From: Sphingomonas sp. Y38-1Y
GTDB taxonomy: Bacteria; Pseudomonadota; Alphaproteobacteria; Sphingomonadales; Sphingomonadaceae
Reading direction: 5' to 3'
DNA length: 64,000 nucleotides
NCBI RefSeq assembly: GCF_032391395.1
Contig: NZ_CP135916.1
Span: forward strand, 2,821,001-2,885,000
Below are positions 1 through 64,000 of the stretch, piece by piece; positions within the stretch are counted from its first letter, which is position 1, and each line of letters opens with the position of its first letter. The notes beneath the pieces were generated by a model, which worked only from the letters and a program-made list of their open reading frames with translations, searched no databases and was not told the origin of the DNA. A program made the position numbers and the translations under genes.

Positions 1-784
1 CGACCGAATTGAGGAAGCCGATCTGCGTCGTCGAGATGCCGCCCGCGGCCCACTGGATCGCGCCGAAGCTGTTGACGACGCCGTGGCTGCCCATGATGCA
101 CGACGCCGCGATCATCGCACCGATCAGCGTGCGATCGCCGAACAGGTCGCGCCAGCTTCCGCGTGCATCGGCTTCGTTCGCGGCGAGCCGCCGGTCGCCC
201 GGCAGGATCATCGCGACCGCGGGGGTCAGCAGGAGGAGCGCGGCGATCAGGATCGGCACCGATCCGATCCCCGTCTGCGTCACCGTCCATCCCGCCGCCG
301 CCGTCGACACGACAACGCCGATCGATCCCCACACGCGCAGCCGCCCGAAATCGAGCCCGGCCGCGCGCACCGCCATGCTGGCATAAGCATCGACGAGGAC
401 GGGGATCTGGTCCCAAACGACTGAGAACACAACGACGATGGCGAAGCGCTGCGCCGCGCTGTCGGCCTGCGACAGGAGCGCGACGAGGATCGCCGCGGCG
501 CCCGCGCTGATGGCGATGCCGCTCCGCACGTGGCGGTGCTTGCCCGCCCAGTTGGCGATCGGCGCCACGGTCACCAGCCGCAGGATCAGCGGGATTGCCA
601 TCAGCAGCCCGATCTCGGCGGGCGTCGCGCCCTTGCTGGACAGATAGAGCGGGATCAGCAGGAAGAACCCGTAGTGCAGATAGAGCGCGGCGTAGAGCGC
701 CGAGGTCTTGAGCGCGAGCCGCGGCGGGCGCACGCCCGTGCCGCCGTCCAGCTCGTCCGCCTGCATCGCGCCGGCCATCAGCAT
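1..784 (-). CDS. MFS permease, HcaT/LacY-like (MFS_1_like), 3' end outside window
   Basis: Inner-membrane major facilitator permease, probably a proton-coupled sugar or small-molecule importer. About 261 of roughly 400 residues are present; the C-terminal half lies beyond base 1. The translation has a hydrophobic first helix (LYLHYGFFLLIPLYLSSKG) and the block LLMAIPLILRLVTVAPIANW followed by charged KHRHVR. Further on are DQIPVLVDAYASM and GRLRVWGSIG. This pattern is typical of the HcaT (phenylpropionate permease)/nucleoside-symporter branch. The ATG at 784 has GGGGAAAGG just upstream; a second in-frame ATG at 778 overlaps the trehalase TGA as ATGA, so translational coupling is likely. It is the last gene seen of a receptor-trehalase-permease operon, so an imported disaccharide derivative is the best guess at substrate. 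The substrate itself cannot be read from the sequence. Confidence 0.85.
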   Translation of the reverse strand, partial: MLMAGAMQADELDGGTGVRPPRLALKTSALYAALYLHYGFFLLIPLYLSSKGATPAEIGLLMAIPLILRLVTVAPIANWAGKHRHVRSGIAISAGAAAILVALLSQADSAAQRFAIVVVFSVVWDQIPVLVDAYASMAVRAAGLDFGRLRVWGSIGVVVSTAAAGWTVTQTGIGSVPILIAALLLLTPAVAMILPGDRRLAANEADARGSWRDLFGDRTLIGAMIAASCIMGSHGVVNSFGAIQWAAGGISTTQIGFLNSV

Positions 785-2286
785 CGCCTTTCCCCATCCC
801 CGTTGCGGCCGTCCAGGAGATCGACAAAGGCTGCGGTCACGCCGTTGGTCCAGCCAAAGCCCACCTGCGGCACATATTCGCCGCCGGCGCCTCGCCCGCC
901 CAGTTCGACATCGTATTTCTCGTGGATCGCGCCGCTGCGCCGGAACTCGGCATCGACCGTCGCGATCCAGCGGGTCGCGATCGTGTCGGCCAGCGCCGCG
1001 TGCCCATATCGGCGGAGGCCGCGGAACGCGATCCACTGGAGCGGCGCCCAGCCATTGGGCCAGTCCCATTGCTCGCCCGTCTCGACCAGGGTGGTGCGAA
1101 GACCGCCCGGCCCCAGCAGCCGATCGGCGACGATCCGCGCCGCCGCCTCGGCCTGTCCAGCGGTCGCGACGCCGGTGAACAGCGGCGCGAGCGTGGCGGC
1201 GGTCGGCCGGTCGGCGAGGCGCCCCTGCTCCAGATCGAAGTCGCCGTACCAGCCGGCGGGCGACCACAGCCAGCGATGCATCGCGGTCCGACGGCGCCGC
1301 GCATGCTTGCGGAACTGCGCCGCGACCCGGTCGCGGCAAAGCGCGTCGGCGAACTCGGCGATCGTCACCTCCAGGCCATAGAGGAAGGCGTTGAGATCGA
1401 CGGGCACGATCCGATGCGTCCGGATCGTCGCGAGGTCGCCGCCCTCGGCCAGCCAGCGCGAGGAAAAGTCCCACCCGCTTTCTGCGCCCGCACGCAGCGC
1501 GCGGAAGACGTCGGCCGGGTCGCGCTGGCCCGATGCGGTCGCCACGTCCTCGGCAAAGGATTCGTCTCGCGGCGTGTCGCGATCATCCCAGTAACGGTTG
1601 AGGCGCGCGCCATCGGGCATCGCGAACACGCGCCCGCCGCGGGCGTCCTCCCGCATCCAATAGGCGTGCTCGGCCAGCATCGCCGCCAGCCGACGCGCCT
1701 GCACCGCCGGATCGGCATCGGGGAGCAGCCGCAGCATCGCGAAATAGAGCGGCGGCTGCGACCGACTGAGATAATAGCTGCGCGTGCCGTTGGGGATGTG
1801 CCCGAACCGCTCGATCAGGCCGGTGAACGCCTCGACCATCCCGCGCGCCACGCTCTCGTGCCCGTCGCGCACCAAGCCCAGCATCGTGAAATAGCTGTCC
1901 CAGTAATAGAGCTCGGCAAAACGGCCGCCGGGCACCGCATGCGGCTGATCGATCGGCAGCAGCGACGTGCCCGGCACCGCATCGTGCGGCGGCCGGATCA
2001 GCTCCGGCCACAGCGATCGGATATAGCCGCGCAGGTCCTCTTCCCGCACCGCCTCGTGCACCGCGACGGAGGCGGGCAGCGCGAAATGCGCCTCGACGAA
2101 GGCGCGCAGGTCGGCGTCGTCGCGCGGCGTTCCGGCAAAGCGCGCCATCACCTCGGCGGCGGGCATCGCCGGCACCGCGTCGACGAAGGTCTTGCCGTCG
2201 GCGAACAGCCGCCGGAGCTGAACCGCCTCGAACAGCGGGCCATAGCGGTCGGCCGGCGACAGGACCGGATCGTCCGGCATCCACAT
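778..2286 (-). CDS. treA: GH37 trehalase, cytoplasmic
   Basis: Hydrolyses alpha,alpha-trehalose to two glucoses. About 502 aa, the usual length for GH37. Both trehalase signatures are visible: PGGRFAELYYWDSYF near residues 119-133 and QWDWPNGWAP near 406-415. The catalytic acid matches the Asp in ESGWDFSSRW (about 273) and the base matches the Glu in HEKYDV (about 456), by comparison with D312/E496 of E. coli TreA. The glycine-rich loop and FGWTNGV follow near the end. The reading frame is open upstream to a TTG at 2325 inside the receptor gene, but ATG 2286 has GGAG about 9 bases upstream and starts just before the conserved region. No signal peptide is present, so it should act in the cytoplasm on imported sugar. 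It lies 28 bp after the receptor and overlaps the permease start. Confidence 0.93.
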   Translation of the reverse strand: MWMPDDPVLSPADRYGPLFEAVQLRRLFADGKTFVDAVPAMPAAEVMARFAGTPRDDADLRAFVEAHFALPASVAVHEAVREEDLRGYIRSLWPELIRPPHDAVPGTSLLPIDQPHAVPGGRFAELYYWDSYFTMLGLVRDGHESVARGMVEAFTGLIERFGHIPNGTRSYYLSRSQPPLYFAMLRLLPDADPAVQARRLAAMLAEHAYWMREDARGGRVFAMPDGARLNRYWDDRDTPRDESFAEDVATASGQRDPADVFRALRAGAESGWDFSSRWLAEGGDLATIRTHRIVPVDLNAFLYGLEVTIAEFADALCRDRVAAQFRKHARRRRTAMHRWLWSPAGWYGDFDLEQGRLADRPTAATLAPLFTGVATAGQAEAAARIVADRLLGPGGLRTTLVETGEQWDWPNGWAPLQWIAFRGLRRYGHAALADTIATRWIATVDAEFRRSGAIHEKYDVELGGRGAGGEYVPQVGFGWTNGVTAAFVDLLDGRNGDGERRC

Positions 2287-2314
2287 GCTGATGGCTCCGA
2301 TGCCGGACGGAAGC

Positions 2315-4579
2315 TTAGTTGCCAAACCGGTAGCCGACGCGAATGCCGTACATCCGCGGCTCGGTATAGGTCAGGCCCACGACCGACGGCCCGGCGGCAT
2401 AGAGATCGATCACGCCGACGGGCTTCGCGACATTGGTCAGGTTGGTGCCGAACGCGGTGATGCTGAGCGGTCGCCCGCCGACATTGTTCAGCCCGACACT
2501 GGCGTTGAGCAGGCCATAGCCCGGCAGCTCGCGATAGAAGGACTGGTTGGTCTGCGCGGTCGAGACCTCGGTCTGGCGCACATAGTTGGCGCTGAGCGTC
2601 AGGTCGCCCGCACGCCCCAGCGGCGCCTCGTACGTCCCGCCGACCGAGAATTTGTGCTCGGGCGTATAGGGGAAGGGCGCGCCGTTCAGGATCGCACCCG
2701 CGCTCGCATCGGCAACCTCGGTATAGCGCGCGTCGATATACGAGTAGCTGCCGTTGAGCGTCAGCCCGGTGAACGGGATGAGCGCGGCGTTGATCTCGAC
2801 ACCCTGCACCCGGCCCTTGGCAGCGCTGCGCGTGACGTTGAGCACGACGCCGCTCACCTGTTCGGCGGTCGTGCGCTGGATGTTGTCGTAATTGCCGCGA
2901 TAGGCCGCGACGTTCAGCCGGCCCTTCATCGTGCCGACGTCAAACTGGGCCTTCAGCCCCGCCTCGATGTCCGACAGCCGCTCGGCGGGGAACACGCGAA
3001 AGGCCGAACCCTCGGGCACCGGGCCGTTGACGCCGCCCGACTTGTACGCGTCGCGCGAGGTCAGATAGACATGGATGCCGCTCGACACGTCATAGTCGAT
3101 CGTGGCGGTGTAGCTCAGGTAATCGTCGTCGAACGTTCCCTCGACCGCCGGCGGCGCGATCAGCGTCGTGGCGGTGAAGCTGTGCTCCCAGGTATAGCGA
3201 AGCCCGCCGGTCAGGCTCAGCCCGCGAAGCGCCGGGGTCAGTACGCCCAGGTCCACGGTCGCTTGGCCGAACACCGCTTCGCTGCGGTTCTTCAGCACCT
3301 GAAAGAAGGGCACCGGCGGGATCAGCGTGCCGACCGGGAACAGCGTGAACTCCTGGATACCTGCCGGCCCGCTCCACGTCTGACGGTCGAGATAACCGCC
3401 GATCGAGAAGTTGATCGCGCGATTGGCGGCGGTCCCCTGAAGCTGGAGCTCCTCGGTGAAGGTGTTGGGCGCGAGCACCGGGATGCCGCGGCTGACCTGT
3501 CCCGCGAGCGGCAACGGCGTCGCGTCATAGTCATAGGTGTATTTGCTGCGAAACTCCGAATAGCTGGCGATGTTGCGCAGCTTCAGCGTGTCGCCGAGGT
3601 CGATCGAGGTCTGGTTGACCACTTGCCAGTAATCGGTCAGCGATCGCTGGTTGAGGTCGTAGCTGACGCGGCGCGGCCCGCGCCCCTGCTGGTCGGCGAG
3701 CTGCGAGCCGATCGTCGGATAGAACAGGCCGATCAGCGCCGCCCCCGCCGGATTGACCGCGCCCAGCACGGTGCCGCCACCATTGGTGTCCGAGTTGTAG
3801 TAGCGCGCGACCGTATAGCTCTCGATCCCGTCGGCGGGACGGAGCGTTAGGCCTAGGCGAACACTCTGATAAGCAAGGTTGTCGTAATCCTTGCCCGCAA
3901 AGTTCGGCCCGACATCGATGGTATAGCCATCGCGGCGACCGACCTCGCCCGCAACGCGCAGCAGCACCTTGTCCGGCACGACGGGCAGGTTGAGCGCGCC
4001 CTCGATCCGCGCATTGTTGTAGTTGCCATACTCGGCGCGGACATAGCCCTCGAACGCGTTTCGCGGCTTCGCAGGCTCGAACAGGATGTTACCGCCGGTC
4101 GCGTTCTTGCCGAACAGCGTGCCCTGCGGCCCCGACACGACCTGGACGTTGGCGAGGTCGTAATAGGTGCCGACGCGGCCATCGATGCTGGTGGTGTTGG
4201 GGACTTCGGCGAAATAGTTGATGACGCCGGGGGTCGACCCGAACGCCGGCCCCTGCCCGCGCAGCGCGAAGAAGGCGAATTCGCGCGGATAGCCGCCATT
4301 GATCGTGAACAGCGAGGGCGTGTTGTCGGCGAGCGACGTGCGGTCGGTGATCGCCTTCTGCACTAGCACCGCGGGCGTGAAGGCCGTGACCGCGACCGGC
4401 ACGTCCTGCAGATTCTCCTCGCGGCGACGGGCTGTGACGACGACGTCGGCAAAGGCGTCGGGATCGGTGCCGGACGGGTCGGTGGCCGCCTCAGCGGTCT
4501 CGCCCGACACCTGCGCCATGGCCGGAGCGGCGTGCATCATCACCAACGCGCTCGCCGTCGCCCAGAGCTGCCGCTTCAT
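2315..4579 (-). CDS. TonB-dependent outer-membrane receptor (first gene of trehalase operon)
   Basis: Outer-membrane active transporter, 754 aa. The signal peptide is MKRQLWATASALVMMHAAPAMA. A TonB-box-like DVVVTARRREENLQDVPVAV follows near residues 45-65, then the plug (VVSGPQGTLFGKNATGGNI). A 22-strand-type barrel ends in the expected aromatic strand (GIRVGYRFGN). The spacing NIQRTT...GVEINAALIPFTGLTLNGSYSYIDARY is typical of sphingomonad receptors of the FyuA/pesticin type. ATG 4579 is preceded by GGGAGGATGATCG. The gene is followed by trehalase and the permease on the same strand, and its promoter region carries a LacI-type operator (4639-4654). The ligand is presumably the carbohydrate served by the trehalase; this is inferred from context only. 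Confidence 0.93.
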   Translation of the reverse strand: MKRQLWATASALVMMHAAPAMAQVSGETAEAATDPSGTDPDAFADVVVTARRREENLQDVPVAVTAFTPAVLVQKAITDRTSLADNTPSLFTINGGYPREFAFFALRGQGPAFGSTPGVINYFAEVPNTTSIDGRVGTYYDLANVQVVSGPQGTLFGKNATGGNILFEPAKPRNAFEGYVRAEYGNYNNARIEGALNLPVVPDKVLLRVAGEVGRRDGYTIDVGPNFAGKDYDNLAYQSVRLGLTLRPADGIESYTVARYYNSDTNGGGTVLGAVNPAGAALIGLFYPTIGSQLADQQGRGPRRVSYDLNQRSLTDYWQVVNQTSIDLGDTLKLRNIASYSEFRSKYTYDYDATPLPLAGQVSRGIPVLAPNTFTEELQLQGTAANRAINFSIGGYLDRQTWSGPAGIQEFTLFPVGTLIPPVPFFQVLKNRSEAVFGQATVDLGVLTPALRGLSLTGGLRYTWEHSFTATTLIAPPAVEGTFDDDYLSYTATIDYDVSSGIHVYLTSRDAYKSGGVNGPVPEGSAFRVFPAERLSDIEAGLKAQFDVGTMKGRLNVAAYRGNYDNIQRTTAEQVSGVVLNVTRSAAKGRVQGVEINAALIPFTGLTLNGSYSYIDARYTEVADASAGAILNGAPFPYTPEHKFSVGGTYEAPLGRAGDLTLSANYVRQTEVSTAQTNQSFYRELPGYGLLNASVGLNNVGGRPLSITAFGTNLTNVAKPVGVIDLYAAGPSVVGLTYTEPRMYGIRVGYRFGN

Positions 4580-4638
4580 CGATCATCCTCCCTCACGTCC
4601 GGCGCTTCGCCGTTCTGTCACCCTGACCTGCGTCGTTT

Positions 4639-4654
4639 TGATATCGATGTCAAT
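4639..4654. promoter_or_regulatory. LacI-type operator, copy 1 (shared with 7555-7570)
   Basis: TGATATCGATGTCAAT; its reverse complement is identical over 16 bases to 7555-7570. The core TGATATCGATGTCA is an inverted repeat around a central CG, as expected for a LacI-family operator. It lies 60 bp upstream of the receptor start (minus strand) and 16 bp upstream of the hydrolase ATG at 4671. One bound regulator could therefore control both directions. The binding protein is most likely the LacI-family product of 5639-6643. Confidence 0.8.
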
Positions 4655-4670
4655 CTAACTCCTTCGGGGT

Positions 4671-5642
4671 ATGGACAAGCCCCATTTTGCTCTACAGGCT
4701 GATGGTGTGATCGATATCAAAGATGCTCCGCCCCGCCATGCTCGCTGGATCAGCGAGGCTTCAACGGCTCGTTTCGCGCGATTCGCCGACCAGGCGCGCG
4801 CGCCCGCCGGCGACGTCACGGCACAGCGCGCGCATTACGACGCGATCAATAGTGTGCGCCTCGACGTGGCAATGGAGCGCTATCCGGTCGCGATCGAGAC
4901 TCGGTCGATCGGCGGCGTGACGGTGCATGACGTCGTCCCCCGACAGCCGGCGCGCGGCACGCTGATCTGCCTGCATGGCGGCGCGTTCATCTGGGGCGCG
5001 GGCGCCGGCGCCTTGCTCGAGGCGGTGCCCGTGGCCGCCACCGCGGGGATGCGCGTCCTCGCGGTCGAGTACCGCCTCGCGCCCGAGCATCGTTTCCCAG
5101 CGGCGGTCGACGACGTGCTCGCGGTGATCGCGGCGCTGCGCGAAGCCCGTGACGAGCCGATCGGCATCTATGGCTGTTCGGCGGGCGGCGTGCTGGCCGC
5201 GCAGGTGGTCGCGCGTCTGATCGCCGAGGGACAGCAGCCGCCCGCGGCGATCGCGATGCTGCATGGGTCGGGCGTCGACGTCGGCGGCGATTCGCTCGCG
5301 ACCGCGGCGCTTCTCAACGGCGCGCCCGGCGATATCCGCCGCCTGCACGACCTGTCCTATTTCGACGGGACCTCGCCCACCGACCCGCTCGTCTTCCCGG
5401 GCGAGAGCGCACAAGGGCTCGCCGACTTCCCCCCGTCGCTCCTGATCTCGGGCACCCGCGACTTCGCCGCCAGCAGCGTCGCGGTGATGCATCGCCGCCT
5501 CCTTGCCGCGGGGGTCGATGCGCAATTCGTGCTGTTCGACGGCATGTGGCACGCGCATCACGTCGACACCGACCTACCCGAAGCGCAGGAGACGCACGAC
5601 CTGCTGGGCCATTTCTTCCGCCGGCAGCTGTCGCGCGCCTAG
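4671..5642 (+). CDS. Alpha/beta hydrolase, HSL (hormone-sensitive lipase) family, copy 1
   Basis: Cytoplasmic carboxylesterase-like enzyme, 323 aa, without signal peptide. The oxyanion-hole motif is HGGAF at residues 102-106 (an HGGG variant). The nucleophile elbow is GCSAGG with Ser about 170, and LISGTRDF supplies the acid. The His lies in GMWHAHH near the end. The neighbouring YRLAPEHRFPAAVDD block is the classic family-IV esterase sequence. It is divergent from the TonB receptor, with the LacI-type operator between them. The stop codon overlaps the convergent LacI gene stop (CTAG). The ATG at 4671 has only a weak ribosome site (GGGG close by), and no better in-frame start was found. One of three such hydrolases under the same predicted regulator; the ester cleaved is unknown. 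Confidence 0.88.
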   Translation: MDKPHFALQADGVIDIKDAPPRHARWISEASTARFARFADQARAPAGDVTAQRAHYDAINSVRLDVAMERYPVAIETRSIGGVTVHDVVPRQPARGTLICLHGGAFIWGAGAGALLEAVPVAATAGMRVLAVEYRLAPEHRFPAAVDDVLAVIAALREARDEPIGIYGCSAGGVLAAQVVARLIAEGQQPPAAIAMLHGSGVDVGGDSLATAALLNGAPGDIRRLHDLSYFDGTSPTDPLVFPGESAQGLADFPPSLLISGTRDFAASSVAVMHRRLLAAGVDAQFVLFDGMWHAHHVDTDLPEAQETHDLLGHFFRRQLSRA

Positions 5643-6643
5643 CCCGCCTGGCTGCTGTCGCGGACGATCAGTTCGACGGGCAGCAGGCCGGGCAGCGCGA
5701 ACGCCTCCGGGTCGTCGATCAGCGCCAGGATCGCCTCGCCGAGCATGCGCCCGGCGCGTGACCAGTCCTGGCGGATCGATGACAGCGGGGGGCGGTGATT
5801 GGCGGCGACGGCGATGTCGTCGAAGCCGACGATCGCGACCTCGCCCGGAACGCTCCGCCCCCGCTCGATCAACGCATCGCAGGCGCCCGCCGCGATGAAG
5901 TCGCTTGCCGCCACCACCGCATCGAAGGCGACGCCCGCCTCGGCCAGCTCGGCGATCGCCGCCGCACCCGCGGCTCGCGAAAAGTCGCAGGGAACAGTGG
6001 CGGCGATGATCGCCGGGGCCGCCGCGACGACGTCGCGCACGCCCTCCAGCCGCGCGGCGACCTCCGGATGCTGCGCATCGCCCAGGAACACCAGCCGTTG
6101 GCGACCGCCCTCGACCAGATGCCGCGCGCTCAGCTGGCCGCCCAGCCGGTTGTCGCTGCCGATTACGGCATGGTCGCTGCCCGGCAGCGGCGATCCCCAC
6201 AACACCATCGGAAGGCCGGATGCCGCGATCGCCTGGGCGCGCTTGCCGCCGATCCCCTGCCCCAGCATGACGATTCCGTCGGCATCGACGATCTGGCTGT
6301 CGAGGAAATGGTCGCTCGACGTCACCAGCATCGCCTGCCCCGCAGGCGTCAACGTCTCCAGCAGCCCACCGATGATCGACAGGACGAGCGGGTCGGAGAT
6401 CGGGCGATCGCCCGCGACCAGACGCTCGATCACCAGCGCCACCGTCCGGCTGCGCCGCGTCCGCAGCGCCCGCGCCGCGCCGTTCATGCGATACCCCGCC
6501 TCGCGCGCGATCTCGGCGATCCGCTCGCGCAGCTCGGGGCGGACGAGATCGCTGCCGCGCAGCGCGCGCGACACCGTGATCTTCGAAACGCCGGCCAGTT
6601 CGGCGAGCGTCTCCATCGTCGGCCTGGCGGTTTCCTTCCTCAT
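5639..6643 (-). CDS. LacI-family transcriptional regulator
   Basis: Ligand-responsive repressor, 334 aa. The N-terminal helix-turn-helix and hinge helix run from TMETLAELAGVSKITVSRAL through GYRMNGAARALRTRRS (about residues 9-65). A periplasmic-binding-like effector domain follows (VALVIE..., GSDNRLGGQLSARHLVEGG, VAIVGFDDIAVAANHRPPLSSI). The usual family length is 330-350. The ATG at 6643 overlaps the stop of the upstream hydrolase as ATGA, so the two are one operon. It is convergent with, and overlaps by 4 bp, the hydrolase at 4671. It very probably binds the two identical 16-bp palindromes at 4639 and 7555. That would make it an autoregulated local regulator of the receptor/trehalase operon and the hydrolase operons. 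The inducer may be trehalose or an ester of it; this is inference. Confidence 0.93.
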   Translation of the reverse strand: MRKETARPTMETLAELAGVSKITVSRALRGSDLVRPELRERIAEIAREAGYRMNGAARALRTRRSRTVALVIERLVAGDRPISDPLVLSIIGGLLETLTPAGQAMLVTSSDHFLDSQIVDADGIVMLGQGIGGKRAQAIAASGLPMVLWGSPLPGSDHAVIGSDNRLGGQLSARHLVEGGRQRLVFLGDAQHPEVAARLEGVRDVVAAAPAIIAATVPCDFSRAAGAAAIAELAEAGVAFDAVVAASDFIAAGACDALIERGRSVPGEVAIVGFDDIAVAANHRPPLSSIRQDWSRAGRMLGEAILALIDDPEAFALPGLLPVELIVRDSSQAG

Positions 6644-7506
6644 GGGCGATCGAAATAGAGGGCGATCCGCGCGCCGAGCAAGTCATAGGCGGCAGCGACG
6701 CGCGGTTCGGAAGCCGGCAGGAACATGAACCCGTGCGGCAGCGCGGGCAGGCGCTGCACCGAAACCTCGTTCCCCGCCCGCGTAAGCGCGAGGGCGTAGA
6801 ACTCGCCGTCGTCGCGAAGTGGGTCGAGCTCGACGGTGACGACGACCGCGGGGGCGAGGGCGGACAGGTCGGCGGCGTGTAGCGGCGACACATGGGGATG
6901 CTCCGCCGACACGTCGCCCAGATAGGCGCCGACGCATTCCGCCAGGAACGCGCGGCTGAGGCCCGGCAGCTCCACCGCGTCGATGCTCGGCTGCGACAGG
7001 GTGAGATCGGTCGGCGGATGGACGAGCAGCTGGAAACGCGGCTGCGCCTCGCCCGCCTCACGCAGGCGCAACGTCAGCGCGGCGGCCAGGTTCGCGCCCG
7101 CGCTCTCGCCACCAATCGCGACCCGCGCCGGATCGCAGCCCAGTGCCGCCGCCCGCGCCGAAGCCCAACGCCAGGCGGTACCGACATCGTCGAGACCGGC
7201 GGGAAAGCGATGCTCGGGCGCGAGCCGATATCCGACCGCCAGCACCGCGCAACCCGCGCGCTCGCTCAACCAGCGGCAACAGGCGTCGTGCGTATCGAGG
7301 TCGCCAAGGATCCAGCCGCCGCCGTGCAGGAACACGAGCAGCGGCAGCTGCCCGGCAGCGCCCGCCGGGCGATACAGACGCACCGGCACGCCGTCCGCAT
7401 CGTGATCCGCCGCTTCGAGCTCGGGTGCCGGCAGTGCCCGCCCCTGCTCGGCCATCGATCGCCGAAGCGCGGGCAGGTCGCCCAACAGCGTCGCGCCATC
7501 CCTCAT
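6640..7506 (-). CDS. Alpha/beta hydrolase, HSL family, copy 2
   Basis: Esterase/lipase of family IV, 288 aa, no signal peptide, so cytoplasmic. HGGGW lies at residues 61-65 and the nucleophile elbow is GGESAGAN with Ser about 135. VELDPLRDDGEFYALAL supplies the catalytic Asp region and LPHGFMFL the His. YRLAPEHRFPAGLDDV is the family block between them. It lies directly upstream of, and overlaps by 4 bp, the LacI gene. It is divergent from the hydrolase at 7623, and the second LacI-type operator lies 49 bp upstream of its ATG. It is clearly diverged from the two neighbouring hydrolases, which suggests different ester positions or acyl chains rather than redundancy. Confidence 0.9.
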   Translation of the reverse strand: MRDGATLLGDLPALRRSMAEQGRALPAPELEAADHDADGVPVRLYRPAGAAGQLPLLVFLHGGGWILGDLDTHDACCRWLSERAGCAVLAVGYRLAPEHRFPAGLDDVGTAWRWASARAAALGCDPARVAIGGESAGANLAAALTLRLREAGEAQPRFQLLVHPPTDLTLSQPSIDAVELPGLSRAFLAECVGAYLGDVSAEHPHVSPLHAADLSALAPAVVVTVELDPLRDDGEFYALALTRAGNEVSVQRLPALPHGFMFLPASEPRVAAAYDLLGARIALYFDRP

Positions 7507-7554
7507 CGCTTCGTACCCGCTTGCACCGCTGCCCCCTCAACACTCCGCAGCGTT

Positions 7555-7570
7555 ATTGACATCGATATCA
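7555..7570. promoter_or_regulatory. LacI-type operator, copy 2
   Basis: ATTGACATCGATATCA, identical over 16 bases to the reverse complement of 4639-4654. It sits in the 116-bp divergent region between hydrolase copy 2 (ATG 7506, minus) and hydrolase copy 3 (ATG 7623, plus). A dimeric LacI-family protein bound here could control both the regulator's own operon and the rightward hydrolase/CoA-transferase operon. Confidence 0.8.
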
Positions 7571-7622
7571 TCGGCATTGCAAGTCTGTGTGCATCAGGCG
7601 CCCGCTTGAGGCGCAGGGAGAG

Positions 7623-8570
7623 ATGAAGCCGATGCCCCCAACCTTCCCGCAACCCGCGCTCGCTCCCACCGTCAGCGCCGAAGCGCGCGAGGCGCTTGCA
7701 CCGCTGTTAGCTTCGCTGACGATGCCGCGGCCCGAGGTGACGGTCGAGCAGATGCGCGATTTCGCCACCATGACGATGGCCGCCGTGGTCCAGCGCCGCG
7801 CGCCGGGGCAAAAGGCGGTGGTCAAGCCGGGCAGCCTTGCCGGTGTCCCGGTGCAGATCGTCTCGCGCGACGGGTCGCTGCCCGATGGCGGCCCGCTGCT
7901 CCTCAACTTCCACGGCGGCGGCTTCGTGGTCGATTCGGGATCGCTGGCGGAATCGATCCCGATCGCCGACCTGACGGGAATCCCCGTGCTGTCGGTCCTT
8001 TACCGACTGGCCCCCGAGCACCCCTATCCCGCCGCGGTCGACGATGCGCTTGCCGCGTATCGGACGGCGTTGAAGACCCGCCGACCCAGCGAGATCGCGA
8101 TCTTCGGCACCTCGGCAGGGGCGGGCCTGTGCGTCCAGCTCGTCGCCCGGCTGCGGCGCGAGGGCCTGCCCTTGCCGGCGGCGATGGGCTTCTTCTCGGG
8201 CGCCGCCGATTGCGCGCTGCCCGGCGACATCGAAGGCTATCTGCCGCCACTGCTCCCCGGCCAGTCGGTGCCGGAGACGCTGAAGCCCTATCTCGCCGCG
8301 GCGGACCCTCGCGATCCGCTCGTCTCGCCAATCTACGGCTCGCTCGATGGCTGGCCGCCGACGCTGGCGATGACGAGCACCCGCGACATCCTGCTCAGCC
8401 AGACCGTGCGCTTCCACCTTGCCCTCCGCGCGGCCGGCAACGCGGCCGATCTGCTGGTGTACGAGGGGATGCCGCACGCCTTCTGGGCCTATGCCGATTG
8501 TCCGGAAACCGATGCGGCGTACAAGGCGCAGGCGAACTTCCTCGCGCATGCCATCAGGTCGCGCGGATGA
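7623..8570 (+). CDS. Alpha/beta hydrolase, HSL family, copy 3
   Basis: Cytoplasmic family-IV esterase, 315 aa from ATG 7623. This start is chosen because GGGAGAG lies directly upstream; an in-frame ATG at 7587 has no ribosome site. HGGGF lies near residues 98-102 and the nucleophile elbow is GTSAGAG with Ser about 164. TSTRDILLSQTVRFH supplies the acid and GMPHAFWAY the His. It is the first gene rightward from the operator at 7555-7570 and is followed after 13 bp by the CoA-transferase gene. The arrangement suggests that the acid it releases is activated to a CoA thioester by the next enzyme. The substrate is not known. Confidence 0.9.
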   Translation: MKPMPPTFPQPALAPTVSAEAREALAPLLASLTMPRPEVTVEQMRDFATMTMAAVVQRRAPGQKAVVKPGSLAGVPVQIVSRDGSLPDGGPLLLNFHGGGFVVDSGSLAESIPIADLTGIPVLSVLYRLAPEHPYPAAVDDALAAYRTALKTRRPSEIAIFGTSAGAGLCVQLVARLRREGLPLPAAMGFFSGAADCALPGDIEGYLPPLLPGQSVPETLKPYLAAADPRDPLVSPIYGSLDGWPPTLAMTSTRDILLSQTVRFHLALRAAGNAADLLVYEGMPHAFWAYADCPETDAAYKAQANFLAHAIRSRG

Positions 8571-8583
8571 TGGAGCTTTGGTC

Positions 8584-9903
8584 ATGATTGGCGAAACGCA
8601 GCGCTATCGCGACAAGCTGATGTCGGCTGACGCGGCGGCGGCGCTTATCCCGGACGGCGCGCGGATCTGTATGGCCCTTGGCGTCGCGCAGCCGCCGGCA
8701 CTGCTCGATGCGCTCGCCCGCCGGGCCGAAGCGGGCGGGATCGAGGGGGCGAGCCTCTATTATCTCCTGTCGACATCGATCGCCGGCCGGACCGTCCTGC
8801 GCCGGGATCTTCGTCACCGCCTGCGCCCGATGAGCCTCTTCCACAGCGCGATCGAGCGGACGCTGAACGGAGAGGCGGTCGCGGCTGGCGATCCGGATGT
8901 CGACTTCATCCCCGTCGCGTTCAGCCGCGTCCCGCGCATGCTGAGAGACGAGATCGGCGTCGACACGCTCATCACGCAAGTCGCCCCCCCGGACGAGCAC
9001 GGCAATTTCAGCCTGGGCACCAACATCGACTATGCGCACGGTGCGGCGCGGTCGTGCGAGCGGGTGATCGTCGAGGTCAACCCGCGGATGCCCCGCGTCG
9101 GCGGCGACAGCATGATCCCATTCTCGGTAGTCACCGCGATCGTCGAGCACGACCAGCCCCTGATCGAGATCCCGTCGGCTGCTCGCCGGCCGCAGGACGA
9201 GGCGATCGGCGCGATCATCGCCGGGATGATCGAGGACGGCTCCTGCCTTCAGATGGGGATCGGCGCGGTGCCGGAGGCGGTCTGCGCGGCGCTGCACGGG
9301 CATCGCTATCTCGGCATCCACTCGGAACTGCTGACGCCGGGCCTGGCCGGGCTGATGCAGGCGGGCGTTGCCGACAACAGCCGCAAGGAGATCCATCGCG
9401 GGCGGACGATCTTCACCTTCGCGATGGGCGACCGGGGCTTCTACGACTTCCTGCACGACAATCCGGCGCTGGAGGGTCATCCGGTCGATTACGTCAACGA
9501 CGCCGCGGTGATCGCCCGGCACTCGAAGATGGTCTCGATCAACGCCACGCTGGAGGTCGACCTTCACGGCGCCTGCAATTCGGAGGCGGTGGACGGTCGG
9601 CAGTATAGCGCGGCGGGCGGCCAGCTCGATTTCGTCCGCGGCGCAGGCGCGTCGATCGGGGGCAAGTCGATCATCGCCTGTCACGCCACCGCGGCGGGCG
9701 GCGCCGTGTCCCGGATCGTGCCGCGCCTGTCGGGCCCCGTCACCACGCCGCGCAACGACGTCCACATCGTCGTCACCGAGTTCGGCGCCGCCCATCTGCG
9801 CGGCAAGTCGCTGGTCGAGCGCGGCGAAGCGCTGATCGCGATCGCCCACCCGAAGTTCAGGGACGCGCTGACCGAACAACTGCACACGCGCAGGGCCGGC
9901 TAA
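8584..9903 (+). CDS. Acetyl-CoA hydrolase/transferase family (4-hydroxybutyrate CoA-transferase-like)
   Basis: Class I CoA-transferase/hydrolase that moves CoA between carboxylic acids through a glutamyl-CoA intermediate; 439 aa. The N-terminal half has LAVPPDEHGNFSLG-type sequence (here QVAPPDEHGNFSLGTNIDY, about 132-150) and GGDSMIPFS. The C-terminal half has LQMGIGAVPEAV and GIHSELL, whose Glu (about 248) matches the catalytic glutamate of 4-hydroxybutyrate and acetate CoA-transferases. ATG 8584 (GGAG upstream) is preferred over the open frame running back to 8419, which lies inside the hydrolase gene. It is in an operon with esterase copy 3, so it probably activates an acid released from an ester. 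Possible substrates are acetate, propionate, succinate or hydroxybutyrate; the exact pair cannot be told. Confidence 0.87.
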   Translation: MIGETQRYRDKLMSADAAAALIPDGARICMALGVAQPPALLDALARRAEAGGIEGASLYYLLSTSIAGRTVLRRDLRHRLRPMSLFHSAIERTLNGEAVAAGDPDVDFIPVAFSRVPRMLRDEIGVDTLITQVAPPDEHGNFSLGTNIDYAHGAARSCERVIVEVNPRMPRVGGDSMIPFSVVTAIVEHDQPLIEIPSAARRPQDEAIGAIIAGMIEDGSCLQMGIGAVPEAVCAALHGHRYLGIHSELLTPGLAGLMQAGVADNSRKEIHRGRTIFTFAMGDRGFYDFLHDNPALEGHPVDYVNDAAVIARHSKMVSINATLEVDLHGACNSEAVDGRQYSAAGGQLDFVRGAGASIGGKSIIACHATAAGGAVSRIVPRLSGPVTTPRNDVHIVVTEFGAAHLRGKSLVERGEALIAIAHPKFRDALTEQLHTRRAG

Positions 9904-9980
9904 GAACGGACAAGCATCTATTTTCCAAAGATTATTTCCGGGCGGCGGGCACGGCACCCTGACGTGCGCGTTGGCGCGGG

Positions 9981-11234
9981 ATGGTCTCACCGTCGGCGGC
10001 GCCGCCCCTCTCCTCGTCCGATCCGGCCACCAGCCATCATCGGGAGCCGGCCCGCCTCCGCGCCGCCAATGCCGCGCTGCACGCGCTATGGGATCGGGGT
10101 TGGGCGACGACGCCCTCGCTGAACTGTGACGCGCTGATCGGCAAGGCGTCGGCCAAGGCGGGCGCGGCGCCGGACGAGGACCGGGTCGGCTGGCGCGATC
10201 GGCTGGCGATCCTGTGCGAGGATCTGGAGGCGCATGCCGGGCTGAGCGACCTGGGTCGCACGATCGCGCATGGGCAACTCGTCTCGGCGCTGACCGCCCG
10301 CTTTCGCGCCCATGCGCTCTGGCGGCGCCATCCCGAGATCGCGGACCTGCCCATCACCCGGCCGATCATCATCGTCGGGCAGATGCGATCGGGCAGCACG
10401 CGGATGCAAAGGCTGCTCGCCTGTGACCCACGGCTGACCTTCACCCGCTTTTTCGAAAGCTGGAACCCCGTTCCCGGCTCCGGGATCGTCGATACCAGGC
10501 GCCTGAAGGGCTGGACCGGGCTGAAGCTCGCGCACCTGCTCAATCCCGCGTTCGGGACGATCCATCCAACCGCGTCGGACGCGCCGGACGAGGAAATCGG
10601 GCTGCACAGCCTGTCGATCTTCGGCTCCGCTTTCGAAGCGCAGTGGCGCGTGCCGACCTACACCGCCGCGATCGAAGAGGGCGACGCGGTCGCCGTCTAT
10701 CGCGAGTTCCGCCACCTGCTCCAGACGCTGGCGTGGCTGCGCGGCGGGGCGGAGACACGGCCCTGGGTGCTGAAGGTGCCGCAATTTACGCAGGACCTGC
10801 CCGCCATCCTCCGCGTCTTCCCCGACGCGCGTCTGATCCGCCTGCGCCGCGACCTGGGCGACGTGGTCGCGTCCTCGGCCTCGCTGGTCTGCAATCAGAT
10901 GCAGGTGCAGTCGCGCGACGTCGATCCAGACTGGGTCGCACGCGAATGGGCACGCAAGGTCCAACTCCGCCACGACCGAAGCGAGGCGGCGTTCGAGGCA
11001 ACCACCGCACCGCGGGTCGAGGTCGGCTATGACGAGCTGTCGGGCGATTGGACGCGGGAGATGCGCCGCGTGTACCGGATGCTCGACATGCCCCTGCCCG
11101 CCGATGTGCTCGATCGGATGCAGCGCTATCTGGAGACGTCCGATCCGTCCCGGCGAAAGCGTCACGATTACCGCGCCGTGCCGTTCGGCGGCGGCGCAGA
11201 GCCGAAGCGACTGGATCCCATACCCGCGCGATAG
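9981..11234 (+). CDS. Sulfotransferase family protein (PAPS-dependent type)
   Basis: Predicted sulfotransferase, 417 aa, PF13469-like. The 5'-phosphosulfate loop is clear: IIIVGQMRSGSTRMQRLL around residues 128-145. The 3'-phosphate region is RLIRLRRDLGDVVASSASL near 280-298, and a final KRHDYR block is present. The N-terminus before the P-loop is a helical region with no signal peptide or membrane segment. It starts 78 bp after the CoA-transferase on the same strand; whether it shares that transcript is uncertain because the gap has no clear promoter or terminator. Many bacterial members of this family act on lipids, saccharides or unknown acceptors. The acceptor here is unknown, and no PAPS synthesis genes lie in the window. 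Confidence 0.85.
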   Translation: MVSPSAAPPLSSSDPATSHHREPARLRAANAALHALWDRGWATTPSLNCDALIGKASAKAGAAPDEDRVGWRDRLAILCEDLEAHAGLSDLGRTIAHGQLVSALTARFRAHALWRRHPEIADLPITRPIIIVGQMRSGSTRMQRLLACDPRLTFTRFFESWNPVPGSGIVDTRRLKGWTGLKLAHLLNPAFGTIHPTASDAPDEEIGLHSLSIFGSAFEAQWRVPTYTAAIEEGDAVAVYREFRHLLQTLAWLRGGAETRPWVLKVPQFTQDLPAILRVFPDARLIRLRRDLGDVVASSASLVCNQMQVQSRDVDPDWVAREWARKVQLRHDRSEAAFEATTAPRVEVGYDELSGDWTREMRRVYRMLDMPLPADVLDRMQRYLETSDPSRRKRHDYRAVPFGGGAEPKRLDPIPAR

Positions 11235-11313
11235 CTTCGTTCGCGGGTCACGCGGCCCCGGCGGAACCTTCCAGCCGCTCGCGATCGTTCATGCCTGGTG
11301 CTAACCCAGGTGA

Positions 11314-13260
11314 ATGATGAAGAGTGAAATCAACCCGCGGGTGTTCTGGGGGGCCTCCGCGATCATCGCCCTGCTGCTCGCGACGACGATCGCGATGCCG
11401 GGGACGGCCGATGCGGCGTTCAAGGCGGCGCAAAGCTGGGCCATCGACACGTTCGGCTGGTTCTATATCTCGGCCGTAGCCGTGTTCCTCGTCGTGGTGC
11501 TGGCGCTCGGCTTCGGCCCGGCGGGCAAGCTGAAGTTCGGGCCGGACGATGCCGAGCCCGACTTCCCCTATCTCTCGTGGCTCGCCATGCTGTTCGCCGC
11601 GGGCATGGGCATCGGGCTGATGTATTTCGCCGTCGCCGAGCCCATCCAGCACTATATCTCGCCGCCCGAGGCGGAGAGCGGCACCATCCTTGCCGCGCGC
11701 GAGGCGATGGCGATCACCTTCCATCATTACGGCGTCCACGCCTGGGCGATCTATGCGCTGGTGGGCATGAGCCTCGCCTATTTTACCTATCGCAAGGGCA
11801 TGCCGCTGACGTTGCGGTCGGGGCTGTCGCCGATCCTGGGCAAGCGGATCGACGGACCGCTGGGCGATGCGATCGACATCTTTGCCGTCTGCGGCACGGT
11901 GTTCGGTGTCTCAACCTCGCTCGGATTCGGCGTGTCACAGATGACGGCGGGCCTCGCCTACGAATACGGGCTCGTCGATACGACCGCGACCAAGCTCGTC
12001 ATCATCGTGGTGGTGATGGGCGCGGCGACGCTGTCGGTGCTGAGCGGCGCGGATCGCGGCATCCGGCGATTGTCGGAGCTCAATCTGGTTCTCGCCATCC
12101 TGCTGATGCTGTTCGTGATGGCGGTCGGGCCGACCCTCTTCCTGCTTCGCGCGCTGGTGCAGAATTTCGGCCTCTACCTCGACCATTTCGTGATCCGGAC
12201 CTTCACGCTCTACGCCTATGAACCACGCGCGTGGATGGCGGACTGGACGCTGTTCTATTGGGCGTGGTGGATCGCCTGGTCGCCGTTCGTCGGCATGTTC
12301 ATCGCGCGCATCTCACGCGGGCGGACCATCCGGGAGTTCGTGATCGGCGTGCTGTTCGTGCCGACCGCCTTCACCTTCCTGTGGATGACGGTGTTCGGCA
12401 ATACCGCGATCTCGCTCGATCTGGGATCGGCCGCTGGTGGGATCGCCGACGCCGTTCAGGCCAATCTTTCGACCGCGCTGTTCAAGTTTCTGGAGTATCT
12501 GCCGGCGGCGGGCGTCACCTCGACGCTGGCGATCGTGCTGGTGGCGGTCTTCTTCGTGACGTCGGCCGATTCCGGTGCGCTGGTGATCGACACGCTCGCA
12601 TCGGGCGGATCGGATGACACGCCGCGGTGGCAGCGCATGTACTGGTGCGTGCTGCTGGGCGCGACGGCCGCCATGCTGCTGGTGGCCGGCGGCCTAGGCG
12701 CGCTGCAAGCGGCGACCTTGCTCGCCGCCCTGCCCTTCTGCTTCATCATGCTGCTGCTGGCGTTCGGCCTGATCCGTCAGACCAACGCCGATCTGGCGGG
12801 CGTCACGCTGTCGAGCGACACACCGTCGGTCGGCGAGCGGATCAAGCGGATCCTGGTCCCGGCGCGCCGTGCCGACATCCTCCAGCAGATCGCCGAGAAT
12901 GGCGAGCCGGCGCTACGCTCCGTCCAGGAGGCGATGGAGAAGGAAGGCCTGTCCACCTGCGAGGTGAACAGCGAGGGCAACGCGGTCGAGCTCATCATCG
13001 CCGGGGCCGGCAATCGCCCGTTCGTCTATCGCCTGGCGCCGCGGTCGCGGCCGATGGCCGCCTATACCGCGCTCGAGGCGCCGGAAAACCGCCGCAGCCT
13101 CGTCTGGATGCTCGCCGCACAGGTGAATGGCGAGACCGGGTTCCGCGACCTGACCGGCTTCACCGTCGCCCAGATCGCGAGCGACGTGCTGACCCAGCTC
13201 GAACGCTGGCGCCTCGCCGGGCCGGCGACCGATCGTAAGGAGGTCGCGCCGGACCGCTGA
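11314..13260 (+). CDS. BCCT-family betaine/choline/carnitine transporter
   Basis: Inner-membrane secondary transporter for quaternary ammonium compounds, 648 aa with twelve predicted membrane helices. The unwound-helix motif AGMGIGLMYFAVAEP appears near residues 95-108; its glycines match Na+-coupled BetP rather than CaiT. The aromatic substrate box WTLFYWAWWIAWSPFVGMFIA is the family signature, followed by RISRGRTIREF. A cytosolic C-terminal extension of about 150 residues (from RRADILQQIAENGEP) resembles the regulatory tail of BetT-type carriers. Two ATG codons in tandem (11314, 11317) follow an AGG; the second has the better spacing. Likely an osmolyte importer. It is not obviously tied to the LacI locus. 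Confidence 0.92.
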   Translation: MMKSEINPRVFWGASAIIALLLATTIAMPGTADAAFKAAQSWAIDTFGWFYISAVAVFLVVVLALGFGPAGKLKFGPDDAEPDFPYLSWLAMLFAAGMGIGLMYFAVAEPIQHYISPPEAESGTILAAREAMAITFHHYGVHAWAIYALVGMSLAYFTYRKGMPLTLRSGLSPILGKRIDGPLGDAIDIFAVCGTVFGVSTSLGFGVSQMTAGLAYEYGLVDTTATKLVIIVVVMGAATLSVLSGADRGIRRLSELNLVLAILLMLFVMAVGPTLFLLRALVQNFGLYLDHFVIRTFTLYAYEPRAWMADWTLFYWAWWIAWSPFVGMFIARISRGRTIREFVIGVLFVPTAFTFLWMTVFGNTAISLDLGSAAGGIADAVQANLSTALFKFLEYLPAAGVTSTLAIVLVAVFFVTSADSGALVIDTLASGGSDDTPRWQRMYWCVLLGATAAMLLVAGGLGALQAATLLAALPFCFIMLLLAFGLIRQTNADLAGVTLSSDTPSVGERIKRILVPARRADILQQIAENGEPALRSVQEAMEKEGLSTCEVNSEGNAVELIIAGAGNRPFVYRLAPRSRPMAAYTALEAPENRRSLVWMLAAQVNGETGFRDLTGFTVAQIASDVLTQLERWRLAGPATDRKEVAPDR

Positions 13261-13486
13261 ACGCCCGCCGGGGTTGTGAACAGGCCGTCCGTCGTGCAGT
13301 AACCGGGCCGGGTGTTCGCAAAACCATGCGGGCAGGTTTTAACGCTGGTCGGGCCGCCAGCGTGGACCTTGCTGTGCCTGGAGCTCCGGCTTGCCCGTTC
13401 GCCTCTGCCCTTCGTTGATGGTCGTCCCGCGCTCAAGCGCCGGCGGTCGCGCGCGCCTTCGGCTTATCGGATAAGGGGCGGCGCGG

Positions 13487-16297
13487 GTGTCGTTGGTTGC
13501 CCTGATGGCGCTGCCGTTCGTCGCGGCGCTCCTGCTGGTTGCGTTCCGGCACGCGCCGCGCGGCGTGCATTTCCTGATCGCCGCGGCCGCCAGTGGCGGC
13601 GGACTGGCGATCCTGATAGCGCATGCAGGCGCCGTCCTCTCCGGCCAGACGCCGGCCGTCGCCCTCGCCTGGGTCCCGGCCCTCGGTCTCGATCTCAGCC
13701 TGTGGCTCGATCCGCTGGCGCTCCTGTTCGCGGGCCTGATCCTGGGGATCGGCCTGCTCGTCGTCCTCTATGCGCAGGGCTATCTGGCCAGAACCGAGCC
13801 GACGGCGAAGTTCCTGTCCTTCCTGATGCTGTTTCAGGGCGCGATGGTCGGCATCGCGCTTTCCAGCAACGTGCTGCTGATGCTGGTGTTCTGGGAACTG
13901 ACCAGCCTTGCCTCCTTCCTGCTGATTGGCTTCTGGCGCGAGCGTGCCGATGCGCGGCAGGGCGCGCGCATGGCGCTGACCATCACCGGCGGTGGCGGTC
14001 TTGCGCTCATCGCGGGCATGGTGCTGCTCGTCAATGTGGCGGGCAGCTACGATCTGGCGACGATCCTGTCGCGAGCGGATCTGGTCCAGGCCTCGCCGCT
14101 CTATCCGGCGATCCTCCTCCTGATCCTGGCGGGCGCCTTCACCAAGTCGGCGCAGTTCCCGTTCCACTTCTGGCTGCCGCACGCGATGGCTGCGCCGACG
14201 CCGGTCAGCGCCTATCTCCATTCGGCGACGATGGTGAAGGCGGGCGTGTTCCTGCTCGCGCGGCTGTGGCCGGTGCTGGCCGGCACCGATCTGTGGTTCG
14301 CGATCGTCGCTCCCGTCGGTCTCCTGACGATGCTGTTCGGCGCGGGCGTCGCGCTGTTCCGCCACGATCTGAAGGCCATTCTCGCGTATTCGACGATCAG
14401 CCAGTTGGGGCTGATGGTCATGCTCCTCGGCTTCGGCACCGGGGCGGCGGTGGTCGCCGCGATCTTTCACATCCTGAACCATGCCGCGTTCAAGGCGGCG
14501 CTGTTCATGCATGCCGGCATCGTCGACCATGAGACGGGGACGCGGGATATCCGCCGGCTGGGCGGCCTGGCGGCGATCATGCCGCTGACGGCGACGCTCG
14601 GCGTGCTCGCCGCCGCCGCGATGGCGGGGTTGCCGCCGCTCGGCGGGTTCATCTCGAAGGAGATGATGCTGGAAGAGAGCGCCGACACGGTGCTGGCGGG
14701 CCGGGCGCTGCTGGTGCCGGCGCTGGCGACGATCGCGGCGATGCTGTCGGCCGCCTATTCGCTGCGCTATGCGGTGGCGCTGCATTTCGGCAGGCGACAG
14801 ACCGGCGATGTCGCCGCGCTGCACGATCCGGGCGCGATGCTGCTCGGTCCGCCGGCCGTGCTCGGCGCGTTTGCGCTGGCACTCGGCCTGTTGCCGATGA
14901 CGCTGGCCGGGCCGCTGGTCGCCGCGGCAAGCTCGGCCGTCACCGGCGGAGCGAAGCCCGACCTGCACCTGGCGCTGTGGCACGGGATCAATCCGGCCTT
15001 GCTGATGAGCCTGGGTGCGGTCGCCGTCGCGGTGCTGCTGCTGTTCCGTTATTCGGCCATCGCGGCGCTGGTCGCCCGGCTGCCATCGCCTGATGCCAAG
15101 CGCCTGTTCGACATCGTCATGACCGCAAGCGTCGACGCGCTTCGCCGCGTGACCGGCGTCCTTCATGTCGCTTCGTTGCAGCGCTATCTGGCGGTGCTGT
15201 TCGTCGTCGCGGTGGCGCTCGGCCTGGACGCGGCGCTGCGCTTCGGGGTGACGGCCGGCGCGCGCGCGACGGCGCCCGCCTCGCCGGTGGCGATCGTCGC
15301 CTGGGCGGCGCTGATCGTGGCGACGGTCGCGGTGCTGGCGGCCGACCGCCGCCGCTATCTCGCGCTCATCTTCATCAGCGTCATCGGCCTGGTCATCGCG
15401 CTCGCCTTCATCCACCTGTCCGCCCCCGACCTTGCGCTGACACAAATCGCGGTGGAGGTGGTGACGATCCTCCTCATGCTGCTGGCGCTTCACCTGCTTC
15501 CCGGCCACCCACCGCGCCTCTCAACCGCGACCCGCCGCGTGCGTGACGGCGTGATCGCGGCGGTCGGCGGGCTCGGCACCGGCTGGCTCGCCTGGGCGGT
15601 GATGACGCGGCCGGAGCGCGCGGGCGTCTCTCGCTTCCACTGGGATCACAGCTATTCGGGCGGGGGCGGCACCAACGTCGTCAACGTGACGCTGGTCGAC
15701 TTTCGCGCGTTCGACACGCTGGGCGAGATCATCGTGCTGGGGATCGCGGGTCTTGCCATCTATGCGTTGCTCGAACCGGCGGCGCGCGGGGTCGCGGGGC
15801 GCCGGCTGCGCGCGTGGCGATCGCAGGACCGGCATTCGCCAGAGCTGCATCCGATGATGTTCGTGATGGCGACCCGGCTGCTGCTGCCGCTGGCGCTGCT
15901 GGTCGGCAGCTACATCTTCCTGCGCGGTCACAATCAGCCGGGCGGCGGGTTCATCGCCGCGCTGGTGTTCTCGATCGCCATCCTGCTCCAGTATCTCGCC
16001 TCCGGCTTCGACTGGACCGATGAGCGGCGCAAGTTCGGCGAGCACAACCTGATCGGCATCGGCGTGCTGATCGCGATCGCGACCGGGCTGGGATCGCTGG
16101 TGTTCGGGGCGCCGTTCCTGTCGAGCAGCTTTGATTATTTCCACCTGCCGCTGATCGGCGAGTTCGAGCTCGCGACCGCCCTGCTGTTCGACCTGGGCGT
16201 CGCATCGGTCGTGGTCGGCGCGGTAATGATGGCGCTGGCGCAGCTCGCCCATGTTTCGCAACGCGCCGCCAAGCATGACGACGGGGACGCGGCATGA
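13487..16297 (+). CDS. mrpA: Mrp Na+/H+ antiporter subunit A with fused B domain
   Basis: Largest subunit of the multisubunit Mrp (Mnh/Pha) antiporter, related to NuoL of complex I; 936 aa. The proton-channel motifs are visible: SFLLIGFWRERADARQGAR, FTKSAQFPFHFWLPHAMAAPTPVSAYLHSATMVKAG (about residues 207-242, containing the key Lys) and the HILNHAAFKAALFMHAG block. The C-terminal part (from ELHPMMFVMATRLLLPLAL, about 785 on) is the MrpB domain with HNQPGGGFIAALVFS. A and B are therefore one polypeptide, as known for PhaAB in alphaproteobacteria. The start is GTG 13487 with AAGGGG upstream; no ATG gives a better N-terminus. First gene of a six-gene operon in which each later start overlaps the previous stop. 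Confidence 0.95.
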   Translation: MSLVALMALPFVAALLLVAFRHAPRGVHFLIAAAASGGGLAILIAHAGAVLSGQTPAVALAWVPALGLDLSLWLDPLALLFAGLILGIGLLVVLYAQGYLARTEPTAKFLSFLMLFQGAMVGIALSSNVLLMLVFWELTSLASFLLIGFWRERADARQGARMALTITGGGGLALIAGMVLLVNVAGSYDLATILSRADLVQASPLYPAILLLILAGAFTKSAQFPFHFWLPHAMAAPTPVSAYLHSATMVKAGVFLLARLWPVLAGTDLWFAIVAPVGLLTMLFGAGVALFRHDLKAILAYSTISQLGLMVMLLGFGTGAAVVAAIFHILNHAAFKAALFMHAGIVDHETGTRDIRRLGGLAAIMPLTATLGVLAAAAMAGLPPLGGFISKEMMLEESADTVLAGRALLVPALATIAAMLSAAYSLRYAVALHFGRRQTGDVAALHDPGAMLLGPPAVLGAFALALGLLPMTLAGPLVAAASSAVTGGAKPDLHLALWHGINPALLMSLGAVAVAVLLLFRYSAIAALVARLPSPDAKRLFDIVMTASVDALRRVTGVLHVASLQRYLAVLFVVAVALGLDAALRFGVTAGARATAPASPVAIVAWAALIVATVAVLAADRRRYLALIFISVIGLVIALAFIHLSAPDLALTQIAVEVVTILLMLLALHLLPGHPPRLSTATRRVRDGVIAAVGGLGTGWLAWAVMTRPERAGVSRFHWDHSYSGGGGTNVVNVTLVDFRAFDTLGEIIVLGIAGLAIYALLEPAARGVAGRRLRAWRSQDRHSPELHPMMFVMATRLLLPLALLVGSYIFLRGHNQPGGGFIAALVFSIAILLQYLASGFDWTDERRKFGEHNLIGIGVLIAIATGLGSLVFGAPFLSSSFDYFHLPLIGEFELATALLFDLGVASVVVGAVMMALAQLAHVSQRAAKHDDGDAA

Positions 16298-16647
16298 GCC
16301 TCGAGTTCCTCGTCGCCTCCGCGATCGCCGTGCTGACCGCGGGCGGCATCTATCTTTCGCTTCGCGGCCGGACGTTTCAGGTCGTGCTGGGGCTCACCCT
16401 GATCTCCTATGCGGTCAACCTGTTCCTGTTCGCGGTCGGCCGGCTGGTGGTCGACCGGCCGCCGCTCTGGGCCAAGGACGTGACCGAGCATGCCGACCCG
16501 TTGCCTCAGGCGCTCGTCCTCACCGCCATCGTCATCACCTTCGGCATGACCGCGCTCACCGTCATCCTGTCGCTTCGCAGCTATCTCGAGAGCGGGTCGG
16601 ATCAGGTCGATGGCTATGCCGACCGCGATGCGGAGGAAGGCGCATGA
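16294..16647 (+). CDS. mrpC: Mrp antiporter subunit C
   Basis: NuoK-like small membrane subunit, 117 aa with three predicted helices. The order LVASAIAVLTAGGIYLSL, VVLGLTLISYAVNLFLFAVG and ALVLTAIVITFGMTALTVIL is the MrpC pattern. The segment DPLPQALVLTAIVI is diagnostic of MrpC/NuoK. Its ATG overlaps the mrpA stop by 4 bp and its TGA overlaps the mrpD start. Confidence 0.94.
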   Translation: MSLEFLVASAIAVLTAGGIYLSLRGRTFQVVLGLTLISYAVNLFLFAVGRLVVDRPPLWAKDVTEHADPLPQALVLTAIVITFGMTALTVILSLRSYLESGSDQVDGYADRDAEEGA

Positions 16648-18167
16648 CCCTGTCCGATCATCTGATGATCGCACCGGTCGTCGTCCCTGCGATCGTCGCG
16701 CCGGTCACGATGCTGCTGATGCAGCGCCGGCGCCTGCTCGGGCTGTATGTTTCGCTCGGCGGGTGCGTCGCGATGCTGGCCGCCGCGATTGCGCTGTTCG
16801 TCAGGGCACAGGACGATGCGATCCGCAGCTATGCGCTGGGCGCATGGTCGGCGCCGTTCGGCATCGTGCTGGTGCTCGACCGGCTGGCGGCGACGATGCT
16901 GGTGCTGGCGGCGGTGCTGGCGCTGGCGGTGCTCGCGCATGCGATCGTCACCGGCGCCGATCGCAAGGGATGGCATTTTCACGCGCTGTTCCATTTCCAG
17001 CTGCTCGGGATCAACGGCGCGTTCCTCTCCGGCGATCTGTTCAACCTGTTCGTCTTCTTCGAGGTGCTGCTGATCGCCTCCTATGGCCTGATGCTTCATG
17101 GCCAGGGCGCGCTGCGGCTGAAGGCGGGCATTCCCTATGTCGTGGTCAACATCGTCGGGTCGGCGCTGTTCCTGATCGCGCTGGGGCTGATCTATGGCCT
17201 GACCGCGACGCTCAACATGGCCGATCTGGCGATCAGGGTTGCCGCGCTGGGGCCGGAGGATCAGGGGCTGGTGCGCGCCGCCGGGCTGTTGATGATGACC
17301 GTCTTTGCGCTGAAGGCGGCGGTCGTGCCGCTCCATCTCTGGCTGCCGCGCACCTATGCCGCGACGATGCCGGTGGTCGCCGCGCTGTTCGCGATCATGA
17401 CCAAGGTCGGCGTCTATGCGATGATCCGCACCGTCCCGCTGATCTTCGGCGCACAGGCGGGCGCGGCGGCGTGGGTTCCGGCCCCCTACCTCCTGCCCGC
17501 CGCGATGCTGGGCGCCGTCATCGGCTTCGTCGGCGTGCTGACGTCGCGGAGCCTGCGCGAGCAGGCGGCGTTCGCGGTCCTCGCCTCGACCGGCACGCTG
17601 CTGATGCCGGTCTCGCTGTGGCAGGCAGCGGCGTTGTCGGCCGCGCTCTACTACATGGTTCAGGCCGTCCTTGCGGGCGCCGCACTGTTCCTCGTCGCCG
17701 ACGTGACGATGCGGCGCCGCGGGCAATATTCGGATGCGCTCGTGCCCAGTCCGCGGTTCGCGGGCCAGGATACGGCGGGCCTGCTCTACCTCGTCGCAGC
17801 GATCTCGGCGGTCGGGCTGCCGCCGCTCGCCGGCTTCGTCGGCAAGCTGCTGATCCTGGATGCGAGCTTCGCGATGCCCGACTGGCAGGCGATCTGGGCG
17901 ACCATCCTCGTCACCACGCTGATCGGCGTCGTCGGCTTCTCGCGCAGCGGATCCTCGCTGTTCTGGAAGCCAGCCCCGGCCGAGGCGGACGCCATCGCCG
18001 CCGTGCCCCGGTCCCGCGCCGAGTTCGTCGCGCCGGCCGCGCTGCTCGCGCTGCTGGCCGCGCTGACCGTCGCCGCCGGCTGGGTGACTGCTCAGACCCA
18101 GGCCACCGCCGCGCAGGTGATGGCGCCCGACCGCTATGTCGACGCGATCCTGGGGGTCGGGCGATGA
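16644..18167 (+). CDS. mrpD: Mrp antiporter subunit D
   Basis: NuoN/NuoM-like proton-translocating subunit, 507 aa, about fourteen helices. Motifs: GINGAFLSGDLFNLFVFFEVLLIASYGL near residues 117-144 with the conserved Glu, and ALKAAVVPLHLWLPRTYAATMPVVAALFAIMTKVGVYAM near 222-260 with the Lys residues of the antiporter family. The frame is open upstream to 16251, but ATG 16644 overlaps the mrpC stop as ATGA and gives the usual N-terminus (MTLSDHLMIAPVVVPAI). It overlaps mrpE in the same way. Confidence 0.95.
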   Translation: MTLSDHLMIAPVVVPAIVAPVTMLLMQRRRLLGLYVSLGGCVAMLAAAIALFVRAQDDAIRSYALGAWSAPFGIVLVLDRLAATMLVLAAVLALAVLAHAIVTGADRKGWHFHALFHFQLLGINGAFLSGDLFNLFVFFEVLLIASYGLMLHGQGALRLKAGIPYVVVNIVGSALFLIALGLIYGLTATLNMADLAIRVAALGPEDQGLVRAAGLLMMTVFALKAAVVPLHLWLPRTYAATMPVVAALFAIMTKVGVYAMIRTVPLIFGAQAGAAAWVPAPYLLPAAMLGAVIGFVGVLTSRSLREQAAFAVLASTGTLLMPVSLWQAAALSAALYYMVQAVLAGAALFLVADVTMRRRGQYSDALVPSPRFAGQDTAGLLYLVAAISAVGLPPLAGFVGKLLILDASFAMPDWQAIWATILVTTLIGVVGFSRSGSSLFWKPAPAEADAIAAVPRSRAEFVAPAALLALLAALTVAAGWVTAQTQATAAQVMAPDRYVDAILGVGR

Positions 18168-18652
18168 AGCGGCTGCTCCCTCACCCGGCGCTGTCGGCAA
18201 TGCTGCTGATCGTCTGGCTGTTGATGGCCAACGAGATCACCGTCGGCGGCATCGTGGTGGGCAGCGTCTTTGCACTGATCCTGCCCAAGTTCACCCAGCC
18301 CTTCTGGCCCGATCGCCCGCGCATGCGGTTCGGCCGCGCCTTCCTCGGCTATCTCGCCATCGTCCTGTTCGACATCGTGGTCGCCAATTTCCAGGTCGCG
18401 CGCGTGATCCTGTTCCGGCGCAACCGCGACCTGCGCGCGCGCTGGCTGGTCGTTCCGATCGCGCTCGACACGCCGGAGGCGATCACGATGCTGGCGGGCA
18501 CGATCAGCCTGACGCCCGGCACCGTCTCCTCCGACGTCTCCGCCGATGGCCGCTTCCTGCTGGTCCACGCGCTCGACGTGGTAGACGAGGCGGCGGAGAT
18601 CGCGCGCATCAAGGCTCGCTACGAGTCCCGCCTGCAACGGATCTTCGCATGA
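18164..18652 (+). CDS. mrpE: Mrp antiporter subunit E
   Basis: Membrane subunit of 162 aa. MrpE features: an N-terminal pair of helices (LSAMLLIVWLLMANEI, GGIVVGSVFALILP), a third helix ending in VVANFQVARVIL, and the conserved soluble tail TPEAITMLAGTISLTPGTVSSDVS. That last block, with LTPGT, is the family signature. ATG 18164 overlaps the mrpD stop; the stop overlaps mrpF. Required for full antiporter assembly in characterised Mrp systems. Confidence 0.94.
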   Translation: MKRLLPHPALSAMLLIVWLLMANEITVGGIVVGSVFALILPKFTQPFWPDRPRMRFGRAFLGYLAIVLFDIVVANFQVARVILFRRNRDLRARWLVVPIALDTPEAITMLAGTISLTPGTVSSDVSADGRFLLVHALDVVDEAAEIARIKARYESRLQRIFA

Positions 18653-18918
18653 CCGAAGTCGCGCTCCTTGTCGCGGCGGGCTGCGTCTCGCTAGCCCTGA
18701 CGCTCAACGTCTGGCGGCTGCTGCGCGGGCCGGCGCTGGGCGATCGGATCGTCGCGCTCGACACGATGGTCATCAACGCCATTGCGCTCATCATCCTGAT
18801 CGGCATGATCGCCGCCAACGACATCTATTTCGAGGCCGCACTGCTGCTCGCCATGGTCGGCTTCGTCAGCACCATCGCCTATTGCAAGTTCATCCTGCGC
18901 GGGGACATCGTCGAATGA
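18649..18918 (+). CDS. mrpF: Mrp antiporter subunit F
   Basis: Three-helix subunit of 89 aa. The diagnostic block is RLLRGPALGDRIVALDTM (about residues 23-40), followed by two hydrophobic helices and the conserved LAMVGFVSTIAYCKFI. Its length is normal for MrpF. Overlaps mrpE and mrpG by 4 bp each. Confidence 0.95.
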   Translation: MTEVALLVAAGCVSLALTLNVWRLLRGPALGDRIVALDTMVINAIALIILIGMIAANDIYFEAALLLAMVGFVSTIAYCKFILRGDIVE

Positions 18919-19328
18919 GCGTGGTCGCCGACGCCGCCATCGCCCTGTTGCTGCTGCTCGGCGGCGGCTTCGCGCTGATCGGCAGCTGGGGGCTGGTCCG
19001 CCTGCCGTCAACGATGGAGCGGCTGCACGGCCCGACCAAGGCGACGACATTGGGGCTGGGGGCGCTGCTGCTCGCCTCGGTGATCTATTTCCAGGTGCGG
19101 CTGGGCGTCTGGACCGCGCACGAGCTGCTGATCTCGCTATTCCTGTTCATCACCGCGCCGATCTCGGCCAACATGATCGCCAAGGTGCATCTGCACCGCC
19201 ACCGGCTCGGCGCGGCCGGCGAGCAAGAGAGCGTCGCCGGCCCGCCGCCCAAGCCGAGCGGGGACGGCGACTGGGCGACGTTCGAAGCGCCGAAGCAGGA
19301 CACGCCCGCCACGACCGCGAACAGCTGA
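18915..19328 (+). CDS. mrpG: Mrp antiporter subunit G
   Basis: Last subunit of the operon, 137 aa. Three helices with the MrpG signature RLPSTMERLHGPTKATTLG (about residues 30-48) and LFLFITAPISANMIAKVHLHR near 76-96. A hydrophilic Pro-rich tail of about 40 residues is longer than in most relatives and looks disordered. The ATG at 18915 overlaps the mrpF stop. Only 21 bp separate its stop from the SLC13-type carrier, which may be cotranscribed. Confidence 0.94.
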   Translation: MSVVADAAIALLLLLGGGFALIGSWGLVRLPSTMERLHGPTKATTLGLGALLLASVIYFQVRLGVWTAHELLISLFLFITAPISANMIAKVHLHRHRLGAAGEQESVAGPPPKPSGDGDWATFEAPKQDTPATTANS

Positions 19329-19349
19329 CGTGGCGCTAACCGGCCCGGC

Positions 19350-21152
19350 ATGAGCGAGATCGTTGCCTTCGTGGAAGTGCACCGGGCGGTGCTTGGGCTG
19401 CTGTTCGTCATCGCGCTGTTCGGCGCGTTCGCGCTCGAACGCTTTCCCCCGGTCACCGTCGCGGTGGCGGGCGCGGCGATCATGATCGCGCTGGGTTGGC
19501 TGACGCCGCCGCTCGTCACCGGCGCCTTTGCGAATTCGGCGCCGATCACCATCGCCGCCTTCTTCATCCTGTCGGGCGCGCTCGTGCGTACTGGCACGAT
19601 CGAGGCGCTGGCCAGCCTGATCGTCAGGCGGGCGGGCAAGGCACCCCGGCGAACGGTCGCGGAGATGCTGACCGGCGCCGCAATCGCGCCCGCCTTCATC
19701 AACAACACGCCCGTCGTGATGGTCCTGATCCCCCTCGTCCGCCGGTTGGCGCGGTCGGTGGGCATCCCGGCCACCCGGCTACTGATCCCGCTATCCTATC
19801 TGTCGATCCTGGGCGGCACGCTGACGCTGGTCGGCACGTCCACCAACCTGCTGGTCGATGGCGTCGCAAGGGCGAACGGGCAGCCCGGCTTCGGCATCTT
19901 CGAAATCACCGCCGTCGGCCTGGTGACGATGGCCGCGGGGGCGGTGACCATGCTCGTCCTGGGCCCCCGGCTGCTGCCGTCCCGGCCAGACAACGCGATC
20001 GCCGATCGGCACCAGCTCCCCTATCTCACCGAGATCGCGCTGCTGCCCGAGGCGCTGGCCAAGACCGTCAGGATCGCCGATCTGGCCTTTCTTCGCCGCA
20101 ACGCGGTGCGCCTGATCGCGGTCCGCCGCGGCTCGCAACTGGATCGCAGCCCCTCGCCCGACCTGGCGCTGCAAGCGACCGACCGCCTGATCGTCAGTGC
20201 AACCGCTGACGAGCTCGACGATCTGGCGCGCAGCGAAAGCTATCTGGTGGGGCTTCAGAATGTCGGGCGCCCCATCCGGCTGTCCGCCGGCGCGCGCGCC
20301 GACGACGTCCAGCTCATCGGCCTGACCGTCAGCCCGACGCATCCCGCACTCGGCCGCGAGTTGCGCGACATACCGTTCCTGTCGAACCTGCCGGCACGCA
20401 TCCTAGGGATCGGCCGGGTGCGGCATCTGCCGGGGCCGGACCTCGGCAGCGTTCGCGTGCGCGCCGCCGACAGCCTGCTGGTGGCGGCCGACGAAGCGGC
20501 GATCACCGAATTGCGCGCGAACACCAACCTGATTTCGGAGGACACCTCGCACATCCGCCGCTTCCGACGGCAGCGGGCGCCGGTCGCGATCGGCGTGCTA
20601 TGCGGGGTGATCGCCCTCGCCGCGCTCGGCGTGATGCCCACCGCGCTGCTCGCAATCGTCGGCGTCGGCATCGTTCTCGTCACCCGCTGCGTCGATGCGG
20701 AGGAAGCGTGGCGCTCGCTCGACGGCAGCGTGCTGGTGCTGATCTTCGCGATGCTGGGCATCGGCAGCGCGCTGGAGGCGATCGGCACCGTCGACCTGAT
20801 CGTCGGCGCGATCTCGCCCTGGCTTGGCGGCCTGTCGCCGCTCGGCGTGATCCTGATCCTCTATTTCCTGACGTCGATGCTGACGGAGACGGTCACGAAC
20901 AACGCGGTCGCGGTCATCATGACACCGGTCGCGATCGGCCTGGCCGAGGCGACGGGGCAGGATCCCCGCGCGCTCATCATCGCGGTGATGTTCGCCGCCT
21001 CCGCCAGTTTCGCGACGCCCGTCGGGTATCAGACGAACACGATGGTCTATGCCGCCGCCGACTATCGCTTTTCCGACTTCATCAAGATCGGCTTGCCGAT
21101 GAACGTCGTCGTCGGCCTGTCCACCTGCCTGGCGATCGCGGCGCTGGTCTGA
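19350..21152 (+). CDS. SLC13/DASS-type permease with two RCK_C (TrkA-C) domains
   Basis: Ion-coupled anion permease of the ArsB/NhaD/DASS superfamily, 600 aa. The repeated transport signatures are AFINNTPVVMVLIPLV (about residues 114-129) with LVGTSTNLLVDG, and TETVTNNAVAVIMTPVAIGL (about 510-529) with FATPVGYQTNTMVY. Between the two membrane halves (about 210-390) lie two RCK_C domains (AVRRGSQLDRSP..., GRELRDIPFLSNL...). Carriers of this layout are linked to sulfate, cysteine or dicarboxylate transport; the substrate here cannot be fixed. It starts 21 bp after mrpG, so it may belong to that transcript. Convergent with the RTX nuclease gene. Confidence 0.9.
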   Translation: MSEIVAFVEVHRAVLGLLFVIALFGAFALERFPPVTVAVAGAAIMIALGWLTPPLVTGAFANSAPITIAAFFILSGALVRTGTIEALASLIVRRAGKAPRRTVAEMLTGAAIAPAFINNTPVVMVLIPLVRRLARSVGIPATRLLIPLSYLSILGGTLTLVGTSTNLLVDGVARANGQPGFGIFEITAVGLVTMAAGAVTMLVLGPRLLPSRPDNAIADRHQLPYLTEIALLPEALAKTVRIADLAFLRRNAVRLIAVRRGSQLDRSPSPDLALQATDRLIVSATADELDDLARSESYLVGLQNVGRPIRLSAGARADDVQLIGLTVSPTHPALGRELRDIPFLSNLPARILGIGRVRHLPGPDLGSVRVRAADSLLVAADEAAITELRANTNLISEDTSHIRRFRRQRAPVAIGVLCGVIALAALGVMPTALLAIVGVGIVLVTRCVDAEEAWRSLDGSVLVLIFAMLGIGSALEAIGTVDLIVGAISPWLGGLSPLGVILILYFLTSMLTETVTNNAVAVIMTPVAIGLAEATGQDPRALIIAVMFAASASFATPVGYQTNTMVYAAADYRFSDFIKIGLPMNVVVGLSTCLAIAALV

Positions 21153-21195
21153 CGGCCGGCAACACGCCCCTGCGTGTCGCCGGTCCGCCTTGGCC

Positions 21196-24100
21196 TCAGA
21201 GGATCGTCTCGAGCGGGAGCAGGCTCTCGCCGCGCTCGAACGTCACCTTGCCGATATTGTCGATGCCGAGCAGCGTGACGTCGCCGCCCAGCGCGAACAC
21301 GAGCTTGAGGTCGAGCTGGCCGTCGCGGTCGAAGTCGCGGACCTCGTGGCGCGCGACCGCGGCACCCGTCTCCAGCCGGATGATGTCGGTCCCGACCTCG
21401 TAATCGGTGATCGTGTCGCTGCCCGACAGGATGCCGAAGGCGAAGCGGTCGATGCCGTCGCCGCCGGTCAGCGTGTCGCGGCCGAGCCCGCCCGCCAGAT
21501 AGTCGTCGCCCGCGCCGCCCAGCAGCGTGTCGTTGCCGAGCCCGCCGGCCAGGCGATCATTGCCGTTGCCGCCGTCGAGCAGGTCGTTGCCGAGGCCGCC
21601 CCACAGCATGTCACGCCCATCCAGGCCCTGGATCGTGTCGTTACCGATCAGGCCATAGATCGTGTCCTCACCCGCGGTACCGACCAGCTTGTCGCCGAAG
21701 ATCGTGCCGATCCGCACGCGGCTGTCGTCGATGCCGGTAATCGTCACGGTGACGCTCGCACTGCTCTCCAGCCCGCCCGCATCGCGAACGGTATAGGTGA
21801 AGCGGTCGGTCGCCTTGGCGCCGTTCGCCAGGCCGTCGAACGCGTCGGCATCGGCGATGTAGCGCAGGCTCTGCGTCGCGGCATCGAACACGACGCTCCC
21901 CTGCGTCCCCGACGTGTCGACGCCGACGATCGTCAGCGCGCCCTCGTCGCGGTCGTTGGCGAGCAGGGTCGGCACCAGGTTGCCGGTCGAGGCATCCTCG
22001 TTGACCGCCACCGCATCGTCGACGGCAACCGGCGCCTCGTTGGGGCGGGCGATGTGGAGCAGCGCGACCTGCGGGTCATGGTCGCTGGTCTGACCCGACT
22101 GGCCGGCATTGATGTGGACCGCGTCATATCGCGCGCCGCCCAGCAGCCCGCCGGTGACGAGGATGTTGTCGAGCAGTTGGAAATTGCCCTCGAACAGATA
22201 GCTGTAGCGCTCCTCCTCCGGCAGCAGCGTCGCCAGGTTGGTGAGCACGCCATCGCGCGTCAGCTGCTGCTGCGCTTCCTCGAAATAGAAGCCGTTGAAA
22301 TCGCCGAGCACGGCGAAATTGGCATCGGGATCGCCCGCCAGCGCTTCGTTGATATAGGCGAGCACGCCCGCCGCCTGCGCCTCCCGCGCAGCCTCCCCGG
22401 CGTTGGCGGGCGGCTGATTGGCGCCGAACAGCGGCTCGCTACCGCCGCGCGACGTAAAGTGGACGTTGATCGCGCTCACCGTTTCGCCGTTGAAGGTGAA
22501 GTCGGCGACGAGCGGCTTGCGCGAGCCCTCATAGGGGCTGCCCTCGATCAGCCGGGCGCTACCCTCGACATAGTCGACGCGGTCGGTACGATAGAAATAG
22601 CCGTTGCGGATATTGCCGCCCGGCTCGCCGCCGGTCGAGCCGGCGACGGTGGGCGCGACCTCGACATAGGCATAGGACGGCCCGCCCGCCGCCTCGATCG
22701 CGGCGATCAGCGTCTGGGCAGTCAGCGTTCCCGACAGGTCGGTGCCGTTGGCCGCGCCGTCCGCGTCCTGGATCTCCTGCACGCCGATGATGTCGGGCGC
22801 GCGCAGGCTATAGACGATGTTCTGCGCGAGCAGGCCGAAGCTCGTGTCCGAAGGATCGAGATTCTCGACGTTGAAGGTCGCGATCGTCAGATGATCGGCG
22901 TCGCCTGCGAAATCGGCAACTTCCTTGGCCGGCGGCGCCGCGTCCTCGACCACCGTCACCGCCTCGGTCACGATGACTTCGTAGCTGTTGAACGCATAGT
23001 TGACGATCCCGGTAACGTCGCCCAGCCGGTCGCCCTGCGAATAGTTCGGCGCGAAGCCTGCGAACACCGCGGCATCGTCGTCGATCTGGATACGCTCCGG
23101 ATTATAGTCGCCCGCCGAGATCGTCATGCCGCCGCGGTCGTTGAGGCCCGTGGCGCCGACGCCGTTCGAGGCGACCACCCAGGTCTCGCCGAACGAATTG
23201 GTGGCATCGACGACGCGCGGCGCGTCGATCGTGACGCGCATCCCCTCCAGCGCCTCATAGAAGTCGAGGCCGTCGGTGGTCGGGTCGAAGCTCGTGAAGC
23301 CGTCATCCTCGATCACCTCGGTCGGGGGCATCAGGCCGCCCTGGCCGATCCGCACCGCCTCGGGCAGCGCATTGCCGCTCGAGGTAACGGTGGCGGTGAC
23401 GTCCGACAGCTGCGTGATCGACAGGCCGGTGGCGCCCGGCAGGAACTCGCTGACCGCACCGGTCAGGTCGAGCGCGTCGCCAACGCGGACGGTCGGCGCG
23501 CCGCCGGTGAAGACGAAGATGCCGTCCGACGTCGCCGCGTTCCCGTCGCCCGCGTCCTGGATGTAGTAGCCGTTCGAATCGACCGCGGTGACGATGCCCG
23601 CGGTCCGCACCGTCTGGCCGACGAAAGCCGAGCTGTGTCCGGCGCCCTGGATCGCCCCGATCGCCAGCGTGACCAGATCGTCGTTGACGATCGTCCCCAC
23701 CGCCTCGCCATCGGCGATGGCGATATTGCCGACCGGGTTGGACAGGACGACGCGGAGCGTCTCGTTCCCCTCGCCCACCGTGTCGCCCGCGACCGGCAGC
23801 GTGACGACCGCGTTCGACTGGCCAGCGGCGAAGGTGATCGTGCCCGTCAGCACGGCCCCGGGCGCCAGATCGCCGACGTCGGCGGTGCCGTCCAGCACGA
23901 CCTGATAGTCGACGCTGGCGGCGGTCGCGGTGCCGCCCGCGCGGCGGATGGTGAAGCTCAGTTCGGCGGTGCCGGCATCGCCCTCGCCCACCTGCGCGTC
24001 TCGGATCGAGACCTGACCCGTCGCGGTCGCCCCGATGAAGCTCTGGCCGTCATTGATTGCGCCGAAGCTGTCGTCGCTCGCCGGCGCCCAGGTGAAGTCC

Positions 24101-25494
24101 TCATAGCCCGCGCCGGTGCCCTTGAGCTGGAGCGAGGTGCCCTCCGGCACGCCCTCCTCGGCGACGCCGATGTCGGTCGCGGTCATGCCCGCGGCCGGGC
24201 CGTTGGTGGCGGTGAGCGGCCCTTCATAGGACAGGAACTGCACGACCCGGCCGGCCGCATCGACCAGCGCGATGCCGTCGGGCGAGCCGTTCTGGATGCC
24301 CGGCGTCGCGACCGAAACGGTGCCATAGCCATTGGCCTGATCCGCGATCGTGCCGCCCAGCGCATAGGTCGCGTAGGTGGTGCCGCCATTGCCGTTGTAG
24401 AGAACCAGCGACCAGCCGGTGAGGTCGGTACCCGCCGCGCCCGCGACCTCGACCGCCTCGCCGACATCGACACCGGCATCGTCGTAATGGATCTCGTTGA
24501 TGAACACGTTGGCGGGGCCGGCGGGCGCCGGGACGTCGTCGTTGACGATCGTGCCGACCGCCTCACCATCGGCGATCGTCGCGCCGCCGGTGGGCGCGGT
24601 CAGCGCGATGCCGATCGTCTCGTCGGCCTCGAACCGCGTGTCGCCCGCCACCGCGATCTCGATCACCGCGCTCGTCGCGCCATCGGCAAAGGTGACGGTG
24701 CCCGTCAGCGTGGTCGTCGCCAAATCGTCGGCACCGGCCGTGCCCGGCGTCACCGTCCAGGTCGCCGACACCTCACCCGCGCTGCCACCGGCGCGCGTCA
24801 CGGTGAAGGCGAGCGTTGCGGTGCCCGCATCGCCCTCGACCACGCTGGCGTCGGCGATCGACAGGATGCCGGCGGCGGGCGGCGGCGCGAGCGGCTGGCT
24901 GGTCACGCTGATGTCGTCGATACCGATGAACGCGTCGCTTCCGGCCGCGTCGACGGTGATGACGCGCACCTGCACCTCGGCCTGACCGTTGGCGGCGGCG
25001 GGCAACGTGACGCTGACGGCCGTGTCGCGGCCGATATTGGCGTTGGCGACATAGCCACCCTCGATGTTCAGCCAGTCGCCGCTGTCGCCGATGCGGTACT
25101 GCACCGCGATCTGCTGGACCGCGCTGGTCGCGCCGTCGATGTCGCGCAGCCGCGTCGAGAAGACGATGTCCTGCCGGCCCGTCGCATCGAGGTAGAAGGC
25201 TAGGTAAGGCGCGTCGGCCGTCCCGGACCCCTGGAGTGCGACGACCGCGTCGGCCAGCTCGAACTCGGCGACGCCGCCGGTGGTGTAGGTGTCGGGGTTG
25301 GGCAGGTTGACGTTGACGTCGACCACGTTGCTCGTGCCCGAGACCTGGCGTGGATCGTCGAAGTCGAGATCGTCGCCGCGATACCCAACGATGCTCGCCA
25401 CCGCGTCCCAATTGTCGGGGGTCGAGAGCAGGTCGGTGTTCGACCAGTCCTGCGCGAAGTTGCTGGTGGCGAGCGAGTGATACTGACGACCCAT
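21196..25494 (-). CDS. ExeM/NucH-type secreted endonuclease with RTX C-terminus
   Basis: Giant extracellular nuclease, 1432 aa. Order of parts: an N-terminal beta-rich region (1-190); a Calx-beta domain (about 205-305); a lamin-tail domain (FINEIHYDD, about 335-470); a second Calx-beta domain (about 495-600); and an OB-like region ([25 protein letters not shown]). Next come an endonuclease/exonuclease/phosphatase domain (about 830-1170, with [32 protein letters not shown] and TSDHDP) and a cadherin-like [12 protein letters not shown] segment. RTX nonapeptide repeats of GGxGxDxLxG type end the protein near 1290-1385. There is no Sec signal; the RTX tail suggests type I secretion, but no exporter genes are in the window. 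ATG 25494 has GGGAGG upstream. The two Calx-beta domains share near-identical DNA around 23675-23715 and 24535-24575. Possible role: DNA scavenging for phosphate. Confidence 0.92.
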
Positions 25495-25633
25495 GTGACG
25501 CGACCTCCCATGACGCCATGCGCGTCATCCGGGCGGCCGACTATGATCCGAAAATGACGCGCGAGTGACGGTTAAGGTCTTATGCGACCACGCGCTTCAG
25601 GGATTGGCCGAGCCGAACGTCAGGGTGGAAAGC

Positions 25634-28027
25634 CTACCTGCCGGTGGCTGCCGCCGATTGCGGTTCCGCCTGGATGACGGCGGTCGGCACGTCGCGCAGG
25701 CGAAGGTACAATCCGGGTCCTCGCGGCCGCGGCAACTCGATCTGGCTGCCGACGAACCCCGCGGACACGACCACCGGCCGGGTGAAATCCGGCTCGTCCG
25801 AGATCGCGCCCAAGAAAAAGAGGCTGCTGCCGGTCAGCGTGCATGGTCCGGCCTCTGTCGGGCAGGACAGCCGATCCAGGAAGGGCAGGCGCGCCACCTG
25901 AGCCAGCGGTTGCCAGTCGCCGTCGCCCGACGCGCGCAGCAGGCGGAAGCGCAGACCGCCGACCGCGGCGCTGCCCAGCAGTTCGGCCGGGCGGATCGAC
26001 GCGATGGCGACATCCGCGCCGACGCGCTGCAAGCCCCCCGACGTGGCGGACAGGCGAGCGCGGGAACTGCCATCCTGCGTCGCGACCTCGATCACGTCGT
26101 CGGCGCGCAGCGAGCCCGTCGTCGCCCGGACCGAAAAGGTCAGCCTGTCGTCCGGTCGCAGCGTTCCTTCGGGCAGCGTGAACCGGAAGCCGCCAGCCTG
26201 GGGTTGCGCCTCCACGCTGCGGCTGATGAGGGCGAGGCTGGGACGCGGCGGCGCGATGACGGCGCGCACCTTCTGCGTCCGCCCGTCGCCGAACCGAACG
26301 ACCGCCTCGCCGGTCCCCGCAGTTACGTTGGCGATGCTATCGCCGCTCGAAAGCTTGAGCTGCTCGCCCTTTTCGCCGCGCACCATCGCACCGGGCTGGA
26401 AATGGGCATCGCCAAGGCGAAGCTCGGTCACCTGGTCGAGCCGCGCGCCGGTGAGGATCCCTTCCGCATCGCCGACGTGGAGGGCGAACCCGTCCAGCCG
26501 GCTCGGCTCGTTGCGAGCATTCAGGCTCACCGTGACAGGTGCCGTGCCCGCCTGGGTGACGAGCAGGGTGAGCGGGCCGGGACTGGTGCGCGCGAGCGGC
26601 AATTTGGCGGTGATCTCGTCGGGTCCGGTCGCTTTCCAGTCGACCGGCACCGCCTCGCCCGCCGCCGACCGGAGCGCCACGCCGTCGATACAGGCCGACG
26701 CCCCGCCCTTCAGGACGAGCGGATGGTCGCGGCCGACCACGACATCGGCATCCGGCCGCGGCGTCCAGCCCGCCACCGCGCCGCTCTGCACCGGAAAGCG
26801 CAGATCGTCGAAGCGGTCGAAGCCCCACCGGCCGCTCAACGAGGCACCGACGACCTGGAGGATGTCCTTGGCGGCCGAAGCGTCGGCGATCCGCAGCCCG
26901 CCGCGCTCCGCGTTCACGGTGACCGGCAGCTGCACGGTGCGTCCGCCCGAAGTCTGCACGTCGAGCGACAAATCGCTCGCATAGTCGGTCGCGTAGAGCA
27001 GCGGCGCATTCTCGATCGGCAACACCATCCCGGGCCGCGCGAGGCACAGCGCGCCCTTCGCACCGGCGCGCCAGGCAGGCTTCGGCGCCGGGCCGACCGG
27101 CGGCAACGCGACCACCAGCACCGACCGGGGATTGGCAAAGGCGGGCGGCGTGTTCAGCCGGAGCTGCAACGCTTCGTCCCGCCCCAGCGCGAGCGCGGGC
27201 AGATACTGGTAGGGCGTCGAGCGGAACGCCCCGAACAGCCGCACCAGGTCGCGCGCGAGCCCGATGTACGGGCTGTAGAAGCCCGCGCCCGCCTCGCGCG
27301 TGGCGGCAATGCGATAGGCGACGTCGGTCGGCGCTCCGATCAGCCGCTCGCCGACCGACGGGGTGTTCGACGACGCCTGAAGCACCTGATTCTCTCGGCT
27401 TTGCGTCAGGCAAGCGGCCCGCAGCGCGCGCTGCCGCGTCAGGCATTCGCTGTTCAGGCGCAGCGCCAGCGAACCGGCGAGCACGGGGGAGGCGGTGTCG
27501 AGACGGTCGGGATCGCTCTCCTCGATCCTCGTGATCCCGGCCACGAACGCCTCCAGCCGGGCGCGATCGAGCGAGGCCTGGTACAGGTCCTGCGACGCGC
27601 GCACGAAGGCACCCGGCCGCTCGCGGACGGCGTCGACCACCGCACCGAAGCCTCCGCCCGCCTCGGGCACGAGCAGCGCGATCGCCTGTTCAGCCCCTTC
27701 CGGCACGGTGACGGTGAACGGCTTCTTGCCACGCTGCCACGTCTTCGTCTGGAAGAACCAGTCCTTCGGCGGCGGCGTCGCAGCGCCGCGAAGGAAACCG
27801 ATGACGAGCAGGTACCGCGCCGACTTGTCCGCGGGCAGGTCCGCCCGCCCAGTCAGCCGATCGCCCGCCTGAAGGTTCGGGACGCGGGCGATCGACAGCG
27901 TCGACCCGCCGCGCGTCACGCTGAGCGCGACCGTCGGACCGACCAGATCGAAGGCGTTCTGCTGCGCATGGGCAGGCGCGGACACACTCGCCGCCATGGC
28001 GAGCAACAGGATCATGAGGGGGCGCAT
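25634..28027 (-). CDS. Large exported protein of unknown function
   Basis: Not recognised. A 797-aa protein with a clear signal peptide (MRPLMILLLAMAASVSAPAHAQ), so periplasmic or secreted. ATG 28027 is chosen because the signal peptide starts there and AGGGG precedes it; an in-frame ATG at 28042 has no ribosome site. The first about 130 residues look like a small beta domain. About 150-300 is helical, with a pair of Cys residues (ECLTRQRALRAACL). The rest is a string of short beta-sandwich-like segments, including LDQVTELRLGDAHFQPGAM near 505-525, reminiscent of IPT/TIG folds. No catalytic motif, lipobox or transmembrane segment was seen after the signal. It is followed at a 139-bp distance by the RTX nuclease on the same strand. 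It could be an envelope-anchored adhesin or structural protein; this is only a guess. Confidence 0.75.
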   Translation of the reverse strand: MRPLMILLLAMAASVSAPAHAQQNAFDLVGPTVALSVTRGGSTLSIARVPNLQAGDRLTGRADLPADKSARYLLVIGFLRGAATPPPKDWFFQTKTWQRGKKPFTVTVPEGAEQAIALLVPEAGGGFGAVVDAVRERPGAFVRASQDLYQASLDRARLEAFVAGITRIEESDPDRLDTASPVLAGSLALRLNSECLTRQRALRAACLTQSRENQVLQASSNTPSVGERLIGAPTDVAYRIAATREAGAGFYSPYIGLARDLVRLFGAFRSTPYQYLPALALGRDEALQLRLNTPPAFANPRSVLVVALPPVGPAPKPAWRAGAKGALCLARPGMVLPIENAPLLYATDYASDLSLDVQTSGGRTVQLPVTVNAERGGLRIADASAAKDILQVVGASLSGRWGFDRFDDLRFPVQSGAVAGWTPRPDADVVVGRDHPLVLKGGASACIDGVALRSAAGEAVPVDWKATGPDEITAKLPLARTSPGPLTLLVTQAGTAPVTVSLNARNEPSRLDGFALHVGDAEGILTGARLDQVTELRLGDAHFQPGAMVRGEKGEQLKLSSGDSIANVTAGTGEAVVRFGDGRTQKVRAVIAPPRPSLALISRSVEAQPQAGGFRFTLPEGTLRPDDRLTFSVRATTGSLRADDVIEVATQDGSSRARLSATSGGLQRVGADVAIASIRPAELLGSAAVGGLRFRLLRASGDGDWQPLAQVARLPFLDRLSCPTEAGPCTLTGSSLFFLGAISDEPDFTRPVVVSAGFVGSQIELPRPRGPGLYLRLRDVPTAVIQAEPQSAAATGR

Positions 28028-28096
28028 CACGCCCCTATACATCGACAGAAGCGTGTCAGGCCAAGGGTCTAATCAGCTCGTGGACTGCGCGCCCGT

Positions 28097-28978
28097 TCAG
28101 GTCGCCTGATCGCGCAGCGGCTTGATCACCGCGGCGATGTCCGCCTCGGCATGACCGGCATCGGCGCTCGCTTCGAACCGGCGCCGCGCGGCCGCCGCCA
28201 ATTCGGACTCGATCGCCGCGTCGCCCAGCATCCGCTCGGCATAGCCGAGATCCTTTGCCATCAACGGCACGAAGAAGTTGGGGGCATAGGCGCGGTCGAG
28301 CATGCGGCGCGACAGCAGCTTGACCATCGGGCTGGCCGGCGCGCCGCTCAGCAGCACCTCGACCGCCCGCTCGATGTCCAGCCCGTTCCGCTCGAGCATG
28401 ACGATCGCCTCGGCGAGGCTCGCGACCTGAACCCCGCAAAGATAGTTGTTGGCGAGCTTGACCAGCGCGCCGCTGCCCGTCGGACCCAAATGCTCTATCC
28501 CGCCGCTCCCCATCGCGGTCAGGACCGGCCGGGCCCGCCCGACCACGTCAGCATCGCCGCCGACGAGGAAGCGCAGCGCCCCCTCCTCGGCCTGCTGGCG
28601 GCTGCCGGTCACCGGCGCATCGAGTAGCGAGACGTCGCGCGCGGTCGCCTCGCTCGCCAGCTCGACGATCCAGTCATGCGTCAGCGTGCTCGCCTCGACC
28701 GCGATGGAGCCCGGCTCCATCGCGCCCAGCGCACCGTCCGGTCCGAGCCAGACCTCGCGAGAGGCGTCGTCATTGGCGAGCATCGCGACAACGAGATCGG
28801 CGCCGCGCGCCGCATCGGCCGGGGTGGCGGCGACGCGGGCGCCGGCCTGCCCGAGCGGCTCGGACTTGGCGGGGTTCCGGTTCCAGACCGCCACCTCCAG
28901 TCCTGCCTCGACCAGCTTGCGCGCCATGCCGGCGCCCATCAGCCCAAGACCGAGTACCGCGACCTTGTTCACCGTCAT
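28097..28978 (-). CDS. NAD(P)-dependent oxidoreductase, 3-hydroxyisobutyrate dehydrogenase family
   Basis: Beta-hydroxyacid dehydrogenase, 293 aa, the usual length. The Rossmann motif GLGLMGAGMARKL lies at residues 10-22. The substrate-binding DAPVTGSRQQAEEG lies near 118-131. GSGALVKLANNYL near 166-178 contains the catalytic Lys. The C-terminal all-helical domain follows (YAPNFFVPLMAKDLGYAERM). The DAPVTGS segment differs slightly from the common DAPVSGG. Possible activities are 3-hydroxyisobutyrate, tartronate-semialdehyde or glyoxylate/succinic semialdehyde reduction. ATG 28978 has AAGGTGATCGG upstream. Single gene, divergent from the possible small gene and methyltransferase. Confidence 0.9.
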   Translation of the reverse strand: MTVNKVAVLGLGLMGAGMARKLVEAGLEVAVWNRNPAKSEPLGQAGARVAATPADAARGADLVVAMLANDDASREVWLGPDGALGAMEPGSIAVEASTLTHDWIVELASEATARDVSLLDAPVTGSRQQAEEGALRFLVGGDADVVGRARPVLTAMGSGGIEHLGPTGSGALVKLANNYLCGVQVASLAEAIVMLERNGLDIERAVEVLLSGAPASPMVKLLSRRMLDRAYAPNFFVPLMAKDLGYAERMLGDAAIESELAAAARRRFEASADAGHAEADIAAVIKPLRDQAT

Positions 28979-29463
28979 CCGATCACCTTGCAGCGCGAGA
29001 GGGCAGCCCCGTCGTTTCCGAGGCCGGAGCCGCGCAGGTCGTGAGGATCGGCGGATCCGTCAATAGGCTGCGGCCCATTCTTCAGGCGCGTTCGCTCGCC
29101 AAACTCGCCGACCGGCATCTGCGGCGCAGCCCAGGATGCGCCCCGACCGGAGCATTGGGCAAGTCTTCCGAAGGATCGGGCATCCCCCTCGCTGACGCCC
29201 GCTGCCACGGTCGCGGACGTTCGAAGCAATCGGAAGCCCTGCCATGCCCATCGACCTCGACGTTGACGATCAGATCCGGCGGCTGGTCGGCCATCTGGTG
29301 CGCGACTCCCGCACCGCCCCCACCGTCACCGACCCGCTTTCGTCCCGTGCGAACCGGGGGACGATCGCCCTACCCGCCCCGCCAGTGCCCGACGCCCGAA
29401 GCCGCGGTCAGGCGACCTGACCCTGACCATTCGCCGCGACCGCCATCAATCCTGGAGCATATT
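28979..29463. other. 485-bp divergent region; holds only a possible small gene
   Basis: Between the oxidoreductase (minus) and the methyltransferase (plus). Bases 28979-29243 hold no ORF with recognisable sequence, no tRNA and no strong terminator by eye. They must contain the promoters for both directions, but I could not pick a convincing -35/-10 pair. Bases 29244-29420 hold the possible 58-codon gene listed separately. Confidence 0.5.
29244..29420 (+). CDS. Possible small protein (58 aa) upstream of methyltransferase
   Basis: Unrecognised short ORF starting MPIDLDVDDQIRRLVGHLV and ending SRGQAT. ATG 29244 is preceded by GGAAG about ten bases upstream, and third codon positions are strongly G/C as in real genes of this window. 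The N-terminal 20 residues could form an amphipathic helix; the C-terminal half is rich in Thr, Pro and Ala. It ends 43 bp before the probable methyltransferase start on the same strand, so the two may be cotranscribed. No cysteine is encoded. It could be a regulatory small protein, a substrate peptide for the methyltransferase, or a chance ORF in GC-rich DNA. Confidence 0.45.
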   Translation: MPIDLDVDDQIRRLVGHLVRDSRTAPTVTDPLSSRANRGTIALPAPPVPDARSRGQAT

Positions 29464-31110
29464 TTGACCCCCGGACCCATGCAGGCCAGCTGGTCGGACG
29501 GCTATGTCGCCGACCTTGATTATACCTATGGCTATTACCGCGAGCTCAATCCGACGATGCTTCGGCTCGCCTGCCTCGCGGCCAATGTACAGCCGCCGGA
29601 CATCGACGATTGCACCTATCTGGAGCTGGGTTTCGGCCAGGGTGTGTCGATCAACATGCACGCGGCCGCGGCGCCTGGGCGCTATTGGGGCGCAGACTTC
29701 AACCCCGCGCACGCGCTGCACGCACGGACGCTGGCGGGCGTATCGGGCGCCGATGCCGCGCTGTCGGACGACAGCTTTGCCAGCTTGGCGGCGCGTGACG
29801 ACCTGCCGGCGTTCGACGTCATCGCGCTGCATGGCGTCTGGAGCTGGATCTCGGACGCGAACCGCGCCGCGATCCTCGACATCATCGATCGCCGGCTGAA
29901 GCCGGGCGGCATCGTCTTCCTCAGCTATAATTGTCAGCCCGGCTGGGCAGCGACGATGCCGGTACGCCACCTGATGGCGCGCCACATCGACTATGCCGCG
30001 ACCCGTTCGACCGACATCCCCGCACTGATCGACAAGGCGATCACCTTCGCCCGCGAACTCGCCGGTGCCGGCGGCCGCTATTTCGCCGAGAATGCGGGCG
30101 CAGAGCCGTTCCTGGCGCAGATCGCCGGCAGCAATCGCCACTATCTGGCCCATGAGTATTTCAATGCGGACTGGCAGGTCGGCTATTTCTCGGGTGTCAG
30201 CGACGCGCTCGGGACGGTGAAGCTCAGCTATGCCGCCTCGGCCCGGCTGCTCGACCATCTGCCCGACTATGCGCTGCGACCGAGCGAGGCGCAGATTCTC
30301 GGCTCGATCGCGCATCCCATCATGCGCGAGACCGTGCGCGACTTCCTCGTCAACCAGAAGTTCCGGATGGACATCTTCGTCAAGGGCGCGCGACCGCTCG
30401 GCAGCGTCGATGCGCGGCGACATTGGCAGGAAACCGCCTTCGCCCTCGTCCTGCCTGTCGCCACGATCGGCTATCGGCACCCGACTCCGCAAGGCGAGCT
30501 GACGCTCGACGAGCGCATCTATCGGCCCGTGGTCAAGTATCTCGCGACCGATGGTTATCGCGCCAAGACCGTCAAGGAGATCAGCGAGGCCGCCTCGCTC
30601 TCGGGTTTCGACATCCGCGAGTTGCTGAGCGCACTCATGATGCTGACGGGGCTCGGCATCGCCCAGCCCGCGCGCGAGGCGACGCCCGCGCAACGTCGGC
30701 GCTGCGACGCGCTCAACCGGCATCTGTGCGAGCAGGCGCTCGCCTCCGCCGACATCCAGGTGCTCGCCTCGCCGGTGCTGGGCGGTGGCAAGGCGGTGCC
30801 GCAGGAGCACCAGCTGATCGTCCTGGCGATCCTGGCGGGCATGCGAACGCCCGACGAACAAGCGTCTTACCTGGCCAATGCCTTCGACGCGCACGACCTC
30901 AAGCTCCAGCGGGAGGGTCGTGCCATTCCACCCGGTCCGGCCGCGATCGGCGCCTTTCGCGCGATCGCCGCCAGGTTCGAGGCCGAGGGTCAAGCGGCGC
31001 TGCTGACCGGGCTCGGCATCCTCCCGCCGGCGGAGGCGCGATCGGCCGGCGATCCCGACCTGACGATGCTCAGCGGTGAAGCGTGCGTGGCGGAGCCCCT
31101 GCTGCGTTAG
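29464..31110 (+). CDS. Class I SAM-dependent methyltransferase with C-terminal regulatory domain
   Basis: Predicted methyltransferase, about 548 aa. The SAM-binding motif I is YLELGFGQGVSINMHAA near residues 45-61, followed by GADFNPAHA, the acidic second motif. DLPAFDVIALHGVWSWI and LKPGGIVFLSYNCQPGW complete a Rossmann methyltransferase. The region after about 230 matches the methyltransferase regulatory domain type (PF10119-like), followed by a helical tail. The start is probably TTG 29464, because GGAG at 29454-29457 lies 6 bases upstream; the first ATG (29479) is 21 bases from it. The open frame further upstream to 29041 has no protein-like sequence. The acceptor is unknown. The stop overlaps the convergent GH54 stop by 3 bp. 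Confidence 0.85.
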   Translation: MTPGPMQASWSDGYVADLDYTYGYYRELNPTMLRLACLAANVQPPDIDDCTYLELGFGQGVSINMHAAAAPGRYWGADFNPAHALHARTLAGVSGADAALSDDSFASLAARDDLPAFDVIALHGVWSWISDANRAAILDIIDRRLKPGGIVFLSYNCQPGWAATMPVRHLMARHIDYAATRSTDIPALIDKAITFARELAGAGGRYFAENAGAEPFLAQIAGSNRHYLAHEYFNADWQVGYFSGVSDALGTVKLSYAASARLLDHLPDYALRPSEAQILGSIAHPIMRETVRDFLVNQKFRMDIFVKGARPLGSVDARRHWQETAFALVLPVATIGYRHPTPQGELTLDERIYRPVVKYLATDGYRAKTVKEISEAASLSGFDIRELLSALMMLTGLGIAQPAREATPAQRRRCDALNRHLCEQALASADIQVLASPVLGGGKAVPQEHQLIVLAILAGMRTPDEQASYLANAFDAHDLKLQREGRAIPPGPAAIGAFRAIAARFEAEGQAALLTGLGILPPAEARSAGDPDLTMLSGEACVAEPLLR

Positions 31111-34100
31111 GGGTTCTGGGCGGGCTTCGGCTTGTACGCGTTCGGCGCCCCCGGCGTCGGCAGTTCCGCCGTGACCGGCACGCCGGTCGGATGCGCTCGC
31201 TTAAGTGGCGCGCGCAGCTTGATCCCGCTCCCGGCAACCGCGGTGCCGACCGCATAGGCGCGGGCCAGCGGCCGGGTCAGCGTGATGCGTGCGCCGGCAC
31301 GTCCATTCTGGCTGGCCGCGACGACGACCTCCTCCGCATCCGCGCCCTGACTGATGGTGATCGCCTGGCCCTTGCGAAAGCCGGTCGCGTCCGTCACCTC
31401 GACGACGCTGCCGCCCTGCTCGACCGGGCTGCGGATCGTCGTCGCACCCGACGACCCGACATCCGCCACGATCGCGCGCTCGGCGGCGGCGCCCGTGCCG
31501 ATCGTGATCGACTGGCCGGGCACGAAGTCGGCCACGCTCGCCACGCCGATCGTGGTGGCGCCGGCCGCCGCACCCTGGGGCGCCGTCGTCGCTGGCTGGG
31601 TCATGAAGTCACGGCAGAGGTTGTCGGTGTCGGCACCGTCGGGATAACGGCCGATGCTGCGGTTCGGGCTGCCCGGTGCCGCCGCCGCGCGCGCGGTTGC
31701 GGACGCGCTCGGGCCGGAGCCCGCGCCGGGGATAACCGCGATGCAGCCGCCCTGATGCTGGTCGCCTTCCAGCAGCGCGACCGCGGGCGTGGTGACGACG
31801 CCGCTGGCGCTCGAATTGCTCTGCTGCGATCCGTACACGATCGCGTCGACCTGTACCTGACCGCTTGGATCGGTGAGCGCGATCGAGCCGCCGCGGATCG
31901 ATAGCTCGCCGCCGAACCATTGCTGCGGCGCCGGTCCTTGATAGCCCGCCGTGCGCACGCGCGGGTTGACGATCGGCGTGCCCGGATCATGGCGGCGCGC
32001 GAGCGGCCGGTCGAGCGTCAGGCCGCTCCCCAGCGCCTGCACCGCGTCCTCGCTGCCATGCGCATGGCGGGTTGCGGGCGTGAAGCTGATGCCGGCGCCG
32101 CGACCGGCGACATCAACGCCGACCATGTTGTCGAAGCGGAGCGGTGCGGCAAGCGTCACCCCGGTGCCGGCGGCGCCTGCCGTTCCGATCGCGGCGACCT
32201 TCACCCATTCCAGCCGCTGGCCGGACCCCACGGACAGCGTATCGCCGACCGTCAGGTTGGAAACGTCCTCGACCTTGACGATCGTGTCGCCCTTTTTGGC
32301 CGGGACCGACAGAACGGTCTGCGTGCCGGCCTTGCCGACGGCGGTGACGGTCACGACCTCGTGATTGCCGCCGGCGTCGATGCCCATCCGGTCGCCGACC
32401 GTGAAGCCGGCGGTGTTCATCACCGGCAGATTGGTCGATCCGGCCGGCACGACCAGGCGCGGGCCGGTCGAAACCGGAATGAAGATCGTCGTGGGCTCGC
32501 TCGCCTCGCGCCCGACCTGCGCGATGCGGCGACGCTCGCCGCCGATCTCGATCGACTGGCCGGGTGCGAAGCCCGCTGCGCTCCGCACCTCGACCGCGCG
32601 TGATCCCGCCTCCACCGGCGCCACCAGACCCGACGCCGCGAGGCCGAGCAGATAGTGTCTGCCGGGCGCCAGCAGCGTCCGCGCCGGGATCGTCGCGAGC
32701 GGCAGCGGCGCGAAGAACGTGCGCGTGTTGACGAGCTTCCAGCCCGAAATGTCGACCGCCCGGTCCGAGGCGTTGTAGAGCTCGACGAACTGATCGGTCG
32801 CGTTCCCGCCGGTGGCAAAGCGGACTTCGTTGATCTTGACCGCTTCGGCGCTGCGCACCCGCTGCGCGCTGGTGTCGGTTCGCGCGCCCGACGCATCGCT
32901 CCACCCCGCCCGTGCGGTCAGATAGCCGGCGCTGGCGCCCGCCGGGGATGCGATCCGGAACCGGCCTTGCACCGTGCCGCCCGGCGGCACGGTGCCGAAG
33001 CGAACATCGCTCGCCGGCGTGGCGACCCATCCCGACGGACCCGCCACCGTCAGATCCACGTCGCGCGCGGTGTCGCGCGTGCTGTTGTGGAAGGTGACCG
33101 TCAGCTCTGCCGTCCCGCCCGGCGTAAAGCCGGTCAGCCGCGATTGCGCCAGGATCGGCAGGTCGTACCCGGCCGCGACGATGTTCGCCTGGACGGCTTC
33201 GGCCACCCGGGCGCTGGGATGCCCGGCCGTCATTACGCCTTCATAGAAGGTGCCGGCCGACCCGTTCCCGTTGTCGCCGCCATTTCCCATCTGGATCGCA
33301 CCCTTCTTGTGCATCGGGAAATAGGCGTCGTTCTCCCGCGAACCGGGGCGTGCGCCTTCGTAGAAGGTCCGGAGCGCCCCCGCCTGCGCATCGCCGCCGC
33401 GCAGGTTCCAGAAATTGCGGCCACCCCCGCCGAACATGCCCGTCACGAACCGCCAATCGATCGACGGGTTGGCCGCGTTCACGCCCGCCTCGTATCCGGA
33501 GAAGAGGCCCGCCTCCATGTCGGACATGATCCACGGCCCCTTGCCCGCGCCGCTTCCCCAGCCGCTGGAGGTGCCGAAATAGACGCTCTCCATCGTGCCG
33601 GTGCCGACCGCGAGGCCGTTGGTCGACGCGTTGCCATAGTTGAAGCAGCAACCGCTGCTGTAATGCGTGCCGTCGACGACGACATGAATCCCGGCAGGCT
33701 CGTCGTCGATCGGCAGATCCCGCGCGTTGTTGTTCCGGAAGCCCATGCCCGGCATGATGTAAACGCCGTAGGCCTTGCGCCCGCCGCCGATGGTGATCGG
33801 CGCCATGTCGGCGATCGGCAACGCGTTGAACGCGCCCTTTTCGGGTCCGGGATAGAGGGGCCCCGGCGGCGCCTGGAACAGGTGGTTCCCCCGCCCCGAC
33901 TGATCGTAGATCATCGTGATGTAGCAGAGCGTCTCGGCACAGAAGCGGTCTTGCGTGGCCGCATCGACGAAGCCCGTGTCGGGGGATCGCTCAAGGCCGA
34001 TGTCGATCAGACGGCCATCGGATTGCCGCTTCACCTGATAGAGCGGCCCCTCATACCGCGAAAGCAACCGGCGCGTCGTGCTGTGCGCCGTGACGCATGG

Positions 34101-34223
34101 TGTCCCGCCGGCGGCATAGATATCGCACGGTGCAGGCTTGGCACGCTGATTGGACGACGCTGCCGCTCGCGCGCGCTCCCCGTCCAGCGCCATGACCAGT
34201 GCCAACGCCGACAGTCCGATCAT
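31107..34223 (-). CDS. GH54 alpha-L-arabinofuranosidase with lamin-tail domain and inserted repeats
   Basis: Exported enzyme removing arabinofuranosyl side chains, 1038 aa. The signal peptide is MIGLSALALVMALDGERARA (start 34223, with GGAGA upstream). The catalytic domain (about 30-350) opens with CDIYAAGGTPCVTAHSTTR and holds IMSDMEAGLFSG (Glu about 237, nucleophile by comparison with AbfB E221). It also holds GNGGDNGNGSAGTFYEGVM (Asp about 317, matching D297). The usual arabinose-binding CBM42 is absent. Instead there is a NEW3-like domain (GFTPGGTAELTVTFHNS, about 365-460) and a lamin-tail domain beginning VKINEVRF. That domain is interrupted by five copies of a roughly 33-residue repeat (about 542-571, 598-631, 647-681, 891-923, 939-971). 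It lies 173 bp downstream of a TonB receptor on the same strand. Confidence 0.9.
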   Translation of the reverse strand: MIGLSALALVMALDGERARAAASSNQRAKPAPCDIYAAGGTPCVTAHSTTRRLLSRYEGPLYQVKRQSDGRLIDIGLERSPDTGFVDAATQDRFCAETLCYITMIYDQSGRGNHLFQAPPGPLYPGPEKGAFNALPIADMAPITIGGGRKAYGVYIMPGMGFRNNNARDLPIDDEPAGIHVVVDGTHYSSGCCFNYGNASTNGLAVGTGTMESVYFGTSSGWGSGAGKGPWIMSDMEAGLFSGYEAGVNAANPSIDWRFVTGMFGGGGRNFWNLRGGDAQAGALRTFYEGARPGSRENDAYFPMHKKGAIQMGNGGDNGNGSAGTFYEGVMTAGHPSARVAEAVQANIVAAGYDLPILAQSRLTGFTPGGTAELTVTFHNSTRDTARDVDLTVAGPSGWVATPASDVRFGTVPPGGTVQGRFRIASPAGASAGYLTARAGWSDASGARTDTSAQRVRSAEAVKINEVRFATGGNATDQFVELYNASDRAVDISGWKLVNTRTFFAPLPLATIPARTLLAPGRHYLLGLAASGLVAPVEAGSRAVEVRSAAGFAPGQSIEIGGERRRIAQVGREASEPTTIFIPVSTGPRLVVPAGSTNLPVMNTAGFTVGDRMGIDAGGNHEVVTVTAVGKAGTQTVLSVPAKKGDTIVKVEDVSNLTVGDTLSVGSGQRLEWVKVAAIGTAGAAGTGVTLAAPLRFDNMVGVDVAGRGAGISFTPATRHAHGSEDAVQALGSGLTLDRPLARRHDPGTPIVNPRVRTAGYQGPAPQQWFGGELSIRGGSIALTDPSGQVQVDAIVYGSQQSNSSASGVVTTPAVALLEGDQHQGGCIAVIPGAGSGPSASATARAAAAPGSPNRSIGRYPDGADTDNLCRDFMTQPATTAPQGAAAGATTIGVASVADFVPGQSITIGTGAAAERAIVADVGSSGATTIRSPVEQGGSVVEVTDATGFRKGQAITISQGADAEEVVVAASQNGRAGARITLTRPLARAYAVGTAVAGSGIKLRAPLKRAHPTGVPVTAELPTPGAPNAYKPKPAQNP

Positions 34224-34330
34224 GCCGTAATCTCCGGTTCGAGCGGCGAAGCGGCTAGCGCGCCGATCGCAAGGAGCGTCGGCTTGGCACCCTTGGGACG
34301 AAGTCTGCAAGCTTTGATGCGAGGCAAGCT

Positions 34331-34370
34331 CCGGAAACGACCTGCGTTTTCAAGGCGCAGGCCGTTCCGG
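34331..34370. other. Imperfect stem-loop between receptor and GH54 gene
   Basis: Arms at about 34331-34346 and 34356-34370 pair over 14-15 bases with one bulge and one mismatch. On the minus strand there is no T-run after the stem, so a rho-independent terminator is not supported. It could be an mRNA-stabilising or processing hairpin in a receptor-GH54 transcript. Confidence 0.4.
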
Positions 34371-34396
34371 TGGAGCAGCCGGGGCCGGAGCGCCCC

Positions 34397-37384
34397 TTAG
34401 AACGTCAGGTTCACCGCCAGGGCGAAGGTGCGACCGAAATAGGCGGTGTAGAGCGGATCCTGTCGCACCGAATCCGCCGTCAGCCGGTTGGTCTCGTTGG
34501 TCAGGTTCGATGCCTCGGCGATCAGCTTGATGTTGTCGGTCAGGTTGTACGAGGCGGAGGCATCGACGAAGATCGAGCTCGAGTTCGACAGCGAATCCGC
34601 ATCGACCGATCCGCCGCCCGGCACGCTGGTCAGGAACGACGAGCGATAGTTGATCGTCGAGCGAATGCTGAACTTCTTGTCCTCGTAATAGAGCGTGCCG
34701 CTCGCCGTTTCGGGCGACAGGCCGGTCAGCGACGCCGTCGTCGAGGCGGTGGGCGAGATAATGTAGTTGATCGTCGACCGCACGCGCGTGAAGTTGGCCA
34801 GCACGCCGAAGTTGCTAAGTGCGCCCGGCAGGAAGCGGAACGGGATCTGGGCGTTGACCTCCACCCCGCTCAGCGGGCCGCCCGGCGTGTTGTTGTTGCG
34901 CGTCACGGTGAAGAGATTGTCGGGCGTGACGCCGGTTCCCGTATTTTCCAGCAGCGACAGCGGCAGACCCAGGTCGCGGAACGGCACCAGGTCGCGCGTC
35001 GACTGTATGAAGGTTTCGATGTCCTTGTAGAAATAGGCGATCGAGATCAGCGACCCCGGCGCGAAATACCATTCGAGCGACGCATCGAGCGTGTTGGCAC
35101 GAATGGGATCGAGGAACGGGTTGCTGATCGAGGCGGTCTGGATGTTGATGTTCGCCGATCCGCTGGGGATAAGCTGGCCGTACGCCGGACGCGACATCAC
35201 GCGCGCGGCCGAGAAGCGGGCGACGATGTCCGACGTGACGTCGAGCGCAAGGTTGAGCGAGGGCAGCCAATCCTCGTACGATCGATCGACTTCCGAAATC
35301 AGGTAGCGCGAGGGAAAGGGCGACCCCGCGGGCGCCGCCGCCGGAATCGCGCCATAGGTTTCGAGCTTGGTGTTGACGTAGCGGACACCGGCATCACCGC
35401 GCAGCGTGAAGGGCAGCGTATCCTCGGTGTTGAACTTTACCATCAGATAGCCCGACTTGTACGTCTCCTTGACGCCGCCATACGAACCCTTGGCGCACTC
35501 GATGTTGCAATAGCCGTAGCTGTCGAAGCCGACGGCGTTGCGGAACTTGTCGGGATCGATCGAGACGAAGTCCTGAAGCTGGCCGTTCAGGTTCTTGCCG
35601 ACGCCCGACGTGACGAACGCGAAGTCGGCGATCGACACGCCAGCCGGCAGCGCCAGCGGGGTGTTGGTCTGAAGCTGCCGCTCGCGCGCGGTATATTCGT
35701 TGGTTCGATACTGGCCGCCCAGCTGGACGGTGAAGCCCGGTGCGGCTTCCCAGTCGCCGTTCAGTTCGAACGTCTTGCTGATGATCGTATTGCGACGGAT
35801 GAAGTTCGACAGCTGCCCGCGCTGCGCGCCGTTGGCGAGCGGCGGACCGTACTGGAAGTTGGCCGGATTGGTGAGGTCGAGGCCATAGCCGATCGTCGGG
35901 ATGTGCGGATTGTCGCGGAAGTCGATCGAGAAGTTGCGCGTGTCGTTCGAGTCGATCGCAACCTGAAGACGGTCGATGTCGAGCTTCGATTCGCTAATGC
36001 CCGCCAGACCATAGAGGCGCACAGTGTCGGAGAAGCGGTGGTCGAAGTTGAAGTTGGCCTGCCGGAATTCGGAAGTGAACGCCTCGTCCTGCATCTCAGA
36101 GCGCAGGTCGACGCCGTCGAACAGGCCGTAGACGAGCGATCCGTTCTCATCGACCTCGATATCGCGCACCGACGTCATCGGCTGACCCTGGTTCGAGGCG
36201 GCGCGGCCGAACGAACGCGCGTCGATCATCGTGTCGAGGCGGTCGACCTTGAAACGCGAATAGAGCCCGTCGATCGAGATGTCGGTGTTGTCGCTCGGCT
36301 TCCACTGCACGGTCAGCGTGCCGGCGAGGCGCTCCTGCTCCTGGCTCGACTTCACCGGACGCGGCAGGCGGGGGAGGAACACGCCGCCGCCGGGGCGGCC
36401 GGATACACCCCGCCGGCTCATAATATAGTCATAGGCTGCGGCCGTGCCGGTGCGCGGATTGTTGGTGCTGCAATTGTTGGCGTCGGCGCCGACCGAATTA
36501 CCGCCATTGGCGAAGCCCGGCACCGGGCTGATCGTCGGTGCGCCGTTGTAGACATAGCCGACCGGCGTGCAGAACGGGAAGACGACGCCTGCATTGGGCG
36601 TGCCGGCGGGCTGCGCCTGACCATAGGTATAGGTCGGCACGACATCGACCGCCGAATAGGCATATTCGTCGATGTGCCGCTTTGAATAGGCGATGCTGCC
36701 GAGGATGCCGAAATTGCTGCCGAACTGCTTGGAGACGAGCGCCGACAGGCGCGGATCGACCTGTTTGGCGATGTCGTTGTAGATGCCGCGCGCGGTCGCC
36801 GAGAAGTTGAAGTCCTTCGTCGTGTCGAAGGGCTTTGGCGCGCGCAGGTCGACGGTGGCGCCGAGCGAGCCTTCCTCGACATCGGCCGAGGTCGTCTTGC
36901 GCACCGACAGCGACGAGAAGATCTCGGTCGGGAAGGTCACGAAGTCGAACGACCGGCCGCTGGCGACGCCGCCGCGGATGTCGGTGCCGCTGACCTGGCT
37001 CACGCCCTCCATGCCGTTGATGCGCACGCGCGTGAACTGCGCGCCGAGGCCGCGGACCGAGATGTTGCGCCCCTCACCGCCGTCGCCGCGCGACAGCGCG
37101 ACGCCCGGGATGCGCTGCATCGATTCGGCCAGGTTCGAGTCGGGGAACTTGCCGATATCTTCGGCAACGATGCTGTCGACTGCGGCGGTTTCCTCACGCT
37201 TCTGAAGGAGCGCCTGGTTGAGCGAAGCGCGAAAGCCGGTGACGACGATGTCGGCGTTGCTGTCGCTGTCCTGCGGCGCGGCGGCCGGAGCCGGATCGCT
37301 GGTCTGCGCCGCCGCCGGCAATGCGATGAGCAATGCCGCAAGGCTGGTCGATGCACGGATGCTGCGCTTGAAATCGAATTGCAC
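34397..37384 (-). CDS. TonB-dependent outer-membrane receptor (arabinoxylan locus)
   Basis: Outer-membrane transporter, about 995 aa, of the large Caulobacter/Xanthomonas carbohydrate-receptor type (TIGR01782-like). Signal peptide RSIRASTSLAALLIALPAAAQ. TonB box DIVVTGFRASLNQALLQKRE is followed by the plug (EDIGKFPDSNLAESMQRIPGV, GRNISVRGLGAQFTRVRING). The barrel ends in FGRTFALAVNLTF. Start GTG 37384 is preferred: GGAGGGG lies 8 bases upstream, while the TTG at 37390 is only 2 bases from it. GH54 lies downstream and a GntR regulator gene upstream, all on the minus strand. Inferred ligand: arabinose-containing xylan oligosaccharides. Confidence 0.92.
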   Translation of the reverse strand: MQFDFKRSIRASTSLAALLIALPAAAQTSDPAPAAAPQDSDSNADIVVTGFRASLNQALLQKREETAAVDSIVAEDIGKFPDSNLAESMQRIPGVALSRGDGGEGRNISVRGLGAQFTRVRINGMEGVSQVSGTDIRGGVASGRSFDFVTFPTEIFSSLSVRKTTSADVEEGSLGATVDLRAPKPFDTTKDFNFSATARGIYNDIAKQVDPRLSALVSKQFGSNFGILGSIAYSKRHIDEYAYSAVDVVPTYTYGQAQPAGTPNAGVVFPFCTPVGYVYNGAPTISPVPGFANGGNSVGADANNCSTNNPRTGTAAAYDYIMSRRGVSGRPGGGVFLPRLPRPVKSSQEQERLAGTLTVQWKPSDNTDISIDGLYSRFKVDRLDTMIDARSFGRAASNQGQPMTSVRDIEVDENGSLVYGLFDGVDLRSEMQDEAFTSEFRQANFNFDHRFSDTVRLYGLAGISESKLDIDRLQVAIDSNDTRNFSIDFRDNPHIPTIGYGLDLTNPANFQYGPPLANGAQRGQLSNFIRRNTIISKTFELNGDWEAAPGFTVQLGGQYRTNEYTARERQLQTNTPLALPAGVSIADFAFVTSGVGKNLNGQLQDFVSIDPDKFRNAVGFDSYGYCNIECAKGSYGGVKETYKSGYLMVKFNTEDTLPFTLRGDAGVRYVNTKLETYGAIPAAAPAGSPFPSRYLISEVDRSYEDWLPSLNLALDVTSDIVARFSAARVMSRPAYGQLIPSGSANINIQTASISNPFLDPIRANTLDASLEWYFAPGSLISIAYFYKDIETFIQSTRDLVPFRDLGLPLSLLENTGTGVTPDNLFTVTRNNNTPGGPLSGVEVNAQIPFRFLPGALSNFGVLANFTRVRSTINYIISPTASTTASLTGLSPETASGTLYYEDKKFSIRSTINYRSSFLTSVPGGGSVDADSLSNSSSIFVDASASYNLTDNIKLIAEASNLTNETNRLTADSVRQDPLYTAYFGRTFALAVNLTF

Positions 37385-37528
37385 GATCAAGTCCCCTCCA
37401 GTCGCGATCCGCGCACGCGGACCCGCTTTTCCAGAGTGACGCGCTGACGGCGTTCATCCCTGGTCGGGGATTGTCATACGCTCGGAAAATCTGCCTGACA
37501 ATATGATCTTACAAATCTGACTGGCAGT

Positions 37529-38305
37529 TTACACGGCGCGTCGTGCGAGGGCCCGGCGTCGCTGGGCGGTTTCGGCGCGGGCGCGCTCGACCGCTTCGGT
37601 TTCGGTGACGTCGAGAAGGTGCGTGATGACACGATTGAGGTGGTCGCGCATCGCCGCGCGCGCCTCCGCCGGAGACCGCGCTTCGAGCGCGCGAAGGATG
37701 CGGCCATGCTCGTCCAGCCGACTCTGCGTTCCCAGGCTGCCGGCCTTGCGCAGCACCTCTCGCGCCAGTGGCGAGCGGAAGCGCATGTCCCAGAAATCGG
37801 TCACCGCGGCGATGATGACCGCGTTGCCCGTCGCCTCGGCGATGGCGATGTGAAAGCGGCGGTCGGCGACCTCTGCGGCGGCGGTGTCCGCGGTCTCCAT
37901 CTCCACCATCAGCGACCGCAATTCGGCGAGATGCTCCTCGTCGATCTCGGTCGCGGCGACGGCAGCGACCTCGCCTTCGAGCAGGCGCCGTGCCTCAATG
38001 ATCTCGAATGCGCCGATGTCGAGTTCGGCCTCGTTGGAGGCGGCGGCGGCGACGTTCGAGTCGAGGACGAACACGCCCGATCCCTTGCGCGCCTCGACCA
38101 GGCCCAGCATCTCGAGCGCGATCATCGCCTCGCGGATGGTCGGGCGGCTGACGCCGAAGCGTTCGGTCAGGTCGCGTTCGGCCGGAAGCCGCGCGCCGGG
38201 CACATAGATGCCGGCGGCGATGTCGGCCCTGATCGTGTCGACGATCCTGCGATAGAGCTTTCCGCCCTGTTCCCCCGTCACCCGCTCATCCTCTTCGACC
38301 GTCAC
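37529..38305 (-). CDS. GntR-family regulator, FadR subfamily (FCD domain)
   Basis: Transcriptional regulator, 258 aa. The winged helix-turn-helix spans about residues 15-85 (LYRRIVDTIRADIAAGIYVPG, LPAERDLTERFGVSRPTIRE, EMLGLVEARKGSGVFV). The all-helical FCD effector domain follows (IIEARRLLEGEVAAVAA, RRFHIAIAEATGN, FWDMRFRSP). Close relatives include regulators of hexuronate and other sugar-acid genes, which fits uxuA and the hexuronate carrier in this locus; the effector is not proven. Start GTG 38305 with GAGGACAGGGC upstream. The gene lies 144 bp upstream of the TonB receptor on the same strand and is divergent from the DUF1080 gene. Confidence 0.92.
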   Translation of the reverse strand: MTVEEDERVTGEQGGKLYRRIVDTIRADIAAGIYVPGARLPAERDLTERFGVSRPTIREAMIALEMLGLVEARKGSGVFVLDSNVAAAASNEAELDIGAFEIIEARRLLEGEVAAVAATEIDEEHLAELRSLMVEMETADTAAAEVADRRFHIAIAEATGNAVIIAAVTDFWDMRFRSPLAREVLRKAGSLGTQSRLDEHGRILRALEARSPAEARAAMRDHLNRVITHLLDVTETEAVERARAETAQRRRALARRAV

Positions 38306-38455
38306 GCCCTGTCCTCTGCCGCGCCAGGGGCAGCGTCAAGCCCGGCGACCTCATAGCATGAGGAAATGTCTGACAGGAGGGTTGCTTGTGGTCTAGCCAC
38401 ATTCTAGGCTCGACCCATCGGCCCGAGTGAAGGCCGCGATTTGAGGGGATTAGCG

Positions 38456-39832
38456 ATGCGCCTGGCCGCCCTTTCCATCGTTGCCGCCTGTACGCTGGCA
38501 GCGCCTGCCGCCGCGCAGGCGCCGTGGCGCGACGTCACGCCAAAGGCCGGACTGGCAGGCTGGTCGATCACCGGGGGCAACGCGCCCTATCGCGTCGAGA
38601 ATGGCGAACTGATCGGCCGCGCCGCGCCCAAGACGCCGAACAGCTGGCTCGTCTCGGACCAGCAATATGGCGACTTCATCGTCGAGTTCGAGGCGAAGAC
38701 CGATCCCACGCTGAATTCGGGCATGATGATCCGCGGCCAGCGTCGGCCCGACTACCGGAACGGCGTCGTGCACGGCTATCAGGCCGAAATCGATCCATCG
38801 AAGCGCGGCTGGAGCGGCGGCCTCTATGACGAGCAGCGCCGCCAGTGGCTCTATACGCTCGGTCGCAACGACGCGGCGCGTGCGGCCTTCAAACCGGGGG
38901 ACTGGAATCGGTATCGGGTGGAGGCGATCGGCAACCGTATCCGCACTTGGGTCAACGGCGTCCCGGCCACCGATCTGGTCGACGACACCGATGCGCGCGG
39001 CTTCATCGCGCTTCAGGTCCATTCGGTTTCGGACGAGGTCGCGGCCAGGAACCCCGAGGTCCGCTTCCGCAAGATCCGCGTCATCACCGACCGGCCGGCG
39101 CGGCATGCCCTGCCCGAGACCAAGCTCGAACAGATCGGTTGGCTGACCAATCGGCTGAGCCCCGGCGAGCAGCGCACCGGCTGGAAGCTGCTGTGGGACG
39201 GGCGGACCACCGCCGGCTGGCGGAGCGCGAAGGGACCGACCTTCCCCGCCAAGGGCTGGGCGATCCGCGACGGCATCCTGTCGGTCGAACCCTCAGGCGG
39301 CGGCGAGTCGACCAATGGCGGCGACATCATCACCACGCGCGATTATCGCAATTTCGAGCTGTCGGTCGATTTCCGCCTGACGCCCGGCGCGAACAGCGGG
39401 ATCAAGTATTTCGTCGATCCGAACCTGCTCAAGGGCGAGGGATCGGCGATCGGGCTGGAATATCAACTGCTCGACGATGCACGGCATCCCGATGCCAAGA
39501 TGGGCCGCGACGGCAACCGGACTCTGGGATCGCTCTACGACCTCATCACCGCGCGCAACCTGTCGGACCCGGACAGCCCGGGCAAGCGCATCAACCCGCC
39601 GGGCGAATGGAACCGCGCGCTGCTGATCGTGCGCGGCAACCATGTCGAGCACTGGCTGAACGGCTTCAAGGTCGTCGAGTATGAGCGCGGCTCGCCCGAG
39701 TTCCGGCGACTGGTCGCGATGAGCAAATACGCCAAATGGCCGCGCTTCGGCGAATGGGAATCGGGTCCGATCCTGCTTCAGGATCACGGCGACCGCGTCG
39801 ATTTCCGCTCGATCAAGCTGCGCGAACGCTAA
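38456..39832 (+). CDS. Tandem DUF1080 (3-keto-glycoside hydrolase/lyase) exported protein
   Basis: Exported protein of 458 aa with two concanavalin-like DUF1080 (PF06439) domains. The signal peptide is MRLAALSIVAACTLAAPAAAQ. Domain 1 (about 25-215) contains WRVEN-like PYRVENGELIGRAAP and LNSGMMIRGQ. Domain 2 (about 240-458) contains GWKLLWDGRTTAGWR, ANSGIKYFVDP and EYQLLDDARHPDA. Start ATG 38456 has GAGGGG at a good distance. DUF1080 proteins have been linked to hydrolysis or elimination of 3-keto-glycosides made by Gfo/Idh/MocA oxidases. Such an oxidoreductase gene follows after only 12 bp. A periplasmic step in glycoside breakdown by C3 oxidation is therefore the best role. Confidence 0.88.
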   Translation: MRLAALSIVAACTLAAPAAAQAPWRDVTPKAGLAGWSITGGNAPYRVENGELIGRAAPKTPNSWLVSDQQYGDFIVEFEAKTDPTLNSGMMIRGQRRPDYRNGVVHGYQAEIDPSKRGWSGGLYDEQRRQWLYTLGRNDAARAAFKPGDWNRYRVEAIGNRIRTWVNGVPATDLVDDTDARGFIALQVHSVSDEVAARNPEVRFRKIRVITDRPARHALPETKLEQIGWLTNRLSPGEQRTGWKLLWDGRTTAGWRSAKGPTFPAKGWAIRDGILSVEPSGGGESTNGGDIITTRDYRNFELSVDFRLTPGANSGIKYFVDPNLLKGEGSAIGLEYQLLDDARHPDAKMGRDGNRTLGSLYDLITARNLSDPDSPGKRINPPGEWNRALLIVRGNHVEHWLNGFKVVEYERGSPEFRRLVAMSKYAKWPRFGEWESGPILLQDHGDRVDFRSIKLRER

Positions 39833-39844
39833 GGGGACTAGGGA

Positions 39845-41155
39845 ATGGACCGCAGAACGATCCTGAAGGGTGCTGGCGCCGCCGCCGGCCTGGCGATGAC
39901 GGCCAAAAGCTATGCGCGCATCCAGGGTGCGAACGATCGCCTGCGCGTCGCGGTGGTCGGGATCAATGGCCGGGGACAGGCGCATCTGAGCGCCTTTACC
40001 AAGGTGCCGGGATGCGAGATCACGCACATCGTCGACGTCGACTCCGACGTGCTGACCAAGCGCGCCGACGCGTTCGCGGGCAAGGGCTTTGCCCGGCCCA
40101 AGCTGGAGCGCGACTATCGCCAGCTCCTCGCGCGCAAGGAGGCGGACATCGTCACGGTGGCGACGCCCGATTTCTCGCACGCGAAGATCGGCATCGATGC
40201 GATGCGGGCGGGCGCACACGTCTACCTCGAGAAGCCGATCGGCATCGCACCGGCCGAGGGCGAGGCGCTGATCGCCGCGCAGAAGCGCACCGGCCGCGTG
40301 CTTCAGGTCGGCAACCAGCAACGATCGAGCATCGAGACGCGCCAGCTTCTCGACCTCGTCCGCGGCGGGACGCTGGGCGACGTCTATGAGGCGCAGACCT
40401 GGTACGCCAACAACCGCAAGTCGATCGGCAAGGGCAAGGTGACTGCCCCGCCCGCCAATCTCGACTGGGAGCTGTGGCAGGGACCGCGACCGCGCGGGCC
40501 GTATCGCGACAACCTCGTCCACTATAACTGGCACTGGTTCTGGAAGTACGGAACGGGCGAGATCTGCAACAACGCGATGCACGAGCTCGACATCGCGCGC
40601 TGGCTGATGGGCGTCACCTATCCGACGCAGGTGTCCGCCAAGGGCGCGCGCAATTTCTGGAAGGGCGACGATTGGGAAATGTACGACTCCCTCGCGCTCG
40701 ACCTCGATTATGACGGCGGGCGGACGATCCGCTGGAACGGGCAGAGCTGCAACGGCATCCAGACCTATGGCCGCGGGCGCGGGGTGCTGCTGCTCGGGAC
40801 CAAGGGGTCGGCGATCGTCGACCGCAACGGGTTCGAGCTCTATGGCCTGGACGGCAAGAAGATCCGCGAGGCGAAGGCGCCGGCCACGTCAGAGACGACC
40901 GGGACGGTCGGCGAAGGCGCGCTCGACGTCTATCACGCGCAGAACTTCGTCGACGTGATCCGCGGCAAGAGCCGGGCGCTGAACTCACCGATTGCGGAGG
41001 GGCATATCAGCACGACGCTCTGCCACCTGGGCAACATGGCCTATCGCACCGATGCCGACCTGACCGTCGATCCGCGAACCGGCCGGCCGTCGAGCGCGGC
41101 GGCGATGAAGCTGTGGGCGGTCGACTATGCGCCGGGCTGGGGCCTGAACGCCTGA
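39845..41155 (+). CDS. Gfo/Idh/MocA oxidoreductase, Tat-exported (1)
   Basis: NAD(P)-type dehydrogenase of 436 aa with a twin-arginine signal (MDRRTILKGAGAAAGLAMTAKSYA). Rossmann fold: RVAVVGINGRGQAHLSAF near residues 34-51. The catalytic EKPIG lies near 131-135. The following block WYANNRKSIGKGK, HWFWKYGTGEICNNAMHELDIARW is typical of the exported subfamily. Tat export implies folding with a bound cofactor in the cytoplasm before transport. Start ATG 39845 has AAGGGG and AGGGA upstream. It lies between the DUF1080 gene and the ApbE-like gene, which suggests it oxidises a glycoside at C3 for the DUF1080 protein to cleave. The re-oxidant of its nicotinamide in the periplasm is not obvious from the window. 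Confidence 0.9.
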   Translation: MDRRTILKGAGAAAGLAMTAKSYARIQGANDRLRVAVVGINGRGQAHLSAFTKVPGCEITHIVDVDSDVLTKRADAFAGKGFARPKLERDYRQLLARKEADIVTVATPDFSHAKIGIDAMRAGAHVYLEKPIGIAPAEGEALIAAQKRTGRVLQVGNQQRSSIETRQLLDLVRGGTLGDVYEAQTWYANNRKSIGKGKVTAPPANLDWELWQGPRPRGPYRDNLVHYNWHWFWKYGTGEICNNAMHELDIARWLMGVTYPTQVSAKGARNFWKGDDWEMYDSLALDLDYDGGRTIRWNGQSCNGIQTYGRGRGVLLLGTKGSAIVDRNGFELYGLDGKKIREAKAPATSETTGTVGEGALDVYHAQNFVDVIRGKSRALNSPIAEGHISTTLCHLGNMAYRTDADLTVDPRTGRPSSAAAMKLWAVDYAPGWGLNA

Positions 41156-41156
41156 C

Positions 41157-41999
41157 GTGAGCATCGAGACGCGGATCGAGCGGTTCGCCGCGATGGGCAC
41201 CCGCGTCGAGCTGCACGTCTTCGGGCCGGGCGACACCGACTGCCTGTGGGCCGCGCGGCGCGCGATCGAGGCGGTGGACGACGCGTTGACGATCCACCGC
41301 CCCTCCCGCACCACCGCGCTCAACGAAGCGCTGGCGGCGGGGGGCGGCGCGGCGGTCGACGATCCGCTGCTGCTCGACGCGCTGGCGATTGCCGACGCGG
41401 CGGTGGCCGCAACGGGCGGGCTGTTCGATCCGACGGCCGGCGATGGCTTGCCCGGGTGCTGGGATCATCTGTCGATCGATCGCGCGGCGGCACGAGTTGC
41501 CGCGAGCGCGCCGGTCGCCTTCGACTTTGGCGGGTTCGGCAAGGGCTATGCGCTGGATCGCGCGGTCGATATCCTTCGCGCAGCCGGTGTCGTCAGCGCG
41601 TTGCTTTCGGCGGGAGAAAGCTCGATCGCGGTGATCGGGCAGCATCCGCTCGGCGGCGGCTGGCCGCTGGCGGTCCCCGACCCGGTGCTGCCCGGCGCGA
41701 CCTTGGCCGCGATCGAGGTCGAGGATGCGGCGCTGTCGATCTCCTCGACCGTCGGGCCGGGGATGCTGGCGCCGCGGCGCGCCGCGACCGTCCGCCCGAG
41801 CGACGGCCGCGCGGTTGCCCACCCGCGCACCGCGATCGCGGTCGAGGCGAGCGGCGCGCTGGCCGAGGCGATCAGCACCGCGCTGATCGTCGCCGATCGG
41901 GCCGAGGCGGCGGCGCTGATCGCGGCGCGGCCCGGCGGCCGCCACCTGTTCAATCATGCCGCGGCGATGCCGGCGGTGCGTGAGGAAGCCGATGTATGA
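41157..41999 (+). CDS. apbE: ApbE-like FAD:protein FMN transferase, no signal peptide
   Basis: ApbE-family protein, 280 aa. These enzymes attach FMN covalently to Thr/Ser of acceptor proteins. Seen here: RFAAMGTRVELHVFG at the N-terminus, FDFGGFGKGYALDRAVDILR near 122-141 (the GxxKGYaxD motif) and AEAISTALIVAD near 236-247. In characterised relatives the last motif reads ADALSTA, whose Asp and Thr bind Mg2+; here Glu 237 replaces Asp while Thr 241 is kept. It lacks the usual signal peptide or lipobox, so it should be cytoplasmic. Start GTG 41157 follows the previous stop by one base. It overlaps the next Gfo/Idh/MocA gene by 4 bp. No FMN-acceptor motif was recognised in the window. Confidence 0.82.
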   Translation: MSIETRIERFAAMGTRVELHVFGPGDTDCLWAARRAIEAVDDALTIHRPSRTTALNEALAAGGGAAVDDPLLLDALAIADAAVAATGGLFDPTAGDGLPGCWDHLSIDRAAARVAASAPVAFDFGGFGKGYALDRAVDILRAAGVVSALLSAGESSIAVIGQHPLGGGWPLAVPDPVLPGATLAAIEVEDAALSISSTVGPGMLAPRRAATVRPSDGRAVAHPRTAIAVEASGALAEAISTALIVADRAEAAALIAARPGGRHLFNHAAAMPAVREEADV

Positions 42000-43255
42000 A
42001 CGAGCGTGACTTCGACCTGACCCGCCGCGGCTTTCTCGACCGCGTGCTCGCCGCATCGACCGGGATCGGCATGGCGACGGTGGCGCCCTGGGCGAGCGCG
42101 GCGGCAGCGGGCGTGCAGCGCGGCGACCGGGTGCGGCTGGGCGTCGTCGGCACGGGCGACCGCGGGCGGGCGCTGATCCAGAACATCCAGAAGACGAAGA
42201 ACTGCACCGTCGCCGCGATCTGCGACAGCTATGCCCCGCATCTGGCACGCGGCCGCGCGCTGGTGCCGGCGGGCACGCGCAGCTTCACCGACTATCGCGC
42301 GATGCTGGATGCCAAGGGGATCGACGCCGTCGTGATCGCAACCCCGCTCGACCTTCACGCGCAACAGACCTTCATGGCGCTCGACGCCGGGCTGCACGTC
42401 TGGTGCGAAAAGGCGATGGCGCGGACGATCGCCGATTGCGGCGCGATGATTACGCGGGCGCGAGGCGCGCGAAAGGTGCTCCAGATCGGGCATCAGCGGA
42501 TGTTCCACCCGACCTATCTCGCCGCGCGCAAGCGGGCGGCGGCGGGCGAGATCGGCACGATCACGCAGGTGCGCGCGAGCTGGCACCGCAACAAGAGCTG
42601 GCGCCGCCCCGTCGCCGCCGACGCGACCGACCGCCAGATCAATTGGCGCCTCTATCGCGACCGATCGGCCGGGCTGATGACCGAGCTTGCCACGCATCAG
42701 CTTCAGGTCGCCAACTGGTTCATGGACGCGCTGCCGACGCGGGTGATGGGCTCGGGCAGCATCTGCTTCTGGAAGGACGGGCGCGAGGTCTATGACCATG
42801 TCGCTTTGGTGTTCGACTATCCGGGTGGGCGAAAGACGATCTACACGTCGCTCCTCAACAACGCGCGCTATGGCTGCGAGGAGCAGATCCAGGGGAGCAA
42901 GGGGACGATCGAGCCCGAGCTCGGCCGCATCTATTCCGAGGATCCCGGCGCGGTACCGGCGCTCGCGCAGATGCAGTGCGACGTGGCCGCGGGTACCAAG
43001 CGCGCGGTGCCGATCGGCGGCGCGACCTGGTTCCCGGAGCTTCCCGTCCGCACGCCCGGCACCCCGCTCGGCTGGGGCGAATATGACGAGACGATGCTCC
43101 AGTTCGAGGGGTTCGCGGAGGCGGTGCGCAAGGGGCGCGAGCTGCCGGGGCTGCTCAAGGAAGCCTATTACGCCAGCGTCGCGTCGCTGCTGGGCGAGCA
43201 GGCGATGGATGCCGGCCGCGCGCTCGACTGGCCGAAGGATCTGGTCGCGGTTTGA
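41996..43255 (+). CDS. Gfo/Idh/MocA oxidoreductase, Tat-exported (2)
   Basis: Exported NAD(P)-binding oxidoreductase, 419 aa. The twin-arginine signal is TRRGFLDRVLAASTGIGMATVAPWASA. The Rossmann motif is RLGVVGTGDRGRALIQN near 44-60. The active-site region is WCEKAMA, where the common CEKPM has Ala for Pro. MTELATHQLQVANWFMD near 225-241 supplies the usual His. The ATG overlaps the ApbE-like stop as ATGA. Last gene of the four-gene DUF1080-Gfo-ApbE-Gfo unit. It differs strongly from the first Gfo enzyme, so the pair probably act on different sugar positions or form a mixed complex. Confidence 0.88.
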   Translation: MNERDFDLTRRGFLDRVLAASTGIGMATVAPWASAAAAGVQRGDRVRLGVVGTGDRGRALIQNIQKTKNCTVAAICDSYAPHLARGRALVPAGTRSFTDYRAMLDAKGIDAVVIATPLDLHAQQTFMALDAGLHVWCEKAMARTIADCGAMITRARGARKVLQIGHQRMFHPTYLAARKRAAAGEIGTITQVRASWHRNKSWRRPVAADATDRQINWRLYRDRSAGLMTELATHQLQVANWFMDALPTRVMGSGSICFWKDGREVYDHVALVFDYPGGRKTIYTSLLNNARYGCEEQIQGSKGTIEPELGRIYSEDPGAVPALAQMQCDVAAGTKRAVPIGGATWFPELPVRTPGTPLGWGEYDETMLQFEGFAEAVRKGRELPGLLKEAYYASVASLLGEQAMDAGRALDWPKDLVAV

Positions 43256-43282
43256 AGCCCGTCTCACCCTCCTCCGTTCGTG

Positions 43283-43416
43283 CCGAGTAGAGACTGAGTA
43301 GCGCCCGGCGGGCGCGTATCAAAGGCTCGTATCGAGGTACGGGTGTGGCTCCCATCCTCCCTCGATACGCGCCTTCGATACGCCGGCTGGCGCCGGCTAC
43401 TCAGTCGCTACTCGGG
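43283..43416. repeat. Large imperfect inverted repeat between convergent genes
   Basis: Arms 43283-43337 and 43360-43416 are reverse complements over about 55 bases with few mismatches. They begin CCGAGTAG and end CTACTCGG, and contain nested copies of CTCGATACG/CGTATCGAG. The loop is 22 bases. It lies between the convergent Gfo gene and hexuronate carrier gene, where it could end transcription from both sides. The size and nested structure suggest a dispersed intergenic repeat (MITE- or REP-like) rather than a simple terminator. There is no T-run. Confidence 0.85.
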
Positions 43417-43447
43417 ACGAACGGGGAGGAAAGCGGACGTTGAAGCG

Positions 43448-44719
43448 TCACGCCGGCTTCACCTCCAGCCGGGGCACGAGCAGGTGGATGATCGCCAGCG
43501 CGATCAGATACGCGCTGCCCGCCCAGACGAACACCGGCGCATAGCTGCCGACGCTCTCGAGCACCTGGCCGACATAGGTCGACATCAGCATCCCGCCGAC
43601 CGCGCCCGCCGCGCCGCCGATCCCCATGACCGAGGCGACCGACGAACGGGGGAAAGTGTCGCTGACCATCGTGTAGAGGTTCGACGACCAGCCCTGATGC
43701 GCCGCCGCGGCCAGGCCGATGATCGCCACCGCGGTCCAGAGGCCCGACACGCTGCTCGCAAAGAAGATCGGCAGTACGCAAACCGCGCAGACGAGCAGCG
43801 CCAGCTTGCGCCCGGCATTGACGCTCATGCCGCGCTTGATGAGCGCCGAGGAGAGCCAGCCGCCGCCGATGCTGCCGACGTCCGCCAGCAGATAGACGGC
43901 GATCAGCGGCGGGCCGAAGGTCTTGAGGTCGAGGCCGTGGCGCTTGGCGAAGAAGTCGGGGAGCCAGAAGAGGAAGAGGTACCAGACCGGATCGGTCAGG
44001 AACTTGCCGGCCATGAACGCCCAGGTGCCGCGGCGGCGGAACAGCGCGGTCCAGGGGATGCGCGGCTCGTCCTCGGCGGGGGCGACGTCCGAGTTGATAT
44101 AGGCGAGCTCGGACGGCGAGACGCGCGGATGCTCGGCAGGCTTGCGATAGAACGCGAGCCAGATGGCGAGCCACACGAAGCCGAGCAGGCCGGTGATGAT
44201 GAACGCCGCCTCCCACCCCAGCTGGATCGCCAGGATCGGCACGATGATCGGCGTCGCGATCGCGCCGACATTGGCGCCGGCGTTGAGGATGCCGGCCGCG
44301 AGCGCGCGCTCCTTCTTGGGGAACCACTCCGCCACCGACTTGATCGCGGCGGGGAAGTTCGCCGCCTCGCCAAGGCCGAGCGCGAAGCGTGCCGCCGCAA
44401 ACCCGCCGGGGGTGCGGGCGAGCGCGTGGACCATCGCCGCGACGCTCCAGATCGCGATCGCGCCGGCATAACCGAGCTTCGAGCCGATGCGGTCGATCAC
44501 CGGCCCGCAGGCGAGCAGGCCGATGCCGTAGGCGGCCTGGAACCAGAAGACGATGTTGCCGTAATCGATCTCGCTCCAGCCGAGTTCGTCCTGGAGCGTG
44601 GGCTTGAGGATGCCGATGATCTGGCGATCGATGTAGTTGATCGTCGTCGCGAAGAAGAGCAGCGCGCAGATGATCCAGCGAATGTTGCTGGCGGGCCGGA
44701 TGGGGCCGGATGGGGTCAC
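43448..44719 (-). CDS. MFS transporter, ACS family (hexuronate/sugar-acid type)
   Basis: Inner-membrane proton-coupled importer, 423 aa with twelve helices. The anion:cation symporter signatures are NYIDRQIIGILKPTLQDELG near residues 30-49, WFQAAYGIG, and GLGEAANFPAAIKSVAEWFP near 108-127. The second half has KFLTDPVWYLFLFWLPDFF. These match ExuT-type galacturonate/glucuronate carriers. The start is GTG 44719, chosen because AGGAGAGACAGC precedes it; the open frame continues far upstream across uxuA in a non-coding frame. It follows uxuA by 38 bp on the same strand, which supports uptake of glucuronate released from xylan. Confidence 0.9.
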   Translation of the reverse strand: MTPSGPIRPASNIRWIICALLFFATTINYIDRQIIGILKPTLQDELGWSEIDYGNIVFWFQAAYGIGLLACGPVIDRIGSKLGYAGAIAIWSVAAMVHALARTPGGFAAARFALGLGEAANFPAAIKSVAEWFPKKERALAAGILNAGANVGAIATPIIVPILAIQLGWEAAFIITGLLGFVWLAIWLAFYRKPAEHPRVSPSELAYINSDVAPAEDEPRIPWTALFRRRGTWAFMAGKFLTDPVWYLFLFWLPDFFAKRHGLDLKTFGPPLIAVYLLADVGSIGGGWLSSALIKRGMSVNAGRKLALLVCAVCVLPIFFASSVSGLWTAVAIIGLAAAAHQGWSSNLYTMVSDTFPRSSVASVMGIGGAAGAVGGMLMSTYVGQVLESVGSYAPVFVWAGSAYLIALAIIHLLVPRLEVKPA

Positions 44720-44757
44720 GCTGTCTCTCCTATCGCGGTCGTTGCCGCGCGTTTTCG

Positions 44758-45921
44758 TCAGTTCGCGCGGGCGTGGGCGATCCCGCGCTCCAGGCCGCGC
44801 AGTTCGGCCAGGCCCCGCATCCGCCCGAGCAGCGAATAGCCCGGCAACGTCCGCTTGTTGAGGTCGTCGAGCATCTGGTGCCCATGGTCGGGCCGCATCG
44901 GGATCGAGCGGCCCTCGCGCTGTTGCAGGTCGTGGACGGCCGCGACGATGCGCGCCATCTCGGCATTGCCCTCCAGGTGCGGCGCCTCGTGAAACGCGCC
45001 GCCGCCCTCGCGCTGCACGGAGCGCAGGTGCAGGAAGCCGATCCGGCTGCCCAGCCGCTCGACCATGCCGGGCAGGTCGTTGTCGGCGCGCGCGCCGAAC
45101 GATCCCGAGCAGAAGCAGAGGCCGTTGGCCGCGCTCGGCACCGCGTCGAACAGGTGGGCGACATCGGCCTCGGTGCTGACGACGCGCGGCAGGCCGAACA
45201 GCGGAAAGGGCGGGTCGTCGGGGTGGACGACCATGCGGATGCCCAGCGCCTCGGCATGGGGGCACACCGCGTCGAGAAAGGCCACGAGGTTGGCGCGAAG
45301 CGCATCGGGACCGAGCTCGGCATAGCCGGCAAGCGCTGCCCGGAAGGCGTCGCGGGTGAACCCCTCCTCGCTGCCCGGCAGGCCGGCGATGATCGTCGCC
45401 TCCAGCGCCTGGCAGGCGTCGGCGTCCATCGATGCGTGCCGCCGTGCGGCGCGATCGAGCATGTCGGGCGCATAATCCGCCTCCGCCCCCGGCCGCGCGA
45501 GGATGAAGCAGTCGTAGAGCGCCGCCACCTCATGCTCGAACCGCAGCGCGCGGGCGCCGTCCGGCAGTTCCCAGGCGAGGTCGGTCCGCGTCCAGTCGAG
45601 CACCGGCATGAAATTATAGGTGACGACGTCGATGCCGGACGCGGCGAGATTGGTCAGCGTCTGGCAATATGCCTCGATATAGCGGGCCGCGTCGCCATTG
45701 CCGGTCTTGATGTCATCATGGACGGGCACGCTTTCGACCACGCGCCAACGCAGGCCCGCGGCTTCGACCGTGTCGCGATAGGCGGCGATCGTCTCGGCCG
45801 GCCACACCGCGCCGTTGGGCAGATCGTGCAGCGCGCTGACCACGTCGGTCGCTCCCGACTGCCTGATTTCCCGAAGCGATACCGGGTCGGATGCCCCGAA
45901 CCATCGCATCGCCTGCGTCAT
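44758..45921 (-). CDS. uxuA: Mannonate dehydratase
   Basis: Dehydrates D-mannonate to 2-keto-3-deoxygluconate in the glucuronate pathway; cytoplasmic TIM-barrel enzyme, 387 aa. Family motifs: MRWFGASDPVSLREIRQSGATDVVSALHDLPNG at the N-terminus, VVHPDDPPFPLFGLPRVVST near 226-245, LCFCSGSFGARADNDLP near 264-280 and SIPMRPDHGHQML near 330-342. The Cys, His and Asp residues of these motifs bind the metal. ATG 45921 gives the normal family N-terminus; the frame is open to GTG 45957. Operonic with the hexuronate carrier. No uxaC, uxuB or kdgK gene is in the window, so the rest of the pathway is elsewhere. Confidence 0.93.
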   Translation of the reverse strand: MTQAMRWFGASDPVSLREIRQSGATDVVSALHDLPNGAVWPAETIAAYRDTVEAAGLRWRVVESVPVHDDIKTGNGDAARYIEAYCQTLTNLAASGIDVVTYNFMPVLDWTRTDLAWELPDGARALRFEHEVAALYDCFILARPGAEADYAPDMLDRAARRHASMDADACQALEATIIAGLPGSEEGFTRDAFRAALAGYAELGPDALRANLVAFLDAVCPHAEALGIRMVVHPDDPPFPLFGLPRVVSTEADVAHLFDAVPSAANGLCFCSGSFGARADNDLPGMVERLGSRIGFLHLRSVQREGGGAFHEAPHLEGNAEMARIVAAVHDLQQREGRSIPMRPDHGHQMLDDLNKRTLPGYSLLGRMRGLAELRGLERGIAHARAN

Positions 45922-45974
45922 CCACACGCGCACTGCCCCCAAAACACCCGCAGCCACTTCGCCGCTTCCGATTT

Positions 45975-45985
45975 GCTATCATAGC
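45975..45985. promoter_or_regulatory. Candidate operator between uxuA and Gfo/Idh/MocA gene
   Basis: GCTATCATAGC, a 5-bp inverted repeat around one base. It lies in the AT-rich divergent region between uxuA (ATG 45921) and the exported oxidoreductase (46038). Short, so chance is possible. The binding protein is unknown; the GntR regulator of this locus is one candidate. Confidence 0.35.
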
Positions 45986-46037
45986 GAATATGACAGGCCA
46001 ATATTAAAAGCGGTAAGACATCTTTTGGAGGGGCATC

Positions 46038-47204
46038 ATGCAGGAAGTCGATCGACGTGCCTTGCTGGCGGGTTTGGGCATCGGCGGTGCGGCGCTGGCG
46101 GCAAGCGGCGCGATTGCGCAGTCGACCGCGCAGGGCAATGCCGCCCCCGATCGCGGGCCGCCGCGCCAGCCCGACCCGTCGGCCAGGCACCGCATCCGCT
46201 TCGCCGTCATCGGCCTGGATCATCCGCACATCTATGCGATGACCGACGCGCTGATCCGTGGCGGCGGCACGCTGGCGATGGTTCACGCACCCGATCCCAA
46301 GCAGCGCGCCGCGTTCCTCGGTCGCTATGGCGACGTGCGGCTGGCACGCAGCGAGGCCGAGGTGCTGGAGGCGCGCGACATCCAGCTCGTCGCCAGCGCG
46401 TCGATCCCCGACCTGCGTGCGCCGCTGGGCATCCGCGTGATGCGCGCGGGCAAGGACTTTCTGTCGGACAAGCCGGGGATCACCAGCCTCGCGCAGCTCG
46501 CCGAGGTTCGCCGCACCATTGCCTCGACGAAGCGCAAGTTCGCGATCCTCTATTCCGAACGCTACGAAGTTCGCGCCGCGGTGCGCGCGGGCGAACTGGT
46601 CAAGGCCGGCGCGATCGGCAAGGTGGTCCAGACCGTCAACCTCGCGCCCCACCGGATGAGCCCGGCCAGCCGCCCTGACTGGTTCTGGGACACCGCGCGC
46701 TATGGCGGCATCCTGACCGATATCGGCAGCCACCAGGCCGACCAGTTCCTGTTCTATACGGGATCGACCCGCGCCGAGGTGGTCGCGTCGCAGGCGGGCA
46801 ATGTCGGCACGCCCCAGCATCCGCGCTTCCAGGATTTCGGCGACATGACGCTGACCGGCAATGGCGGCACGGGTTATGTCCGCGTCGACTGGTTCACCCC
46901 CGACGGGCTGTCGACCTGGGGCGACGGGCGGCTGTTCATCCTGGGCACCGGCGGCTTCATCGAGCTGCGCAAATATGTCGACGTCGCCGGGCGACCGGGC
47001 GGCGACCACCTGTTCATCACGGACGCCAAGGGTTCGCGCCACGAGGATTGCAGCCGCGTTCCCCTTCCCTTCGGCCCGCAGTTCGTCAGCGACGTGGTGG
47101 AGCGAACCGAAGTGGCACAGGATCAGCGCCAGGCGCTGCTCGCGGCCGAACTGGTGCTGAAGGCACAGGCACGCGCCAAGCCGCCGGTCCTGCCGACCGC
47201 CTGA
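46038..47204 (+). CDS. Gfo/Idh/MocA oxidoreductase, Tat-exported (3)
   Basis: Exported oxidoreductase, 388 aa. The twin-arginine signal is VDRRALLAGLGIGGAALAASGAIAQ. The Rossmann region reads RIRFAVIGLDHPHIYAMTDAL. In place of the usual EKP it has LSDKPG (about 141-146), retaining the Lys. PDWFWDTARYGGILTDIGSHQADQFLF near 214-240 supplies the conserved His. Start ATG 46038 has a strong GGAGGGG ribosome site. Divergent from uxuA-carrier and followed by the NIPSNAP gene. Third Tat-exported member of this family within 7 kb, which marks extracytoplasmic sugar oxidation as a theme of the locus. Substrate unknown. Confidence 0.9.
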   Translation: MQEVDRRALLAGLGIGGAALAASGAIAQSTAQGNAAPDRGPPRQPDPSARHRIRFAVIGLDHPHIYAMTDALIRGGGTLAMVHAPDPKQRAAFLGRYGDVRLARSEAEVLEARDIQLVASASIPDLRAPLGIRVMRAGKDFLSDKPGITSLAQLAEVRRTIASTKRKFAILYSERYEVRAAVRAGELVKAGAIGKVVQTVNLAPHRMSPASRPDWFWDTARYGGILTDIGSHQADQFLFYTGSTRAEVVASQAGNVGTPQHPRFQDFGDMTLTGNGGTGYVRVDWFTPDGLSTWGDGRLFILGTGGFIELRKYVDVAGRPGGDHLFITDAKGSRHEDCSRVPLPFGPQFVSDVVERTEVAQDQRQALLAAELVLKAQARAKPPVLPTA

Positions 47205-47273
47205 CGCACTGGCCAGGTGCGCGGCCGCGGGTTTGCGCTATAGCGCGCGAAAATCCTGTGGGAGTTGAGCATC

Positions 47274-48077
47274 ATGACCATCGACCGGCGTTCGCTCATT
47301 GCAGGTGCCGCCCTGGGCGGCGCAGCGCTTGCGAGCGCCAATGCTCAGCCACGGCAGGACGCGACGATGAACCCCGAGATCTACGAGCTTCGCACCTATC
47401 GCCTCGTCCATGGCCCGATGAGGGCGCGCCTGGATGCGTATCTTCGCGATGCCTTCATCCCGGCCGCGCACCGGGCGGGCTGCGGGCCGATCGGCGTCTT
47501 CACCGTCGCCATCGGGCTCGAAAGCCCGAGCGTGTACGTGCTCGTGCCGCATCCCAGCCTCGACAGCTTCGCTTCGCTCTCCGCCAGGCTCGCGGCCGAT
47601 GCCGCCCATACACAGGCCAGCCAGCCGTTCCTGAACGCGGCGCCGAGCGATCCGCCCTACGCCTCGCTCGACGTCAAGCTGATGAAGGCATTTCCCCACA
47701 TGCCGCGGGTCGAGGTGCCGAGTTCGGCAACCGCCGCCCAGGGCCGCATCTTCGAGCTTCGGACCTATTACAGCCACAGCGACAAGGCCGGGGCGACGAA
47801 GATCGACATGTTCGATACGGGCGGCGAGATCGAGATCTTCCGCCGTACCGGGCTGCAACCCGTCTTCTTCGCGCAGGACCTGACCGGATCGCGGCTGCCC
47901 AGCCTGACCTACATGCTGACCTTCCCCGACCTGGCGACGCGCGAGCGCAATTGGCGCACGTTCGGCAGCGACCCGGCGTGGAAGAAGCTGATCGCGACCC
48001 CGGGGCTGACGGACCCGGAGATCACCACCGGGATCGACAACCAGATCCTGAGCCCGGCGCCCTATTCGCAGATCTGA
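47274..48077 (+). CDS. NIPSNAP-family protein with Tat-like signal
   Basis: Exported protein of 267 aa containing two NIPSNAP (dimeric alpha-beta barrel-like) units. The N-terminus MTIDRRSLIAGAALGGAALASANAQ is a twin-arginine-like signal. EIYELRTYRLVHGPM begins unit 1 (about 35-50) and IFELRTYYSHSDKAGATKIDMF begins unit 2 (about 155-176). ATG 47274 is chosen over TTG 47265 because GGGAG precedes it. NIPSNAP proteins often accompany exported Gfo/Idh/MocA enzymes and xylan loci; the biochemical role is not known. It follows the oxidoreductase by 69 bp on the same strand. Confidence 0.87.
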   Translation: MTIDRRSLIAGAALGGAALASANAQPRQDATMNPEIYELRTYRLVHGPMRARLDAYLRDAFIPAAHRAGCGPIGVFTVAIGLESPSVYVLVPHPSLDSFASLSARLAADAAHTQASQPFLNAAPSDPPYASLDVKLMKAFPHMPRVEVPSSATAAQGRIFELRTYYSHSDKAGATKIDMFDTGGEIEIFRRTGLQPVFFAQDLTGSRLPSLTYMLTFPDLATRERNWRTFGSDPAWKKLIATPGLTDPEITTGIDNQILSPAPYSQI

Positions 48078-48095
48078 CCGGTCGGTCGGGCCGGC

Positions 48096-48422
48096 TCAGA
48101 AGCCGGCGAACGGTCCGTTCAGGCGCACGATCGCGCGGTTGAGGAACGCGGCGACGCTGACCCAGGCCAGGTAAGGCAGGATCAGCAACGCGGCGAAGGT
48201 GGAGATCGGCCACAGCCCCACCACCAGCGCGACGAGCGAAGCCCAGAGGAACACGACCTCGACCAGCGCCCAGTCGGGGCGGCGCATCCGGAAGAACAGC
48301 GGGCTCCACGCGGCATGGCAGAGCGCGTTAACCGCGAACAGGATCACCCCGTCCCGAAACGATCCTGTAAAGTGCGAGTATAGGCCAAGGGTCAAGGCCG
48401 GACGGAGCAGGGTCTGGCACAA
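48096..48422 (-). pseudogene. tspO: Truncated tspO/MBR (C-terminal half only)
   Basis: A 108-codon ORF whose last about 80 residues match the C-terminal three helices of TspO/MBR proteins. Matching blocks are NALCHAAWSPLFFRMRRPDWALVEV, then LWPISTFAALLILPYLAWVSVAAFLNRAIVRLN. Normal TspO is about 155-160 aa with five helices. The first helices, including the PxWxPP region, are missing. The first about 22 residues here (MCQTLLRPALTLGLYSHFTGSF) do not match the family. Upstream DNA in the three minus frames shows no lost N-terminus nearby, so a deletion rather than a simple frameshift is likely. Convergent with the NIPSNAP gene. Confidence 0.7.
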
Positions 48423-48739
48423 TAGTTTCCAAGTTGCTGAACTTGGACGACAACCTTCCCGTTACTTCCATTATGTGCGGCGCAACATCGCCTTGTCAGC
48501 CTTCATACGCCTGATCGCCGAGGCGCCGGTATCGAACACGCCGCGCCAACCCTGCGGCTTATATGGCTGGTGCGCGACAAAGCTGGGGGCGGCGGGTCCA
48601 AAGCGGCGATCGAAATTGGCGCCCCGCCGGTGCCCCGCGCCGCGCCGCATACGTATTTTACCGCTATCAAAACCGCCGATCTTGGGGGACAGTCTCGCGA
48701 TGCCGGCATCAGACCGGCGTGCGACACGGGAGGATGCGG
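48423..48739. other. 317-bp region between tspO remnant and GH10 gene
   Basis: No recognisable gene. The 48423-48475 end and the stretch around 48645-48680 are more AT-rich than average and may hold the promoter of the xylanase operon. No clear operator palindrome or terminator was seen. Part of this DNA may be what replaced the 5' half of tspO. Confidence 0.45.
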
Positions 48740-49891
48740 GTGGACCATCAGGATATGCGGACGAGTCGGCGCGGGGCGCTGATGCTGGGCGGCGCGGCAA
48801 TGCTGGCGGCGACACCGGCGCTGGCGAGACCGCCCGCCTCCGGTCTCGATGCGATCGCACGGACGCGCGGACTGCGGTTCGGTTCGGCGGTCGCGTCCGG
48901 GGCGCCGGGTGCCGATCGCGGATCCTGGGCCAATCCGCGCTATGCCGCTTTGCTCCAGCGCGACTGCGGACTGCTCGTCGCCGAGAACGAGATGAAGTGG
49001 CAGGCACTGCGCCCCGCCCCCGACCGCTTCGACTTCGCGCGCGCCGACGCGATGATGGCCTATGCCAAGGCAAAGGGCATGACGATGCGCGGGCACAATC
49101 TGCTCTGGCATCAGCCCAAATGGTTTCCCAAGTGGCTAAACGACCATGATTTCGGCGCGCGTCCGGCCGCCGAGGCCGAGCGCATCCTGACCACGCACAT
49201 CCGCACCGTCATGCGGCGCTATGGTGCGGCGATCCCCAGCTGGGACGTCGTCAACGAGGCGGTGAAGCCGGAGGACTCGACGCTCTACGATACCTCGCTG
49301 TCGCGAGCGCTCGGCGGCGCGGAGGCGACGCTCGACCTCGCCTTCCGCACCGCGCGGGCGGAGGGTCCGAAGACCGAGCTCGTCTACAACGACTATATGA
49401 GCTGGGAGCCGGGCAACGAGCGGCACCGCGCGGGCGTGCTCAAGCTGCTGGAGGGGTTCCGCAAGCGCAATGTTCCGGTCGACGCGTTGGGCGTCCAGTC
49501 GCACCTCATCACCCAATCGCCCGACATCAAGGGAACGGTGAGCCGCCAGCAGGCGGAGTGGCGCCGCTTCCTCGATGAAGTCACCGGCATGGGTTACCGC
49601 CTGCTCATCACCGAGCTCGACGTGCGCGACAATGGCCTGCCCGCCGCGGACGGGCCGCGCGATCGTGCGGTCGCCGATTATACGCGCGCCTATCTCGACG
49701 TGACGCTCAGCTACCGCCAGCTTCGCGACGTGCTCGCCTGGGGGATGTGCGACCGGTACAGCTGGATCGAGGGGTTCGAGCCGCGGCCGGACAAGGCGCT
49801 GCGCCGCCCCACGCTCTACGACCGCGAATTCAGGGCCAAGCCGATGCATGCCGCGGTCGCCGCGGCGCTGGCCGCGGCACCCAAACGATAA
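48740..49891 (+). CDS. GH10 endo-1,4-beta-xylanase, Tat-exported
   Basis: Cleaves the xylan backbone; 383 aa. The signal is twin-arginine-like: TSRRGALMLGGAAMLAATPALA. Catalytic domain: ENEMKWQAL, RGHNLLWHQPKWFPKWL and WDVVNEAVKPED (acid/base Glu about 173). YNDYMSWEPG, GVQSHL and LLITELDVRDN (nucleophile Glu about 292) complete it. Start GTG 48740 is preferred because GGGAGG ends 6 bases upstream; ATG 48734 is inside that spacing and ATG 48755 has a weaker site. No carbohydrate-binding module. GH3 follows after 23 bp, so the pair is probably one operon producing xylose from xylo-oligomers. Confidence 0.92.
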   Translation: MDHQDMRTSRRGALMLGGAAMLAATPALARPPASGLDAIARTRGLRFGSAVASGAPGADRGSWANPRYAALLQRDCGLLVAENEMKWQALRPAPDRFDFARADAMMAYAKAKGMTMRGHNLLWHQPKWFPKWLNDHDFGARPAAEAERILTTHIRTVMRRYGAAIPSWDVVNEAVKPEDSTLYDTSLSRALGGAEATLDLAFRTARAEGPKTELVYNDYMSWEPGNERHRAGVLKLLEGFRKRNVPVDALGVQSHLITQSPDIKGTVSRQQAEWRRFLDEVTGMGYRLLITELDVRDNGLPAADGPRDRAVADYTRAYLDVTLSYRQLRDVLAWGMCDRYSWIEGFEPRPDKALRRPTLYDREFRAKPMHAAVAAALAAAPKR

Positions 49892-49914
49892 ACGATAAAA
49901 CGACGGGGGAAATC

Positions 49915-52341
<2,427 letters not shown>

Positions 52342-52355
52342 GGTAGTCGCTGACC

Positions 52356-52499
52356 TGTCACCCCGGACTTGTTCCGGGGTCCACCTTGCCGCGTTGGCGA
52401 AGCCAGAGGGGAAAGGCGGCGCTTGCCGCGTGCGCTTTCTAATCCAACGACCCGCATGCGAGCCAGCCAGGTGGATCCCGGAACAAGTCCGGGATGACG
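52356..52499. repeat. Pair of inverted GTCAYCCCGGACTTGTTCCGG-type repeats
   Basis: Arms 52356-52386 and 52469-52499 are reverse complements over 31 bases with about three mismatches. Each arm also folds on itself (CCCCGGA/TCCGGGG). The loop between arms is 82 bases without a gene. This looks like a dispersed sphingomonad/alphaproteobacterial intergenic repeat. It lies between the convergent GH3 and TonB receptor genes and could stop the GH3 transcript. Confidence 0.8.
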
Positions 52500-52529
52500 A
52501 CGCAGGAGTAGAGGCGGCCCCCATCACAC

Positions 52530-52565
52530 AAAAAAGGGCGCGTCCGGCCGGTCGGACGCGCCCTT
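52530..52565 (-). terminator. Rho-independent terminator of TonB receptor gene
   Basis: Perfect 13-bp stem (52534-52546 with 52553-52565) and a 6-base loop. On the minus strand it is followed by a run of Ts (52535 down to 52530). It lies 48 bp beyond the receptor stop at 52613. The palindrome may also act on the opposite strand. Confidence 0.9.
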
Positions 52566-52612
52566 AATCCTGGTGCAATCGGGCGCGGCATCGCTGCCGC
52601 GCCCGCTCCCCC

Positions 52613-55600
52613 TTAGAAGTTGCCGCGCAGGATGAACGAGAAGCGGCGGTCGTTGATGAAGTACGACCGCGGCGCTAGGCGGTCCGGATCGCCCGTGTAC
52701 GCCTGAAGCGTGCGCGTGCTCTCGTTGGTCAGGTTCACGCCCTGGACGCCCAGCTTGATGTACTTGTTGACGTTGACGAACACCGACGCGTCGAGCTGGC
52801 CCGTCTCGTCGTTGAAGATCGACGTGTACGGGAAGATCACGTCCGCCGCGGTGAGCAGGAAGCGCGAGCGCCAATTGTACGCGGCACGAAGCGAGATCGG
52901 CCCCTTTTCGTAGAACACCGTCGCGTTGACGTTGTGCTTCGACAGCCCCTCCAACGGCAGGTTGCCCGGCGGGATCGGCGATTCGTTCGACGGCGTACCG
53001 CCATTGAGGAACGAGTTCGGCAGGCCCGAGCTGTCGATGTACGAATAGTTGCCGTTGAAGCCCAATCCGTTGAGGAAGCCCGGCAGGAAATCGAACGTCT
53101 GCTGGTAGGAGACCTCGACGCCCTTGATCTTGCCCGTGCCGTCGAAATTGGCCGGGCCGCGGATCAGCACCGGCACGGTCACACCGTTGCTGGTGATGTC
53201 TCGGGTGATGAGCGACGAGAAGAAGAAGTTGTCGACCGCCTTGTAGAAGCCGTTGACCGTCAGCGACCCGACGCGCGCGAAATACCATTCGAGCGTGGCG
53301 TCGAACTGCCAGGCGGTGGCAGGCTTCAGGAACGGATTGCCCGCGGTCGCTGTCGCCGCACCCGTGTTGGGATCGGTCGTCACGCCGATGAAGTTACGGA
53401 TGTTGGCAAGGTCGGGACGCGTCAGCACCTTCGACACCGCAAAGCGCGCGATGAGGTCGTTGGAAAGGCCGAGCTTCAGGTTGAAGCTGGGCAGGAAGTA
53501 ATCGTAATTGTTGCGCGCGATGTCAGGAACGGACTGGCCGGTCGCGAACTGCTGAAGCTGAGCATAGCCGGCCGCACCCAGATTACAGATGCCGCCCGGC
53601 TGGGACGGCGGCGTGCCCGGCGGGGCCCCCTCCGGCACCCGCGCGTCGCAGCGGCCGGTGAAGATCGTCTGGCCGGTCACCGGGTCGATCTCGGTCCGCG
53701 AGAACGGATCGACGATGCCCAGCGCTTCGCGCGTCGGCACGCCGATGTTGCCCGCCGACCGGATGTTGGTCGCGACATAGCGGACGCCGATGTTGCCCGA
53801 CACGCGGATGCCGGCGAACAGCGGATCTTCCGATCCGAAGTTCAGCATGACGTACGCCGCACTGTCCTGCTGGTTCACCGGCTGGATCTCGTCCGGCAGG
53901 TACGAGGTGCCCGCAATCGCGTTCGGCCGCTCGTTCGCCGGCACCCAGCGGTTGGTCGCCGTCGCGCCATTCGTCGTCTTCCAGATGTCGTTGAGCGACT
54001 TGAAGTAGCTCGCCGACCCCTGATAGTCGTTGATGAGGTCGCCGTTATAGTAGTAGCCGCCGATCGGCCCCGGCGTCGCGCCGCGGAAGAAGTCGGGGAA
54101 GCTGAAGAAGTCCGACCGCGACGTGTCGCCTTGGTTGAACGTGACCGGCGCGCCCGACCAGACTTCACTGATCGCACCCCAGTTATAGGCGGTGTACTTG
54201 ACCGTCTGGTTACGCTCCGAATAGCGCGCACCGAACTTTACGCGGTTCAGGAACGATCCGTCGTCGAACTTGTACGAGAAGTCGCCCTTGATCTGATATT
54301 CGGAGCCGCGCGAATCCTCGAGGTGATCCATCGCCGCGCGCCAGAACTGGAAGTCGCGGTTCTGGAAATACTGCTCGTCGGTCGCCGCGGTCAGCGTGGG
54401 GTTTGGCGTCGCCCAGCTTGCCGCCAGCGTCAGCGGCTTGTGCGGGATGACGACCGGCGTGTTGCCGGTCAGGTCGAGTTCCTGGTCGGCGAAGGTCGAG
54501 CCGAACACGCTGACGTCGAGATTCTCGCGCTTGGCATAGGTGTAGTCGACATCGAGGTTCATCGAGAAGCGGTCGGTGAACTCGTGCTTCAGGTTGAAGC
54601 CGAAGTCGCGAACCTCGTTCTCCTCGAAAACCTGGCGCCGCGACAACGACTGCTGGACGCCGCCGGTCGGCACCGTTGTTTCCGCCGAGCCGCTGGAGGC
54701 GGTACGCCAGCCGGTACCCGGCAGCGTGATGTAACCCTTCTGAAAAAGGCCGTCGTCGCCATACTCATAGTTGCGGAACTGTCCGGTCGGGCATTCGGCG
54801 CGGACGCCGCCGTTCGGGCCGTTGGTGTTCTGCTGACAGCCGAACGGATAGGTATTGTATTCGGCAAGATCCGGCGCGCTCTCGAAGGTCCGCTCGCCCC
54901 AGGCGTTGGTCGAATGCGAACGTAGGAACTGCGCGGTCAGCATCGTGCGCTTGTCCGTGCTCTCCCACTGAAGGGCGAGCGCCTGGCCGTCGCGCTTGCG
55001 GTCATAGTCCTGCGTGCGGAACTGGCCGCCGATCGGCGCATAGAGCGGACCCGCCGCCAGGTCGGCGAAGCCGTCAGCACCGGGCGTGCCGCCCACGCCG
55101 CAGGTCCCTGGCGCCGGAAGCGTCGTGGTGTCGGTGTTGCCAGGGAGCGGATTGCGGCAGACGGTACCGCCGTCGTTCGCCCCGGTGGTGCTGCCACCGT
55201 CGCGCGTCTGGACGTTGGTGATCTGGATGCCGTCGGCGCGGCTCTTCAGGCGCGAGTAGGACCCGTTGACCAGCACACCGAACGTACCGATCCCGGTCTC
55301 CCAGGTGTTGCTGAGCAGCAGCGACGCGGTCGGCGCCCATTGCTTGCGGAAGTCGCCGTAATTCGCCTCGATGCCGCCGCCGATATGGAACCCGCGATTG
55401 TCGAGCGGCTTGCGCGTGTTGAGGTTGACGGTACCGGCCAGCCCGCCCTCGATGAGGTCGGCGGTGGCGTTCTTGTAGATCTCGACCGACCCAAGCAGTT
55501 CAGACGGGACGTCGGCGAAGTTCAGCGCCTGGCCGCCGATGCCGGCGGCGAACGCGCTGCGGCCGTTGAACTCCGACCGGACGAAGTTGAGGCCGCGAAC

Positions 55601-56089
55601 GACGACGCCCGAGCCCTCGACCGAGAAGTGGTCGGGATCGTTCGAGCCGGCGAAGCGGTTGATCGACACACCCGGCACGCGTTGAAGCGCCTCGGTCACG
55701 GAGCGGTCGGGGAGCGCGCCGATGTCCTGCGCAGTGATCGCGTCGACGACCGTGTCGGCGTTGCGCTTGATGTTCTGGGCGTTGGCAAGGCTCTGGCGGA
55801 TGCCGGTGACGACGATCTCGTCCGCGCCGGGCTCGCTCGTCGTCTGCGTCTCGACCGACTGGCCCGACGGCTCGCCAGGTGTCGGCTGCGTCACCGCGCC
55901 GTCCTGCGGTTGGGCGGCGGGTGCGGCGTTGCCGGCCGTACCCTGGCCCGACGCCGCGCCGGTCTGCGCCCAGGCAGGCGCCGCCATGGCGAACGCGCAC
56001 ACCGCGCCGACCGAAACACCCGTCTTCAGAAGCTTGTTGAGATCGCGCGACTTCGACACGCGCAGCATTTCAGAGCCGATAAAGGCCAT
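52613..56089 (-). CDS. TonB-dependent outer-membrane receptor (halogenase-linked)
   Basis: Large outer-membrane receptor, 1158 aa. Signal peptide around KTGVSVGAVCAFAMAAPAWAQ, preceded by about 20 extra residues (MAFIGSEMLRVSKSRDLNK). A Pro/Ala/Gln-rich linker of about 55 residues leads to the TonB box (DEIVVTGIRQSLANAQNIKR). The plug follows (DIGALPDRSVTEALQRVPGV, GVVVRGLNFVRSEFNGR). The barrel ends in RRFSFILRGNF. Start ATG 56089 has GGAGAGGATC upstream; the frame is open further but not protein-like. Divergent from four halogenase-like genes. Receptors with tandem Trp halogenases are a known arrangement in Xanthomonas and Caulobacter relatives. Ligand probably a plant glycan, by context. 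Confidence 0.93.
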   Translation of the reverse strand: MAFIGSEMLRVSKSRDLNKLLKTGVSVGAVCAFAMAAPAWAQTGAASGQGTAGNAAPAAQPQDGAVTQPTPGEPSGQSVETQTTSEPGADEIVVTGIRQSLANAQNIKRNADTVVDAITAQDIGALPDRSVTEALQRVPGVSINRFAGSNDPDHFSVEGSGVVVRGLNFVRSEFNGRSAFAAGIGGQALNFADVPSELLGSVEIYKNATADLIEGGLAGTVNLNTRKPLDNRGFHIGGGIEANYGDFRKQWAPTASLLLSNTWETGIGTFGVLVNGSYSRLKSRADGIQITNVQTRDGGSTTGANDGGTVCRNPLPGNTDTTTLPAPGTCGVGGTPGADGFADLAAGPLYAPIGGQFRTQDYDRKRDGQALALQWESTDKRTMLTAQFLRSHSTNAWGERTFESAPDLAEYNTYPFGCQQNTNGPNGGVRAECPTGQFRNYEYGDDGLFQKGYITLPGTGWRTASSGSAETTVPTGGVQQSLSRRQVFEENEVRDFGFNLKHEFTDRFSMNLDVDYTYAKRENLDVSVFGSTFADQELDLTGNTPVVIPHKPLTLAASWATPNPTLTAATDEQYFQNRDFQFWRAAMDHLEDSRGSEYQIKGDFSYKFDDGSFLNRVKFGARYSERNQTVKYTAYNWGAISEVWSGAPVTFNQGDTSRSDFFSFPDFFRGATPGPIGGYYYNGDLINDYQGSASYFKSLNDIWKTTNGATATNRWVPANERPNAIAGTSYLPDEIQPVNQQDSAAYVMLNFGSEDPLFAGIRVSGNIGVRYVATNIRSAGNIGVPTREALGIVDPFSRTEIDPVTGQTIFTGRCDARVPEGAPPGTPPSQPGGICNLGAAGYAQLQQFATGQSVPDIARNNYDYFLPSFNLKLGLSNDLIARFAVSKVLTRPDLANIRNFIGVTTDPNTGAATATAGNPFLKPATAWQFDATLEWYFARVGSLTVNGFYKAVDNFFFSSLITRDITSNGVTVPVLIRGPANFDGTGKIKGVEVSYQQTFDFLPGFLNGLGFNGNYSYIDSSGLPNSFLNGGTPSNESPIPPGNLPLEGLSKHNVNATVFYEKGPISLRAAYNWRSRFLLTAADVIFPYTSIFNDETGQLDASVFVNVNKYIKLGVQGVNLTNESTRTLQAYTGDPDRLAPRSYFINDRRFSFILRGNF

Positions 56090-56206
56090 GATCCTCTCCC
56101 CCTTTGCACGTGACACGTTGACCGTGCCTTGTTCGCGAAGACTAGGCAGCGCTTCGGCGTCCTGCAAGCGGTTTTGGTTGCGGTAACATCGCCAATGCTT
56201 TGCATA

Positions 56207-56241
56207 CGAAGTCAGCGACTTCGTGTTGCAACGCTGCAACA
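56207..56241. promoter_or_regulatory. Two abutting inverted repeats in receptor/halogenase divergent promoter
   Basis: CGAAGTC-AGC-GACTTCG (56207-56223) is followed at once by TGTTGCA-ACGC-TGCAACA (56224-56241). Both have perfect 7-bp arms. They lie 118-152 bp from the receptor ATG and 91-125 bp from the halogenase ATG. The second looks like an operator for a LacI- or similar dimeric regulator. No regulator gene lies next to it. Confidence 0.6.
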
Positions 56242-56331
56242 GAATTGACGCAATCGCCGGACGGCGGCGACTTGACGCTCGCGTGCGGATGGTCGAGCCA
56301 TGCGGCCGGGAAGAGGGTCCGGAACAGCGAA

Positions 56332-57843
56332 ATGGCGGACGAACGCGCGCAGCGGGTCGTGATCGTGGGTGGCGGCACATCGGGCTGGATGGCGGCGGCG
56401 GCGCTGGCCAAGCTGTTGCCGCGCCGGGTTTCCATCGACCTCATCGAATCGGAAGCGATCGGCATCGTCGGCGTCGGCGAAGCGACGCTGCCGCACATCC
56501 GCGCCTTCAACGAGCGGCTGGGCATCGCCGAGGCTGACTTCATGCGCTGGACGCGCGCGACCTTCAAACTCGGGATCGAGTTTCGCGACTGGGGCCGGAT
56601 CGGTGACAGCTATGTCCACCCGTTCGGCACGTTCGGGCGCGGGCAGAGCGACGTCGACTTCCACCATTACTGGACCCGGCTGCGGCTGGCGGGCTACGAC
56701 GTGCCGCCGCTCGAGCAATTCTCGATGGCGTGCATGATGGCGCGGATGGGGCGGTTCACCACCCCCGGCGATCCCGCGAGCGTCGCGGGCACCTTCGGCT
56801 ATGCCTATCAGTTCGATGCCGTCCTTTTCGCGCCCTATCTGCGCGCGATCGCGGAGGGGCTCGGCGCGCGGCGGACCGAGGGCAAGGTCGTCAATGTCGA
56901 ACTGGACGGCGAAAGCGGCAACATTCTTGCGGTCAAGCTGGAGGACGGGCGGCGGATCGAGGGCGACCTGTTCGTCGACTGCTCGGGCTTCCGCTCGCTG
57001 CTGCTGGGCGAGGCGCTGGGCGAGCCGTTCCAGGACTGGTCGCGCTGGCTCCCCGCCGATCGAGCGGCGGCGATGCCGTGCCGCACCGAGACCGCGGTCA
57101 CGCCCTATACCAGCGCGATCGCGATGCCCGCGGGCTGGCGCTGGCGCATTCCGCTCCAGCACCGCACCGGCAACGGCTATGTCTATTCGAGCGCCTTCGT
57201 CTCCGATGACGAGGCGGCGTCGGCGATCCAGCGCGCGGTCGAGGGCGAGTCGATGGCATCCCCCCGCCTGCTCCGCTTTCGTGCCGGGCGGCGCGAGCGA
57301 AGCTGGGTGCGAAATTGCGTCGCGATCGGGCTGGCGAGCGGTTTCCTCGAGCCGCTCGAATCGACGAGCATCTACCTCGTCCAGCAGGCGATCACGGCGC
57401 TGCTCGAACTCTGGCCGGAGCGTGACATCGCCGATGCGGATCGGGACGAGTTCAACCGCATCATCGACCTCGAATACGACCGCATCCGCGACTTCCTGAT
57501 CCTCCATTATCACGCGACCGAGCGGGATGATTCGGACTTCTGGAACTACGTCCGGACGATGCCGATCCCCGACAGCCTGGCCGAGAAGATGGAGCTGTTC
57601 CGCCGCCGCGGCCGGATCGTGAAGTATCGCGAGGGCGTGTTCCTCGATGCCAGCTGGGTCGCGGTGTACCTGGGTCAGCGGGTGGTGCCGCAGGGGTTCG
57701 ATCCGCGCGCCGACCTGCCCCCCGGCGGCGCGCTGATGCGCGGCATGGCCGAGCTCAGCGAAGAGATCGCCGCGACCGCGCGCGCGATGCCCGAGCATCT
57801 GCGCTTCATCGAACGATACTGCCCGATGGCCGAGGCGGCATGA
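56332..57843 (+). CDS. Flavin-dependent tryptophan-halogenase family protein (1)
   Basis: FADH2-dependent halogenase-like enzyme, 503 aa. FAD-binding GGGTSGWMAAAALAK at residues 13-27 and GEATLPHIRAFNERLG near 49-64. The catalytic Lys sits in ATFKLGIEF at residue 79, the same number as in PrnA/RebH. GWRWRIPLQHR (268-278) carries the WxWxIP halogenase signature. PLESTSIYLV supplies the Glu (about 343). All residues needed for HOX formation and delivery are present, so activity is plausible. Halogenases of this receptor-linked group that have been tested prefer free indoles and bromide; the natural substrate is unknown. Start ATG 56332; the open frame from 56200 runs through the promoter region. 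It overlaps the next gene as ATGA. Confidence 0.88.
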   Translation: MADERAQRVVIVGGGTSGWMAAAALAKLLPRRVSIDLIESEAIGIVGVGEATLPHIRAFNERLGIAEADFMRWTRATFKLGIEFRDWGRIGDSYVHPFGTFGRGQSDVDFHHYWTRLRLAGYDVPPLEQFSMACMMARMGRFTTPGDPASVAGTFGYAYQFDAVLFAPYLRAIAEGLGARRTEGKVVNVELDGESGNILAVKLEDGRRIEGDLFVDCSGFRSLLLGEALGEPFQDWSRWLPADRAAAMPCRTETAVTPYTSAIAMPAGWRWRIPLQHRTGNGYVYSSAFVSDDEAASAIQRAVEGESMASPRLLRFRAGRRERSWVRNCVAIGLASGFLEPLESTSIYLVQQAITALLELWPERDIADADRDEFNRIIDLEYDRIRDFLILHYHATERDDSDFWNYVRTMPIPDSLAEKMELFRRRGRIVKYREGVFLDASWVAVYLGQRVVPQGFDPRADLPPGGALMRGMAELSEEIAATARAMPEHLRFIERYCPMAEAA

Positions 57844-59297
57844 TCGGCGAGGCCGTCCGTCGCGTCGTCGTGGTCGGCGGCGGGCTGACCGGCTGGTCGG
57901 CGGCGGCGGCGCTGCGGCGGCGACTGCCGCAGCTCGACGTCGCGATCGTGCCGGTCGCGCCGCCCGCCGATGCGCTGGCCGACCGGATGCCAGCCACGCT
58001 GCCGTCGATCCTCGCCTTCTATGGCGATCTCGGCCTTGCCGAGGCGGATGCGGTGGCGCGGACGGGGTCGGGCTTCCGGCTGGGAACGCGGTTCGAGGAC
58101 TGGGTCGAGGGACTGCCCGACTATGTCCACGCCTACGGCTCGCATGGCGAGCCGGTCGGCACCGCCTCGTTCCACCAGCATTGGGTTCGCGCGGCGCGGG
58201 GCGGCGCGGCCGAGCCGTTCGATGCCTTCTCGGCCGCGGCGACGCTCGGGCGCGAGGGCCGGTTCGTGCCGCCCGAAGGCGGGCCGCTCGGTGGGTTCGA
58301 GCACGGCCTGTTCATCGATCCGCCCGCGCACGCCGCGATGCTGCGCGCCTTTGCCCGGCATCTGGGCGTGCGCGAGGTCGCGGGCGAGCTTCACGGCATC
58401 ACGATGCGCGAGGACGGCTTCGTGGCGGCGATCGAGACCAATGGCGGTACGATCGAGGCGGATCTGTTCGTCGACTGCACCGGCCCCGCGGCCCGCCTGC
58501 GCGGCGCGCTTGGCGGCGAGTGGCTCGACTGGCGCGAGTGGCTGCGCTGCGACCGGCTGATGATCGCCGAGCAGCCGCCGGTTCCCGCCGCTGCCCCGCT
58601 CGACGAGGCGATTGCCCTGCCCTTTGGCTGGCGCTGGCGCGTCGAGGGTCTGGCGCAGACCTCGATCGGCATCGCCTATGCCAGCGATCACGCGACCGAC
58701 GATCAGGCGGCAGCGGCGCTCGGCCAGCCGGGCGAGGTCGTCGCCCTCTCTGCGGGCAGCTTCGCGCAGCCCTGGCGCGGCAACGTCGTCGCGATCGGCG
58801 ATGCCGCGACGCGGGTCGAGCCGCTCGAATGGACCAACCTTCACCTTGCCCACAGCGCGATCGATCGGCTGGTGACGATGATGCCGGGCCGCGACTGCGC
58901 CGCGGTCGAGGTCGCCGAGTTCAACCGCCAGGGCGCGGCCGAGGCGATGCGCGTCCGCGACTTCCTCGCGCTCCATTATCTGACCGCCCGCCGCCCCGAG
59001 CCGTTCTGGCAGCCCGCGACCCCGCCGCCCAGCCTTGCCCATACGCTCGGCCAGTTCGCCGAGCGCGGACGCCTGCCGCATTATGAGGAAGAGACGTTCG
59101 CGCGCGATTCCTGGCTGGCGGTGCTGCTCGGCCAGGGCGTGCTGCCGCGCCGAACCGATCCGCTGATCGAGGCGGTGCCGCCCGGCCCGGTCGCGGCGGG
59201 CATGGCGCGCCACCGCGAAGCGATCCTCGCCGCCGCCCGGCGCGCGCCCACGCACGCCGCCTTCGTCCAGGCGTTCCAACGACAGGTCACCCGATGA
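57840..59297 (+). CDS. Degenerate tryptophan-halogenase paralogue (2), probably not a halogenase
   Basis: Member of the tryptophan-halogenase fold family, 485 aa, shorter and much more divergent than its three neighbours. The FAD Rossmann motif is kept (VVVGGGLTGWSAAAAL). Key halogenase sites have changed. The GEAT motif reads MPAT (50-53). The catalytic Lys is Arg 80 (GSGFRLGTRF). The WxWxIP signature is WRWRVE (264-269). The PLEST motif is PLEWT (328-332), keeping Glu 330 but with Trp for Ser. The frame is intact and overlaps both neighbours by 4 bp, so it is expressed and selected, not a pseudogene. It may be a partner subunit or a flavin enzyme with a new reaction. Confidence 0.85.
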   Translation: MIGEAVRRVVVVGGGLTGWSAAAALRRRLPQLDVAIVPVAPPADALADRMPATLPSILAFYGDLGLAEADAVARTGSGFRLGTRFEDWVEGLPDYVHAYGSHGEPVGTASFHQHWVRAARGGAAEPFDAFSAAATLGREGRFVPPEGGPLGGFEHGLFIDPPAHAAMLRAFARHLGVREVAGELHGITMREDGFVAAIETNGGTIEADLFVDCTGPAARLRGALGGEWLDWREWLRCDRLMIAEQPPVPAAAPLDEAIALPFGWRWRVEGLAQTSIGIAYASDHATDDQAAAALGQPGEVVALSAGSFAQPWRGNVVAIGDAATRVEPLEWTNLHLAHSAIDRLVTMMPGRDCAAVEVAEFNRQGAAEAMRVRDFLALHYLTARRPEPFWQPATPPPSLAHTLGQFAERGRLPHYEEETFARDSWLAVLLGQGVLPRRTDPLIEAVPPGPVAAGMARHREAILAAARRAPTHAAFVQAFQRQVTR

Positions 59298-60880
59298 ACG
59301 AACACACGATTCGCGACGTCGTCATCGTCGGCGGCGGCACCGCCGGCTGGATGGCGGCGGCGGCTTTCTCCCGCTTCCTCGCCAACGGCGTCACGCGCAT
59401 CACGCTGGTCGAATCGGACGAGATCGGCACGGTGGGCGTGGGCGAGGCGACGATCCCGCCGATCATCACCTTCAATCGGATGCTCGGGCTGGACGAGAAC
59501 GAGTTCCTTCGCGAGACCGGCGGCACGTTCAAGCTTGGCATCGAGTTCGTCGACTGGGGCGGGCTTGGCGAGCGCTATTTCCACCCGTTCGGATCGCACG
59601 GCCGCGACCTTCAGGGCGTGCATTTCCACCAGCTCTGGCTGCGCGAGCGGGCGCGGGCGTCGATCCCCGACATCTCCGCCTGGTCGATGAGCGCCGTCGC
59701 CGCCGGCATGGGCCGTTTCGGACGGCCGACGCCCGACGCCAAATCGGCGATCCGAGATCTCCTCTATGCCTTCCACTTCGATGCCGGGCGCTATGCCGCC
59801 TATCTGCGCGGCTATGCCGAGCGCGGCGGCGTCACCCGGATCGAGGGCAAGGTCGAACGCGTCGAGACGCGCGCCGACGATGGGCATGTCGAGGCGGTCG
59901 TCCTGTCCGACGGACGCCGGGTGGAGGGCGAACTCTTCATCGATTGCTCGGGCTTTCGCGGGCTGCTGATCGAGGAAGCGCTTCAGACCGGATACGAGGA
60001 CTGGACCGAGTGGCTGCCCTGCGACCGCGCCATCGCACTGCCCACCGCGCTGACGGGGGAGCCCGATCCGTTCACCCGCGCGACCGCGCATGGTTCGGGC
60101 TGGCAATGGCGCATCCCGCTCCAGCACCGGATGGGCAACGGCCATGTCTATTCCAGCCGCTTCATCGACGACGATGCCGCCGAGCGTGTGCTGCTGGACA
60201 ATGTCGAGGGCGAGCCACTGGCCGACCCGCGCCACATCCGGTTCACGACCGGGCGGCGGCGCGAAAGCTGGAACCGCAACGTCGTCGCGCTCGGGCTGTC
60301 GAGCGGGTTCATCGAGCCGCTCGAATCGACCTCGATCCACTTCATCCAGTCGGGCATCGCGCGGCTGATCTCGCTGTTCCCCGACCGTCGCTTCGACCCC
60401 ATCGAACGCGACGAGTTCAACCGCCAGATGCGCGACCTCTATGAGGACGTGCGCGATTTCGTCCTCCTTCATTACAAGGCGACGCGTCGCGACGACACGC
60501 CCTTCTGGAACCACTGCCGCACGATGGCGGTGCCCGACAGCCTCCAACGCAAGATCGACCTGTTCCGCGCCAAGGGCCGCTTGTTCCGGGAGGGGCGCGA
60601 GCTGTTCGCGACGACGAGCTGGGTGGCGGTGTGCCTGGGCCAACATATCGTCCCGGAAAGCCACGAACCCGCCGCCGACGCGCTGGACGAGGGCAAGGTC
60701 GCGCAGGCGCTGATGCAGATGCACGACGAGTATCGCGCCACCGCCGAACGGCTGCCTGCGCATGGCGAGTTCATCCGCCGCGCCGGTGCCGCCTCGCCCT
60801 TCGCGTCGCCGGAACCCGCACTGCCCACCTTCTCGTTCGAGCGTGAGTCGCCCTTCGCGGGGCAGGGCTTCACGCTGTGA
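59294..60880 (+). CDS. Flavin-dependent tryptophan-halogenase family protein (3)
   Basis: Halogenase-like enzyme, 528 aa. GGGTAGWMAAAAF near 13-25, GVGEATIPPIITFNRMLGL near 48-66, catalytic Lys in GTFKLGIEF (about 80), GWQWRIPLQHRMGNGH with the WxWxIP signature, and EPLESTSIHFIQSGIARL. All catalytic residues are present. A C-terminal extension of about 40 residues rich in Pro and Ser follows the family core. ATG 59294 overlaps the previous stop as ATGA. Very similar in plan to the fourth paralogue, so a recent duplication is likely. Confidence 0.88.
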   Translation: MNEHTIRDVVIVGGGTAGWMAAAAFSRFLANGVTRITLVESDEIGTVGVGEATIPPIITFNRMLGLDENEFLRETGGTFKLGIEFVDWGGLGERYFHPFGSHGRDLQGVHFHQLWLRERARASIPDISAWSMSAVAAGMGRFGRPTPDAKSAIRDLLYAFHFDAGRYAAYLRGYAERGGVTRIEGKVERVETRADDGHVEAVVLSDGRRVEGELFIDCSGFRGLLIEEALQTGYEDWTEWLPCDRAIALPTALTGEPDPFTRATAHGSGWQWRIPLQHRMGNGHVYSSRFIDDDAAERVLLDNVEGEPLADPRHIRFTTGRRRESWNRNVVALGLSSGFIEPLESTSIHFIQSGIARLISLFPDRRFDPIERDEFNRQMRDLYEDVRDFVLLHYKATRRDDTPFWNHCRTMAVPDSLQRKIDLFRAKGRLFREGRELFATTSWVAVCLGQHIVPESHEPAADALDEGKVAQALMQMHDEYRATAERLPAHGEFIRRAGAASPFASPEPALPTFSFERESPFAGQGFTL

Positions 60881-62409
60881 GGGCGGATCGCATCCGCCGC
60901 GTCGTGATCGTCGGCGGCGGGACCGCCGGGTGGATGGCGGCCGCGGGCATCTCGCGCGTGGCGGGCGAGCTGCCGGGGCTGGAGATCGAGCTCATCGAAT
61001 CGGAGGAGATCGGCACCGTCGGTGTCGGCGAAGCGACGATCCCGCAGATCACTTTGTTCAACGCGATGCTCGGCTTCGACGAGGCCGAGTTCGTTCGCGA
61101 AACCCATGCGACCTACAAGCTGGGCATCGAGTTCGTCGACTGGACGCGGCTCGGCCACCGCTACGTCCACCCGTTCGGATTCTATGGCGTCGACATGATG
61201 GGGGTGCAATTCCACCATCATTGGCTCAAGGCGCGCAGCCTGGGCGACGCGACGCCGCTCGATGCCTATTCGCTGTCGGCGGTCGCTGGCATGGCGGGCA
61301 AGTTCGCGCATCCGCGCCCCGACCAGCCCAACTCGCCGCTGTCGAAGATCGGCTACGCGTTCCAGTTCGATGCCGCGCTCTATGCCCGCTACCTGCGCAA
61401 GCTCGCCGAGCGGTGGGGCGTCAGGCGGACCGAGGGGCGGATCGTCGATGTCGAGAAGCATGGCGAGAGCGGCCATGTCAGCGCGGTCGTCCTATCCGAC
61501 GGTCGCCGGATCGAGGGTGAGCTGTTCGTCGACTGCTCGGGCTTTCGCGGGCTGCTGATCGACGGCGCGATGGGATCGGGGTTCGAGGACTGGTCCGACT
61601 GGCTACCCTGCGACCGCGCGCTGGCGGTGCCGTGCGAGAATGGCGGCGACCGCCTCCCCCTCACCCGCGCGACCGCACGGCCCGCGGGGTGGCAATGGCG
61701 CATTCCGCTCCAGCACCGCATCGGCAACGGCTATGTCTATTCGAGCGCGCACGTCTCCGACGACGAGGCGGCGGCGACGTTGCTCGCCAATCTGGACGGC
61801 GTGCCGCTGGCCGAGCCGCGGCAGCTTCGCTTCCGCGCCGGGCATCGACAGCGCGCCTGGGTCGGCAACGTCGTCGCGCTGGGGCTGGCCGGCGGGTTCC
61901 TGGAGCCGCTCGAATCGACGAGCATCCATCTCGTCCAGTCGGGCATCGCGCGGCTGATGACGCTGTTCCCCGCGCGCGGTTTCGACCAGATGGAGATCGA
62001 TCGCTTCAACGCCGAGACGGTCCAGGAATATGTCGACATCCGCGACTTCCTGATCCTCCACTACAAGGCGACCGAGCGCGACGACACGCCGTTCTGGAAC
62101 ACTTGCCGGACGCTGACCCCGCCCGAGGGGCTCGCCTACAAGCTCGACATGTTCCGCAAAAGCGGCCGCATCTTTCGCGAGCATGAGGAGCTGTTCACCG
62201 AGACGAGCTGGCTGTCGGTTATGGCCGGCCAGGGGATCGAGCCCGCGAGCTATCACCCGATCGCCGACCTGCTCTCCGACAGGGAGACGCTGGAGCGAGT
62301 CGCGCATATCCGCGAGGTGGTGGGGGAGACCGCGCGGGCGATGCCGGAGCATGAGGGCTTCCTGCGCCGCCTCGGCTGCGACCTGACGCCGCTGAGGCGC
62401 GCGTCGTGA
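60877..62409 (+). CDS. Flavin-dependent tryptophan-halogenase family protein (4)
   Basis: Halogenase-like enzyme, 510 aa. GGGTAGWMAAAG near 13-24, GVGEATIPQITLFNAMLGF, catalytic Lys in ATYKLGIEF (about 81), GWQWRIPLQHRIGNGY, and PLESTSIHLVQSGIARL. All key residues are present. Start GTG 60877 overlaps the stop of paralogue 3 as GTGA, replacing the ATGA used upstream. The stop overlaps the cupin gene in the same way. Closest by eye to paralogue 3. Confidence 0.88.
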   Translation: MRADRIRRVVIVGGGTAGWMAAAGISRVAGELPGLEIELIESEEIGTVGVGEATIPQITLFNAMLGFDEAEFVRETHATYKLGIEFVDWTRLGHRYVHPFGFYGVDMMGVQFHHHWLKARSLGDATPLDAYSLSAVAGMAGKFAHPRPDQPNSPLSKIGYAFQFDAALYARYLRKLAERWGVRRTEGRIVDVEKHGESGHVSAVVLSDGRRIEGELFVDCSGFRGLLIDGAMGSGFEDWSDWLPCDRALAVPCENGGDRLPLTRATARPAGWQWRIPLQHRIGNGYVYSSAHVSDDEAAATLLANLDGVPLAEPRQLRFRAGHRQRAWVGNVVALGLAGGFLEPLESTSIHLVQSGIARLMTLFPARGFDQMEIDRFNAETVQEYVDIRDFLILHYKATERDDTPFWNTCRTLTPPEGLAYKLDMFRKSGRIFREHEELFTETSWLSVMAGQGIEPASYHPIADLLSDRETLERVAHIREVVGETARAMPEHEGFLRRLGCDLTPLRRAS

Positions 62410-63425
62410 TCCCCGCCCCCGCCCCGATCCGCGAGGTCGTGGGCATTACGCGCGACCGCTTCGATGCCGAGATCCGACCGGCGGGCGAGCCCGTCGTGCT
62501 GCGCGGCCTCGGCGCCGACTGGCCCGCGGTGCAGGCGGCACGTGCGGGCGACGAGGTGCTAGTCGATTATCTCAAGCAATTCAGCCGCGAACAGCCCGTC
62601 GCCGCGATCGTCGGCGCGCCGGAGATCGAGGGACGCTTCGGCTATACCGACGACCTGACCGCGCTCAACTTCACCCGCGGCCAGACGCCGCTCGGCCCCT
62701 TTCTCGATCGGCTGCTGCGCGACCGAACGGCCGACCGCCCCTATGCAATGGCGGTGCAGTCGATTCCAGCCGCCGAGCTGGTGCCGGGGTTCGAGGGCGA
62801 GAATCGCTTGGGCTTGGTCGACGCGTCGGTCGTGCCGCGGCTGTGGCTGGGCAACGCGATCCGAGTGGCGACGCATTACGACCTTCAGGAGAATGTCGGC
62901 GTCGTCATCGCCGGGCGTCGGCGGTTCACCTTGTTCCCGCCCGACCAGGTCGCAAACCTCTATATGGGGCCGCTGGAGCTGACGCCGGCGGGGACGCCGA
63001 TCAGCCTGGTCGATCCCGCCGCCCCCGACATCGAGCGCTTTCCGCGCTTTGGCGAGGCCGCGGCCACGGCGCGGAGCGCGGTGCTGGAGCCCGGCGACGC
63101 GATCTACATCCCCTTTCACTGGTGGCATGCGGTGGACTCGCTCGGCCCCGTCAATATCCTGATGAACTGGTGGTGGACCACCGCCGCGCCGAGCGGCGCC
63201 AGCGCCTATGACGCGCTGCTCCATTCGCTGCTTGCGCTGGGGAGCCTTCCGGCCGACCAGCGCGCGGCGTGGCGGACGATGTTCGACCATCTGGTGTTCC
63301 GCCCCGATCGCGAGCCCGCCGACCATCTGCCGGGCGCGGTCAAGGGCGTGCTCGGCCCGATCGATCGCGACACGGCCGAGCGCATCCGCGCGACCCTCGT
63401 GCGCCAGCTCGCCCAACCGCTTTGA
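62406..63425 (+). CDS. Cupin-like/JmjC-type protein (cupin_8), halogenase-associated
   Basis: Predicted Fe(II)/2-oxoglutarate-dependent oxygenase-like protein, 339 aa. The metal motif HxD...H is present: THYDLQEN (His 157, Asp 159) and FHWWHAV (His 241 or a neighbour). RRRFTLFPPDQVANLYMGPL and DAIYIPFHWWHAV are typical of the cupin_8/JmjC fold. Genes of this type recur beside receptor-linked Trp halogenases. Hydroxylation of a protein or small molecule is possible; the substrate is unknown. Start GTG 62406 overlaps the previous stop as GTGA, so five genes from 56332 are translationally coupled. Confidence 0.87.
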   Translation: MIPAPAPIREVVGITRDRFDAEIRPAGEPVVLRGLGADWPAVQAARAGDEVLVDYLKQFSREQPVAAIVGAPEIEGRFGYTDDLTALNFTRGQTPLGPFLDRLLRDRTADRPYAMAVQSIPAAELVPGFEGENRLGLVDASVVPRLWLGNAIRVATHYDLQENVGVVIAGRRRFTLFPPDQVANLYMGPLELTPAGTPISLVDPAAPDIERFPRFGEAAATARSAVLEPGDAIYIPFHWWHAVDSLGPVNILMNWWWTTAAPSGASAYDALLHSLLALGSLPADQRAAWRTMFDHLVFRPDREPADHLPGAVKGVLGPIDRDTAERIRATLVRQLAQPL

Positions 63426-63435
63426 GGATCATCCG

Positions 63436-64000
63436 ATGAAAGCGTTGCTCGCGCCGTTCGTCCTGCTCGCCGCCGCGCCCGCGGCACCGCCGGCGATCCA
63501 CCTGAATCAGCTCGGCTTCCTCCCCGACGGCCCCAAACGCGCGGTGATCGCGACCGACGCCGCGACCGCGCTCGACTGGCAGGTGGTCGATGCCGCGGGC
63601 AAGGTCGCGGCGCGCGGGCGAACCGAGCCGGTCGGCGACGATGCCGCCTCCGGCGACAAGGTACAGGTCGCCGACTTCTCCGGCCTGACCACGCCCGGCG
63701 AATACCGGCTGCGCATGGCGGGTGCAGAGAACAAGCCGTTCGCGGTGCGCGCCGGCCTCTACGCGCCGCTCGCGAAGGGGGCGCTCAACTTCTTCTACCA
63801 GCAGCGCGCGGGCGTGCCGATCGAGGCGCGGTTCGCCGGCGGCGAGCGCTGGGCGCGGCCCGCGGGTCACAAGCGCGAGGTCGCCGCCTGCTTCAAGGGC
63901 GCCGATCCGCGCGGCACCGTCTGGCCCGGCTGCGACTACACGATCGACGTGACCGGCGGCTGGTACGATGCCGGCGACCACGGCAAATATGTCGTCAATG
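63436..64000 (+). CDS. GH9 cellulase/endoglucanase, N-terminal part (continues past window)
   Basis: First 188 codons of an exported beta-glucanase. Signal peptide MKALLAPFVLLAAAPAAPPA. An N-terminal immunoglobulin-like CelD_N domain follows (IHLNQLGFLPDGPKRAVIA ... KPFAVRAGLYAPLAKG). The start of the GH9 (alpha/alpha)6 barrel contains LNFFYQQRAG, and GGWYDAGDHGKYVVN at the window end holds the conserved catalytic-base Asp pair. Start ATG 63436 with GAGGAT upstream, 10 bp after the cupin gene and probably in the same transcript. The catalytic acid and C-terminus cannot be checked here. Confidence 0.88.
   Translation, partial: MKALLAPFVLLAAAPAAPPAIHLNQLGFLPDGPKRAVIATDAATALDWQVVDAAGKVAARGRTEPVGDDAASGDKVQVADFSGLTTPGEYRLRMAGAENKPFAVRAGLYAPLAKGALNFFYQQRAGVPIEARFAGGERWARPAGHKREVAACFKGADPRGTVWPGCDYTIDVTGGWYDAGDHGKYVVN

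Follow-up and report, generated by a model that had tools for sequence, protein, structure and literature searches.

Loci for carbohydrate utilization that contain a TonB-dependent receptor are known as CUT loci, and the sux sucrose locus of Xanthomonas campestris, as outlined in the report describing it, combines such a receptor with an MFS transporter, a LacI/GalR regulator and a sugar-converting enzyme that act together on a disaccharide (PMC1790865). The locus studied here lies at the start of a 64,000-nucleotide stretch of the Sphingomonas sp. Y38-1Y genome (the window) and has the composition of a CUT locus, with genes for a TonB receptor, an inner-membrane transporter, a LacI regulator and a carbohydrate-degrading enzyme. 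Compared to the outline of sux in that report (PMC1790865), it shares the receptor, the MFS transporter and the regulator, but a trehalase takes the place of the amylosucrase, three esterases of the HSL type and a CoA-transferase are added, and divergent units are arranged around two operator copies. On balance, we read it as a CUT-type locus for esterified trehalose that is deacylated and split in the cytoplasm.

The individual enzymes have described relatives in other settings. The trehalase shares the GH37 family with both the periplasmic TreA and the cytoplasmic TreF of E. coli but falls into a distinct clade whose members have esterase genes close by. EST1 and EST3 are sequence relatives of the bacterial HSL family IV esterases PMGL2, E25 and EstD11, with which they share HGG and GCSAG/GTSAG motifs; these enzymes were reportedly studied singly, whereas here three esterase kinds appear to share one sugar regulon. 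Similarly, the CoA-transferase matches the 4-hydroxybutyrate CoA-transferase family over its full length (PDB 4n8h, 3qli and others; 454 bits to the best) but, unlike these relatives, sits in a putative sugar-ester locus. Among actinobacteria, trehalose esters are prominent as surface lipids and biosurfactants, and the literature that we searched, mostly titles and the opening lines of abstracts, describes no dedicated bacterial pathway for their uptake and breakdown. Because the regulon is compact and conserved and its operator is defined, the idea of trehalose-ester use can be tested directly, and if it holds, the locus would offer a ready set of sugar-ester esterases.

Gene content and enzyme assignments

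Profile searches recovered a TonB receptor, a GH37 trehalase, an MFS permease, three HSL esterases and a CoA-transferase, bearing out the identities proposed in a first-pass annotation of the sequence, together with a LacI-family regulator. The features are as follows:

1..784, minus strand: MFS permease (MFS_1_like; PF12832, 108 bits), 5' part only
778..2286, minus strand: GH37 alpha,alpha-trehalase (profile; catalytic residues intact; no signal-peptide-like start)
2315..4579, minus strand: TonB-dependent receptor (profile; signal-peptide-like start)
4639..4652, minus strand: LacI-type operator TGACATCGATATCA between receptor and EST1 (exact copy)
4671..5642, plus strand: EST1, HSL esterase with GCSAG motif (profile; no signal-peptide-like start)
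5639..6643, minus strand: LacI-family regulator (profile)
6640..7506, minus strand: EST2, HSL esterase with GESAG motif (profile; no signal-peptide-like start)
7557..7570, plus strand: second operator TGACATCGATATCA between EST2 and EST3 (exact copy)
7623..8570, plus strand: EST3, HSL esterase with GTSAG motif (profile; no signal-peptide-like start)
8584..9903, plus strand: CoA-transferase of the 4-hydroxybutyrate CoA-transferase group (GIHSE motif at residue 244)

The MFS gene extends beyond the start of the window and ends 428 bp outside it, adjoining a tRNA-Arg gene (whole gene: L224, 174-1385), and the likeliest start of the trehalase is at 2286. A sulfotransferase gene (9981-11234) and the BCCT transporter gene that follows it gave no match at E<=1e-12 in the loci retrieved and are therefore not counted among the parts. 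The best NCBIfam model for the permease is a 3-phenylpropionate MFS transporter (169 bits, below its cut-off of 259), and among solved structures only a nucleoside transporter is a plausible relative by sequence, with a weak match. The CoA-transferase belongs by profile to the AcetylCoA_hydro family.

The GH37 assignment, initially made from motifs, holds against the family profile (Pfam Trehalase, 467 bits with a cut-off of 21), and the protein also exceeds the TreF subfamily cut-off (535 versus 512 bits) and is the only Trehalase-family match of the genome at E<=0.001. Fourteen of 15 checked positions equal those of E. coli TreA, including Asp312 and Glu496 (TreA numbering), which we take to be the catalytic residues of GH37 trehalases; the one difference, aligned with TreA position 198, is also variable among other trehalases. 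Judged from this alignment, the active site is intact, and a search for clade-specific active-site changes as a clue to the substrate found none at the catalytic positions.

All three esterases match the Abhydrolase_3 profile and carry HGG and G-x-S-A-G motifs, in line with the motif-based family IV (HSL) assignment made earlier, and they are the three top Abhydrolase_3 matches among the 17 of the genome (223, 148 and 123 bits; next 70). EST2 scores best in NCBIfam with LipP1 hormone-sensitive lipase (256 bits against a cut-off of 350). Esterases of the HSL type are promiscuous, and their substrate cannot be read from the sequence. Signal peptides were judged by hydropathy and eye rather than by a trained predictor; no signal-peptide-like N-terminus was seen by these means on the three esterases, the trehalase or the CoA-transferase of the window, while the TonB receptor, our positive control, has one. 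This agrees with the first-pass annotation, which had regarded the esterases and the trehalase as lacking signal peptides and had concluded that an intact ester would be imported. Such import may hold for the window, which has no esterase with a signal-peptide-like start, but it fails as a general rule because six of the nine clusters described below encode one. In three of the clusters (L011 to L013), no counterpart of the cytoplasmic EST3 was found, and the sole EST3 relative there is of the exported type; in several looser trehalase/esterase clusters, both enzyme types include proteins that begin with a signal-peptide-like sequence.

Operators and conservation among sphingomonads

The operator TGACATCGATAnCA has exactly two perfect copies in the 3.58-Mb genome, both in the divergent intergenic regions of the cluster. 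The copy at 4639..4652 overlaps a TTGACA hexamer facing the TonB receptor gene, and an operator-like site with two mismatches lies at 4706-4719 inside the 5' end of EST1. These two operators, one per divergent region, support at the sequence level the co-regulation that had been predicted, and the gene set very probably forms one regulon. Across eight genomes searched, all 13 operator sites lie at the cluster and a backwards-pattern control gave 0 sites; one of the eight, the genome of the variant cluster L014 (only a distant LacI, 38%), yielded no operator. As far as these searches go, the operator is thus restricted to the cluster locus in most genomes. Two related MAG loci (L069 and L082) also carry the motif, upstream of genes for a trehalase and a TonB receptor but with no HSL-esterase match, so the motif is not specific for ester use.

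Searching for the gene set more widely, as the first-pass annotation had suggested, gave nine clusters across several sphingomonad genera with shuffled gene order and two to four HSL esterases each. That annotation had named a lack of conservation of the trehalase with the esterases as grounds to abandon its idea; instead, the trehalase is conserved with several of them. All eight cluster trehalases fall into one clade in a tree without L225, a cluster located through its LacI rather than by trehalase scans, and so do nine cluster rows in the only tree that includes L225 (SH-aLRT 99). Each trehalase of this clade has two or more HSL esterases no further than 5 kb away, whereas 11 of the 106 trehalases outside it have any. 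Duplicates L041 (= L167) and L061 (= L174) were taken out before these 114-locus counts, which include 12 loci shorter than the rest (contig end or cut stretch), and L222 (G411), retrieved as an additional case, was left out because its contig is as long as that of L011 (RIT328) and it was taken for the same genome.

Acid activation, which had been assigned to the CoA-transferase, recurs in seven of the nine clusters as a CoA-transferase (five clusters), an unrelated acyl-CoA ligase (four clusters) or both, with an SCP2-type thiolase adjoining the ligase in two clusters; L014 and L025 showed none over the stretches examined. By gene content, the step is kept across clusters though the enzyme is swapped. 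Conservation and, judged by the operators, co-regulation of the trehalase with esterases and acid activation are seen, save that two of nine clusters gave no acid activation and one of eight genomes no operator.

The cluster is rare: a sample of 397 genomes from the family contained 33 with a trehalase at E<=1e-120, and only in this genome and G395 does the full cluster surround it. G395 carries a second trehalase outside the clade, so its cluster copy looks dedicated. EST3-like genes in G133, G189 and G061 were dropped as further clusters because their neighborhoods (L186-L188) gave no match to the other query genes, and LacI homologues in L211-L221 were set aside since no other query gene matched alongside. 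Plasmid-borne spread was considered and discarded: a trehalase match turned up in 74 plasmid records, every one of them below 60% identity, and for EST2 no plasmid match reached E<=1e-50.

Proposed function and competing interpretations

In the pathway that we infer for esterified trehalose, the TonB receptor would take acyl-trehalose across the outer membrane and the MFS permease would bring it into the cytoplasm, where the three HSL esterases would remove acyl groups at different positions. The trehalase would then cleave the deacylated trehalose to give two glucose molecules, while the released acid would be made into an acyl-CoA by the CoA-transferase. LacI would repress the units that flank its two operators until an inducer, probably trehalose itself or a derivative of it, releases the protein. 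The acyl groups may be short to medium, which would fit HSL esterases and the ligase type of two relatives; nothing points specifically to the succinoyl-trehalose or long-chain actinobacterial lipids that had been suggested as substrates.

The natural substrate could instead be a larger decorated compound, a glycoside or glycolipid built on alpha,alpha-trehalose such as the oligosaccharide-extended acyl-trehaloses of actinobacteria, of which the genes of the window would handle only the simplest form; we consider this unlikely. It would account for the GH1, GH3 and GH42 genes in the looser cluster L090, GH1 and GH42 in L156, a GH1 in L027 (same protein cluster in L045), two sulfatases in L041 (and in L042, by the same protein clusters) and the GH95 of the variant L014, but no such gene was seen among the scanned cluster genes of the window and the core clusters besides L014, and the link to actinobacterial lipids is putative. 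A broader picture is possible at best: sphingomonads might hold diversified TonB-fed regulons that take apart trehalose glycolipids released by neighboring actinobacteria, glycolipids that would be acylated and, for some lineages, also sulfated or beta-glycosylated; the dedicated trehalase lineage would then be central to one branch. Somewhat less likely again is a locus for free trehalose in which the esterases and the CoA-transferase act on another co-occurring ester and share the regulator only because both compounds signal the same niche; 95 of 114 GH37 loci, some of them contig-cut, indeed lack an HSL esterase match within 5 kb, and the operator at L069 and L082 fits as well, but the trehalase clade always comes with at least two esterases, and each of the nine clusters holds two to four.

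We regard it as very improbable that this is a xenobiotic or drug-ester detoxification cluster with a trehalase captured by chance: the second-best NCBIfam model for EST2 after LipP1 is a chloramphenicol hydrolase (219 bits, below its cut-off of 500), but the TonB receptor, the LacI, the permease and the acid-activation step have a catabolic look and are found again in several genera. Slightly less remote, though still improbable, is that the sugar is a different alpha-glucosidic disaccharide or a glucoside ester (e.g., plant acyl sugars), in which case the trehalase would act on some related product. Conserved trehalase catalytic positions speak against it, and to our knowledge GH37 is known only for trehalose. 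What favors it are two clusters in which a LacI homologue (45-49% identical) is accompanied not by a trehalase but by a GH65 protein, assigned by Pfam in L210 and by a sequence match to GH65 structures in L209; both proteins are closest to maltose/kojibiose phosphorylases.

The esterase-linked trehalase cluster and its relatives

The cluster at window positions 1-9903 lies on a single contig of 3.58 Mb, and its genes are spread over both strands:

MFS permease, 3' end 428 bp outside the window, adjoining a tRNA-Arg gene
778-2286, GH37 trehalase
2315-4579, TonB receptor
4639-4652 and 7557-7570, operator copies, exact matches to TGACATCGATATCA
4671-5642, HSL esterase EST1
5639-6643, LacI regulator
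6640-7506, HSL esterase EST2
7623-8570, HSL esterase EST3
8584-9903, CoA-transferase

Besides this trehalase, the genome has no Trehalase-family match at E<=0.001. The enzyme has intact catalytic residues, being identical to the E. coli periplasmic trehalase TreA at 14 of 15 positions checked by sequence comparison. The genome has 17 Abhydrolase_3 matches, among which EST2, EST3 and EST1 score highest (223, 148 and 123 bits; the next reaches 70). Directly 3' of the CoA-transferase gene lies a Sulfotransfer_3 sulfotransferase gene (9981-11234, + strand) that had no match in the fetched loci and whose membership of the regulon is unsure. Upstream of the window, beyond the tRNA-Arg gene 3' of the permease, ORFs of 2393 and 580 aa (L002 5340-14297, - strand) resemble, by eye, a two-partner secretion pair.

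Loci for comparison with the window's proteins came from a trehalase scan of genome contigs (the best 80 of 596 confirmed loci) and from a trehalase search of 397 family genomes, which gave 36 places in 33 genomes, the 35 outside the window's genome being fetched. Cluster L151 (genome G395) has all cluster genes of the window plus a fourth esterase, and L011 (Sphingomonas sp. RIT328), L012 and L013 hold receptor, trehalase, LacI, EST1, EST2, CoA-transferase and MFS permease, with an exported-type esterase as sole EST3 relative. L030 is cut by a contig end. In the variant cluster L014 the LacI is distant (38%), the MFS permease is not the same one, and a GH95 is present. L025 (Novosphingobium sp. 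MW5) is without the CoA-transferase and has EST1 broken across two frames (two pieces, 5649-6561); an IS110-type transposase gene (11776-12792) lies downstream of its trehalase. The ninth cluster, L225, was reached not by trehalase but by a LacI search, its genome (G593) being the third of 3 matched among 396 at E<=1e-90. This LacI family extends further in sequence databases: of 7998 candidates scored, 323 passed E<=1e-60, counted as proteins only, without genomic context.

When 114 distinct trehalases were placed in a tree, the eight from the clusters grouped in a single clade (support 99), as did all nine once L225 was added (support 99); the second trehalase of G395 falls outside. Each of the eight is accompanied by two or more esterases within 5 kb; of the 106 trehalases outside the clade, 11 have at least one. 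The first-pass annotation, which proposed an acylated-trehalose utilisation locus, had made this depend in part on conservation of trehalase with esterases, and such conservation is what we find. Gene identity, the tie of this clade to esterases and the intact catalytic residues are established at the level of sequence.

A predicted operator shared by the clusters

With zero mismatches, TGACATCGATATCA occurs exactly twice in the window's genome, once in each divergent intergenic region of the cluster, and these two places precede four units (receptor-trehalase-MFS permease, EST1, EST2-LacI and EST3-CoA-transferase). The cluster is very probably a single regulon, in line with the co-regulation predicted at first pass. 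A further copy with two mismatches lies inside the EST1 5' end. Across eight genomes, the pattern TGACATCGATAnCA (one position free) gave 13 sites, 13 of 13 inside clusters and exactly two per genome in six of the eight; the Sphingopyxis MAG of L030, whose contig starts within the receptor gene, has one, the genome of variant L014 has 0, and the pattern read backwards as a control gave 0 sites in all eight. By motif search, the conserved putative operator is restricted to the locus in seven of the eight genomes. In seven clusters (L011, L012, L013, L151, L025, L225 and that of the window) the receptor-side site opens with TTGACA, as a repressor covering the -35 box would give. The same motif, mostly in close pairs, also precedes a trehalase and a TonB receptor other than the window's (L069 6267-9675, L082 3646-9670); in neither stretch did the window's esterases or LacI find a match.

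Predicted acid activation and the probable site of deacylation

The CoA-transferase, whose nearest solved relatives are 4-hydroxybutyrate CoA-transferases, is present in five of the nine clusters (window, L011, L012, L013, L151) and acyl-CoA ligases in four (L012, L013, L030, L225), seven having one or both. The ligase of L012 and L013 is of one type and is followed by an SCP2-type thiolase; that of L030 and L225 is of another, with 3-(methylthio)propionyl-CoA ligase as best NCBIfam match, below cut-off. No acid-activating enzyme was found in the L014 and L025 stretches. Elsewhere in the cluster-bearing genomes, the CoA-transferase query gave a partial match for L025 (46%) and a second copy for L013 (60%), and no match in the genomes of L014 and L030. 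Because one activating enzyme is swapped for an unrelated one, this pattern argues that the clusters release and use a carboxylic acid.

None of the cluster's enzymes in the window begins like a protein with a signal peptide, as first stated for its esterases and trehalase, and no further strong esterase of the exported-type family was found in the window's genome; deacylation there is, on these grounds, probably wholly cytoplasmic. Six relatives (L011, L012, L013, L151, L030, L225) have an esterase with a signal-peptide-like start beside the permease, and given these enzymes their first deacylation may be periplasmic. The original idea that an intact ester is imported and processed inside may thus hold for the window but fails as a general rule.

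Proposed substrate and looser loci

In kind, the window locus is a CUT locus (carbohydrate utilisation containing TBDR; PMC1790865), extended by a module for deacylation and acid activation. We infer esterified trehalose as its substrate, which would be imported, deacylated and hydrolysed as trehalose, the released acid being activated with CoA and an inducer relieving repression of the locus. Searches of an open-access literature collection brought up no account of a pathway like this. Among the strongest points against esterified trehalose are that HSL esterases are promiscuous, that the full cluster is rare, being present in 2 of 397 family genomes, and that the operator motif also stands beside trehalases in loci free of esterase matches (L069, L082).

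Looser loci also pair a trehalase with an HSL esterase: L090 with GH1, GH3, GH42 and a TonB receptor, L156 with GH1 and GH42 (no TonB receptor seen in its stretch), and L027 with GH1, an acyl-CoA ligase and a TonB receptor. In L041 (3286-11485) and L042 (3105-11476), two sulfatases, identified by Pfam and by protein clustering, respectively, and a TonB receptor are divergent from an HSL esterase-trehalase pair. In several of these loci the esterases and trehalase look exported, and the group, with L209 and L210 included, would fit a set of related loci that serve decorated acyl-glucosides. L209 and L210, where a LacI homologue (45-49%) accompanies an HSL esterase, GH65, MFS permease, TonB receptor and sulfatase, appear to be relatives in which GH65 replaces the trehalase.
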